Origin: a virus
Virus record (IMG/VR): IMGVR_UViG_3300008625_000032
Span: 1 to 37,260 of that record
Length of the DNA: 37,260 nucleotides
Strand: one strand, 5' to 3'
The position numbers and the translations under genes are program-made. This document shows positions 1 to 37,260 of the stretch, in pieces (position 1 is the first letter of the stretch; every line of letters begins with the position of its first letter). The notes beneath the pieces are model-generated. The model was not told the origin of the DNA. It saw nothing but the letters and a program-made list of their open reading frames with translations, and ran no database searches.

Positions 1-210
1 ACCACTTGTTCCAGAAGAACCACTACTTCCACTTGTTCCATCCGTTCCACTTGAACCACTTGAACCTGAAGAACCACTACTTCCACTTGAACCAGATGTT
101 CCATCAGTTCCAGAACTTCCACTTGTTCCAGAAGAACCACTTGAACCACTTGAACCTGAAGAACCACTACTTCCACTTGAACCAGATGTTCCATCAGTTC
201 CACTTGTTCC
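1..210 (-). repeat. Collagen-like Gly-X-Y coding repeat
   Basis: About 23 consecutive triplets with Gly at every third residue, encoded by 9-nt-based units (plus-strand words such as ccacttgttccagaagaacc). Longer blocks recur, for example the stretch around 40-110 reappears around 135-200. The array continues past the left edge. Such tracts form trimeric stalks in phage fibres and are prone to length change by recombination. Confidence 0.85.
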
Positions 211-3200
211 TGCCGCCTTCGCCCAACCACCAGCAGTATATCTATAAATTTGGTCATCACCAGTATAATATATTACATCACCTTCTTCTCCACTAACTGA
301 TAAATTGTCGTAAACTGGTACTTGAAAACTACCAGTTACACTAACACTACCAGTAAAATTGTGTCTGTCCGAAGTATCATTACCCCACAATGTACCATCA
401 GTTAAGGTTAAGTTTGATGCAGTAATTTGTGTAGCCGATAATCTTGTAAAGTATTGTCCATCAACAACCGTGTCCAATGTACTGAATGGTAAGTTATGTC
501 TATGATTTCCTCTTGAGAACTCTGATGTATTTCCTGCAAAAGCTGTATCACTTATAGCTTGTGGGTCATTTTCAGATGGTGCTAATGTAGCTCCAGCGAA
601 CCCACCTTTAACATTCATTTGACCTGTAGAAGTCAATTCTGTAGCTTGTACACTATTTGCTTTTAATGAATCACCACCTTGTATCTCTACACCACTTCGT
701 GTCAATTTAATATAAGAACGTGGTGACGCGTAAAGTAATAATCCGTCTGGTGTAAGTTCTACTACAGCTTTATTTTGTTTTAAAGTGAAGTCATCATAAA
801 TAATTTCTGTCTCTGGCGTACTCGTTCCTGCATCTGCATCTTCTTCAATAGCACCAGAAACAATCATCTTCAAATATGTTGTATCTTGTGGAATTTCCGC
901 CGTTATAGCTTGTGTAGAAAAATCAGAACCAACTGCGAATGACCTTGTAGCAAAAGTTGTATATGTACCAGAATCTTCATATTGTAACAACATAGATTGT
1001 GTAACCATAGCTCTTGGTTTCTCATCTGCTATAAACGAATGACTTACTCTCGAATTAAATGCGAAAAATATGGTGTTACCACCTTTCCAACTTGAAGAGA
1101 TAATTTGATTAAAAGAATATCTGTTACCACTTGACCAACCAGCGGGTTGTTCTCCTACGAAAAAGTCTAATGTATTATTTAATTGATAGGCTTTATAAGC
1201 ATCTGGATAAGCCGCACGATTGGTAACAGACGCGGAAACTTCACCAACTGTTTGGATACTCCAACTAAATGGAGCCGTAGCCGCATCTATTGGTGTTGAT
1301 AAAACATTTCTTCCTGCAGACCAAGTACCTGTTTCAAATCCATCATTAACCACTTCATCAGTTGTATCCCCAATTTCAGTAAATGATTTACTTGCTACAT
1401 AAATTACATCATCATCAAACTTATTTTTAATAACCAAACCTGGCGTCTCATGAATAGTCAATCTAACATTTTCATTAGAAATACTATGTGAATCTATTGT
1501 AAATCCACCTACTTTACCACCATCAAATAAAACATCCGACCCAGTTATTACACCATCCGAACTCAATATTAAATTACCATTTGAACTTGATAATATATTT
1601 GAACCAAGTACAAAACCACCTATTTCACCACCAGTAAACAATACATTTGAACCTGTTATTCTCCCGTCTTCTTTAACATTAAATACACCACTTCCACTTG
1701 CGTTTAATGCGTTAGCTCCTGCAAAAAATCGTGTATCACCAGTTGATGACATTCCAACATATGAACCATTAGTTAACTTCCACAATGAATCTTGAGCAAT
1801 ATTCCAATTAGCAATTTTACCAGTTGAAGCAGTCAATTGACCTTCGATTACAGCTCCACTTGCTATCAATGTTCCACTTGATGATACTGCGAAATTTGAA
1901 CCAAATCTAACATAATAATCACCAGGTGTAAAATCTACATAATAGCCACTTGATGGATTTTCATCAGGCCCATCTCCTGTTTTAAATAATGCGGCACCAG
2001 TTGCGTCTAATGTAGCAGAAGAACCACTTAACTTACCATCTATAATTTGCCAATCACCAATATTACCAGCTGTAGCTGTAATTGTACCAGACATATTGAC
2101 ATCACCACTAGCAGACAAATGAAAGTTTGATGATGATATTTCTATATTACCATCTGCACCACTAATAAATTGATTATTAGAACCTAAAAAGAAAGATGGT
2201 GTCTTTACTTCAAATACTCCAATATCAGTTCTAAATTTCATAGAACCACTAACACCATCATGTAATTCTAAGCCTACACCACCATAATTATCACCGCTAC
2301 CAGGTAGTACAGAACCACTCCAAATCATAAAACCGGCTTGTCCTGTACCTGCTGAAGCACTAGCGAAACCTGTATATCCAATTGACCTTATGTAACCAGA
2401 ATTAACACCTGCTTGTTCTATACCACTATTTAACTCAGAACCCAAGAACATAGAACCTGATAATAAATTATCTGTTCCTGTTAAATAAAAATTACCACCT
2501 TCAAAGGTTGCACCTTCTTGAATAACAACAGTTTCTGCTATATTATTATTAATATCATAGAACTCTATTAAGAAATCAAATTCATTAGGTCTTTCAGAAA
2601 AAACTGAAGGCATTGGTAATTTTAATTTCATAAAATCTGGACTAAATCCAGTTTCAGCTGTTGCCGTTATTGAGATATCAGATAAATAAAATGTTCCCGT
2701 TCGTACTAAAAATATTAACTTACCAGTATTCGTTGAGTCTGCTATAAATGGATGAACTACTTTACCAAAATTAAAATTACTTTCATCAGTTTTTAGTGTA
2801 CCAAGTTTATGACCAAGTTGTTCAACATTTTTAAAGTTTTGTTGTGCAGTATCACCAAACGCAGAACCAGAAATATATATATCCATTACTGGTGGAAGTC
2901 CACTTTGACCATTAGCATAAGCATCAAAAGTCAAAGTATAGTACGTGTCTCTTATAAAATCAAAAGAATCAGTTGTCTCAAATACTATAGCGTTAGTTTC
3001 CGATATAATAGAACCAGAAATTTTTACTGAGTCTATTATTTTAGATGAATCATAATCCAAACTACCTGTTACTGTATGTGCATAATTTGTATGTATTGTC
3101 CAATTGTTATCTATCGTTTCTTGGTTATCAAAATATCCAATCCTATCTTTTGTTGATATAGAATTTTCATCAATGAGTATCTCGGTATTTTCTATAATTT

Positions 3201-4359
3201 GGTCTGTTAATATTTCATAATCAGAAGTAGAACCACCTGGTCTCACATACACTTTTAAACGATATATGTCACCAGAAAAAGTTCTTAAATTATCAATGGT
3301 TATATCTGCATAGGAATTAAAATTTGTTGTACTAACAGATTGTGTTACTGGTGTTGGATATGATATTTCAAAATTTTGTTCTTCTTTTAATGGAACTGGT
3401 ATAAGTTCTTCTGTTAATGTATCTTTGACAACAACTAAATCGAGCGGTACAAAAGAACTATCATTATTAACTTTAACAATAGATGATGAATATGGTAAAA
3501 TTTCATGTGTTGATTTTAAAGTAAATTTACTTTCATCTATTTGTGGAGATTCTATTTTTATTTCACCACCAACAAAATCTGATAAAACCTTTGTATCTGA
3601 TGGTAGACTTTGTTTTATTGTAAATACAAATTTATCAACCTCTGGTGAACTTCTCCTTACAGCTCTTCCTCTTCGTTTATAATTACCAACACCTCGTTTT
3701 CTACTTCTCTTGGAAAAAGATTTCATTCTTAACGTATCTTGTATTACATCTCGTTTTAATTCTTCTTCCGTTACCTTCTTACCTAAAAGTGAATCATCTG
3801 GTTTACTATTAGCACCCAAACTACCAGTAAGTACCGTAGAACCAGTAACTACAGTTTCTACTATATATGGTTTTACTACTTCACCAATAGTAATTGTTGG
3901 TTGTTTGTAAAAGAATATTGGTTCAGTATTTGGTGATAATGAATCAATAAGAATTGGTCTCGTCCAACGTACATTATACGCATCATTCCACTCAGGTGGT
4001 ATTGGTACATCGGATTTTGATGGGTCTAATTGTGCTAATAAATATAATGTAGCGTCTCCAGGTGCGGTATCACTATATACCTCAACTGATATTCTACTAA
4101 AATTACCTTCGGTATAATTTAATATTGGTTCTGTGTATACTGGGTTTCCTTGGGCGTCAAGGATTTCTATTTTAAGTTCAACATTACTTTTTAAAAACTC
4201 CGAACCACCTATTAAAAAAGATGATTTACCTTGTGGTATCGTTTCTGGTAACTCTACTACATTAAAGTATTTGGAAAGAAATGTAGACTCATCAACAAGA
4301 ACATCAAAATCTTTTATACCTTGATATATATTTTCACGTTTTATTATGTTAGTTTCCAT
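1..4359 (-). CDS. Large tail fibre / adhesin with collagen-like end, truncated by left window edge
   Basis: An open frame of 1453 codons runs from ATG at 4359 to base 1 with no stop, so the C-terminus lies outside the window. An in-frame TAA at 4363-4365 fixes the ATG as the first possible start. The product begins METNIIKRENIYQGIKDFDV. The middle is Ser/Gly/Thr-rich beta-type sequence with recurring fibre-like phrases such as ASTGKIANWNIAQDSLW and GNIGDWQIIDGKLSGSSATL, typical of long phage tail proteins. The last 70 visible residues (bases 1-210) are strict Gly-X-Y built from GSS, GTS and GTD triplets, a collagen-like stalk. A basic block lies near residues 214-236 (SKRSRKRGVGNYKRRGRAVR). 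Likely role: host recognition at the baseplate. The receptor and any C-terminal tip are unknown. It is sure to be coding; fibre function is inferred from composition and size. Confidence 0.85.
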   Translation of the reverse strand, partial: METNIIKRENIYQGIKDFDVLVDESTFLSKYFNVVELPETIPQGKSSFLIGGSEFLKSNVELKIEILDAQGNPVYTEPILNYTEGNFSRISVEVYSDTAPGDATLYLLAQLDPSKSDVPIPPEWNDAYNVRWTRPILIDSLSPNTEPIFFYKQPTITIGEVVKPYIVETVVTGSTVLTGSLGANSKPDDSLLGKKVTEEELKRDVIQDTLRMKSFSKRSRKRGVGNYKRRGRAVRRSSPEVDKFVFTIKQSLPSDTKVLSDFVGGEIKIESPQIDESKFTLKSTHEILPYSSSIVKVNNDSSFVPLDLVVVKDTLTEELIPVPLKEEQNFEISYPTPVTQSVSTTNFNSYADITIDNLRTFSGDIYRLKVYVRPGGSTSDYEILTDQIIENTEILIDENSISTKDRIGYFDNQETIDNNWTIHTNYAHTVTGSLDYDSSKIIDSVKISGSIISETNAIVFETTDSFDFIRDTYYTLTFDAYANGQSGLPPVMDIYISGSAFGDTAQQNFKNVEQLGHKLGTLKTDESNFNFGKVVHPFIADSTNTGKLIFLVRTGTFYLSDISITATAETGFSPDFMKLKLPMPSVFSERPNEFDFLIEFYDINNNIAETVVIQEGATFEGGNFYLTGTDNLLSGSMFLGSELNSGIEQAGVNSGYIRSIGYTGFASASAGTGQAGFMIWSGSVLPGSGDNYGGVGLELHDGVSGSMKFRTDIGVFEVKTPSFFLGSNNQFISGADGNIEISSSNFHLSASGDVNMSGTITATAGNIGDWQIIDGKLSGSSATLDATGAALFKTGDGPDENPSSGYYVDFTPGDYYVRFGSNFAVSSSGTLIASGAVIEGQLTASTGKIANWNIAQDSLWKLTNGSYVGMSSTGDTRFFAGANALNASGSGVFNVKEDGRITGSNVLFTGGEIGGFVLGSNILSSSNGNLILSSDGVITGSDVLFDGGKVGGFTIDSHSISNENVRLTIHETPGLVIKNKFDDDVIYVASKSFTEIGDTTDEVVNDGFETGTWSAGRNVLSTPIDAATAPFSWSIQTVGEVSASVTNRAAYPDAYKAYQLNNTLDFFVGEQPAGWSSGNRYSFNQIISSSWKGGNTIFFAFNSRVSHSFIADEKPRAMVTQSMLLQYEDSGTYTTFATRSFAVGSDFSTQAITAEIPQDTTYLKMIVSGAIEEDADAGTSTPETEIIYDDFTLKQNKAVVELTPDGLLLYASPRSYIKLTRSGVEIQGGDSLKANSVQATELTSTGQMNVKGGFAGATLAPSENDPQAISDTAFAGNTSEFSRGNHRHNLPFSTLDTVVDGQYFTRLSATQITASNLTLTDGTLWGNDTSDRHNFTGSVSVTGSFQVPVYDNLSVSGEEGDVIYYTGDDQIYRYTAGGWAKAAGTSGTDGTSGSSGSSGSSGSSGSSGSSGTSGSSGTDGTSGSSGSSGSSGSSGSSGTDGTSGSSGSSGTSG

Positions 4360-4363
4360 ATAT

Positions 4364-4371
4364 TATAAATA
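4364..4371 (-). promoter_or_regulatory. Late-type promoter box TATTTATA before the tail fibre gene
   Basis: The minus strand reads GATATTTATAATATATGG, with the box ending 4 nt before the fibre ATG and no Shine-Dalgarno between. If it acts as a -10 element the transcript would be leaderless or nearly so. On the plus strand the same bases read TATAAATA, the T4 late sequence, about 56 nt before the ATG at 4428, so direction is ambiguous here. The other intergenic copies favour the minus reading. Confidence 0.5.
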
Positions 4372-4427
4372 TCTGCAATTAAAAATTTCATATAATTATA
4401 TATGTATAAACTATGGAGATTATCGGT

Positions 4428-4601
4428 ATGAAGAAAAAATACTCCTTCACTATTGAAGACAGACTAATGGATTGGTTTAGGCTCTATGTTAGGGAAGAAA
4501 GTACTACAATGAGTGCAACACTTAACCAACATATTTTGAGTTTAAAACGAGAACGAGAAGGCTATAAAAAACCTTCGAATAAATTAAAGGTATCTAATTA
4601 A
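4428..4601 (+). CDS. Ribbon-helix-helix (CopG/Arc-like) small DNA-binding protein
   Basis: A 57-residue protein, MKKKYSFTIEDRLMDWFRLY onwards. The ATG at 4428 is preferred over the in-frame ATG at 4413 because GGAG (4415-4418) then sits 9 nt upstream. The N-terminal KKKYSFTI fits the RHH beta-strand. It is followed by an amphipathic helix (EDRLMDWFRLYVREES), a short turn with TTMS, and a second helix (ATLNQHILSLKRERE), the normal RHH order and length. RHH proteins dimerise and bind operators, so a phage regulator is likely. It lies alone on the plus strand, converging on the Mre11-Rad50 fusion, whose stop it overlaps by 8 nt. The DNA target is unknown. The fold call rests on pattern only. Confidence 0.65.
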   Translation: MKKKYSFTIEDRLMDWFRLYVREESTTMSATLNQHILSLKREREGYKKPSNKLKVSN

Positions 4602-7600
4602 ATAATATTTTACTATAACCTTCTTCTTTTTTAAGTTCAAGTAAGGTATCTACGGCATCTCTCATTCCCTCAATATGAGAAACAATCATAGTAAATTGAA
4701 ATTGTGATTTTAGATACTGAAATAAATTATAAACAGAATTAAGATTTTCTGAGTCCATATTACCAAATCCCTCATCAATTGCAAGAAAATTAGTACTTGG
4801 TATATTACATACATTAATTAAACCAACTCGTATAGCTAATGAAGAGATGAATTTTTCCATTCCACTTGTTAATTCAAGAGGCCATATCTTATCATCATCG
4901 TAAACAATATAACAATTAATGTTCTTACCATCCATTTCTAACATAACAGAAAAGTCTACTATCTGTGAAAGGATTTCGTTTACCGCTCCTTCAACTGTTG
5001 GAATAGCTTTAGATATCAATTCATATGGTACACCATCACGTTTTACGGCATTTAAATAAAACTCATATGCTTTATATTTTATTTCTAACTCTTCCACCTC
5101 TTTAATCGTAGATAATATATTATTCTTATTATTTTCTTGTACTTTTACGTCACCATGAACAACATTGATGTCATTAGATATATTATCAATCAAAGATGAT
5201 AAGTTGTCCATATCACCCTTTAATTCGTTGATATCACCCTCTAATTCCTTGTTAAATAAAATATCCTCTTCTTGTTTGTAGTAATTACTTATATCAACTT
5301 CATTTGCGTTAATCTTGTCTATAGTACCATTCTTCTTTTCAGTTAATAAAGTTAATTGACTATCTATTTTATTCTTTAGGACATCAACATCGGCTAAATT
5401 TTGTCTTACATCATCATACTTGATTTTATCTTCCTTGATATATTCAAGTTGTTTTATTATATTTTCTGCTTTATCATAGTCGGCTACATATTGATTAGCA
5501 GTTTTCTTATCCTCTTCCAAAGATTTCTTTGTTTCTATAGCATCAAGTGTCAATGGATTACTCATACAATCATCACAATTTTCATTATAAGTAACACTAC
5601 CCAACTTTTGTATCTTATCAAGTTTATTTTGTACTTGAATTTTTAACTTATCAAGTTCAATTTTCAAGGTATTCTTCTTTTCCTCATACCTCTGAATCTC
5701 TTCGTATTTAGAATCAACATCACCTTCTTCAAATTCTTCAACTTTTTTATTATAACTCTTTTCTTTAGTTAAAACTTCAGACTCTTGTGATTGACAAAAA
5801 CCAAGTTTTTCATCTATCTCGTGTAATAATTCATTTAATGTTGTTTTGTTATCTTTTAAAGAATCTATATCTTTAGCAGACTCGTCAATACTCTTTAACT
5901 TCTTTGTGGTTTCTATTATATCAGTATTTAATTGGTCATACTCGTCAACCCATTCTTCTTTTTGTTTAACTAACTTATCATATTTGAGTGTATATTGATT
6001 TAAATTATCTTGTGTCTCTGTTAACTCTTTGTCGTAATCTCTCTGATGGAATCTTCTTAGTACCGCAGATACATCTGATATCTCTTCATTAGCTTTCTTC
6101 CACAAATCATCGAATATACCAATACCAATAAACTTAGATAATAAATCTTTTCTTTCTTTTTGAGTCTTGTCTATAAAAACTGTATTGTTATTCTGTAAAG
6201 ACAATGTGGTTAGTACGAAATCATCATAACTTCCAATAACATTTCTAATATTAACATTTGTTGTCCGTCTTTGGTCACCATTTAATGATATTTCTTCACC
6301 AGTTTCATCAATCATCCAAAAATTTACATCAACCTTTACGTGGCCATTACTTAATTTTTTACCTTTACGTTCTACATAATAATCAATATCATCTATTTCA
6401 AAATTTACCTTACAATAAAAATTATTCTTTCTATTGTTCAATACATTTTCAGCTTTAAACGCTCTTGATGATGTATCGAATAAACCAAATGATAAAATAT
6501 CCAATAACGCCGATTTACCAGACGCATTTGGTGAAAATAATCCAACTATACCATCGAGTTTAGTAAAATCTACATCATTATCTTCTCCATACGAAAACAT
6601 ATTATCAAAAGTCATTGATTTTAATTTCCATTGAATATTTCGTTGATAGTCATTATGAAAAAAGGTCGAATTTAGTTCATCATTTATTTTTTTGACTTCA
6701 ATTAATGTATCTTCATCTATAGGATAGTTTTTTTCAAGGTATTCACTAATCATTGTATATTGATGATTGGGGTCTGTTATATCACCAACTAATATTTTAG
6801 AAGTATCTGAATCTTTTCTATCAAAACTATCTGTTTTTGTTACTACAACTTCTTTGATTCCATACTTACTACGAATAACAGATAAAACTTTCTTTAATTG
6901 TGATGGTTTTGTATTCTTTGTTCGTACTCGTAATCTAGCTTTCTCAGGCATATCATCTACATCAGGTACTACACCATTTTCTACATCCAAAGTATAGTAA
7001 CCATAATTGTTTTTAATAGGTACATAAGTAGATTTACGACTTGGAACATCCCATCTTAGATAGCCGTGGTCTAAACCTTCACCATGATTTTGTTGAACCA
7101 ATGAACCACAATAAGAAATAGTTTCTTCTTCATTAAGATGTTGTCTCTTATGAATATCACCAAGTAATCCCATATCATAACCATCAAATTTACTAATATG
7201 AACGTCTGATGGCAGTTTGAAACCTAAATCTGTTTCTGATTTGTCAACTGTACCATGAAATAAAACTATTTTAGTATCTCCATCAACTTGGTCTGAAGTT
7301 ATAAACTCATCTTCCTTTGACCAACAATCCCACACAACAAATGAAACATCAGCTACCTTGTAAATACCACTATCTTTGAAATAATGTAAGTTTGGATGAT
7401 TTAAATTTTCAACAATTGGTGTTAAAACATCCATTCTTGAACGATTATTTAAATTACAATCGTGATTACCTGCGATTAAAATCGTTGGAACTATATCAGA
7501 TAGGTTTTTGAATAACCTTGATAATTGGTCTACCAACTCTGGTGACATTTCTGTTTTAGAATGTGCTATATCACCTGCGATATAAGCAACTGCATTGTCT

Positions 7601-7740
7601 TTATACTTACGAATCTCTTCATAAGTACGTTCAAAACATTCTTCGTACTCTTTATGTCTCTTCAGATTACGTATCTGTATATCTGAAATGTGGTGTATGT
7701 ATTTTAATTCGTTAAATGGAGTAATTTCTTTTTTAATCAT
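4594..7740 (-). CDS. Single-chain Mre11-Rad50 (SbcD-SbcC, gp47-gp46) recombination nuclease/ATPase
   Basis: 1048 residues combining what T4 encodes as two genes. The N-terminal calcineurin-like phosphoesterase part has D20 in SDIQIR, GDIAH (56-60), GNHD (91-94), FHGTVD and GDIHKRQ. The Rad50/SMC part follows: Walker A SPNASGKS (Lys409), a long coiled coil, a zinc hook with Cys722 and Cys725 (CDDC), a second coiled-coil arm, the ABC signature SGMEKF, Walker B FLAIDEGFGNMD (Asp989, Glu990) and the switch His in VSHIEG. In T4 the gp46/47 complex resects DNA ends for recombination-dependent replication. Its start overlaps the primase stop by 4 nt (ATGA type), implying coupled translation. Oddity: the usual first-motif Asp-x-His is Asp-Ile-Gln (Gln22), which may alter metal binding. 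The ATPase motifs look intact. Confidence 0.93.
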   Translation of the reverse strand: MIKKEITPFNELKYIHHISDIQIRNLKRHKEYEECFERTYEEIRKYKDNAVAYIAGDIAHSKTEMSPELVDQLSRLFKNLSDIVPTILIAGNHDCNLNNRSRMDVLTPIVENLNHPNLHYFKDSGIYKVADVSFVVWDCWSKEDEFITSDQVDGDTKIVLFHGTVDKSETDLGFKLPSDVHISKFDGYDMGLLGDIHKRQHLNEEETISYCGSLVQQNHGEGLDHGYLRWDVPSRKSTYVPIKNNYGYYTLDVENGVVPDVDDMPEKARLRVRTKNTKPSQLKKVLSVIRSKYGIKEVVVTKTDSFDRKDSDTSKILVGDITDPNHQYTMISEYLEKNYPIDEDTLIEVKKINDELNSTFFHNDYQRNIQWKLKSMTFDNMFSYGEDNDVDFTKLDGIVGLFSPNASGKSALLDILSFGLFDTSSRAFKAENVLNNRKNNFYCKVNFEIDDIDYYVERKGKKLSNGHVKVDVNFWMIDETGEEISLNGDQRRTTNVNIRNVIGSYDDFVLTTLSLQNNNTVFIDKTQKERKDLLSKFIGIGIFDDLWKKANEEISDVSAVLRRFHQRDYDKELTETQDNLNQYTLKYDKLVKQKEEWVDEYDQLNTDIIETTKKLKSIDESAKDIDSLKDNKTTLNELLHEIDEKLGFCQSQESEVLTKEKSYNKKVEEFEEGDVDSKYEEIQRYEEKKNTLKIELDKLKIQVQNKLDKIQKLGSVTYNENCDDCMSNPLTLDAIETKKSLEEDKKTANQYVADYDKAENIIKQLEYIKEDKIKYDDVRQNLADVDVLKNKIDSQLTLLTEKKNGTIDKINANEVDISNYYKQEEDILFNKELEGDINELKGDMDNLSSLIDNISNDINVVHGDVKVQENNKNNILSTIKEVEELEIKYKAYEFYLNAVKRDGVPYELISKAIPTVEGAVNEILSQIVDFSVMLEMDGKNINCYIVYDDDKIWPLELTSGMEKFISSLAIRVGLINVCNIPSTNFLAIDEGFGNMDSENLNSVYNLFQYLKSQFQFTMIVSHIEGMRDAVDTLLELKKEEGYSKILFN

Positions 7741-8681
7741 ATATCTATGAACTTCTTTTTCTTTTTAAATAACTTGTTTGCCAAAAATGACTTTAAATTC
7801 ATCCTTCTTGTATTCTTTATTTTATGTAACATTCGTTCAAAACCAATGTCTGATGGGTCTTTATCCCTCATATGTACAAAATAAACTTCTATTCCATTCT
7901 CCATTAACTTAGATGTCAACTTTAACGCATCTCTTTTAGCGTCCTCATCTAAAACAACGTAGATTTTTTTAACACTTTGTTTATATAACTCTGTTTTTAG
8001 TTTGGATTGTACAGTCTTGCCAAAAAGTGGGATAGCATTACGTTTTATAGCTATAGCATCAAACACACCTTCACATAATATTAGTGGTTCATCCCAATTT
8101 ATAAACAATTCGAAACCTATTACATTTTTAGATACTGGTGGATTCTTATACTTTAACTTACTATTATATACATCCCTACCAACAAAGTAATTTAACGACC
8201 CATTTTTATCATAAGATGGTATTATAACCCTATTCCTATACGCACCTTCTTCACAATAACCTATATTATACTTTAATATGTCGTTACCAGTAATTCCACG
8301 TTTTAGTAAATACATCATAGCTTGTTTATATACTGGTGAATTACTCTTCTCATACATTGACTTGAAATCTCTTGGTAATTTAACGACTTGTTTTTTTGTA
8401 GTTTCACTATCATCACGGCGGTACTTTGGTTTACCAACCAATTTAGATAGTTCACCCATTTGGTTATGGGTAGCGTTTACTTTTTTGAATAATTGAAATA
8501 AGTTATGACCACCCTCATTACTAACCCAACAATGCCATTTACCAGTTTGTATGTTTATTTGTAGTTTAGGTTTGTGGTGTGCTATAAAAGGCGACCAAAA
8601 CATATACTCATTGGTCTTTTTTAACTTTCTACCACTTGTCTTTAAGACTCTATTTAGTAGATTAACTATTTTTTGATTCAC
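7737..8681 (-). CDS. 61: DnaG-type DNA primase (T4 gp61-like)
   Basis: 314 residues. The C-terminal half is a TOPRIM domain: LILCEGVFDAIAI (Glu204, Asp208), VVLDEDAKRDA (Asp245, Asp247) and KDPSDIG (275-280), the metal-binding acidic set of primases. The N-terminal segment (residues 27-62) has the outline of a CHC2 zinc finger, SPF..HKPKL...GKWHCW.S.EGG, but most zinc-ligand Cys positions are replaced and only His36, His50 and Cys51 are obvious, so zinc may not be bound. The protein would make RNA primers at the replication fork with a DnaB-type helicase, which is not in this window. It lies between the nuclease gene upstream (20-nt overlap) and the Mre11-Rad50 fusion (4-nt overlap). The end is Lys-rich. 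Confidence 0.85.
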   Translation of the reverse strand: MNQKIVNLLNRVLKTSGRKLKKTNEYMFWSPFIAHHKPKLQINIQTGKWHCWVSNEGGHNLFQLFKKVNATHNQMGELSKLVGKPKYRRDDSETTKKQVVKLPRDFKSMYEKSNSPVYKQAMMYLLKRGITGNDILKYNIGYCEEGAYRNRVIIPSYDKNGSLNYFVGRDVYNSKLKYKNPPVSKNVIGFELFINWDEPLILCEGVFDAIAIKRNAIPLFGKTVQSKLKTELYKQSVKKIYVVLDEDAKRDALKLTSKLMENGIEVYFVHMRDKDPSDIGFERMLHKIKNTRRMNLKSFLANKLFKKKKKFIDI

Positions 8682-9012
8682 TCAATAACCTTAGAAATTC
8701 CTTTATGTCCATAGTGACATATGTCTTACTTCTGTTTCTTTTAAATATCAATAATGGTTCGTAACCATTTGAATTATTTTCAGCTTGTTCTAATGCTTTC
8801 CATATAGACAAAGCTTCTTGATTTTTACACTCAATAGCGTAAGGAATCAATTTTCTTGCAGCAGGTGATAATTGTATATCTTCTCCACTTGCTCCCATTG
8901 ATGTAGATTTAATATCGTCTTGTTCTAAAACGTTCTGAAAGGTTTCGAGTAATAAATCTCTTACCTTATTTTGTAGTCTTTTGCCTTTGTTCTTGCGGGA
9001 ACGTGTGTTCAT
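8662..9012 (-). CDS. PD-(D/E)XK nuclease-like protein (Holliday-junction-resolvase type)
   Basis: 116 residues. The basic N-terminus is followed by a helix carrying QNKVRDLLLE, then GASGEDIQLS with Asp45 and the strand YAIECKNQ with Glu61 and Lys63. This is the D...ExK core of the PD-(D/E)XK superfamily, in which Cys between E and K is common in small phage and archaeal resolvases. The rest (ALEQAE...PLLIFKRNRSKTYVTM) fits the following helix and strands. It is the first gene of a recombination/replication cluster with primase and Mre11-Rad50, suggesting branch resolution or end processing. Substrate is inferred from the neighbourhood. A modification-dependent nuclease is an alternative. Confidence 0.7.
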   Translation of the reverse strand: MNTRSRKNKGKRLQNKVRDLLLETFQNVLEQDDIKSTSMGASGEDIQLSPAARKLIPYAIECKNQEALSIWKALEQAENNSNGYEPLLIFKRNRSKTYVTMDIKEFLRLLSESKNS

Positions 9013-9201
9013 AAAAAAACTTATTTAACTTAATTACTTATTTAGTGTTTTAGTTGTTATTAGTTATTAGTAAGTATACTGGTTATTCACATTTGGTTTT
9101 AAATTAGGCATAGGAATCATGAAATAAAACCAGTTATGGTAATATATAACCATTATTTATGTATACATTAGTAATATATATATTCACACTGGAAGAAACA
9201 A
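9013..9201. other. AT-rich intergenic region with two inverted repeats
   Basis: 189 nt between the zincin gene (stop at 9202) and the start of the nuclease gene. It holds an 8-bp inverted repeat, TGGTTTTA (9094-9101) and TAAAACCA (9125-9132), followed by ATGGT (9136-9140) and ACCAT (9149-9153) around an AT spacer. TATACT on the minus strand (AACCAGTATACTTAC) could be a -10 for the replication genes, but no good -35 is seen. No tRNA or convincing ORF was found. Confidence 0.5.
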
Positions 9202-9663
9202 TCAAGCTTTTTTTAGTTTTTTCATCCACTTATCAATATTTTGTTCAGCGTAATTTTCGGCTTTCCTTTCCCATTTGTTATTGTCGTGTGGGTCTAATCC
9301 ACCATGAGCCGCTACAGTACCAGCCTGATTATATCTTTTTATAAATTTATCTATACCCATTCTTTGTGCCATCATAGCATGATGACATTCGTGTAATACA
9401 GTCATAACAAAATCTCTAAAATCTGATGTTGGTTCTATTGTCATAGTATCAGTTTCAGGTATATAATCTGCTTTAATATTTTTCTTTTTATTAAAAACAA
9501 CCTTTGATTTTAATTTATGAGCTCTTACAATACCTCTTGCTATTTCAAGAAAGTCCATTCGTTCCATTAGTATTTCAGGATGTAAACTAACTTCAGTTAC
9601 TCTCTTTTTTTTAATACGAGTAGGTTTTACTTCGCTCGAAACTAATGTTTTATACAGGGACAT
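9202..9663 (-). CDS. Zincin-like metallopeptidase candidate (HExxH)
   Basis: 153 residues. VLHECHHAMMAQ carries HExxH (His91, Glu92, His95) on a predicted helix, and a downstream helix (NKWERKAENYAEQ, Glu132 or Glu136) can supply the third ligand as in gluzincins. Before the helix, DTMTIEPTS looks like the edge strand usual in minigluzincins. No signal peptide or membrane segment is present, so it probably acts in the cytoplasm. The gene overlaps the Nudix gene by 14 nt, so they are likely co-translated. The substrate is unknown; host-protein processing or removal of DNA-bound protein are guesses. The AAA-, Lys- and Gly-rich ends suggest nothing more. Confidence 0.65.
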   Translation of the reverse strand: MSLYKTLVSSEVKPTRIKKKRVTEVSLHPEILMERMDFLEIARGIVRAHKLKSKVVFNKKKNIKADYIPETDTMTIEPTSDFRDFVMTVLHECHHAMMAQRMGIDKFIKRYNQAGTVAAHGGLDPHDNNKWERKAENYAEQNIDKWMKKLKKA

Positions 9664-10240
9664 CTTCGTTGTCTTTCTGATAATTAGAATGTGGTTCTAA
9701 CAATTTTTGTGAATACCAATCGTTTTTCATTGACAATAGTCTTTTATCAAATGGTGCAGGTAACTTTGAAAATTCAAAATAACCCCAATCTTCATGTTCA
9801 TGGTTTAATACTGGTTTTTCATAGTTTACAGAATTAACTGCAAATAAATGAAATTCACCACCACCATCCTTGTTACCACAAATTAGTTTTTCAGGTACTC
9901 TATTTAATACAATTTGAGTTTCTTCCATCAACTCTCTATGTACCGCATCTATAGAAGATTCATTTTCTTGTACACGACCTTTTGGTATTGACCAATAAGA
10001 ATCAGTTCTTTTTAAACATAATAGTTGTTTATCATGTAATAATAAAAGACCAACCGATGAATCAGTATCATCTTGTGCTTCTTTAAGTAAATTTTTTAAT
10101 TTAATATTTCCTTCGGTCATTTTTTTACGTTCCTTTAAAACAGATTCTACTTGTTGTTTAAAAAACATCTTATCATTTCTTGATACTCTTTGTTTTTTCT
10201 TACCAATTTCATTCGGTTCATCTATATGAAATGTTTTCAT
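9650..10240 (-). CDS. Nudix hydrolase
   Basis: 196 residues. The Nudix box GX5EX7REUXEE spans residues 88-110: GRVQENESSIDAV followed by HRELMEETQI. The acidic REXXEE core (102-107) is intact, while the Gly normally after the core is Gln. Flanking strands (SSVGLLLLHDKQLLCLKRTD; SYWSIPKG) fit the fold, and the KGR context resembles Ap4A/diadenosine or mRNA-type Nudix enzymes more than MutT. About 55 N-terminal residues are Lys/Glu-rich and precede the domain. Substrate (nucleoside diphosphate derivative) cannot be named. It overlaps the zincin gene by 14 nt and the preceding small gene by 4 nt, a tight operon. Confidence 0.88.
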   Translation of the reverse strand: MKTFHIDEPNEIGKKKQRVSRNDKMFFKQQVESVLKERKKMTEGNIKLKNLLKEAQDDTDSSVGLLLLHDKQLLCLKRTDSYWSIPKGRVQENESSIDAVHRELMEETQIVLNRVPEKLICGNKDGGGEFHLFAVNSVNYEKPVLNHEHEDWGYFEFSKLPAPFDKRLLSMKNDWYSQKLLEPHSNYQKDNEDVPV

Positions 10241-10452
10241 ATTCCCAATACCCTTTTTATTTGAATTACTATCTCTTCCATATCCTTTACAGCTTTCTTT
10301 GCTTTACCCAAATCTCCAGCTCTCGTAGATTTAAAAACCATTTCAGATTTTTTAATCATCATTTTTGAATAGTCTTGTGCTTCACCAAATCCCATATTAA
10401 TTCTTGGCCATTTTGGTATTCTTTCTTGTAATATGTCTTTTAACTTAATCAT
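10237..10452 (-). CDS. Small conserved-looking phage protein, unknown function
   Basis: 71 residues beginning MIKLKDILQERIPKW. The MIKLKDIL opening is one I recognise from many small proteins of T4-like marine phages. The rest is charged and mainly helical (KKSEMVFKSTRAGDLGKAKK; AVKDMEEIVIQIKRVLGI). No catalytic motif, signal or membrane segment is visible. It overlaps the Nudix start by 4 nt and follows the papain-like candidate by 3 nt, so it is surely translated with them. No function is proposed. Confidence 0.6.
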   Translation of the reverse strand: MIKLKDILQERIPKWPRINMGFGEAQDYSKMMIKKSEMVFKSTRAGDLGKAKKAVKDMEEIVIQIKRVLGI

Positions 10453-10455
10453 CTA

Positions 10456-10779
10456 TTATCTTGGTGGATTAGAATCCCACGGCCCCCAATGTTGATTTCT
10501 TACCATTTTAATACCAGCTTCTTCTCCAGTATATTTATAAATTTTATGTCCTTTAACAGGAATTCCTCCAACTTTATAGTATAATTTTTTAGACATATGA
10601 ATTTCTCTTCCATTACTATAGTCAAATACTACGGAGCCTAATTCAACCCACGCATGACCAAATGGTTTACCATCAGTTTTTAAAATACCTACTCCGTGGC
10701 ATAAAGTCCATCTTTCATCGTCCATATGACTAATAGCAAGTCTACCAGCCGCTCTATAACAATCTCCACTGGCCGCCAT
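10456..10779 (-). CDS. Possible papain-like (Cys-His-Asp) small enzyme
   Basis: 107 residues. Cys7 in GDCYRAAG starts a helix, His42 lies in FGHAWVELG, and Asp53 in VVFDYSNG. A Cys helix, then G-H-A-W-V-E, then V-x-D is the order of the catalytic Cys, His and Asp in papain/transglutaminase-like folds. There is no signal peptide. It lies just after the holin-like gene in transcription order (1-nt spacing), so a peptidase or cell-wall role in lysis is conceivable, but a structural or modification role is equally possible. The triad is my reading, not a database match. Confidence 0.5.
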   Translation of the reverse strand: MAASGDCYRAAGRLAISHMDDERWTLCHGVGILKTDGKPFGHAWVELGSVVFDYSNGREIHMSKKLYYKVGGIPVKGHKIYKYTGEEAGIKMVRNQHWGPWDSNPPR

Positions 10780-10780
10780 T

Positions 10781-11194
10781 TTATTTTGTTACCCTTTTAA
10801 CCTTTTCTATAGAACGACCTGCAAAATAAGCCGCATAAACAGTCATCAATAATGTCTGATAAACTGGAACATACGCCGCTCCTATTGTAAAGTCACCCAA
10901 ATTTCCATCAAATACACTTAATATAACAAATACCGCTGTAAGAAAAATTAAAGTAATTGGTCTAATATTTTTACTTAACCAACTACCATGTTTCATATCA
11001 GCTTCCCAACGAGCAGATACTTGTTCTTGTGCCGCTTGTTCAGCTTGTATTAATATGGTTTCTAACTTTTGTTTCGCTTCAGCTTTCTCTTCACCTGACA
11101 TATGTAGGTCATCAATAATATTTCCCACATCTTTAAGTGTATCTCCACCCAATAGTGAACCAGCTCCTTTAGCAATTGTACTTAATAATCCCAT
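10781..11194 (-). CDS. Holin-like protein (3TM/GTA-type holin family)
   Basis: 137 residues. A cytoplasmic helical N-terminus (DLHMSGEEKAEAKQKLETIL, then AEQAAQEQVSARWEADMKHG) is followed by SWLSKNIRPITLIFLTAVFV and a second hydrophobic stretch VYQTLLMTVYAAYFAGRSIE. The SWLSKNIRPITL signature and terminal GRSIEK are typical of the 3TM-type holins found in gene-transfer agents and phages. About two clear membrane helices lie at 78-96 and 106-125. It would time lysis by permeabilising the inner membrane. RBS AGGAG lies 9 nt before the ATG. No endolysin with a clear catalytic motif is next to it. Confidence 0.8.
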   Translation of the reverse strand: MGLLSTIAKGAGSLLGGDTLKDVGNIIDDLHMSGEEKAEAKQKLETILIQAEQAAQEQVSARWEADMKHGSWLSKNIRPITLIFLTAVFVILSVFDGNLGDFTIGAAYVPVYQTLLMTVYAAYFAGRSIEKVKRVTK

Positions 11195-11204
11195 AACTTT
11201 TCTC

Positions 11205-11579
11205 CTAAAATTGTTCCGCAGCTAATCCATCATCTATAGCATCTTTTATATCATCTTTAGTACAATCAATTTTACCATCCATATCAGCTTTCCACACTTC
11301 CATTTTGTCACCATTTATATATAACGCTATTGAAGGAAAATTACGAATCCTTAATTTCTTACACAACTTCTTGGTTACATCAGAACGTGCTTCAAGTATT
11401 TTAGCATCCTCGTAACCTTTCAAACCCTTTAATATTTTTGGGTCTAAATCTTTCTCCTGCCATTTAGAAGTAAATTTTATAATCACTACTCCCTTACCAG
11501 CTTCATCCTTAAAATTCTTATCAGTAACCTGAGAGAATACCGATGAAATCAAAAATAGTACTCCTATTAAATATTTCAT
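11205..11579 (-). CDS. Exported thioredoxin-fold protein lacking the CxxC site
   Basis: 124 residues. Residues 1-16 (MKYLIGVLFLISSVFS) form a signal peptide with likely cleavage before Gln17. The mature part follows the thioredoxin layout: VVIIKFTSKW strand and active-site loop (31-40), helix, RIRNFPSIALYINGD with the cis-Pro candidate Pro82, and a final helix. Where WCGPC would stand it reads WQEKD, so the redox cysteines are absent; single Cys residues at 73 and about 105 do not form CxxC. It is therefore more likely a binding or chaperone-type fold in the periplasm than an oxidoreductase. RBS AGGAG 6 nt before the ATG. It lies between the holin-like and MshEN-like genes. Confidence 0.65.
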   Translation of the reverse strand: MKYLIGVLFLISSVFSQVTDKNFKDEAGKGVVIIKFTSKWQEKDLDPKILKGLKGYEDAKILEARSDVTKKLCKKLRIRNFPSIALYINGDKMEVWKADMDGKIDCTKDDIKDAIDDGLAAEQF

Positions 11580-11588
11580 AACAAACTC

Positions 11589-12188
11589 CTATTTATCACG
11601 TTTCCTTCGCTCAAGGTCTTTTATATCCTTTTGCAATTCTTTAATTGTTTCTTCAAGTTCTTCCACCATCTCATAAACAACATCCATATCATCTTGAAGT
11701 CCACCTACTTGATTTTTATATTGTTCAAAAGACCTTGGCCAATTATGACCTTCTGGTTTAGATGGATATTCTGCTTCATACAAACTTTCTAAACTTGGTA
11801 ATTGTTTGGCTTCTTCAATTTCTCCTTGTAGTGTATACCACATTCCAATTAATGACGCGAGCCCCATTCCGGCCGCTACCATAGTTTGAACCGATAGTGT
11901 GAATTTAGTATCTAATACTTTATCTTCACTTATTTCAATTGGTTCTTTTTTCTTTGAACTTGATTCTATCTTTTCAGCAACTTCTTCTTGTTTTACTTCG
12001 TGGCCATTTCCATGTTCTAATACAACGGCTGTTATATCATCAAGTGTACAAAAACCTTTATCAACAAGTATTTCACCAAGACTACGTTTGTCACCTTTTA
12101 TTTGGTCTTGTAGGGCTTGGTTTAATTGTCGCTTAGTGATAATATATTCATCACAAAGTAACTTACCTATTTTAATGTCTCCATTCAT
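11589..12188 (-). CDS. MshEN-like domain / transmembrane / coiled-coil protein
   Basis: 199 residues. Residues 5-52 match the two-repeat pattern of the MshEN (GspE/PilB N-terminal) domain: KIGKLLCDEYIITKRQLNQA then LQDQ, and after a short linker SLGEILVDKGFCTLDDI. MshEN domains of type II secretion and pilus ATPases bind cyclic di-GMP. Here the usual R-L-G and first G are K-I-G and E. One membrane helix follows (about 98-120, TLSVQTMVAAGMGLASLIGM) and the C-terminal 40 residues are a charged coiled coil (DDMDVVYEMVEELEETIKEL). With the N-terminus inside, the coiled coil would be periplasmic, a topology shared with inner-membrane spanins. RBS AGGGGA before the ATG. The function is unknown; a lysis or signalling role is inference. 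Confidence 0.6.
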   Translation of the reverse strand: MNGDIKIGKLLCDEYIITKRQLNQALQDQIKGDKRSLGEILVDKGFCTLDDITAVVLEHGNGHEVKQEEVAEKIESSSKKKEPIEISEDKVLDTKFTLSVQTMVAAGMGLASLIGMWYTLQGEIEEAKQLPSLESLYEAEYPSKPEGHNWPRSFEQYKNQVGGLQDDMDVVYEMVEELEETIKELQKDIKDLERRKRDK

Positions 12189-12210
12189 TTTATTCCCCTA
12201 ATAAAATCCT

Positions 12211-12216
12211 ATTATA
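12211..12216 (-). promoter_or_regulatory. Possible -10 element before the MshEN-like gene
   Basis: The minus strand reads ACATATAATAGG, with a perfect TATAAT about 22 nt before the ATG at 12188. No convincing -35 is seen at 16-18 nt, and the late-type TATTTATA box is absent here. It lies just downstream of a terminator, so some promoter is expected for the 12188-9202 group. Confidence 0.35.
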
Positions 12217-12258
12217 TGTTTTTCACTTGTCATGCTACCATCCACAATCTAACGTGTT

Positions 12259-12292
12259 AAAAAAAATCCTTTATCTCCTAAAATAAGGATTT
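12259..12292 (-). terminator. Rho-independent terminator after the 49-residue gene
   Basis: On the minus strand AAATCCTT (12292-12285) pairs with AAGGATTT (12271-12264) around a 13-nt loop, followed by a run of eight T (12266-12259). The stop codon of the small basic gene lies at the edge of the stem. It would end the transcript carrying the outer-membrane-like gene. Confidence 0.65.
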
Positions 12293-12420
12293 GCTGGTTG
12301 TTTATCTTTTTCTTTTTTCAACCATTTTTTATGTTGAATTGATGTTCTACCTTCTGTAGCCCATTTTTTATTCAACAATCGTCTTTTTCGTTTTCTATCT
12401 TTAGCTTTTTTATTCGGCAC
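12271..12420 (-). CDS. Very basic 49-residue protein (GTG start)
   Basis: GTG at 12418-12420 opens a frame ending with TAA at 12271. The protein begins (M)PNKKAKDRKRKRRLLNKKWA, continues TEGRTSIQHKKWLKKEK and ends NPYFRR. More than a third of it is Lys/Arg, and it resembles small basic proteins I know from marine T4-like phages. The start lies 3 nt after the stop of the outer-membrane-like gene, with GGGG about 9 nt upstream. The stop sits in a terminator hairpin. A nucleic-acid-binding role is possible but only compositional. It is shorter than 60 codons and has no ATG start. Confidence 0.65.
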   Translation of the reverse strand: MPNKKAKDRKRKRRLLNKKWATEGRTSIQHKKWLKKEKDKQPANPYFRR

Positions 12421-12423
12421 AAA

Positions 12424-13755
12424 TTAAAACCCCACAAACTGATAATTTAGGCCGAATTTAAAATCATAAGCTGGTCGTTCCCAATAATATAAATAACGAC
12501 CTTCCGCAAATACACCTAAGTTATCTTGTAACTTTACACCAAAGATAGCACCAAAGTCATAATCATTCCATAAGTGAGTAATTCCATCATCTGCAAATTT
12601 AAACGTTGATGGGTCTCCACTTCCATCACCTATATGTCCTACACACATTGGACACTCTTCCATTCCTTCTAAATGTCCTTTATAATGCATCGCATTATGA
12701 AAAGAATATTTATCATGTCCATAATGATACGGCAACCAATTACCCCAAGCATGCATCCACCAGTTATCAGCATAATGATAATAATCAATACCAATTACTA
12801 ATGATGTTTCTCTTTGAAAACCCAGGTCTTTTTTCTTACCATCAATGTATGTTTCTAACATACCTGGGAAGTGGTATATAAAGTATTCTCTATCTGTATA
12901 TGCAAAAATACGACCATCTTCATCTCTCCATAACCAATCATGACCCCAATACTCTCCACCTTCATTCCAAAATGGACCAGAACCTTCAATAGGCACCCAT
13001 TCACCATTTACATATTCCATTAATTCACTTTGAATCCAATTTCCATCTTCATCAATAGCATTAGCATCTATCCATTGGTTATCATCAATACCAAAAGCAT
13101 CTTCAGCAAAATCCCACCATTGACCTTTATACCAAGTTGTATCTAATACCATAGCATCAAATCCATATACTGGATGTTGTCTATGTTTAGCACCAATGCT
13201 AAGTGTTAATTTATCATCTAAAATTGGTGGAGTCCATTTTAATCTTAAATCACCTTGCCCATATTTAATATCTTCTAACCCTAACTCCGTCCAACCAATT
13301 TTAGCCATCGCCCACTTACCAGTATATCGTATCCAGTATTCTTGATTGAGATATTCATTACCCCATTGACGACCTTCTGACCATTTAATCAAATATTCCC
13401 ATCCTTTTACAGGACCAAATGTAGCATTTTCATTTGCATTTTGTTCTGAACCATCATACCAAGTTCCACCATTTCCAGCGTTCTTAACGCCTCGTTTAGG
13501 TTCATATTTAAATCTACCAATCTTTCTTAAACCAAATGATTTTTGAAAATCTGGTTGTAAATCTCTTTCTGTTCTTTCTACCTCAAGAGCACCAGTAGAT
13601 AATCCACCAATAATAGCAAATCTATCATCTTGGTGTCTTGGTGCATTTAAACTGAAACTCGCATAAGCTGTGGAATACTTAAAGAATTTCCAAAGTTCGT
13701 TCTCCGCAAACAAAGATGAGGTCATTAATAGACCTAAAATAATTTTCTTTAACAT
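12424..13755 (-). CDS. Exported, probable outer-membrane beta-barrel protein
   Basis: 443 residues from ATG at 13755, chosen over the ATG at 13797 because AGGAGA lies 6 nt upstream and the product then begins with a signal peptide, MLKKIILGLLMTSSLFA, cleaved before Glu18. The mature protein is rich in Trp, Tyr, Gly and Asp, with alternating hydrophobic strands (EYWIRYTGKWAMAKIGWTEL; LTLSIGAKHR; TSLVIGIDYYHY; NLGVFAEGRYLYYW) and loops full of Asp/Asn. It ends YDFKFGLNYQFVGF, a strand with a terminal Phe like the BAM recognition signal of outer-membrane barrels. It has no motif of a known virion protein. Candidate roles are receptor masking, superinfection exclusion or nutrient uptake. It has its own late-type box 44 nt upstream. 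Confidence 0.7.
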   Translation of the reverse strand: MLKKIILGLLMTSSLFAENELWKFFKYSTAYASFSLNAPRHQDDRFAIIGGLSTGALEVERTERDLQPDFQKSFGLRKIGRFKYEPKRGVKNAGNGGTWYDGSEQNANENATFGPVKGWEYLIKWSEGRQWGNEYLNQEYWIRYTGKWAMAKIGWTELGLEDIKYGQGDLRLKWTPPILDDKLTLSIGAKHRQHPVYGFDAMVLDTTWYKGQWWDFAEDAFGIDDNQWIDANAIDEDGNWIQSELMEYVNGEWVPIEGSGPFWNEGGEYWGHDWLWRDEDGRIFAYTDREYFIYHFPGMLETYIDGKKKDLGFQRETSLVIGIDYYHYADNWWMHAWGNWLPYHYGHDKYSFHNAMHYKGHLEGMEECPMCVGHIGDGSGDPSTFKFADDGITHLWNDYDFGAIFGVKLQDNLGVFAEGRYLYYWERPAYDFKFGLNYQFVGF

Positions 13756-13798
13756 CTGTTTTCTCCTATTAAAATTAACTTTTTTACCACTATACAAC

Positions 13799-13806
13799 TA
13801 TAAATA
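13799..13806 (-). promoter_or_regulatory. Late-type promoter box TATTTATA before the outer-membrane-like gene
   Basis: The minus strand reads TAATATTTATAGTTGTATAG, with the box ending 43 nt before the ATG at 13755. It lies in the short gap after the stop of the 344-residue virion gene. Orientation matches the downstream gene. Confidence 0.6.
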
Positions 13807-13821
13807 TTAAAAAATATTTTT

Positions 13822-14856
13822 TTAGACATCAAATCTAACTACTATGGAATAGGCCTCACCCTTATCATTTTTGAGTGGCCTACCTAATTTTGCTAACGCT
13901 AACAAATCATTATTATCATTATACAAACCAACTGTAGTTATATAAGGTGAAAAATCAGAATGTGTCGTGTTATTTATAGCAAATTCTGTGGCTTCATAAC
14001 TTGTTTGTAAAGAACCACTACCACCGCTTGGATTGTCGCCTGGTGCAAACACTCTCCAAGCATCTGGTGAGTTCGGCATAACACTAATACTACCACTTCT
14101 ACCAGAAGTTATACTAATATTAGTACTTGTATTAAACTCTGTAGGCCCTACATTACATAAATATTCGTGTTCATATATAGTATGTGTACTCTTAAAGTCC
14201 AATTCCCAACCATCAGTACCACTACCAAGTCCTACACTACTATAAGAACCAGTATCTGTTATTGTAATGACTCCATGTTCATAAAAAACATTTCCTATAG
14301 AACTACCACTACCTTCGGCAGTTAAACTCGAACCATCCCAACTACTACTCTTAAACGCTGCAAAACTAGCAGAATACGTATTGTCATATAAATTTCCATG
14401 ACCATCATCAAAAATAGTATAAGTTACTCCAGTACTATCATCCGTTAGTTTAACGCTACCAGGTTTTATACCTTCATTATAAAATTGTTGTGGAATTGAT
14501 ATAACATTTATTCTATTGTGTAAATCCCTATAACACTTATTAGTATCTGTATTACCAAAACTTTGCCATGGTATGTTTCCATCCCTATAATACAAATGTC
14601 TCATTGACCAGTAAGTTGGTATTTTATACCAAGTACCTTGACTCCAAGGGTCTTTACCAACGCTTGCAGAATGTGCGTTATAATCTCCGAATGAGTGTGA
14701 TTCCGCAGTTGAAGTGTCGAAGTTGTGCCAACTTCCAGATAACCCTTCGATACAATAAACACCACTTCCACTATCAGCTTGTGTGAAAGTGAAATCCTTA
14801 TAAGTTTTAAAAGGTGTTATTAGAGCGTCTGTTGGGTCGAGATTTTTAAATATCAT
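13822..14856 (-). CDS. Virion structural protein (fibre/tail-associated), paralogous C-terminus with its upstream neighbour
   Basis: 344 residues, Ser/Gly/Thr/Tyr-rich, with no signal peptide. It begins MIFKNLDPTDALITPFKTYK. The C-terminus, YITTVGLYNDNNDLLALAKL followed by GRPL and a final VRFDV strand, matches the end of the protein encoded at 14877-16055 (YITTVGMYNDENELLAVAKL, KPL, VKLDF). The middle sections differ, so the two share an attachment or assembly module on different bodies. The compositional style and late-gene position argue for a virion component. Its exact place (tail fibre, whisker or baseplate) cannot be told. It is in one operon with 14877-16721 (20-nt gap). Confidence 0.7.
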   Translation of the reverse strand: MIFKNLDPTDALITPFKTYKDFTFTQADSGSGVYCIEGLSGSWHNFDTSTAESHSFGDYNAHSASVGKDPWSQGTWYKIPTYWSMRHLYYRDGNIPWQSFGNTDTNKCYRDLHNRINVISIPQQFYNEGIKPGSVKLTDDSTGVTYTIFDDGHGNLYDNTYSASFAAFKSSSWDGSSLTAEGSGSSIGNVFYEHGVITITDTGSYSSVGLGSGTDGWELDFKSTHTIYEHEYLCNVGPTEFNTSTNISITSGRSGSISVMPNSPDAWRVFAPGDNPSGGSGSLQTSYEATEFAINNTTHSDFSPYITTVGLYNDNNDLLALAKLGRPLKNDKGEAYSIVVRFDV

Positions 14857-14876
14857 TTTTGACCCTCTCCGTTAGA

Positions 14877-16055
14877 CTAAAAGTCTAATTTGACTTTAAT
14901 AATAGCTTCCCTAGCGTAAGATTTCAATAAAGGTTTACTTAACTTAGCAACAGCTAATAGTTCATTTTCATCATTATACATACCGACCGTAGTAATGTAA
15001 GTCTTTGGGTCTTTATGAAATGATGGATTAGTAAACGAACCATCCGACTGCGTAAAGAATGTTGGGTTGTTACTAAAATTGTATCTCTTATTCCTTACTC
15101 TACAAAAGTAATGAGTTGAAGAAATATTTTCTTCTCTTCGAGCTTGGAATTTTGCACCACCAACTAAAGCGTTATAAAACTTTTGGTTATTATCTTCCGC
15201 ACCAGTTATAGTTCTTTCAGTTCCTAATGAACCAGAAGCATCAGCTTGAGTGGCACTTATAATCCAAATACCTAAATCTGGATAAAACAACCCAAGTCCA
15301 CCACCTGCCTGACTTGTTGCCGCTATTGATGTTTCCGCAACACCACTTGATAATGAACCAGTGATAATATTAAAAACTCTACCACCTTTGTTTACCGATG
15401 GGTCAACTGTTGCACCACTATCATCAATTAGTTTCCAGTATGTTTGACCTGTTGTATCTACACCAGAACTACCACTTAACCAAAGTTCCCAATTACCTGG
15501 GTCAACCTTTTCACGAATCCGAGCTCTATTTGCAGATATGATGTAAACATCGTCTGCGTCAACACTTCCAGCCATAGTAAACTTACTATCATTTGGTGTT
15601 AGTAAAATATTTCTGAATTGTGAATACATAGCTTTAGATGATGCATTATCACCACCACTAGCTTTTGAACCACTACCATTGTAATGACCATACGCAATAC
15701 CAAATTGAACTTGAGCAGTATCATCACTTGGGTCTACTGAATATACATCATAATAATACTCACCACTACTTCCACTTTGTGTAGACGATGTAAAATAAGT
15801 TGATAAACTTCCAGTATTACCAGACCATAGTGGAGAAGAAACAACGGCCTTCATGTTCTCCAAAATGTCGTTGTCTGGGTCAAAAACTGTATATATACTT
15901 GGTTTAGTTACTGGAGCTGGTCTTCCAATACTTTTACCAAGGAGTTTTGATGCGACAGATAAACCACCAATACCTTTACCAGACTTTACAGCTTCTTCAA
16001 TCTGTATTATTTCCGCTGGTGATAAACCTTTTTTCTTTTTCTTCATTTTAGCCAT
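14877..16055 (-). CDS. Virion structural protein of the marine T4-like type
   Basis: 392 residues. The Lys-rich start (MAKMKKKKKGLSPAEIIQIE) leads into a predicted helix and then a beta-rich body. The phrases SQFRNILLTPNDSKFTMAGS and RARIREKVDPGNWELWLSG look like those of structural proteins I know from cyanophages and other marine T4-like phages. The C-terminal module (YITTVGMYNDENELLAVAKL) is shared with the 344-residue neighbour downstream in the operon. RBS AGGAGAT lies just before the ATG. The role in the particle is unknown. Confidence 0.7.
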   Translation of the reverse strand: MAKMKKKKKGLSPAEIIQIEEAVKSGKGIGGLSVASKLLGKSIGRPAPVTKPSIYTVFDPDNDILENMKAVVSSPLWSGNTGSLSTYFTSSTQSGSSGEYYYDVYSVDPSDDTAQVQFGIAYGHYNGSGSKASGGDNASSKAMYSQFRNILLTPNDSKFTMAGSVDADDVYIISANRARIREKVDPGNWELWLSGSSGVDTTGQTYWKLIDDSGATVDPSVNKGGRVFNIITGSLSSGVAETSIAATSQAGGGLGLFYPDLGIWIISATQADASGSLGTERTITGAEDNNQKFYNALVGGAKFQARREENISSTHYFCRVRNKRYNFSNNPTFFTQSDGSFTNPSFHKDPKTYITTVGMYNDENELLAVAKLSKPLLKSYAREAIIKVKLDF

Positions 16056-16067
16056 TTTTTATATCTC

Positions 16068-16721
16068 CTAATCAGCAGTTACATTAACTGGTACATCAGC
16101 ATTGATTGTAACAGGTATAGTATATGTAGCACCAGTTTCATTACCGACTATGGTAAGTTGTGTATTGATATCAGACGACAATGTTCTTGCAATCAAGTCT
16201 ACTGATTTAGCTACAACGGTTATTGAATTTTTCCTATCATCATCACCAATGAATGTTGGGATAGTAGCTCCTTGAGCTGATACCTCACCACCTGCAGATA
16301 CCATCATACGACAAGCATCAGAGTTATGTAACACAAAAGTATACCCAAGAGTAGCGTCTGACGCGTTTCTTGTGTTCGGTGTTATTGTTTGTTTAACACC
16401 AGCTTTCTTAAATGTCATAGAAGCAGTTGTTAATTCAAGTATAGGCATCTTAGCTGTATTTTTAGGTAATGTTGTTAGTTTATATCTCATTACTTGATTT
16501 TCATCTGGTACAGCTTCAATTAATGGCATGTTCTCTATAACACTACCATAATAATTTGAACCAAGAGAATTAGTTACATCCCATAGTGTGTAATCTATTT
16601 CATCATCAGCTAATGCAAATTTTGTAATTTTAAATTCGTTTCGACCACGAGCCAATAGTTCTCGACCTTTTTTAGTTAGTATCGCGTCTACGGTTGTTGA
16701 AGAGTTATCTAAAAATCCCAT
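16068..16721 (-). CDS. Virion structural protein (MGFLDNSS...VDAILTKKGRE family)
   Basis: 217 residues beginning MGFLDNSSTTVDAILTKKGR, followed by FKITKFALADDEIDYTLWDV, an opening I recognise from structural proteins of marine T4-like phages. After it comes a beta-rich, Thr/Val-rich part ending in an Ig-like style strand series (VTINADVPVNVTAD). RBS GGAG lies 9 nt before the ATG. Two late-type boxes precede it, so it appears to head the operon 16721-13822. Its position in the virion is not evident. Confidence 0.7.
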   Translation of the reverse strand: MGFLDNSSTTVDAILTKKGRELLARGRNEFKITKFALADDEIDYTLWDVTNSLGSNYYGSVIENMPLIEAVPDENQVMRYKLTTLPKNTAKMPILELTTASMTFKKAGVKQTITPNTRNASDATLGYTFVLHNSDACRMMVSAGGEVSAQGATIPTFIGDDDRKNSITVVAKSVDLIARTLSSDINTQLTIVGNETGATYTIPVTINADVPVNVTAD

Positions 16722-16757
16722 ATTTCTTTCTCCAGTGATTAAATTTTCGTACTCATA

Positions 16758-16765
16758 TATAAATA
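16758..16765 (-). promoter_or_regulatory. Late-type promoter box TATTTATA (proximal) before the 16721 operon
   Basis: The minus strand reads CACATATTTATATATGAG, with the box ending 36 nt before the ATG at 16721. It matches the distal copy at 16810-16817 and the box at 35721-35728 across ATATTTATATATGA. Confidence 0.65.
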
Positions 16766-16809
16766 TGTGTCACCAATATTTTTGGTAAAAATAACATTTT
16801 TAATTCATA

Positions 16810-16817
16810 TATAAATA
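16810..16817 (-). promoter_or_regulatory. Late-type promoter box TATTTATA (distal) before the 16721 operon
   Basis: The minus strand reads TGATATTTATATATGAAT, 52 nt upstream of the proximal copy and 25 nt after the stop of the 2110-residue gene. The 14-base core ATATTTATATATGA is identical in both. Confidence 0.55.
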
Positions 16818-16841
16818 TCATTGATTTTGTTTTTTACGTTT

Positions 16842-19800
16842 TTATTCAACACTTAATTTAGAATCGCCTGATTCTTTTGTTGTTAAGATTGTTGGTGAAG
16901 TTATAGTTACCTCTATAACCTCTTTTCCGTCTGTAGTACCATCATCGGTTAACTTACATCCGTCAAAAAATAAATTTCTTAGTCCAGTAGAACTTTCGTA
17001 TATTGGTGTTACTTCTGCAATTTCTAAAGAAGATGAATTTGAGTGGAATCTTGCATGGTCTTTTATATTCATATTACCACCTCTATAAAAACTATTTTTA
17101 CTATTATAGAAATATTTTTCTTCTCTATGATATTCAGACGCTCTTGAACTACTAATAAATGGTGGTTCTACTTCTTCAAATATAGATTTACCATTTTGTC
17201 CACCAGAATATCCACCATTGTGACCTGCTATGTATGAACCACTATAAGTGTTATCACCTCTTGCATTATTAGTGAAACTATATAGTGATGGCATATGAAA
17301 TGTTTGATATGTATCTATTCCAGTTGATGAGTTTGGCCCGTATGTAGCAACTTTTGAATAATCTTCATAAGTACCAGTGAAAGTTAATACGTCTGTATTA
17401 ATATCTATACTACTTGTATAATCCCCGTATTCACCTTTTAAACCTGGATATATAGATTCACTAACAAAACCCTCAGTATCAACATATAATCCAAGTAAAG
17501 TAGGAACAATAGATTCACTAATAAATGATTGATAGTAATCTTGTGTACCATTAAGACCTGGTATTGCAGATTCACTAATAAAAGTTTGATAATAGTCACT
17601 TGTACCATTAAGTCCTGGTGTTGAAGATTCACTAATAAAAGTTTGGTAGTAATCTTCTGTACCAGTAAAACTTGGATACATAGATTCACTAATAAATCCA
17701 TCAGTATCAAGATATTGTCCACTAGCAGATTCGGCATAATTTAAATCAATAGAATCTTCCCAATAAGTATTTTCTCTTTCTGGTGGTTTACCAATTATAG
17801 CTTTAGAACGTTCAAATAAATTTGGTTCTATCAATGTACCTAAATGTGCATTAGCACGTGCAGGTATTAAAGATTTCATTTGTTCAAATATAGCTTTGTC
17901 GTAGAATTTTAAAATCCTTATATAATCCCAAAAATTATTTGGTGAATTATACTTCTGCCAATATATGTCTTTAATTTTTCTTAAACCACGATAATAAGTT
18001 TTAAATTGGTCTCTTGGGTCACCAATATAATCTGAAAAATCTAAATTACCCATTGAAAACATTATATCTTCATTGATAACATCAGTTGGAGCAAAATAAA
18101 TACCAAGTTTATTAGAATCGGTACTTGTTAAATCATATGCACTAACTTCGTTTCTACTATCTACTGATAATTTACTTCCGTAAATGAGTCTATTTTCTTC
18201 TACCCTAACTTTTGTAGCTCTTCTTATATGTGGTCCAGTATTTGGAACGAATAATTCATTCACATCTTCAGTATACGAGTAGTTACTTCTGTCTGGATAA
18301 TTTTTAGCACTACCACTTTGATAATAACTTTGGTCAGCACTTGTATCAAGAATATCAACAGAACCAGTTCCATGATTAACTTCTTTATTAAATGAATATC
18401 TTAGTACTAAATCCGTCCAAGATGCAGAAGGATGATTACCATCATACGCTTTTGGAGCTCTAACATGATTATCAAAGATTGATTCGGATAGTGCACTATT
18501 CCAATAACGAAATTCCATCATTGAACCAGTAAATTGATTACCAAATGTTCTTGACGAATCACCACCAATGTATGCTCTACCATCTTGTTGGAATCTATTA
18601 TTCATTCCTTGTGGAGCACCACCACCACGACCATCTACATTCAAACTTGCAGAAGATTGATAGTAAATTCTATTTCTTGTAGCGTCATATTTTTTAAGAA
18701 ATAACTCATAATCAATATTACGACTATTATCATCGTCTACCAGTGGTTCAGTACTTGCACTTTTCCTCGTTAACATTACAGACCAGAACTCGTTGTCGAA
18801 AACTGGTAACAATGAAGATGTTATTTCTGCGTTAGAAGAACTACCAGTTATAGCAAATGTTAAGTAACCATAGTTATCTTCTGAACCATCATCTTTTAAT
18901 GTAATTGCCCAATCAGTACCCTTTTGGTAAAGTACTTGTTTAAACTCTCCACTACCAGATTGTACAGCTCTAAATCTAAATTCTACCGTATCAGGTACTC
19001 TACCAGAATTTGTATCATCAACCCAAGTTGTTTCTACATTTTGACTACCATAAAAATCTAAAGACCTTCTAAATTTTCTAATTCTTTCCATTTGTGGATT
19101 TTGGTCTGGTAAAACTGGTCCACCATATTCTCTAACTCTTAATATTGTTGATGGTAAACCATAAACACTTACCAATCCTTTTAGAGCTCTAACAGAACCT
19201 TTAGTTTTTAAGAAGAAAGGCATATTAACTAATATACGATTCCAAATTTCTCTTGTAACATCCCTCTCAGATACGGCCGCTGATTGTATTGCTACATTAT
19301 CAGAACCTGATACTTCTATTCCAAGTTGATGTTTTGGTAAACTAATTAAATTTTTACCATCGTAAACTTTCCAACCAAATCCTTTAGCTACCTCATGTAC
19401 TAAATCTCTTGACAACCCTTCATCAACTTTGTTTGTACGATGATTAATATCAGTTAAACCCTTAGTATACAACCAAATATCATCAAAGTAATGTCCAGTC
19501 ATATCTACAAACTTAAAAAATTGTTCGTTTCTATCATCATCTCTAACGTGTAATGGTAAATTGTTTACTAACCTATCAAGATTCTTCCTGTCATACAAAG
19601 AAGCACTTTCATCATTACCACTCTTCCAAGCAAGATATTGACTTGACGTTGATGGAGCTAAAACATATGGATTAAGTAATGTTCCTGTTCCACTTTCTTT
19701 TGGCCAACTTGTATCATGAAATTCGCCAAGTGAACTTGTAGTATAAGATGAAGATTGAAAATACATATATTTTTCAAAACTATCAAATCCATTTTTTATC

Positions 19801-22800
19801 TGTCTTATATTACCTTCCGCACTTCTAATGTCGGAAGTAGAACCACTTATAGTTAATAATGATTGACTTAATGCATTATAATGTTCTATACGTTTTATTT
19901 TATATTCAAAGTTATCATATCTTCTTTGTATAGAACTAAATTTTATAAAATTTTCATATTGTGTGTAATCAATATTCAATTCCACACTTAAATCACTTTG
20001 ACTAACAAACGTATCTTCTAATTGACTTGCAACATCACTATTACTTGAAACTATTTGTTGTCTATTTTTAAAATCTGTAACTGATTTCTCAAATGGTAAA
20101 TCTTGACTCCAATAATTTGGAGCTCTTAAAACAATACCATCTATTTTATCATCAACAAAATCAATTAAATTAACTTTCTTTTGTACTGATGGTAACATTT
20201 CTCTTGATACATGAACAAAATCTTTTTCTTGTATAGAATCTGGTAATGGGTCATATAATTTAAAAATTACAGAATTTGGCCAATTATGAAATGTTAGATT
20301 ATCACTTCTAAAATTTGTAACCAATCCAAATCTATCTTTACCAAGATTAATTAATGTTCTTAAATCTCTTTTATCTTTTACTCTATAATGTACATCGGCT
20401 CTTTTAAATGGATATTCCCACTCTTTACCTTCTAACCACTCACCATCTTCAGTTTCATTTGGTGCAGGTGAACCAGGATTTCCCCATACGTGATTTTTTG
20501 CTATAGCTTCTTCTGCCCAACTTCTATCAACTCTAATTAATGTTGGTGACAACACATCTGTAATTTGTGCAACAAATGGTTCATACGTTGGAACATATTT
20601 TACATCATCAATCCAAATAATTTTATATGTTGTACTTATATTTCCACTATTATCCCTTACACTAGCTTTAACTACATAAGTACCAGGATGTCTATATCGT
20701 TTACGTTGTGTAAAAAGTTCATCATCCCAATATTTTTTATCTTCTAAAACAACATCCTTCTGTATTATATCAGAACCATCACCAAAATCAAATTCATAAT
20801 TTACTATTTGTCCATCTAAATCTTGGGCACCAATAACAAATGTCATTTCATTTTCTTTATCGGAAATATTTTCCTCTTTACCATATGCATATATAGTAAT
20901 TTGAGGTCTATCATTTGGAATTATAGTAACTTCTTGTGATGTAGTTTCAACATATGTTTCTAATCCATCTGTAAACAAAGTAGTTAATGCTACTTGGTAA
21001 ACACCAGGATGTCTATATATGTGTGGTGGTGGATAATCTTGTCCATCGGTTTCTTCAAAATCTCCATCACCCCAATCCCATAAATTTTTAATTGCTCTTG
21101 GTTCATCTCTTACAGCAATTTGTGTTTGAAATGTATCAACATCACCATCAACATATTTTAAATACATATTTACCGTATATAAACCAGCATTTTCATAAGT
21201 GTGTTCATAAGGTGTAATTACACCTGGTTCTAATAATTGTTGTGACCAAGTTCCATCACCCCATTGCCATAATATACTATCTACAATGTGTGGATAATAT
21301 AAACAAGAACCATCATCAATGGCTGCCCAAGGAATCCAATTCATAGCTCTATCATCTACACATCCATTTAAATTAGGTGGTGGTAATTCACTTGTAAATG
21401 GTAGTGGTGGAAATTCTGCTCGTGAAAATGGTGAAACAGTTCTACCACTTGTCAACCAAGATTGATAATCATTTAATTGGTCTTGTGAAATTTGACCTTG
21501 AGAAACAGCAGTTGTAAACCATTCATACAATGGATGTGGTTCTAAGTAAGCTCCTTGTATTATTTTATTATAATTTGGATTTTCTTCTTCTGTTGGATTA
21601 CCATCTGAATCTAATATAAATTCATCTGAATCATATAGTGGTAATATATCTGGCCCATAAATTTCTGTCCATGTAACAACTTCTTCTTCAAATGCATCTA
21701 TCGTATTTAAATATTCTTGTTTAGCTTGAATATACACTTGATGTAATTGAACAACTTGTTCAACTGGTATACTATTCGCATTAGCTATTGTACCATACGT
21801 GAGAGTATCTGTAGGGCCTCCATTTTCATCTAATTGTACGATACCTTCACCAGAAATTACATTACCAACTTCATCCATTCCATAGAGAATACCCTGTGGT
21901 ATCTGATTTGGTGGTTCAAAATCTTCTAATAATGGTTCGGCATATGAACCAACTTGAAATACAAATGGTTTTATTGCAACTTGTGGAACTGGTGATATTT
22001 TAAAATCACTTGCTACCCACTCGTTATAAGCTTGAATATCACCTGGTGTTAACCCGCCGATATTTAATTCTGTTTGTATCCACCAATTAGGTAAGGGTGT
22101 TTGTGCTGGTTGAATTTCTAATCCATTACTAAATGTAAATGTTGTTAATCCCAACGCGGCGAAATAATCATCACCAATAGCAACTTCTCTGATATCGGTT
22201 ATGTTAACAAAAAATGCTCCCAACCAATTAGGTGTACTAAATTCACTTGGTGGTTCAAATTTTACATCAACCCTATCACCTGGAACAATATCGTAAAATT
22301 CATTAGTAGAAGTTGATTGTAATGTATTTTCTTGTAAATTTATTATTGAATCACCAGTACTTGTTATCTCATAATAATCAACTTGATTATCCGTATATTC
22401 TACTACAACTGGGTCTATAGTTTCTACTTCTGTGGTTATATCTATTTCATATTGATTTTTAACAACTGCAGTAAAATTACCATCTACTATGGCGGCATTA
22501 CCACTATAAGATATTATCGAAAGGTCTTCCGGCCCGTCAGGCCCATCGAATCTAATTATATCACCAACTTTTAGTCCATACTTACTTGGAGCTTGACTTA
22601 CTATACTATCTCGAGCTTGTTGAACTTGACCTGAATATTCTGCCATAAATGGAGCTATAAGTTCAGGCGTTGTAGAATCAAGAAATATAATTTTATCACC
22701 ATGAGCTATTAATTTAGTAGTCTCATTTGTTGTAAATCTTTCTTCATCTTGGTCAATCGTATCAATTTCTGTTGTTAATGTTACAGCGTCTTGACCAAAA

Positions 22801-23174
22801 AATTCTGTAGCAGAAGTTGTATAAGAAGTATCAAGTCTAATTAATTTTGTTGAGTCTCTTTCAATAACAGTACCACGAACCCAAGTATCACTATCTGATG
22901 GAAAAACACCTGATGGTAATGGTGGGTCTGGTGGGTCTTCTACTGGTTCTTCATCTTGAACAGGTGGGTCTGTTGGTATTACTGGTGTATCATCATAATC
23001 TTCTGGTGGTGGATTTTCATCCAGTGGTGGTAAGTTGGATTGATTCGTATAATCTGGAACGTTCGCTGGTGGTGCATCATCACCTGTTGGATTGAAAGGT
23101 GTCTCATCCCATTCTTCATTCTCTTTATACATTTTAGGAATGATAGTATATAGTTTACCGCCCCATCGAAACAT
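16842..23174 (-). CDS. 2110-residue virion protein with PKD-like domains, LamG-like region and tandem repeats
   Basis: The largest complete gene here. Order: N-terminal tag MFRWGGKLYTIIPKM; Pro/Asp/Glu-rich linker (about 28-92); beta-rich region; DDGSC motif, GCVDDRAMNWIPWAAIDDGS (about 604-624); three PKD-like modules with WQWGDG, WDWGDG and FDFGDG (about 630-860); a long mixed region; a LamG/concanavalin-like part (about 1398-1581, with VEFRFRAVQSGSGEF and GSMMEFRYWNSALSE); five 19-residue repeats near 1820-1912 (YYQTFISESSTPGLNG type); Gly/Asn-rich C-terminus. PKD and LamG modules are usual in surface proteins and bind partners or glycans. Its place downstream of gp6- and gp25-like genes suggests a baseplate or fibre-hub component. 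No enzymatic motif was seen. Confidence 0.8.
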   Translation of the reverse strand: MFRWGGKLYTIIPKMYKENEEWDETPFNPTGDDAPPANVPDYTNQSNLPPLDENPPPEDYDDTPVIPTDPPVQDEEPVEDPPDPPLPSGVFPSDSDTWVRGTVIERDSTKLIRLDTSYTTSATEFFGQDAVTLTTEIDTIDQDEERFTTNETTKLIAHGDKIIFLDSTTPELIAPFMAEYSGQVQQARDSIVSQAPSKYGLKVGDIIRFDGPDGPEDLSIISYSGNAAIVDGNFTAVVKNQYEIDITTEVETIDPVVVEYTDNQVDYYEITSTGDSIINLQENTLQSTSTNEFYDIVPGDRVDVKFEPPSEFSTPNWLGAFFVNITDIREVAIGDDYFAALGLTTFTFSNGLEIQPAQTPLPNWWIQTELNIGGLTPGDIQAYNEWVASDFKISPVPQVAIKPFVFQVGSYAEPLLEDFEPPNQIPQGILYGMDEVGNVISGEGIVQLDENGGPTDTLTYGTIANANSIPVEQVVQLHQVYIQAKQEYLNTIDAFEEEVVTWTEIYGPDILPLYDSDEFILDSDGNPTEEENPNYNKIIQGAYLEPHPLYEWFTTAVSQGQISQDQLNDYQSWLTSGRTVSPFSRAEFPPLPFTSELPPPNLNGCVDDRAMNWIPWAAIDDGSCLYYPHIVDSILWQWGDGTWSQQLLEPGVITPYEHTYENAGLYTVNMYLKYVDGDVDTFQTQIAVRDEPRAIKNLWDWGDGDFEETDGQDYPPPHIYRHPGVYQVALTTLFTDGLETYVETTSQEVTIIPNDRPQITIYAYGKEENISDKENEMTFVIGAQDLDGQIVNYEFDFGDGSDIIQKDVVLEDKKYWDDELFTQRKRYRHPGTYVVKASVRDNSGNISTTYKIIWIDDVKYVPTYEPFVAQITDVLSPTLIRVDRSWAEEAIAKNHVWGNPGSPAPNETEDGEWLEGKEWEYPFKRADVHYRVKDKRDLRTLINLGKDRFGLVTNFRSDNLTFHNWPNSVIFKLYDPLPDSIQEKDFVHVSREMLPSVQKKVNLIDFVDDKIDGIVLRAPNYWSQDLPFEKSVTDFKNRQQIVSSNSDVASQLEDTFVSQSDLSVELNIDYTQYENFIKFSSIQRRYDNFEYKIKRIEHYNALSQSLLTISGSTSDIRSAEGNIRQIKNGFDSFEKYMYFQSSSYTTSSLGEFHDTSWPKESGTGTLLNPYVLAPSTSSQYLAWKSGNDESASLYDRKNLDRLVNNLPLHVRDDDRNEQFFKFVDMTGHYFDDIWLYTKGLTDINHRTNKVDEGLSRDLVHEVAKGFGWKVYDGKNLISLPKHQLGIEVSGSDNVAIQSAAVSERDVTREIWNRILVNMPFFLKTKGSVRALKGLVSVYGLPSTILRVREYGGPVLPDQNPQMERIRKFRRSLDFYGSQNVETTWVDDTNSGRVPDTVEFRFRAVQSGSGEFKQVLYQKGTDWAITLKDDGSEDNYGYLTFAITGSSSNAEITSSLLPVFDNEFWSVMLTRKSASTEPLVDDDNSRNIDYELFLKKYDATRNRIYYQSSASLNVDGRGGGAPQGMNNRFQQDGRAYIGGDSSRTFGNQFTGSMMEFRYWNSALSESIFDNHVRAPKAYDGNHPSASWTDLVLRYSFNKEVNHGTGSVDILDTSADQSYYQSGSAKNYPDRSNYSYTEDVNELFVPNTGPHIRRATKVRVEENRLIYGSKLSVDSRNEVSAYDLTSTDSNKLGIYFAPTDVINEDIMFSMGNLDFSDYIGDPRDQFKTYYRGLRKIKDIYWQKYNSPNNFWDYIRILKFYDKAIFEQMKSLIPARANAHLGTLIEPNLFERSKAIIGKPPERENTYWEDSIDLNYAESASGQYLDTDGFISESMYPSFTGTEDYYQTFISESSTPGLNGTSDYYQTFISESAIPGLNGTQDYYQSFISESIVPTLLGLYVDTEGFVSESIYPGLKGEYGDYTSSIDINTDVLTFTGTYEDYSKVATYGPNSSTGIDTYQTFHMPSLYSFTNNARGDNTYSGSYIAGHNGGYSGGQNGKSIFEEVEPPFISSSRASEYHREEKYFYNSKNSFYRGGNMNIKDHARFHSNSSSLEIAEVTPIYESSTGLRNLFFDGCKLTDDGTTDGKEVIEVTITSPTILTTKESGDSKLSVE
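17428..17712 (-). repeat. Five tandem 57-nt repeats inside the 2110-residue gene
   Basis: The plus-strand word gattca recurs at 17455, 17512, 17569, 17626 and 17683, exactly 57 nt apart. Each unit encodes 19 residues with the core F(I/V)SES..P.L.G. The inner three units are closest (SDYYQTFISES type); the outer two read DTDGFISES and DTEGFVSES. Boundaries are approximate. Confidence 0.85.
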
Positions 23175-23175
23175 C

Positions 23176-24162
23176 TTATATTCCTGCCATAGTAGTTAAA
23201 AATTTAAAATTACTTACCATATTTGCACTTGGTTTATAAATTGGTAAAGTTTTATTAAGTATTGGTCTTTTTTGTGCTTCATATGGAAGTAATGGTTCAT
23301 TTGGTCTTGGTATTTCATCTTGTATACCAGCCGCCATATATCTTGGGTCTTGCATTCTTGGTGTCATTATAACTCTACGTTCAATGTTAGTTATAAATCC
23401 TCTATCAAAAATAAATTCACCACCTACCATTTTTGGCGTCATTTGATGACTACGTGGAAACTCTGCTGGTGACCCAGCTAATCTAATCAATGTGCCACCA
23501 AAACCTTCTGATAAAGTCATTTCTGGACGAACTCTTTTCCCATCTGGCATACTTGTAGTAGTTACCCAACGTTTTATAGTTTGTCTTAAAGTATCAAAAC
23601 TTTCTTTATATTTATCACTCTCAATATTATTTGGAACGATTCTTAATTCTTTTCTATCATCTGAAATTTTATGAATCCAAGCACTATTATTCTTAATAAG
23701 TAATTCTCGTCTACTTTCAACTTCTTCACCTTTAACTCCACTATAAATTAAATTATCATCATCAATATACCAAGGTCTATCGGCTCTAGCAGGATATAAT
23801 CTTTTAGGGCCTGTATAAACTTCGTTATTATCAGCATAAACTAATATAGTTTCATCAGTTCCAAATTCTTCTCTTAAAAAATTATATTTAACTTGATACT
23901 TACCTCTTACATAACCAAGACTTCTTAAATCATTACCAGGTTTTAATATCACTTGGTTGTTTTCTACTTCATAATCTTTAGTAATAAAAGTTTCTATTAA
24001 AGTTTTACCTTGTTCATCATAAACATTACATTCAATATAATCGTGTACACCAGGCGTACCATTAAGAAATGGTGGCCAATCATAACCTGGCATCCCAGTT
24101 TGTCTATTCCCACCTACCTCTAAAAGTTGTGCATCTTTTTTCTTTAATCTATGTGTAGCCAT
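23176..24162 (-). CDS. Virion structural protein of the tail/baseplate operon, unknown
   Basis: 328 residues, MATHRLKKKDAQLLEVGGNR onwards. It is mixed alpha/beta and charged, with a run of strands (LIETFITKDYEVENNQVILK; ETILVYADNNEVYTGP) and a Pro-rich end (RPNEPLLPYEAQKRP). No signal, membrane segment or catalytic motif is apparent. It lies 1 nt from the giant PKD gene and directly after the nucleotidyltransferase-like gene. The operon position argues for a baseplate or tail component, or an assembly factor of the PKD protein. I do not recognise the family. Confidence 0.6.
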   Translation of the reverse strand: MATHRLKKKDAQLLEVGGNRQTGMPGYDWPPFLNGTPGVHDYIECNVYDEQGKTLIETFITKDYEVENNQVILKPGNDLRSLGYVRGKYQVKYNFLREEFGTDETILVYADNNEVYTGPKRLYPARADRPWYIDDDNLIYSGVKGEEVESRRELLIKNNSAWIHKISDDRKELRIVPNNIESDKYKESFDTLRQTIKRWVTTTSMPDGKRVRPEMTLSEGFGGTLIRLAGSPAEFPRSHQMTPKMVGGEFIFDRGFITNIERRVIMTPRMQDPRYMAAGIQDEIPRPNEPLLPYEAQKRPILNKTLPIYKPSANMVSNFKFLTTMAGI

Positions 24163-24651
24163 TTAAACTTCCAATAAAATTGGTTTATTTTTATAAGTTC
24201 TTTTCATCTGTTTTTGTGTTGGATATACTTTAGAAAACTTATATAGGTTAGGATAAATCTCTTCAGAAGAAGTCCAATCTGTTATTAAATTTCCATTTTG
24301 TATAATTTTATTTCCTACCACAATTTTTGTTACCTTTTTTAATTTTTTTGATTTTGTATAATCTAATGGTTTCTTATCCCACCAACAAATATCAATAAAA
24401 ATATTTTCTTCAACACCTAATTTTATAGCATCTAACATTAATTTTTGTAACTCTGAATAAATTGGTTTGTTTGTTAAAACTATATCAATATCCAAAGTTT
24501 TCCAATTTTCTCTAAACCCACTTGCTAACCAAACATTATATTTATCAACATTTTTTAATTTAAAAAATTTAGTTTTCCATTCACTAAACTTATGTAATGT
24601 TGGTGGCTGTAAATTACAATCAAACTTATAATTTCCATATTGCCAAATCAT
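24163..24651 (-). CDS. Nucleotidyltransferase-fold (MNT/Pol beta-like) candidate in the tail operon
   Basis: 162 residues. VWLASGFRENWKTLDIDIVL resembles the superfamily pattern hG[GS]...DhDh, with Gly45 and the pair Asp54/Asp56; a helix follows (SELQKLMLDAIKLG) and then NIFIDICWWD, where Asp87 can be the third carboxylate. This strand-helix-strand spacing fits a minimal nucleotidyltransferase. Phe46 stands where Ser is usual, so nucleotide binding may differ. The rest is Lys-rich with a Thr/Lys end. Start and stop overlap neighbours (TAATG type), so expression is coupled to structural genes. It may be an enzyme that modifies a protein or a domesticated fold with a structural role. The call rests on motif reading. 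Confidence 0.5.
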   Translation of the reverse strand: MIWQYGNYKFDCNLQPPTLHKFSEWKTKFFKLKNVDKYNVWLASGFRENWKTLDIDIVLTNKPIYSELQKLMLDAIKLGVEENIFIDICWWDKKPLDYTKSKKLKKVTKIVVGNKIIQNGNLITDWTSSEEIYPNLYKFSKVYPTQKQMKRTYKNKPILLEV

Positions 24652-25628
24652 TAACTACCTCCATAATCATCATCAGCTTGCTGGGATTGTACTTGTTCTA
24701 ATCTCCATTGATAACTACCTTGTCCTATATCAACTGTGATACTTACTCCACCCATAAGTTCTTGAAGTGCTAATGGTGTTTTCATGAAATGATAATTTTT
24801 AGTTTTTACTCTAAGTTGTATAGTATCACCTGGATTTACTTCTTGTTGTTGGGTTTTCCAAGCACCATCATTTAATTTAAACTGTGCCTCAAGATGTTGT
24901 GGTTGTCTAATGCTAGCCATAACTTGTTGATTTATACCAGTTATACTTCTGACGCCACTCGTAATAAAATTTGGTAAATTTCCCATGTCAAATTCCACAA
25001 TTGGAAAAACAAAGTTATCTGGTTCTAAACGTGGTACATCATCAACATCTGGTGTTGGTGTTGGGGCTGGTATAGTGTATCCACCTTCAATTATTTGTTC
25101 GCCAGCATTAATAGCACCTGGTGGAGCGAGATTAAAAACAGAATAGTCTACACCAAATTGAACTGGGACATCAACCTTACCATTGTCCGCCGCTACAATT
25201 TGAGTAACAAGTGTTTCTACAATTTGTGGTGAAGGTACTAATTTATAATGAGCCGCTTTAATAGTCTCTGGTGGTAATTGTTGTCTAGCTGGTGCAATTG
25301 CAATAGAAAAGTCATTACTCATTATACCATCAATAGATAATCTAAAATTACCATTACCTAACTCTACAACATCATCCGCAGATAAAATGTATTGTCCAGT
25401 AGATGGGTCTACACTATCAGAATAAACTAATTCTAAACTTGTATTACCAGATATTGTAGATATTATTTTAAATACTTTTAAATCTACAGCATTAGCAGGT
25501 ACTTGTACTTCAGTAGTTCCAGTTGGAACTTCACTTTGTCTTTCTTCATCATCCAACCAATCGAAATCTATCATCTTTAATTGAGTGGTTTTATTTTTAC
25601 CACCCCATATTATTTTATTATTTTTCAT
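24651..25628 (-). CDS. Virion protein with WGG N-terminal tag
   Basis: 325 residues. The first 25 residues (NNKIIWGGKNKTTQLKMIDF and an acidic stretch) resemble the start of the 96-residue neighbour and of the 2110-residue PKD protein. The body is beta-rich, with possible Ig-like strands, a Pro-rich linker (YTIPAPTPTPDVDDVPRLEP) and a C-terminal half ending DDDYGGS, similar to DLDFGGS in the 96-residue protein. No catalytic motif. It is probably a baseplate or fibre-attachment component. Translation is coupled to the next gene by TAATG. Confidence 0.65.
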   Translation of the reverse strand: MKNNKIIWGGKNKTTQLKMIDFDWLDDEERQSEVPTGTTEVQVPANAVDLKVFKIISTISGNTSLELVYSDSVDPSTGQYILSADDVVELGNGNFRLSIDGIMSNDFSIAIAPARQQLPPETIKAAHYKLVPSPQIVETLVTQIVAADNGKVDVPVQFGVDYSVFNLAPPGAINAGEQIIEGGYTIPAPTPTPDVDDVPRLEPDNFVFPIVEFDMGNLPNFITSGVRSITGINQQVMASIRQPQHLEAQFKLNDGAWKTQQQEVNPGDTIQLRVKTKNYHFMKTPLALQELMGGVSITVDIGQGSYQWRLEQVQSQQADDDYGGS

Positions 25629-25630
25629 TA

Positions 25631-25921
25631 TTAACTACCTCCGAAATCCAAATCTTCGTAGTATTGTTCTTGTGCGTCAACTTCTTGCGTTTCACTACCA
25701 CCTTCTCCGCTCCACATTATAGTTATACTACTTCTTGATGTAATACTTGCAGGTGTAACTAACACTTGATTAATAGTGTAGTTTTGTGTATTACCCGCGG
25801 GTGGTTGATATGTTCCTGTACCTTCATTACCAGCACCACCTTCATCACCTTCATCAAATGTAAGTTTTGCATTACGTAAAATTTTTGTATTTAATTCACC
25901 ACCCCATAATAATTTTGACAT
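25631..25921 (-). CDS. Small virion protein with WGG N-terminal tag
   Basis: 96 residues. MSKLLWGGELNTKILRNAKL shares the WGG tag with the 325- and 2110-residue proteins. An acidic/Gly linker follows, then a short beta-rich domain (QNYTINQVLVTPASITSRSS, then ITIMWSGEGG) and a DLDFGGS tail like that of the 325-residue protein. It looks like a short version of that neighbour. It lies 2 nt from it and 14 nt after the stop of the 320-residue gene. A structural role is inferred. Confidence 0.65.
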   Translation of the reverse strand: MSKLLWGGELNTKILRNAKLTFDEGDEGGAGNEGTGTYQPPAGNTQNYTINQVLVTPASITSRSSITIMWSGEGGSETQEVDAQEQYYEDLDFGGS

Positions 25922-25935
25922 CTCTTATCTCCAAT

Positions 25936-26898
25936 CTAATATCCGATTTTATCAATCGTACCACGATTGTTACTATCAGAATATTTAGTCTGTGTTGTAG
26001 GTTTTGGTCTTGATGATGTTTTTCTTGGAATATCATCCATTGACTCACCTGGAATAGCTCTTCTTTGAGCTCTATCTCTAGCGGGTATACCCTCTGTTTC
26101 TCTTTGAATAGCTACTTCTTTATTAAATTCTTCTTCATATTGTTTTTGTTCTATTTTTTTAATCACACTACTTGGTGGTGGTTGTAATGGTTCACCAAGA
26201 ACTTGTCTGGCTAAAGCTCTAACTTGTTGTGCAGTTTTAGCGACTTGACCAGTAATTTGATATAAACTATCAACAACTGGTTTACCATCTTCTAATTTAT
26301 CTCTCAATTTAGCTAAAGCATCATCACTCATTTTATCAAAACCAGGTACAAAGAAATCTTCATCTCTATGTGTACCAAGTAACGCGTCAGCATTTCTCAT
26401 TCTTGAATTTGTAATCCATGGCCCGTTTTGTATACTATCATATAAATCTTTTCCTATAGTTATAATATCATCTGTTTTAAATCCCATCATACCAAATAAA
26501 TTCATATTTGCTATTGGATATTTAACATCATCTTGATACAAACATAAAGTGGCACTATTAGGTTTTTTTATGACACTACCATCTTTTACTTTAATAGTTG
26601 GTTTATCATCCAACGTAAAATCTCTATCAATTATCTCATCAAGAATTTCATTTTTTGTCTCGTGATTTCTAAACAACATACGATTAAAAATCCATTGATG
26701 TGGTGCGTCTAAACCACTTCCAGTTCTAACATCTTCATATAATTGCATTTCGCCTTCAACCTCAAGTGCTTCGGCTGAACCTGAAATTTTAGCTTTTGTT
26801 ATAGCCGAATCAAGTTTTAATTGATATTCCTTTTCATCAGCTTTTACAAGAGATTGAAAATATTCATTTCCATAAAGTTCTTCTACTGTATAAGGCAT
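25936..26898 (-). CDS. Probable baseplate/tail protein, unknown
   Basis: 320 residues. Largely helical and charged: MPYTVEELYGNEYFQSLVKA, a middle part with GTHRDEDFFVPGFDKMSDDA, a helix-rich segment (QITGQVAKTAQQVRALARQV), and a low-complexity basic C-terminus (ARDRAQRRAIPGESMDDIPR, then Ser/Pro/Lys/Thr). No enzyme motif. One-nt spacing from the DNRLRE-like gene upstream and operon context with gp6 and gp25 support a virion or assembly role. I do not recognise the family. Confidence 0.6.
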   Translation of the reverse strand: MPYTVEELYGNEYFQSLVKADEKEYQLKLDSAITKAKISGSAEALEVEGEMQLYEDVRTGSGLDAPHQWIFNRMLFRNHETKNEILDEIIDRDFTLDDKPTIKVKDGSVIKKPNSATLCLYQDDVKYPIANMNLFGMMGFKTDDIITIGKDLYDSIQNGPWITNSRMRNADALLGTHRDEDFFVPGFDKMSDDALAKLRDKLEDGKPVVDSLYQITGQVAKTAQQVRALARQVLGEPLQPPPSSVIKKIEQKQYEEEFNKEVAIQRETEGIPARDRAQRRAIPGESMDDIPRKTSSRPKPTTQTKYSDSNNRGTIDKIGY

Positions 26899-26899
26899 T

Positions 26900-28030
26900 T
26901 TATCTTATCACCCTAAATTGAAAATCATTATCTATAACGTGAACTACTTCACCAAGACCACTACCACTAACAATTTTATAATTAATTCTATAATCTCTTT
27001 CTGGCTGAAATCCTTGTAACCATACATCAAAATAGTTTCCACGTGAGTCACAACCTATAATTGAACCACTTCCAAATGGAATAATAACATCTTCTGTAAA
27101 CGCATCTTTTACTTCATAATAAGTACTTCCACTTGGTAAATATTTTACAGTAACATCATTTGATGTTGTTGATGACCAAGTTTTTGTGGGAAATCTTTCT
27201 CTACCAAACACTCTAAATCTAACTTTAGAATCTTCTTGATATTGGTTTCTTAGGTCTTGCATATATATTTCTACACTATGTAAATCACTACCAGTTATTG
27301 GTTGTAATGAACCAGTTTCCCAATTAGCATTGTTCCAAACAACTTCAAGTTTTGGTGGATATATAGTATGAGTTTCACGTGAGAAGAATTTAAAATCACC
27401 ATATCTTGTAGTATTACCTTCTGATTGTGAACCATCGTTGTTACCAACACTACCACTTCTTTTAACCATAAAGCCTTCATTTGGATAAACCGAACCACTA
27501 TTAATCCAGTTGTTAACAATACCAGTTACGTTCATTCTTACATCACTAGCTTCATTAGTAAATGATTGTGAAGCTTCTAAAGTATATTGTCCAGTAGTAC
27601 CTTTGAACCAAGTTCCACCAGTATCGTTAGTGCCATCTACCCATTGGTCATTCGCGGTTGGGCCTGTTCTATATCTCCAAGAAGCACCATCGGTAACTAT
27701 TGGAAAGTAATCAAATTTTCCTTCTCCATTCTCCCAAGATTGACTTACTGGATATGCATATATTACATCACTTGAACCTAATTCTTGTGAACCAGCATCG
27801 TATAAATTTAAGTAATAATCTGCGTCTGTTGGTATTAATCCCGTACTTATAGACTTTGATATAAACGTTAAATCAAATTGAATTAGGATTCTTGAAACAT
27901 TAATTTGTGTTCCAGAATCATTCATCTTTTTACGTATTTCTAAAATCTCATCAAGTCCAGTATTCCGACTTGATGTGGCTTCTCCTTCGTATAATGTGGT
28001 ATCTTTTGTAGCAAATTCAAAATAATGCAT
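26900..28030 (-). CDS. Virion protein with DNRLRE-like N-terminal domain
   Basis: 376 residues. The N-terminus (FATKDTTLYEGEATSSRNTG, then SRILIQFDLT) follows the pattern of DNRLRE/adhesin beta-sandwich domains, where D-T-x-L-Y, N-x-G and L-x-x-F-D-L recur. The C-terminal half is beta-rich with TVKYLPSGSTYYEVKDAFTE and a strand-rich end. Its place just after gp6 in the operon is near where T4 carries other wedge genes, but similarity to gp7 or gp8 cannot be judged by eye. The first base of its start codon region overlaps the gp6-like stop by 1 nt. Probably a baseplate-attached protein. Confidence 0.65.
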   Translation of the reverse strand: MHYFEFATKDTTLYEGEATSSRNTGLDEILEIRKKMNDSGTQINVSRILIQFDLTFISKSISTGLIPTDADYYLNLYDAGSQELGSSDVIYAYPVSQSWENGEGKFDYFPIVTDGASWRYRTGPTANDQWVDGTNDTGGTWFKGTTGQYTLEASQSFTNEASDVRMNVTGIVNNWINSGSVYPNEGFMVKRSGSVGNNDGSQSEGNTTRYGDFKFFSRETHTIYPPKLEVVWNNANWETGSLQPITGSDLHSVEIYMQDLRNQYQEDSKVRFRVFGRERFPTKTWSSTTSNDVTVKYLPSGSTYYEVKDAFTEDVIIPFGSGSIIGCDSRGNYFDVWLQGFQPERDYRINYKIVSGSGLGEVVHVIDNDFQFRVIR

Positions 28031-30069
28031 TAGTCTGTACTCCCTACTACCTGACCTTTTATGTCTGTGTCTGGATATTTTAATTCAAAAATACATGGGT
28101 CTAATGATGGATATACTACACCATCTTTATAAGCCGCACCCATATCATATATGTGACCAGAGTAACCATCTTCGGTTCTCCACTTGTTTCTAAGTAGTAT
28201 TGGTAATTGAACTGGGTCACCTGGGCCATCTCCATCTATATCAATAGAAAATGGTATTAAATTAGCTACACCCTCTACCAAAGATATCTGATAAGACAAG
28301 TCTGCAATAACAATTGGTTGGTTGATTTGCCATTTATCAATATCAAAAAAGTCTTTAACCTTCTGAATACACTTCAATAAAACTTCTTCTTTATTGTATC
28401 CTTTCTTGGTCATAATTTTAAAATCAGCACCTATATTAACAATCCAAGCGTCTTTAATATTTATAGCATCAGTAACCATTCTATACATACCAAGGTAGTT
28501 TTTTAAGTTCTCTTTCACAGCTCTATTTACTGTAGTTAAGTTTTTTGCAGTATCATATCCAAGTGTATAAAAATTTAATGCTAACGGATTAGGTATCCTT
28601 ACTGGGACTTTTGGAGCACCAGTTTCTGGTGAATCATCTTGTCCATACAACTCTTTATCAATAGTGAAAATACCAGTTCCATCACCACCTACTTCTTTTT
28701 GAAATTGAAATTGTGAACCTTCTAATTGTTCATCTGGAACTATATAAGCTTTAGCAATAGCACCATATTTAGATGGTAGAGAATATGCTCTAACAATATA
28801 ATCTTCCTTTGTAACACTCCTATTTTGAGCTTGAAAATAAGCTAAAGCGTTCTGTTTAATTTCTATAACCGACTCTTTACTCTTACCACCACGAGCCGGA
28901 TTTGGGTTTATCACACCAAGTGAACTTAAACATTGAGTAACAGTTGCAGAGTCTAAACCAGCTGATGATAGTGAAGTATTAGCTTCTTTTACCTCAATAA
29001 TAGAACCTTCCGCAACATTATGATTAACACCACCACCATGTGCATATTTTACAGTTAACGTAGTATTTTTAGGAGCCAATCCATAAGCTTTAGTTTTTAA
29101 AAAGTTACTTGGGTCAAATGTTCTGTCTAACATACTTACACCTTCTGGTAAAGAAGAACCAACATTTTCTGGATTTGGTATTAATTCTTCGTCAGCTCCA
29201 GCCGAAACACCAGCTCCAAAACGTAATTCCGTTCTACCATCTGGTCGTATGTATGTTGTAAATCTTCGTGGTGTTTTAACTAATTTAAGTAAGAAAGGTA
29301 CATCATCAGAAAATTGTGATAAGTCTGGGTCTGTACTATCATTATTTGATGTATCATCAAATACAACATCTTTAGCTAAAAAATCAACTTCATACCAAGT
29401 ATTAGCCTCATCATCTCGTACACTTATAATTTGTGATACATTTTGTTTCGATAAAGCTATTCTATCATATTTTTTAGCAGTTCCAAATGAAAAAGTTTCT
29501 GAAGTTATATCTCCACTATAAACATTAGCACTTTTCTTTAACAAATATTTTGATGGTTCTGTACCAGATGTTTCATAAATGGTAGTAGAACGAGGCGACA
29601 ATGAACTTGAATTAGCAAAATCAATATCATCTGCTAATCTAAACACAATACCATTTGACGATTTAACTTGTGTTCCAGTTAAAACTTTCATAGCATATCT
29701 ATAATCTGGTCTAACATCATCACCAGTACCAGTTGATGGTATTGTTTGGAAAAAATCAAGCTTAGTTGACGATGGTGTAGCTAACTTTGGTTTATACCCA
29801 AGTGATTGAGCTATCTCAAAAACATTTTCAGTTTCTTCAGCATAAGATAATAAAGATTCTTTGAATCTATCATCAATGTAATAGGATAAAACATCACCAA
29901 CATATGATGCCATTTCTATGAACATAGTACCAGGGTCTGACTCGTTAAAATCATTATATGTGTTTGGAAAATAAGTTTTAGCAAAATCTATAAGATTATC
30001 CTTAAACGTTGAGAAATCTTTATTAAGATATCGTACTTCTTTTTTTTCCACTTTTGCCGCTTCAGCCAT
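28030..30069 (-). CDS. 6: Baseplate wedge protein gp6-like
   Basis: 679 residues, close to T4 gp6 (about 660). The N-terminus RYLNKDFSTFKDNLIDFAKT, YFPNTYNDFNESDPGTMFIE, then MASYVGDVLSYYIDDRFKES is the characteristic gp6/J family opening, followed by AQSLGYKP. The middle has LRFGAGVSAG, and the C-terminal half carries SVTKEDYIVRAYSLPSKYGA, both usual in gp6/J-type wedges. gp6 dimers tie wedges together in the baseplate inner ring. Translation lies 9 nt after gp25, the T4-like gene order. No defect is visible. Confidence 0.95.
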   Translation of the reverse strand: MAEAAKVEKKEVRYLNKDFSTFKDNLIDFAKTYFPNTYNDFNESDPGTMFIEMASYVGDVLSYYIDDRFKESLLSYAEETENVFEIAQSLGYKPKLATPSSTKLDFFQTIPSTGTGDDVRPDYRYAMKVLTGTQVKSSNGIVFRLADDIDFANSSSLSPRSTTIYETSGTEPSKYLLKKSANVYSGDITSETFSFGTAKKYDRIALSKQNVSQIISVRDDEANTWYEVDFLAKDVVFDDTSNNDSTDPDLSQFSDDVPFLLKLVKTPRRFTTYIRPDGRTELRFGAGVSAGADEELIPNPENVGSSLPEGVSMLDRTFDPSNFLKTKAYGLAPKNTTLTVKYAHGGGVNHNVAEGSIIEVKEANTSLSSAGLDSATVTQCLSSLGVINPNPARGGKSKESVIEIKQNALAYFQAQNRSVTKEDYIVRAYSLPSKYGAIAKAYIVPDEQLEGSQFQFQKEVGGDGTGIFTIDKELYGQDDSPETGAPKVPVRIPNPLALNFYTLGYDTAKNLTTVNRAVKENLKNYLGMYRMVTDAINIKDAWIVNIGADFKIMTKKGYNKEEVLLKCIQKVKDFFDIDKWQINQPIVIADLSYQISLVEGVANLIPFSIDIDGDGPGDPVQLPILLRNKWRTEDGYSGHIYDMGAAYKDGVVYPSLDPCIFELKYPDTDIKGQVVGSTD

Positions 30070-30078
30070 TTAAATCTC

Positions 30079-30492
30079 CTAAAAATTAGAAAAGAAAGTT
30101 AATTGTAAAGAATCAAACACTCCAGGTTCTAATGTCACCCCAAACTCTAAATTGACATCAATTTGGTTTGGCGTCTGTTCTGAAGTGGTCACGTTAATTT
30201 TATTAAGTATAACGTGTGGTAACCATTGTGCTACAGCTTCTTTTATAGATTCTTCAACTTTCATTGGTGTGTCACTTCCAATTGGGTCAAACAAAATAGA
30301 ATACAAATTAGAACCAAATTCTGGATTCATTGGTCGTTCACCCTTCATCGTCAATAATAAATTTTTTATATTATGCGAAGTTTGTTCTAATGTTGTTTGT
30401 GTTTGCTGAAAAAAACCAGACTCAGACCTTCCGAGTGGGAATGATAACCCAATCCAAGTATCTGGATTCAAATCATTTTCTAAAGCACCCAT
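30079..30492 (-). CDS. 25: Baseplate wedge protein gp25-like
   Basis: 137 residues, near the T4 gp25 length (132). The signature is clear: GLSFPLGRSESGFFQQTQTT, NIKNLLLTMKGERPMNPEFG, SNLYSILFDP and a final beta part (TPNQIDVNLEFGVTLEPGVF). The GERxMxPxFG phrase is diagnostic of the gp25/W family, which links the wedge to the sheath and hub. It sits directly before gp6 in the operon. No anomaly is seen. Confidence 0.95.
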   Translation of the reverse strand: MGALENDLNPDTWIGLSFPLGRSESGFFQQTQTTLEQTSHNIKNLLLTMKGERPMNPEFGSNLYSILFDPIGSDTPMKVEESIKEAVAQWLPHVILNKINVTTSEQTPNQIDVNLEFGVTLEPGVFDSLQLTFFSNF

Positions 30493-30495
30493 TTA

Positions 30496-30984
30496 TTAAT
30501 TCCCTTTTTTCTTATCTAAAGCTTTCATTAAGTTACTATAATCTTTTGTTAATGCATTTGTCACGTGGTCTGGAACTTGGTCAACTGAAACACCAGCTTT
30601 TTTAATCGTGTCTACCGCCGCGACTTCACGTTGAACATCTTCTGATTTTCCATACCCCATTAATTCAGACATCTTAGATGTATCAAAAGTTCCACCGCCT
30701 AATGTAGGGTATGGTTCTTTACCACTTGGTAATCCACCCTTTGTTTCATTCAAAATTTTATTCAACTTAGAATTTTTAGTATAATGAACTTCATCTTGAA
30801 TTTCATCATTAGTTTCATTCTTTATAATTGGTTCAGACAATAAGCTATTCAAATCAACTTTTTTGTCTTCTTTGATATTCTTTCTTTCTTTAATAAATAT
30901 CTCATTTAATTGTTTTGACAATTCTTGTTTGACTTTCTTTTCTACTATTCTTTCAATAATAGTTAAAAATTGTTTCTTATTCAT
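30496..30984 (-). CDS. Helical protein upstream of gp25, unknown
   Basis: 162 residues, MNKKQFLTIIERIVEKKVKQ onwards. The first 45 residues are a highly charged helix or coiled coil, followed by a flexible part with PYPTLGGGTFDTSKMSELMG and a helical C-terminus (VDQVPDHVTNALTKDYSNLM, then Lys-rich). No membrane or catalytic motif. The LGGGxFDTSKM phrase is one I associate with marine T4-like phages, but no function is known to me. The operon position suggests a baseplate assembly or minor virion protein. Confidence 0.6.
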   Translation of the reverse strand: MNKKQFLTIIERIVEKKVKQELSKQLNEIFIKERKNIKEDKKVDLNSLLSEPIIKNETNDEIQDEVHYTKNSKLNKILNETKGGLPSGKEPYPTLGGGTFDTSKMSELMGYGKSEDVQREVAAVDTIKKAGVSVDQVPDHVTNALTKDYSNLMKALDKKKGN

Positions 30985-30997
30985 TTTAACTCCTCTA

Positions 30998-31324
30998 TTA
31001 ACCTTTAACTCCGGCTACACCAGTAAATTCTTTTATAACGAATGCGTCTTTTTTATCATTAGGTACACTTGAATTAGTACCACCACCCATAGTTCCACTT
31101 GGATTATTATCCATTTGTTCTTTTATTTCTTCACTTGACGCATTATACCAAGATGTATTTTCCAATACTTTAAATACCGATTTATCGTCAAGAAACATAA
31201 ATCCAGCAAAACTCTTTGGGCCTGTGGTAATCGTGTCACCATCTTGTACCATTTTACCAGGTGACGTTTTTTTACCATTTAGTTTTACAATACCTTTTAC
31301 TTTCATTAATACTGCTTTACTCAT
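30998..31324 (-). CDS. Small FecR-like beta protein of the hub region
   Basis: 108 residues. VKGIVKLNGKKTSPGKMVQD, then GDTITTGPKSFAGFMFLDDK and SVFKVLENT, follows the FecR-type beta pattern (G-x-V, G-x-x-V-x-x-G-D-x-I-x-T-G-x-x-S). A Gly/Asn/Ser-rich linker precedes the end AGVKG, the same tail as in the two paralogues upstream. Encoded between those paralogues and gp25. A hub- or spike-attached role is inferred from position; FecR folds often mediate binding to other proteins. Confidence 0.6.
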   Translation of the reverse strand: MSKAVLMKVKGIVKLNGKKTSPGKMVQDGDTITTGPKSFAGFMFLDDKSVFKVLENTSWYNASSEEIKEQMDNNPSGTMGGGTNSSVPNDKKDAFVIKEFTGVAGVKG

Positions 31325-31326
31325 GA

Positions 31327-31674
31327 TTACCCTCTCACTCCTGCTGTAGCAGTTATTCCTTCTACTTCATAGTTTTCACTCGTAACATTTTGTATTTCTT
31401 CCCATACCGTATTTTCCCACATAGCATCTAAATCAAAATCAGGTTCTAATGTAGCACTAAATTCACCTTTACCTACAAATTTTGTTGGTGTACAAGAAAC
31501 ATCACCAGTTTCATCCATAATAAATATACCCTTACCAGTTATAGTTAACTCATCAGCATTAATTCCATTCAATTCATCTAACTCAAAAACTTCTTGGCCT
31601 TGTTTAGCTCCCTCACCATTAATGGTTGGTTGTCCTTTAACACCAATTACTTTACCTAATTTTAACTCTGGCAT
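31327..31674 (-). CDS. Small hub-region protein, paralogue A
   Basis: 115 residues. Clearly paralogous with the protein at 31727-32080: both carry KGQPTINGEGAKQG, DVSCTPTKF and the end ITATAGVRG. The sequence is beta-rich with a FecR-like outline (KVIGVKGQPTINGEGAKQGQ; ADELTITGKGIFIMDETGDV). RBS AAGG 6 nt before the ATG. A late-type box lies 17 nt upstream of the start, suggesting an internal promoter for the rest of the operon. The function is unknown; a spike- or hub-associated small subunit is plausible. Confidence 0.65.
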   Translation of the reverse strand: MPELKLGKVIGVKGQPTINGEGAKQGQEVFELDELNGINADELTITGKGIFIMDETGDVSCTPTKFVGKGEFSATLEPDFDLDAMWENTVWEEIQNVTSENYEVEGITATAGVRG

Positions 31675-32041
31675 AATTTACCTTATTATTATATAAATAT
31701 TGTTCTAAAATGTTTATGTTAATTTTTTATCCCCTGACACCTGCAGTAGCAGTTATATTCTCTACTTCACCAATTATTTCTTCACCAATCTCTGTAATCT
31801 CTTCCCATTCTACATTATCCCATATACTTTCCAAGTCTAAATCTGATAATATAGTACAAGAAAAATTACCCTTACCAATAAATTTTGTTGGTGTACAAGA
31901 AACATCACCACTATCGTCTAATATTGTCATTCTTTTACCAACTATAGAAATCTCATCATTATCAATTCCACTAATTTCATCTAAATCATAAATATTAGCA
32001 CCTTGTTTAGCTCCCTCACCATTAATGGTTGGTTGTCCTTT
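31598..32041. repeat. Direct repeats from gene duplication (403-nt offset)
   Basis: The 41 bases at 31598-31638 recur without change at 32001-32041, and the 31 bases at 31477-31507 recur at 31880-31910. Both lie at the same offset within paralogues A and B. They are a potential site for recombination that would delete or duplicate one copy. Confidence 0.85.
31692..31699 (-). promoter_or_regulatory. Late-type promoter box TATTTATA before paralogue A
   Basis: The minus strand reads ACAATATTTATATAATAATAAGG. The box ends 17 nt before the ATG at 31674, the shortest such distance for a gene with an RBS. A start about 7 nt downstream would place AAGG almost at the mRNA 5' end. Confidence 0.5.
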
Positions 32042-32080
32042 TATAGTTATAATAGTTCCAAGTGTTTTACGAGTATCCAT
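31727..32080 (-). CDS. Small hub-region protein, paralogue B
   Basis: 117 residues, MDTRKTLGTIITIKGQPTIN onwards; it aligns end to end with paralogue A, sharing GQPTINGEGAKQG, SCTPTKF(V/I)GKG, W(E/D)N...EWEEI and the end ITATAGVRG. At DNA level 41 bases are identical (31598-31638 and 32001-32041) and 31 more (31477-31507 and 31880-31910), all offset by 403 nt, so the duplication is recent or kept alike by recombination. The start overlaps the 555-residue gene's stop (1 nt). Same unknown role as its partner. Confidence 0.65.
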   Translation of the reverse strand: MDTRKTLGTIITIKGQPTINGEGAKQGANIYDLDEISGIDNDEISIVGKRMTILDDSGDVSCTPTKFIGKGNFSCTILSDLDLESIWDNVEWEEITEIGEEIIGEVENITATAGVRG

Positions 32081-33747
32081 TATTCCCTAACTCCATCTAC
32101 TTCTTTTACTAATACAATTTCAGACTCCAAAGTTTGAGAATCTGGTGAATCGTCAAGTGCTAGTTCTTCCCAAATCTCTTCCCAATCTTCCAATCCATTT
32201 ACCCAATCTTCGTCTACAGTAAACCCACCATCTGCTCCATCAAATACTCCATGACCAATATCTCCCTTTGATGAAAGTGGCATAATAGGCCACATTGGAG
32301 CTCCAATTGTTCCTGGTGTTCCTGGTGTACTTACTGCTGGTGGGAAAATAGTTGTACCCATTGTTGTAATACCACCAGTTTGAAAAGTTAATAATGGTAT
32401 TATATGTTCTCCCTTAACCAAACAAGTTGTTATGTAAGTATGAATAGAATTAACAAATCCATACGCTTCTCTATTACATATTTGTTCGATTGTCAAGTTT
32501 GAAGTTAAATTCCCCTCAGGCCCAAATTGTCTAGCATAAGTAGTCAAGTTTGTTTTTAAAGTTTCTACTGGGTCTTCTCTATCAACAACTTTTGCTTTTC
32601 CAATACCCATAGTAGTTACTCCTGGTAAAAATGCAGGAATAGTTGCCTTTGTTGTTGTTGAAAGTCTAATAGGACCTGTAAGTTGTATACCTGAATCAAT
32701 TTTAATATCTTGTGTATCTGATATTAAAATAACATCTCCACTCTCTACAAAATTATCTATTGCTGTTGCGGTCATCTCCGATATTTTTTCTATATTCTCT
32801 AAATCTGTTGCACTTTCATCGAGTTCAAATTTATAAACTTCAAATAATTCTTCTTTTAATTGAATACGACCCAACGTACCAGCATCAGCTTCCCAATTTA
32901 ATTCCATATTACCAGATTGTATTATAGAACCATTTACTGGACCAGGTTTCAATTTAAATTGCCAATAATTATCAAATGGTATTTTCTCTTCTACAAGATA
33001 CATACCATCAGAATTACTACCTTTTATTTCAACACTTGTTGCTAATGGAATACGATTGGTATCTAATTCAGTACCACTTTTATCTTGTGTATGTAAATAA
33101 ATACTTTCCAATTCACCCATTGTTGTTTCTGGTGGTGTTGGTGTTTCTGTTGGTTTAGATAGTTGTACTGGAAATTCTTCTAAATAGTTAACTACTTTAT
33201 TTCTATTAGCAGTAGTTTTACTACCAGACCAAGCGGCTTGTAATTTTTTTAACTCATCTGCATCGTGGTCTGAATTATCATACAAGACTTCAGATGGTGG
33301 TGGTTCAATGTCAACAGACTTAGTTTCTAAAAAATATTGTCCTTGATATTGTATTGAAGTATGACTACCAGAAACAATTTTATTGTAATTGGATGAAAAC
33401 CCAGGTTTAAAAACTAAATGAATCAAAGTTCCTTCAAATTCACCTTGGTCTGAATCTGCCACTATTGGAGATGGTGTTGTACTAAATCCAGCGTATATAT
33501 CAAATATACCAGGAGCTAATTTAGTATCTGGTGCTATAGTACCACCAGTTATCTCAACCTTTTCAACATAGTCTTGAATGTATCGAGACATAGCATCTGC
33601 TAATTTCATTAACCATTCATCATCACTTTCAGTTTCTACCCTTTTTAAAGGCCCATCCAATTTACTACATATCTGTAAATGAAAGTCTCTGACTTGTTCG
33701 AAAAATTTTTGAGTATTTAATTTAGGTATTTTCTCTGTTAAAGGCAT
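32080..33747 (-). CDS. Virion protein of the hub operon, sharing the paralogues' C-terminal motif
   Basis: 555 residues beginning MPLTEKIPKLNTQKFFEQVR. A helical N-terminal domain precedes a mixed beta region and a Gly/Pro/Thr-rich C-terminal stretch (GGITTMGTTIFPPAVSTPGT, then PGTIGAPMWPIMP). The last about 45 residues (NGLEDWEEIWEELALDDSPD ... VLVKEVDGVRE) resemble the paralogues' ends (W-E-E-I ... AGVRG). It lies directly downstream of the gp5-like gene with a 1-nt overlap. Probably a central hub or tip protein; no lysozyme or other enzyme motif is seen. Exact T4 counterpart not recognised. Confidence 0.6.
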   Translation of the reverse strand: MPLTEKIPKLNTQKFFEQVRDFHLQICSKLDGPLKRVETESDDEWLMKLADAMSRYIQDYVEKVEITGGTIAPDTKLAPGIFDIYAGFSTTPSPIVADSDQGEFEGTLIHLVFKPGFSSNYNKIVSGSHTSIQYQGQYFLETKSVDIEPPPSEVLYDNSDHDADELKKLQAAWSGSKTTANRNKVVNYLEEFPVQLSKPTETPTPPETTMGELESIYLHTQDKSGTELDTNRIPLATSVEIKGSNSDGMYLVEEKIPFDNYWQFKLKPGPVNGSIIQSGNMELNWEADAGTLGRIQLKEELFEVYKFELDESATDLENIEKISEMTATAIDNFVESGDVILISDTQDIKIDSGIQLTGPIRLSTTTKATIPAFLPGVTTMGIGKAKVVDREDPVETLKTNLTTYARQFGPEGNLTSNLTIEQICNREAYGFVNSIHTYITTCLVKGEHIIPLLTFQTGGITTMGTTIFPPAVSTPGTPGTIGAPMWPIMPLSSKGDIGHGVFDGADGGFTVDEDWVNGLEDWEEIWEELALDDSPDSQTLESEIVLVKEVDGVRE

Positions 33748-35252
33748 TATTGTAATTTGACTCTTACACTACAAAAGTCTGTCTGTGGGTCATCTTCAGT
33801 ACCAAGTTGCGTTTTTAAAGCTTCTAATTTTGCCATAGTACCAGGGTCGGCCACACCTGGTGTACTTGGGTATGTAGCACTTTTCATAGTATCTATAAAC
33901 TCACTTAAAAATTTTACAAGTTTACCACCCAATACTGCTGGTTCTAATTCATCTTGTTGTCCTTCATCTTTTGGTGACGTACCAAGATAAAGTGTAGAAT
34001 CAGCGGAATCTATGATAATATCTTTCTCTCCTCTGAAATGGATTTGGCCTTCGGTGTGCATACCAATAAGACCAGGTGAGTTTAAACTTATCCCGGCTTC
34101 AGCATCTACAACGAACGCTGTATTTGTAGCAAAATAAGTACTCATATTAGTATAACTAAACAACCCACCTTGTTTTGTATTAAAAACAATTTTATCAGAG
34201 TTCATTATTATTTGTTTTCCAACATATTTCTCTGGTGGATTTTGTAAATGTGCGTGGTGAATACGTGCTCCCATAACTTTAGTTATAGGATTTAAATTTA
34301 CCTCTTCATTTGATGTTAAGTAGATAGAAGAACCATCGGCATTTATATCTTCTACAACATATGAATCCAATCCATGACCAAGTTGTATAAAGTTAGTTTC
34401 CATATCAATTAAATTAGCAGATTTGTTATCTTTATATTGTAATTCAACTTCAAATTCACCATCAGTTTCAGTAATAGTATGTGCCATACCAGCTTCTAAA
34501 GCATAATAATCTTGTAATTGTCCAACTCTTAATTTAATATTGGGTGATGGGCCATATTTAGTACCATCTATACCACCTTTATTCAATTCATTGTCATCAG
34601 ACATAGCACTACCAAATCGTATACTATTACCAAACCTACCTTGTATACTAATATCACCTTCATAAGGCTTCAATTGTCTGATATATCTATTCCTTGTAAA
34701 AAAATCACCAAGTGTATGTGGACTTTTTTCTTCTTCTTTTACAGGTTCATCTTCACCACCATCTATAAATGAATATAATTGACCCAAAAACCCAGTATTT
34801 GGTTTGTCAACTACATCACTTAATCCTGGAACAGCATTTGTGTTTATATGACCAATAAAATTTAATGTTTGTGTATAAAATTTCATATTCAAATAGTTAC
34901 AACAAACAACATATTCACCTTTTACTGGATATTGTTTTATATTTGATTCAAGTGGGTAATACCAACTACAAAATTCTACTGGTAAACCATTTTCACTTTT
35001 TAACAATCTAACTTGTATCATTCCAATATCTTTAAATTCTGTATTAGTACCAGCTATTGAATTTATTGCAGGTTTTTTATTTTTTAAATCATCATATGTT
35101 AATAAAACATCCAAAACTTCACCAACTTCTAACTCGTAAAACTCATCTTTTTTATTTAATTGTTTAATTAAGTTGGTTACAGAACCTGCACCAGTTAAAC
35201 CACCAAGTAAACTTGGTAAGCTCTTCTTTTTTTCTTCTTTAAAATATGCCAT
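33747..35252 (-). CDS. 5: Baseplate hub / puncturing-device protein gp5-like (no lysozyme domain)
   Basis: 501 residues. The N-terminal third has an OB-fold-like section (IGMIQVRLLKSENGLPVEFC; YPVKGEYVVCCNYLNMKFYT) as in gp5/VgrG. A middle part with GDISIQGRFGNSIRFGS and an alternating strand section (KQIIMNSDKIVFNTKQGGLF; AGISLNSPGLIGMHTEGQIH; FRGEKDIIIDSADSTLYLGT) fits the beta-helical needle of gp5/VgrG. The end has AVLGGKLVKFLSEFIDTMKS, common in VgrG-like proteins. T4 gp5 carries a lysozyme domain; none is visible here, as in most marine relatives. Role: central spike that pierces the outer membrane. Confidence 0.8.
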   Translation of the reverse strand: MAYFKEEKKKSLPSLLGGLTGAGSVTNLIKQLNKKDEFYELEVGEVLDVLLTYDDLKNKKPAINSIAGTNTEFKDIGMIQVRLLKSENGLPVEFCSWYYPLESNIKQYPVKGEYVVCCNYLNMKFYTQTLNFIGHINTNAVPGLSDVVDKPNTGFLGQLYSFIDGGEDEPVKEEEKSPHTLGDFFTRNRYIRQLKPYEGDISIQGRFGNSIRFGSAMSDDNELNKGGIDGTKYGPSPNIKLRVGQLQDYYALEAGMAHTITETDGEFEVELQYKDNKSANLIDMETNFIQLGHGLDSYVVEDINADGSSIYLTSNEEVNLNPITKVMGARIHHAHLQNPPEKYVGKQIIMNSDKIVFNTKQGGLFSYTNMSTYFATNTAFVVDAEAGISLNSPGLIGMHTEGQIHFRGEKDIIIDSADSTLYLGTSPKDEGQQDELEPAVLGGKLVKFLSEFIDTMKSATYPSTPGVADPGTMAKLEALKTQLGTEDDPQTDFCSVRVKLQ

Positions 35253-35639
35253 TTAATTTAACGCCGTTATTTCATCTTGTATTTCATCTGATGTTTGTTG
35301 GATTTCATCCACAGTATCTTGAATACCTTGCATCAATTGTTCTTTTTCAGCGTCAGTTAGTCCAAATTCACTTTCGCTACCAACTTTATTTTCAGCCGCT
35401 ATTAATCTTTGTACAATACCTGCAATTTTAACAAGTTGTTCATCATTTTTAACATTTATTTCCAAATATTCTTTAATCATTGGAACTATTTGAACGGCCG
35501 TATCACCATCTTTAATAAATCCAACGATTTCTCTTGTCAACACATCAAGTTGTTTCCTATTAGACTCTGTATTTGAGTAAATGTCTTTAAATAAGTCTGA
35601 AAGGGTCTTCCCTTCAAATATTTCATAATCGTTCGCCAT
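35253..35639 (-). CDS. Coiled-coil protein heading the baseplate operon, unknown
   Basis: 128 residues, MANDYEIFEGKTLSDLFKDI onwards; acidic and helical throughout, ending in a Gln/Asp/Glu-rich helix (QGIQDTVDEIQQTSDEIQDE). No membrane or catalytic motif. RBS AGGA lies before the ATG. It is 0 nt from the gp5-like gene, so the two are made together. Small coiled-coil proteins at this place occur in marine T4-like phages; a tail-assembly role is inference. The operon promoter boxes lie 19 and 41 nt upstream. Confidence 0.6.
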   Translation of the reverse strand: MANDYEIFEGKTLSDLFKDIYSNTESNRKQLDVLTREIVGFIKDGDTAVQIVPMIKEYLEINVKNDEQLVKIAGIVQRLIAAENKVGSESEFGLTDAEKEQLMQGIQDTVDEIQQTSDEIQDEITALN

Positions 35640-35658
35640 AGTATTTTCCTATTAATGT

Positions 35659-35688
35659 GATAAATAACCAAAATCTCAATAATAAATA
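35659..35688 (-). promoter_or_regulatory. Late-type boxes (one-mismatch) before the baseplate operon
   Basis: On the minus strand TATTTATT (35688-35681, in GATATTTATTATTG) lies 41 nt before the ATG at 35639, and TATTTATC (35666-35659, in GTTATTTATCAC) 19 nt before it. Both keep the TATTTAT core; the first has the usual spacing. Confidence 0.5.
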
Positions 35689-35720
35689 TCTTTTTTATTC
35701 AAAATGATTAATATATATGA

Positions 35721-35728
35721 TATTTATA
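35721..35728 (+). promoter_or_regulatory. Late-type promoter box TATTTATA before the mini MscS-like gene
   Basis: The plus strand reads TGATATTTATATATGACAAC, with the box ending 30 nt before the GTG at 35759. It shares TGATATTTATATATGA with the distal 16810 copy on the opposite strand, each oriented toward its own gene. Confidence 0.65.
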
Positions 35729-35758
35729 TATGACAACTAACCAACTAAGGATTTTATT

Positions 35759-36103
35759 GTGGATAAAACAATTATAGAAAGCCTTATCGGTGAGTATGGT
35801 TGGTTATTCCTTGCGGGTATTCTTACCCTATTATTTCAAAGTACTATACAAGAAGCGGTAGATGGCATAATGGTTTTTTTAGGTAATGACTATAACGAAG
35901 ATGATGTCGTAGAAGTTGATGGTGCACCAGGCCGTATCGTAAGAGTTGGCACGTGGAAAACTGTATTCTTTATCTACCATGTAGTAGGTGGTAAAATAGT
36001 AGGTGGTTCTAAATTGGTAGTAGCAAATTCTAAATTAAAGGATTTGAAAATCGAAAAACCACTACCTAACTTGGATTTATCAAAATACGAAGAATCGAGT
36101 TAA
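35759..36103 (+). CDS. Mini MscS-like membrane protein (one pore-type helix plus beta domain)
   Basis: 114 residues from GTG at 35759 with AAGG 8 nt upstream. A single hydrophobic helix (about 14-42, WLFLAGILTLLFQSTIQEAV then DGIMVFLG) is followed by DYNEDDVVEVDGAPGRIVRV and TWKTVFFIYHV...GSKLVVANSKLK. In MscS channels the pore helix TM3 leads into a beta domain with the order G-D/E-x-V, G-x-x-G-x-V, a Thr, then V-P-N-x-x-L; here E48-D49-V, G55/G58, T68 and VANSKL occur in that order. The protein thus looks like the TM3 and beta-domain core alone, without TM1, TM2 or the alpha/beta domain. It would sit in the inner membrane. Pore function is inferred. Confidence 0.6.
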   Translation: MDKTIIESLIGEYGWLFLAGILTLLFQSTIQEAVDGIMVFLGNDYNEDDVVEVDGAPGRIVRVGTWKTVFFIYHVVGGKIVGGSKLVVANSKLKDLKIEKPLPNLDLSKYEESS

Positions 36104-36144
36104 TACATATATATAGCCTAATAAAATATCATATATATCATAGT

Positions 36145-36152
36145 TATTTATA
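36145..36152 (+). promoter_or_regulatory. Late-type promoter box TATTTATA before the small membrane gene
   Basis: The plus strand reads TAGTTATTTATAGACG, with the box ending 38 nt before the ATG at 36191, the same orientation and near-equal spacing as the other copies. Confidence 0.6.
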
Positions 36153-36190
36153 GACGTATTCTTTATTAACTTGTCGAAAGGAGAGACATT

Positions 36191-36412
36191 ATGAAAGAGA
36201 TTATGAAAACCGTAAACGAATCAATAACAGGGATTATGGAAACGTTACTTAATTTTATTGCTGTAGGAGCAATAGTTGAAGTACTTTTCGGTTCTGGTGT
36301 ATTTGGTGTTAGTGTGATAGGAAACTTGACCACCATCATTAATGGATTCGGAAATAGTGGTTTTGCTGGTTTACTAGCCTTATTTTTCTTGGTCGGATTA
36401 TATAAGAAGTAA
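36191..36412 (+). CDS. Small hydrophobic two-helix membrane protein, unknown
   Basis: 73 residues with a strong RBS (AAAGGAGAGAC) 5 nt before the ATG. Hydrophobic stretches LLNFIAVGAIVEVLFGSGVF and GFAGLLALFFLVGLYK flank a Gly/Asn-rich turn (NLTTIINGFGNSG), giving two probable membrane helices. No known motif is seen. It is downstream of the mini MscS-like gene on the same strand, with its own late-type box, and is followed at once by a terminator. The size and topology fit small holin/antiholin-like proteins, but the sequence does not show this. It does not resemble the holin-like protein at 10781. Confidence 0.65.
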   Translation: MKEIMKTVNESITGIMETLLNFIAVGAIVEVLFGSGVFGVSVIGNLTTIINGFGNSGFAGLLALFFLVGLYKK

Positions 36413-36424
36413 CCACATAAAATG

Positions 36425-36453
36425 AAAAAGGGGAACAACGTTCCCCTTTTTTT
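36425..36453 (+). terminator. Strong bidirectional rho-independent terminator
   Basis: AAAAAGGGGAAC, loop AAC, GTTCCCCTTTTTTT: a perfect 12-bp stem with a GC core and a T-tract on plus and, by symmetry, on minus. It lies between the end of the plus-strand membrane cassette (36412) and the end of the minus-strand sigma gene (36523), which converge here. Confidence 0.92.
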
Positions 36454-36522
36454 ATAATTGATATAATATCCCCAATCTCAACACTTAAAGTTACAAAGAA
36501 AATATATAAAAGTCAAGAGCTT

Positions 36523-37239
36523 TTAAAAACTATATTTGTATTTATTGCTACTATTCAAATTCATATCAGGATTTATCATTGAACCAGTATAATCAACGTT
36601 TATTTGGCCAAATTCATTATATTCATATGATAGTCTTTTATGATATTTCTTTAAAGTATTTACAACTCTTGTAATATGTTGTGTATTAGAACCAGTCATC
36701 TCACGAATAAGGATATAAAGAGCCTTTTTATTAAAATTCTCAAGATACATTCTTCGTCTAAACAATTCTAATATTGCATCAACTATTATAATATCCCTAT
36801 GTCTCTTAAAAACTTTATTTAAGTTCATATCCCAAAATCTCAAAGTCTCTATCATAAATTGAGAACCTTCATCCATGAAATTATCATCTTGTGTTTTTTT
36901 ATTCTCACCATAATCCAAAGAAGCAATATCTTTCTTCTGTTTGTAACTCTTGTAGTTTTTATTATTATGTAAAATCAAATAATTTTTAGCTACAATACTA
37001 AAGTATGAGAAAGCTTTTCCCTTACCTTCTTTAAATTTATGCATATTCATAACAAGAAAAGACATAACTTCGTGTTTTACATCTTCACTGGGTACATCGA
37101 AGTAATAAAACTTAAAAGTATGAATAATATTCTCACATAACTTATCAAAAGCTTTATGAATATGTTCATTATAAATACGTTCTCTCATATAAGGACGTTC
37201 TTCTTTATTGTAACGAATAATAGCCCTTTCCGTATCCAT
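36523..37239 (-). CDS. 55: Late-transcription sigma factor, gp55-like (start may lie outside window)
   Basis: 238 residues from ATG at 37239. Residues 68-100, KFKEGKGKAFSYFSIVAKNY then LILHNNKNYKSYK, match the sigma region-2-like core of T4-type gp55 (compare NFD....NPHAYITQACFNAF in T4). It is preceded by helices (EDVKHEVMSFLVMNMHKF) and followed by a helical part with IIIVDAILELFRRRMYLENF. gp55 recruits host RNA polymerase to late promoters together with the sliding clamp; here it would recognise the TATTTATA boxes. No Shine-Dalgarno precedes the ATG, and the seven codons up to the right edge are open in frame, so the true start may be further right. Convergent with the plus-strand cassette across a terminator. 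Confidence 0.7.
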   Translation of the reverse strand: MDTERAIIRYNKEERPYMRERIYNEHIHKAFDKLCENIIHTFKFYYFDVPSEDVKHEVMSFLVMNMHKFKEGKGKAFSYFSIVAKNYLILHNNKNYKSYKQKKDIASLDYGENKKTQDDNFMDEGSQFMIETLRFWDMNLNKVFKRHRDIIIVDAILELFRRRMYLENFNKKALYILIREMTGSNTQHITRVVNTLKKYHKRLSYEYNEFGQINVDYTGSMINPDMNLNSSNKYKYSF

Positions 37240-37260
37240 TGTAAAGTAATAACGACTACT

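Follow-up and report, generated by a model that had tools for sequence, protein, structure and literature searches.

Why does a phage carry a gene for a protein that resembles only the central part of the channel MscS? The question is raised by positions 35759–36103 (+ strand) of the viral DNA analysed here, a stretch of 37,260 nucleotides from IMG/VR record IMGVR_UViG_3300008625_000032 (the window), in which a preliminary description had proposed a 114-residue minimal MscS core. The open reading frame list and its translation agree with that description: the frame opens with GTG, 7 nt downstream of an AAGGA ribosome-binding site (35747–35751, + strand), encodes 114 amino acids and a stop, and contains the listed motifs in the order given, EDDV at residues 47–50, GAPGRI at 55–60, T68 and VANSKL at 88–93. 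Stops are abundant in the frame read on the opposite strand. The gene is real and under purifying selection, because dN between it and its nearest relatives is 0.05–0.12 against a dS of 0.50–1.12; this low dN, together with 24 columns that are invariant in an alignment of 35 representative relatives (identity down to 46%), argues that the four motifs are not a product of chance. A search of IMG/VR with six peptide patterns recovered 86 relatives and a profile search 351, and the alignment revealed signatures particular to this phage family (GNDYNEDD, GxPGRIVR, KTVFF and IEKPLPxLDL). PHROGs holds no family for the window protein or its relatives. In the INPHARED phage collection, no relatives were found with five family or sister members as queries, and one further sister query gave matches at E 3–5 only. 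A fragment of a longer MscS gene, or a break in the assembly, was ruled out as the origin of so short a frame: independent contigs share a near-identical start point and mostly the same stop point, and their starts follow each contig's own promoter-type motif or ribosome site. The window was also scanned for Rfam families and tRNAs, and none were found.

It is highly probable that the window protein is homologous to the MscS core, that is, to TM3 and the beta domain. Its best Pfam match is the MscS beta domain, PF00924, at 18.8 bits, just below the cut-off of 20.2; this domain is matched by 31 of the 35 family members (best E 3.2e-6), and the cut-off is exceeded by L054 (25.4 bits), L053 (23.5 bits) and a copy binned in a Pelagibacter metagenome-assembled genome (MAG). 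For profile comparison, 29 TM3-plus-beta cores of cellular MscS proteins were taken from bacterial genomes, an E. coli MscS core sequence serving solely to locate the regions. Aligned to these with hhalign, the phage family gave a probability of 79.6 (P 1.5e-5) in an alignment that passes ungapped from TM3 to the beta domain. The score of 35.3 was higher than those of all 150 column shuffles (maximum 22.6) and all 100 block shuffles (maximum 26.8), a reversed profile scored 13.0, and an unrelated membrane family used as a control reached a probability of 3%. In a search of 142 bacterial genomes, the phage profile matched one phage copy and, at E 0.001–0.006, four further proteins, all four being genuine MscS relatives that score 56–73 bits with the cellular profile and align at TM3b plus the beta domain. 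Chance resemblance was ruled out by the shuffled and reversed controls and this reciprocal search. The main-family proteins share about 14–25% identity with cellular MscS, and a sequence search of the PDB with the main family profile gave no meaningful match.

The predicted structure points the same way. A single-chain AlphaFold model of moderate confidence (mean pLDDT 78, pTM 0.56) has a TM3a-like helix at residues 3–25, a TM3b-like helix at 27–43, a beta domain at about 50–89 and a short C-terminal tail. The helix break at residue 26 adjoins Q27, the equivalent of MscS Q112, so that this prediction reproduces the kink between TM3a and TM3b. All 24 best Foldseek matches in the PDB were MscS or MscS-like channels (best 3.4e-4), including 3udc and 3t9n, which are titled only 'membrane protein' and which we take to be a bacterial MscS. 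VIA-align placed the whole model on residues 88–189, TM3 plus the beta domain, of its top structural match, E. coli MscS (PDB 2oau, 4hwa, 6rld), with Z up to 8.8, the Trypanosoma cruzi channel TcMscS at 8.1 and the first unrelated row at 6.2, a Z near 8 being a value that by itself may reflect a common arrangement. Profile similarity to MscS and a predicted helix plus MscS-like beta domain were thus both found, rather than no similarity and another fold, and the reading of a minimal MscS core is upheld.

What the protein lacks is equally clear. It has one hydrophobic helix, at about residues 13–26, and no second hydrophobic segment is apparent in any aligned family member, in keeping with the single pore-type helix followed by a beta domain that had been described. 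TM1 and TM2 are absent, and with them the canonical MscS architecture of at least TM2 before the pore helix; the C-terminal alpha/beta cage is absent too, as the protein ends shortly after the beta domain. We know of no characterized MscS channel without TM2, which counts against a channel. In the shared register, L24 corresponds to MscS L109, Q27 to Q112, G36 to G121 and T68 to T153, and Q27, L24 and G36 are retained in most family members. The equivalents of G101, A102, A106 and G108 are L, F, I and T, so most of the Gly/Ala packing residues of TM3a are lost, and G20 occupies the seal position of MscS L105, which also counts against a channel. The segments N-terminal of the helix are net negative in nearly all members, and positive residues follow the helix in most of the divergent ones. 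The charge rule does not settle the orientation for the window's own clade, where the stretch following the helix carries a net negative charge.

The main family also departs from MscS in its last strand: the (I/V)PN motif is not kept, N90 being invariant and the proline replaced by A, Q or V, and the strand is preceded by an insertion that E. coli MscS does not have. A sister phage subfamily, composed of a second copy in contig L046 and of L288–L294, carries the (I/V)PN motif without the insertion. Its PDB sequence matches are exclusively MscS, if weak (E about 0.8), and the L046 copy scores 24.1 bits with PF00924. This subfamily is a second, divergent kind of mini-MscS with IPN/VPN kept, and it adds to the case for homology; its L046 copy (8691–9020, + strand) adjoins a main-family copy.

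Whether an MscS core of this kind forms a pore is a further step, and so is each use suggested for it in the preliminary description (lysis timing, osmotic relief or superinfection control). We lean slightly towards a pore. One alternative is a membrane-anchored Sm/SH3-like domain that has kept the MscS fold and has an adaptor or scaffolding role at the host membrane instead of forming a channel. The single helix and the loss of the small-residue face of TM3a fit such a role, as does the distribution of the strongest conservation, which falls outside the helix, namely within the beta domain, immediately ahead of it and in the tail (the stretches GNDYNEDD, GxPGRIVR and IEKPLPxLDL). However, an adaptor would not account readily for the unbroken MscS register from TM3 into the beta domain or for the retention of the TM3-equivalent Q27, L24 and G36, and we consider it unlikely.

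The phage itself gives few clues to its host. By baseplate wedge and primase it is far from cultured phages, the nearest isolates being Microcystis phage Mel-JY01 (46% and 41% identity respectively) and Flavobacterium phage immuto (38% and 41%); neither gave an MscS-like match, an empty answer that carries little weight. Binning placed two relatives in MAGs of Pelagibacter and Marinimicrobia, which is no proof that these are hosts. An MscS of their own is present in 67 of 76 sampled bacterial genomes of one class, which makes the need for a phage copy less obvious. The same figure would suit another possibility, that the phage protein, consisting of exactly the central parts of an MscS subunit, is a mimic that enters host MscS rings and alters or blocks their gating, giving the phage control of host osmotic release. 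Identity of only about 14–25% to cellular MscS and the loss of both the IPN proline and the TM3 packing residues make this improbable.

As to when the protein is made, a late-type promoter had been proposed, and this stands in part. A promoter-type motif does precede the gene; it is not the T4 motif TATAAATA, but TATTTATA(TATGA) on the coding strand. The T4 late promoter was rejected, as TATAAATA occurs 12 times in the window against 9.3 expected, a chance frequency. The 13-base sequence TATTTATATATGA (35721–35733, + strand) starts 38 nt before the GTG and has three copies in the window, all of them between genes and oriented like the genes; the other two lie ahead of the gene at 16068–16721. 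Among 45 family loci, 27 have ATATTTAT within 120 nt upstream, compared with 1.1 expected from each locus's own rate. In a related contig the promoter-type motif is also ahead of an acidic gene, scaffold-like by eye, that adjoins a gp23-like capsid gene. That the motif recurs at the family loci and also before head genes of a related phage is evidence, though not proof, that the MscS-like gene is transcribed late. A separate observation is that the minus-strand gene at 36523–37239 encodes a 238-amino-acid protein that by eye resembles a T4-type late sigma factor and matches a transcriptional regulator in PHROGs only weakly (E 0.015).

The MscS-like gene and a second gene form a two-gene plus-strand unit between a minus-strand tail and baseplate block and a minus-strand gene. 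The second gene (36191–36412, + strand) is preceded by another TATTTATA motif (36145–36152, + strand), and a hairpin with T-runs on both strands (36425–36455) is likely to be a bidirectional terminator that closes the unit. Its product is the adjoining small membrane protein of the preliminary description, a hydrophobic protein of 73 amino acids with three predicted helices, and belongs to a separate, widespread phage family found at at least 313 phage loci. This family (36191–36412 on the + strand of the window; L206–L285) has 27 invariant positions in 23 members; it gave no confident PHROG match, two members tested gave no Pfam match, and with a model of the 73-amino-acid protein Foldseek returned no BFVD match and no PDB chain to align. 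An obligate partnership with the MscS-like protein was ruled out: none of nine further carrier contigs that were scanned, which are fragments, showed an MscS-like gene, and in other clades that gene has other neighbours. Only in the window's clade do the two share a transcription unit. Because its neighbours differ from clade to clade, the surroundings of the MscS-like gene are as for an accessory gene. Elsewhere in the window, three consecutive small proteins of the baseplate block (30998–31324, 31327–31674 and 31727–32080, – strand) all end in AGV(R/K)G, possibly a signal for processing or docking that they have in common; the second and third are related to each other. In addition, a phage membrane protein with a domain that by eye resembles a cyclic-nucleotide-binding (Popeye-like) domain is encoded in L017 (11479–12135), L041 (14808–15458), L044 and L049.

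A small membrane protein of late type might also serve in lysis, forming the pore as an unusual holin or pinholin that fires at a set time. In one clade (L152, L162 and L166) the MscS-like gene does adjoin a gene of an annotated holin family (PF23987, E 4e-14, tested in L166), but the two are on opposite strands. The window phage, 25 kb from its MscS-like gene, has a separate holin-like gene at 10781–11194 (– strand; PHROG 3427, E 3.3e-28; PF11351 at 24.0 bits, cut-off 24.8), which makes lysis less likely as the main job of the MscS-like protein. No holin family in PHROGs or Pfam matches the window protein, and one of the 35 family members matches a holin PHROG, at E 0.29. The MscS-like protein is therefore probably not the lysis pore, and we regard a lysis function as very improbable. 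The holin-like gene is adjoined by genes at 11205–11579 and 11589–12188 (– strand) for a secreted thioredoxin-like protein and a membrane protein with a coiled coil; similar proteins, together with an outer-membrane-like barrel protein, recur near the MscS-like gene in L017, L028, L049, L051 and L053–L058. Another conceivable role, in superinfection exclusion or in DNA ejection at the inner membrane, would suit a small membrane protein whose gene sits as if in a cassette, on the other strand from the adjoining genes both in the window and in the L152/L162/L166 clade. It is hardly credible, given that no similarity to known exclusion proteins was found in PHROGs or Pfam and that for exclusion one would sooner expect an early promoter than a late-type motif.

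We propose instead that the phage makes a membrane protein homologous to MscS and trimmed to its core, the beta domain preceded by the TM3 pore helix. It would be expressed late from the phage's own promoter and inserted into the host inner membrane, with its N-terminus presumably outside and its beta domain cytoplasmic, as in MscS. Several subunits, probably seven, would come together as a ring around a small pore lined by TM3a. Taken up to the point of a membrane pore made late, this explanation has in our estimate a probability of about 0.5. The pore could then act as a tension-relief or ion/osmolyte valve that prevents early bursting of the infected cell or adjusts its turgor, before the separate holin ends the infection. 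This specific osmotic-valve role is the weakest step, the most likely job of such a pore rather than a demonstrated one. A pore or valve is supported by the precedent of TcMscS, a cut-down channel that is tension-gated (PMC12334622). In its widest form the proposal is that the smallest MscS-type channel known is a product of hundreds of environmental phages, one pore helix and a beta domain forming a self-assembled, tension-gated or lipid-plugged pore that manages turgor before lysis; this we offer tentatively, as rather doubtful in its entirety.

Among the closest known designs is TcMscS, which a 2025 paper presents as the minimal functional unit among MscS channels (PMC12334622). Like the phage protein, it is without TM1 and the C-terminal alpha/beta cage and runs from TM3 into the beta domain (PDB 9bgq; PMC12334622, PMC8282336); unlike it, TcMscS keeps TM2 and an N helix, and is a eukaryotic and proven tension-gated heptamer. 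E. coli MscS differs in having TM1, TM2, the C-terminal cage, a Gly/Ala-rich TM3a and the IPN motif. Among viruses, gp51 of Paraglaciecola Antarctic GD virus 1 (PANV1), a myovirus of 151 kb, is mentioned in one sentence as an HHpred match to MscS (6RLD) (PMC9239159); compared by description only, it resembles the present protein in its phage origin, its match to MscS and its membrane helices, of which no more than one is predicted, and that weakly. The giant viruses Aureococcus anophagefferens virus and Sylvanvirus encode MscS-like proteins (PMC6163359), which have a virus-encoded MscS domain in common with the phage family, but these are weaker structural matches to the phage model, are larger (261 and 651 amino acids, the first with three predicted membrane helices) and come from viruses of eukaryotes. 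MscS matches in a phage and in giant viruses were thus already known, whereas a search of the open literature, in which most subscription papers fall outside coverage, found no description of the present family.

Current phage family libraries leave this gene unannotated. If its product is a pore, it would be smaller than TcMscS, the smallest MscS shown to be functional. A phage family that has one helix fewer than TcMscS, yet is under strong selection, would provide a direct test of which parts are needed for tension sensing. It also suggests that control of host turgor, an aspect of infection that has received little study, is entrusted by some phages to a dedicated gene.
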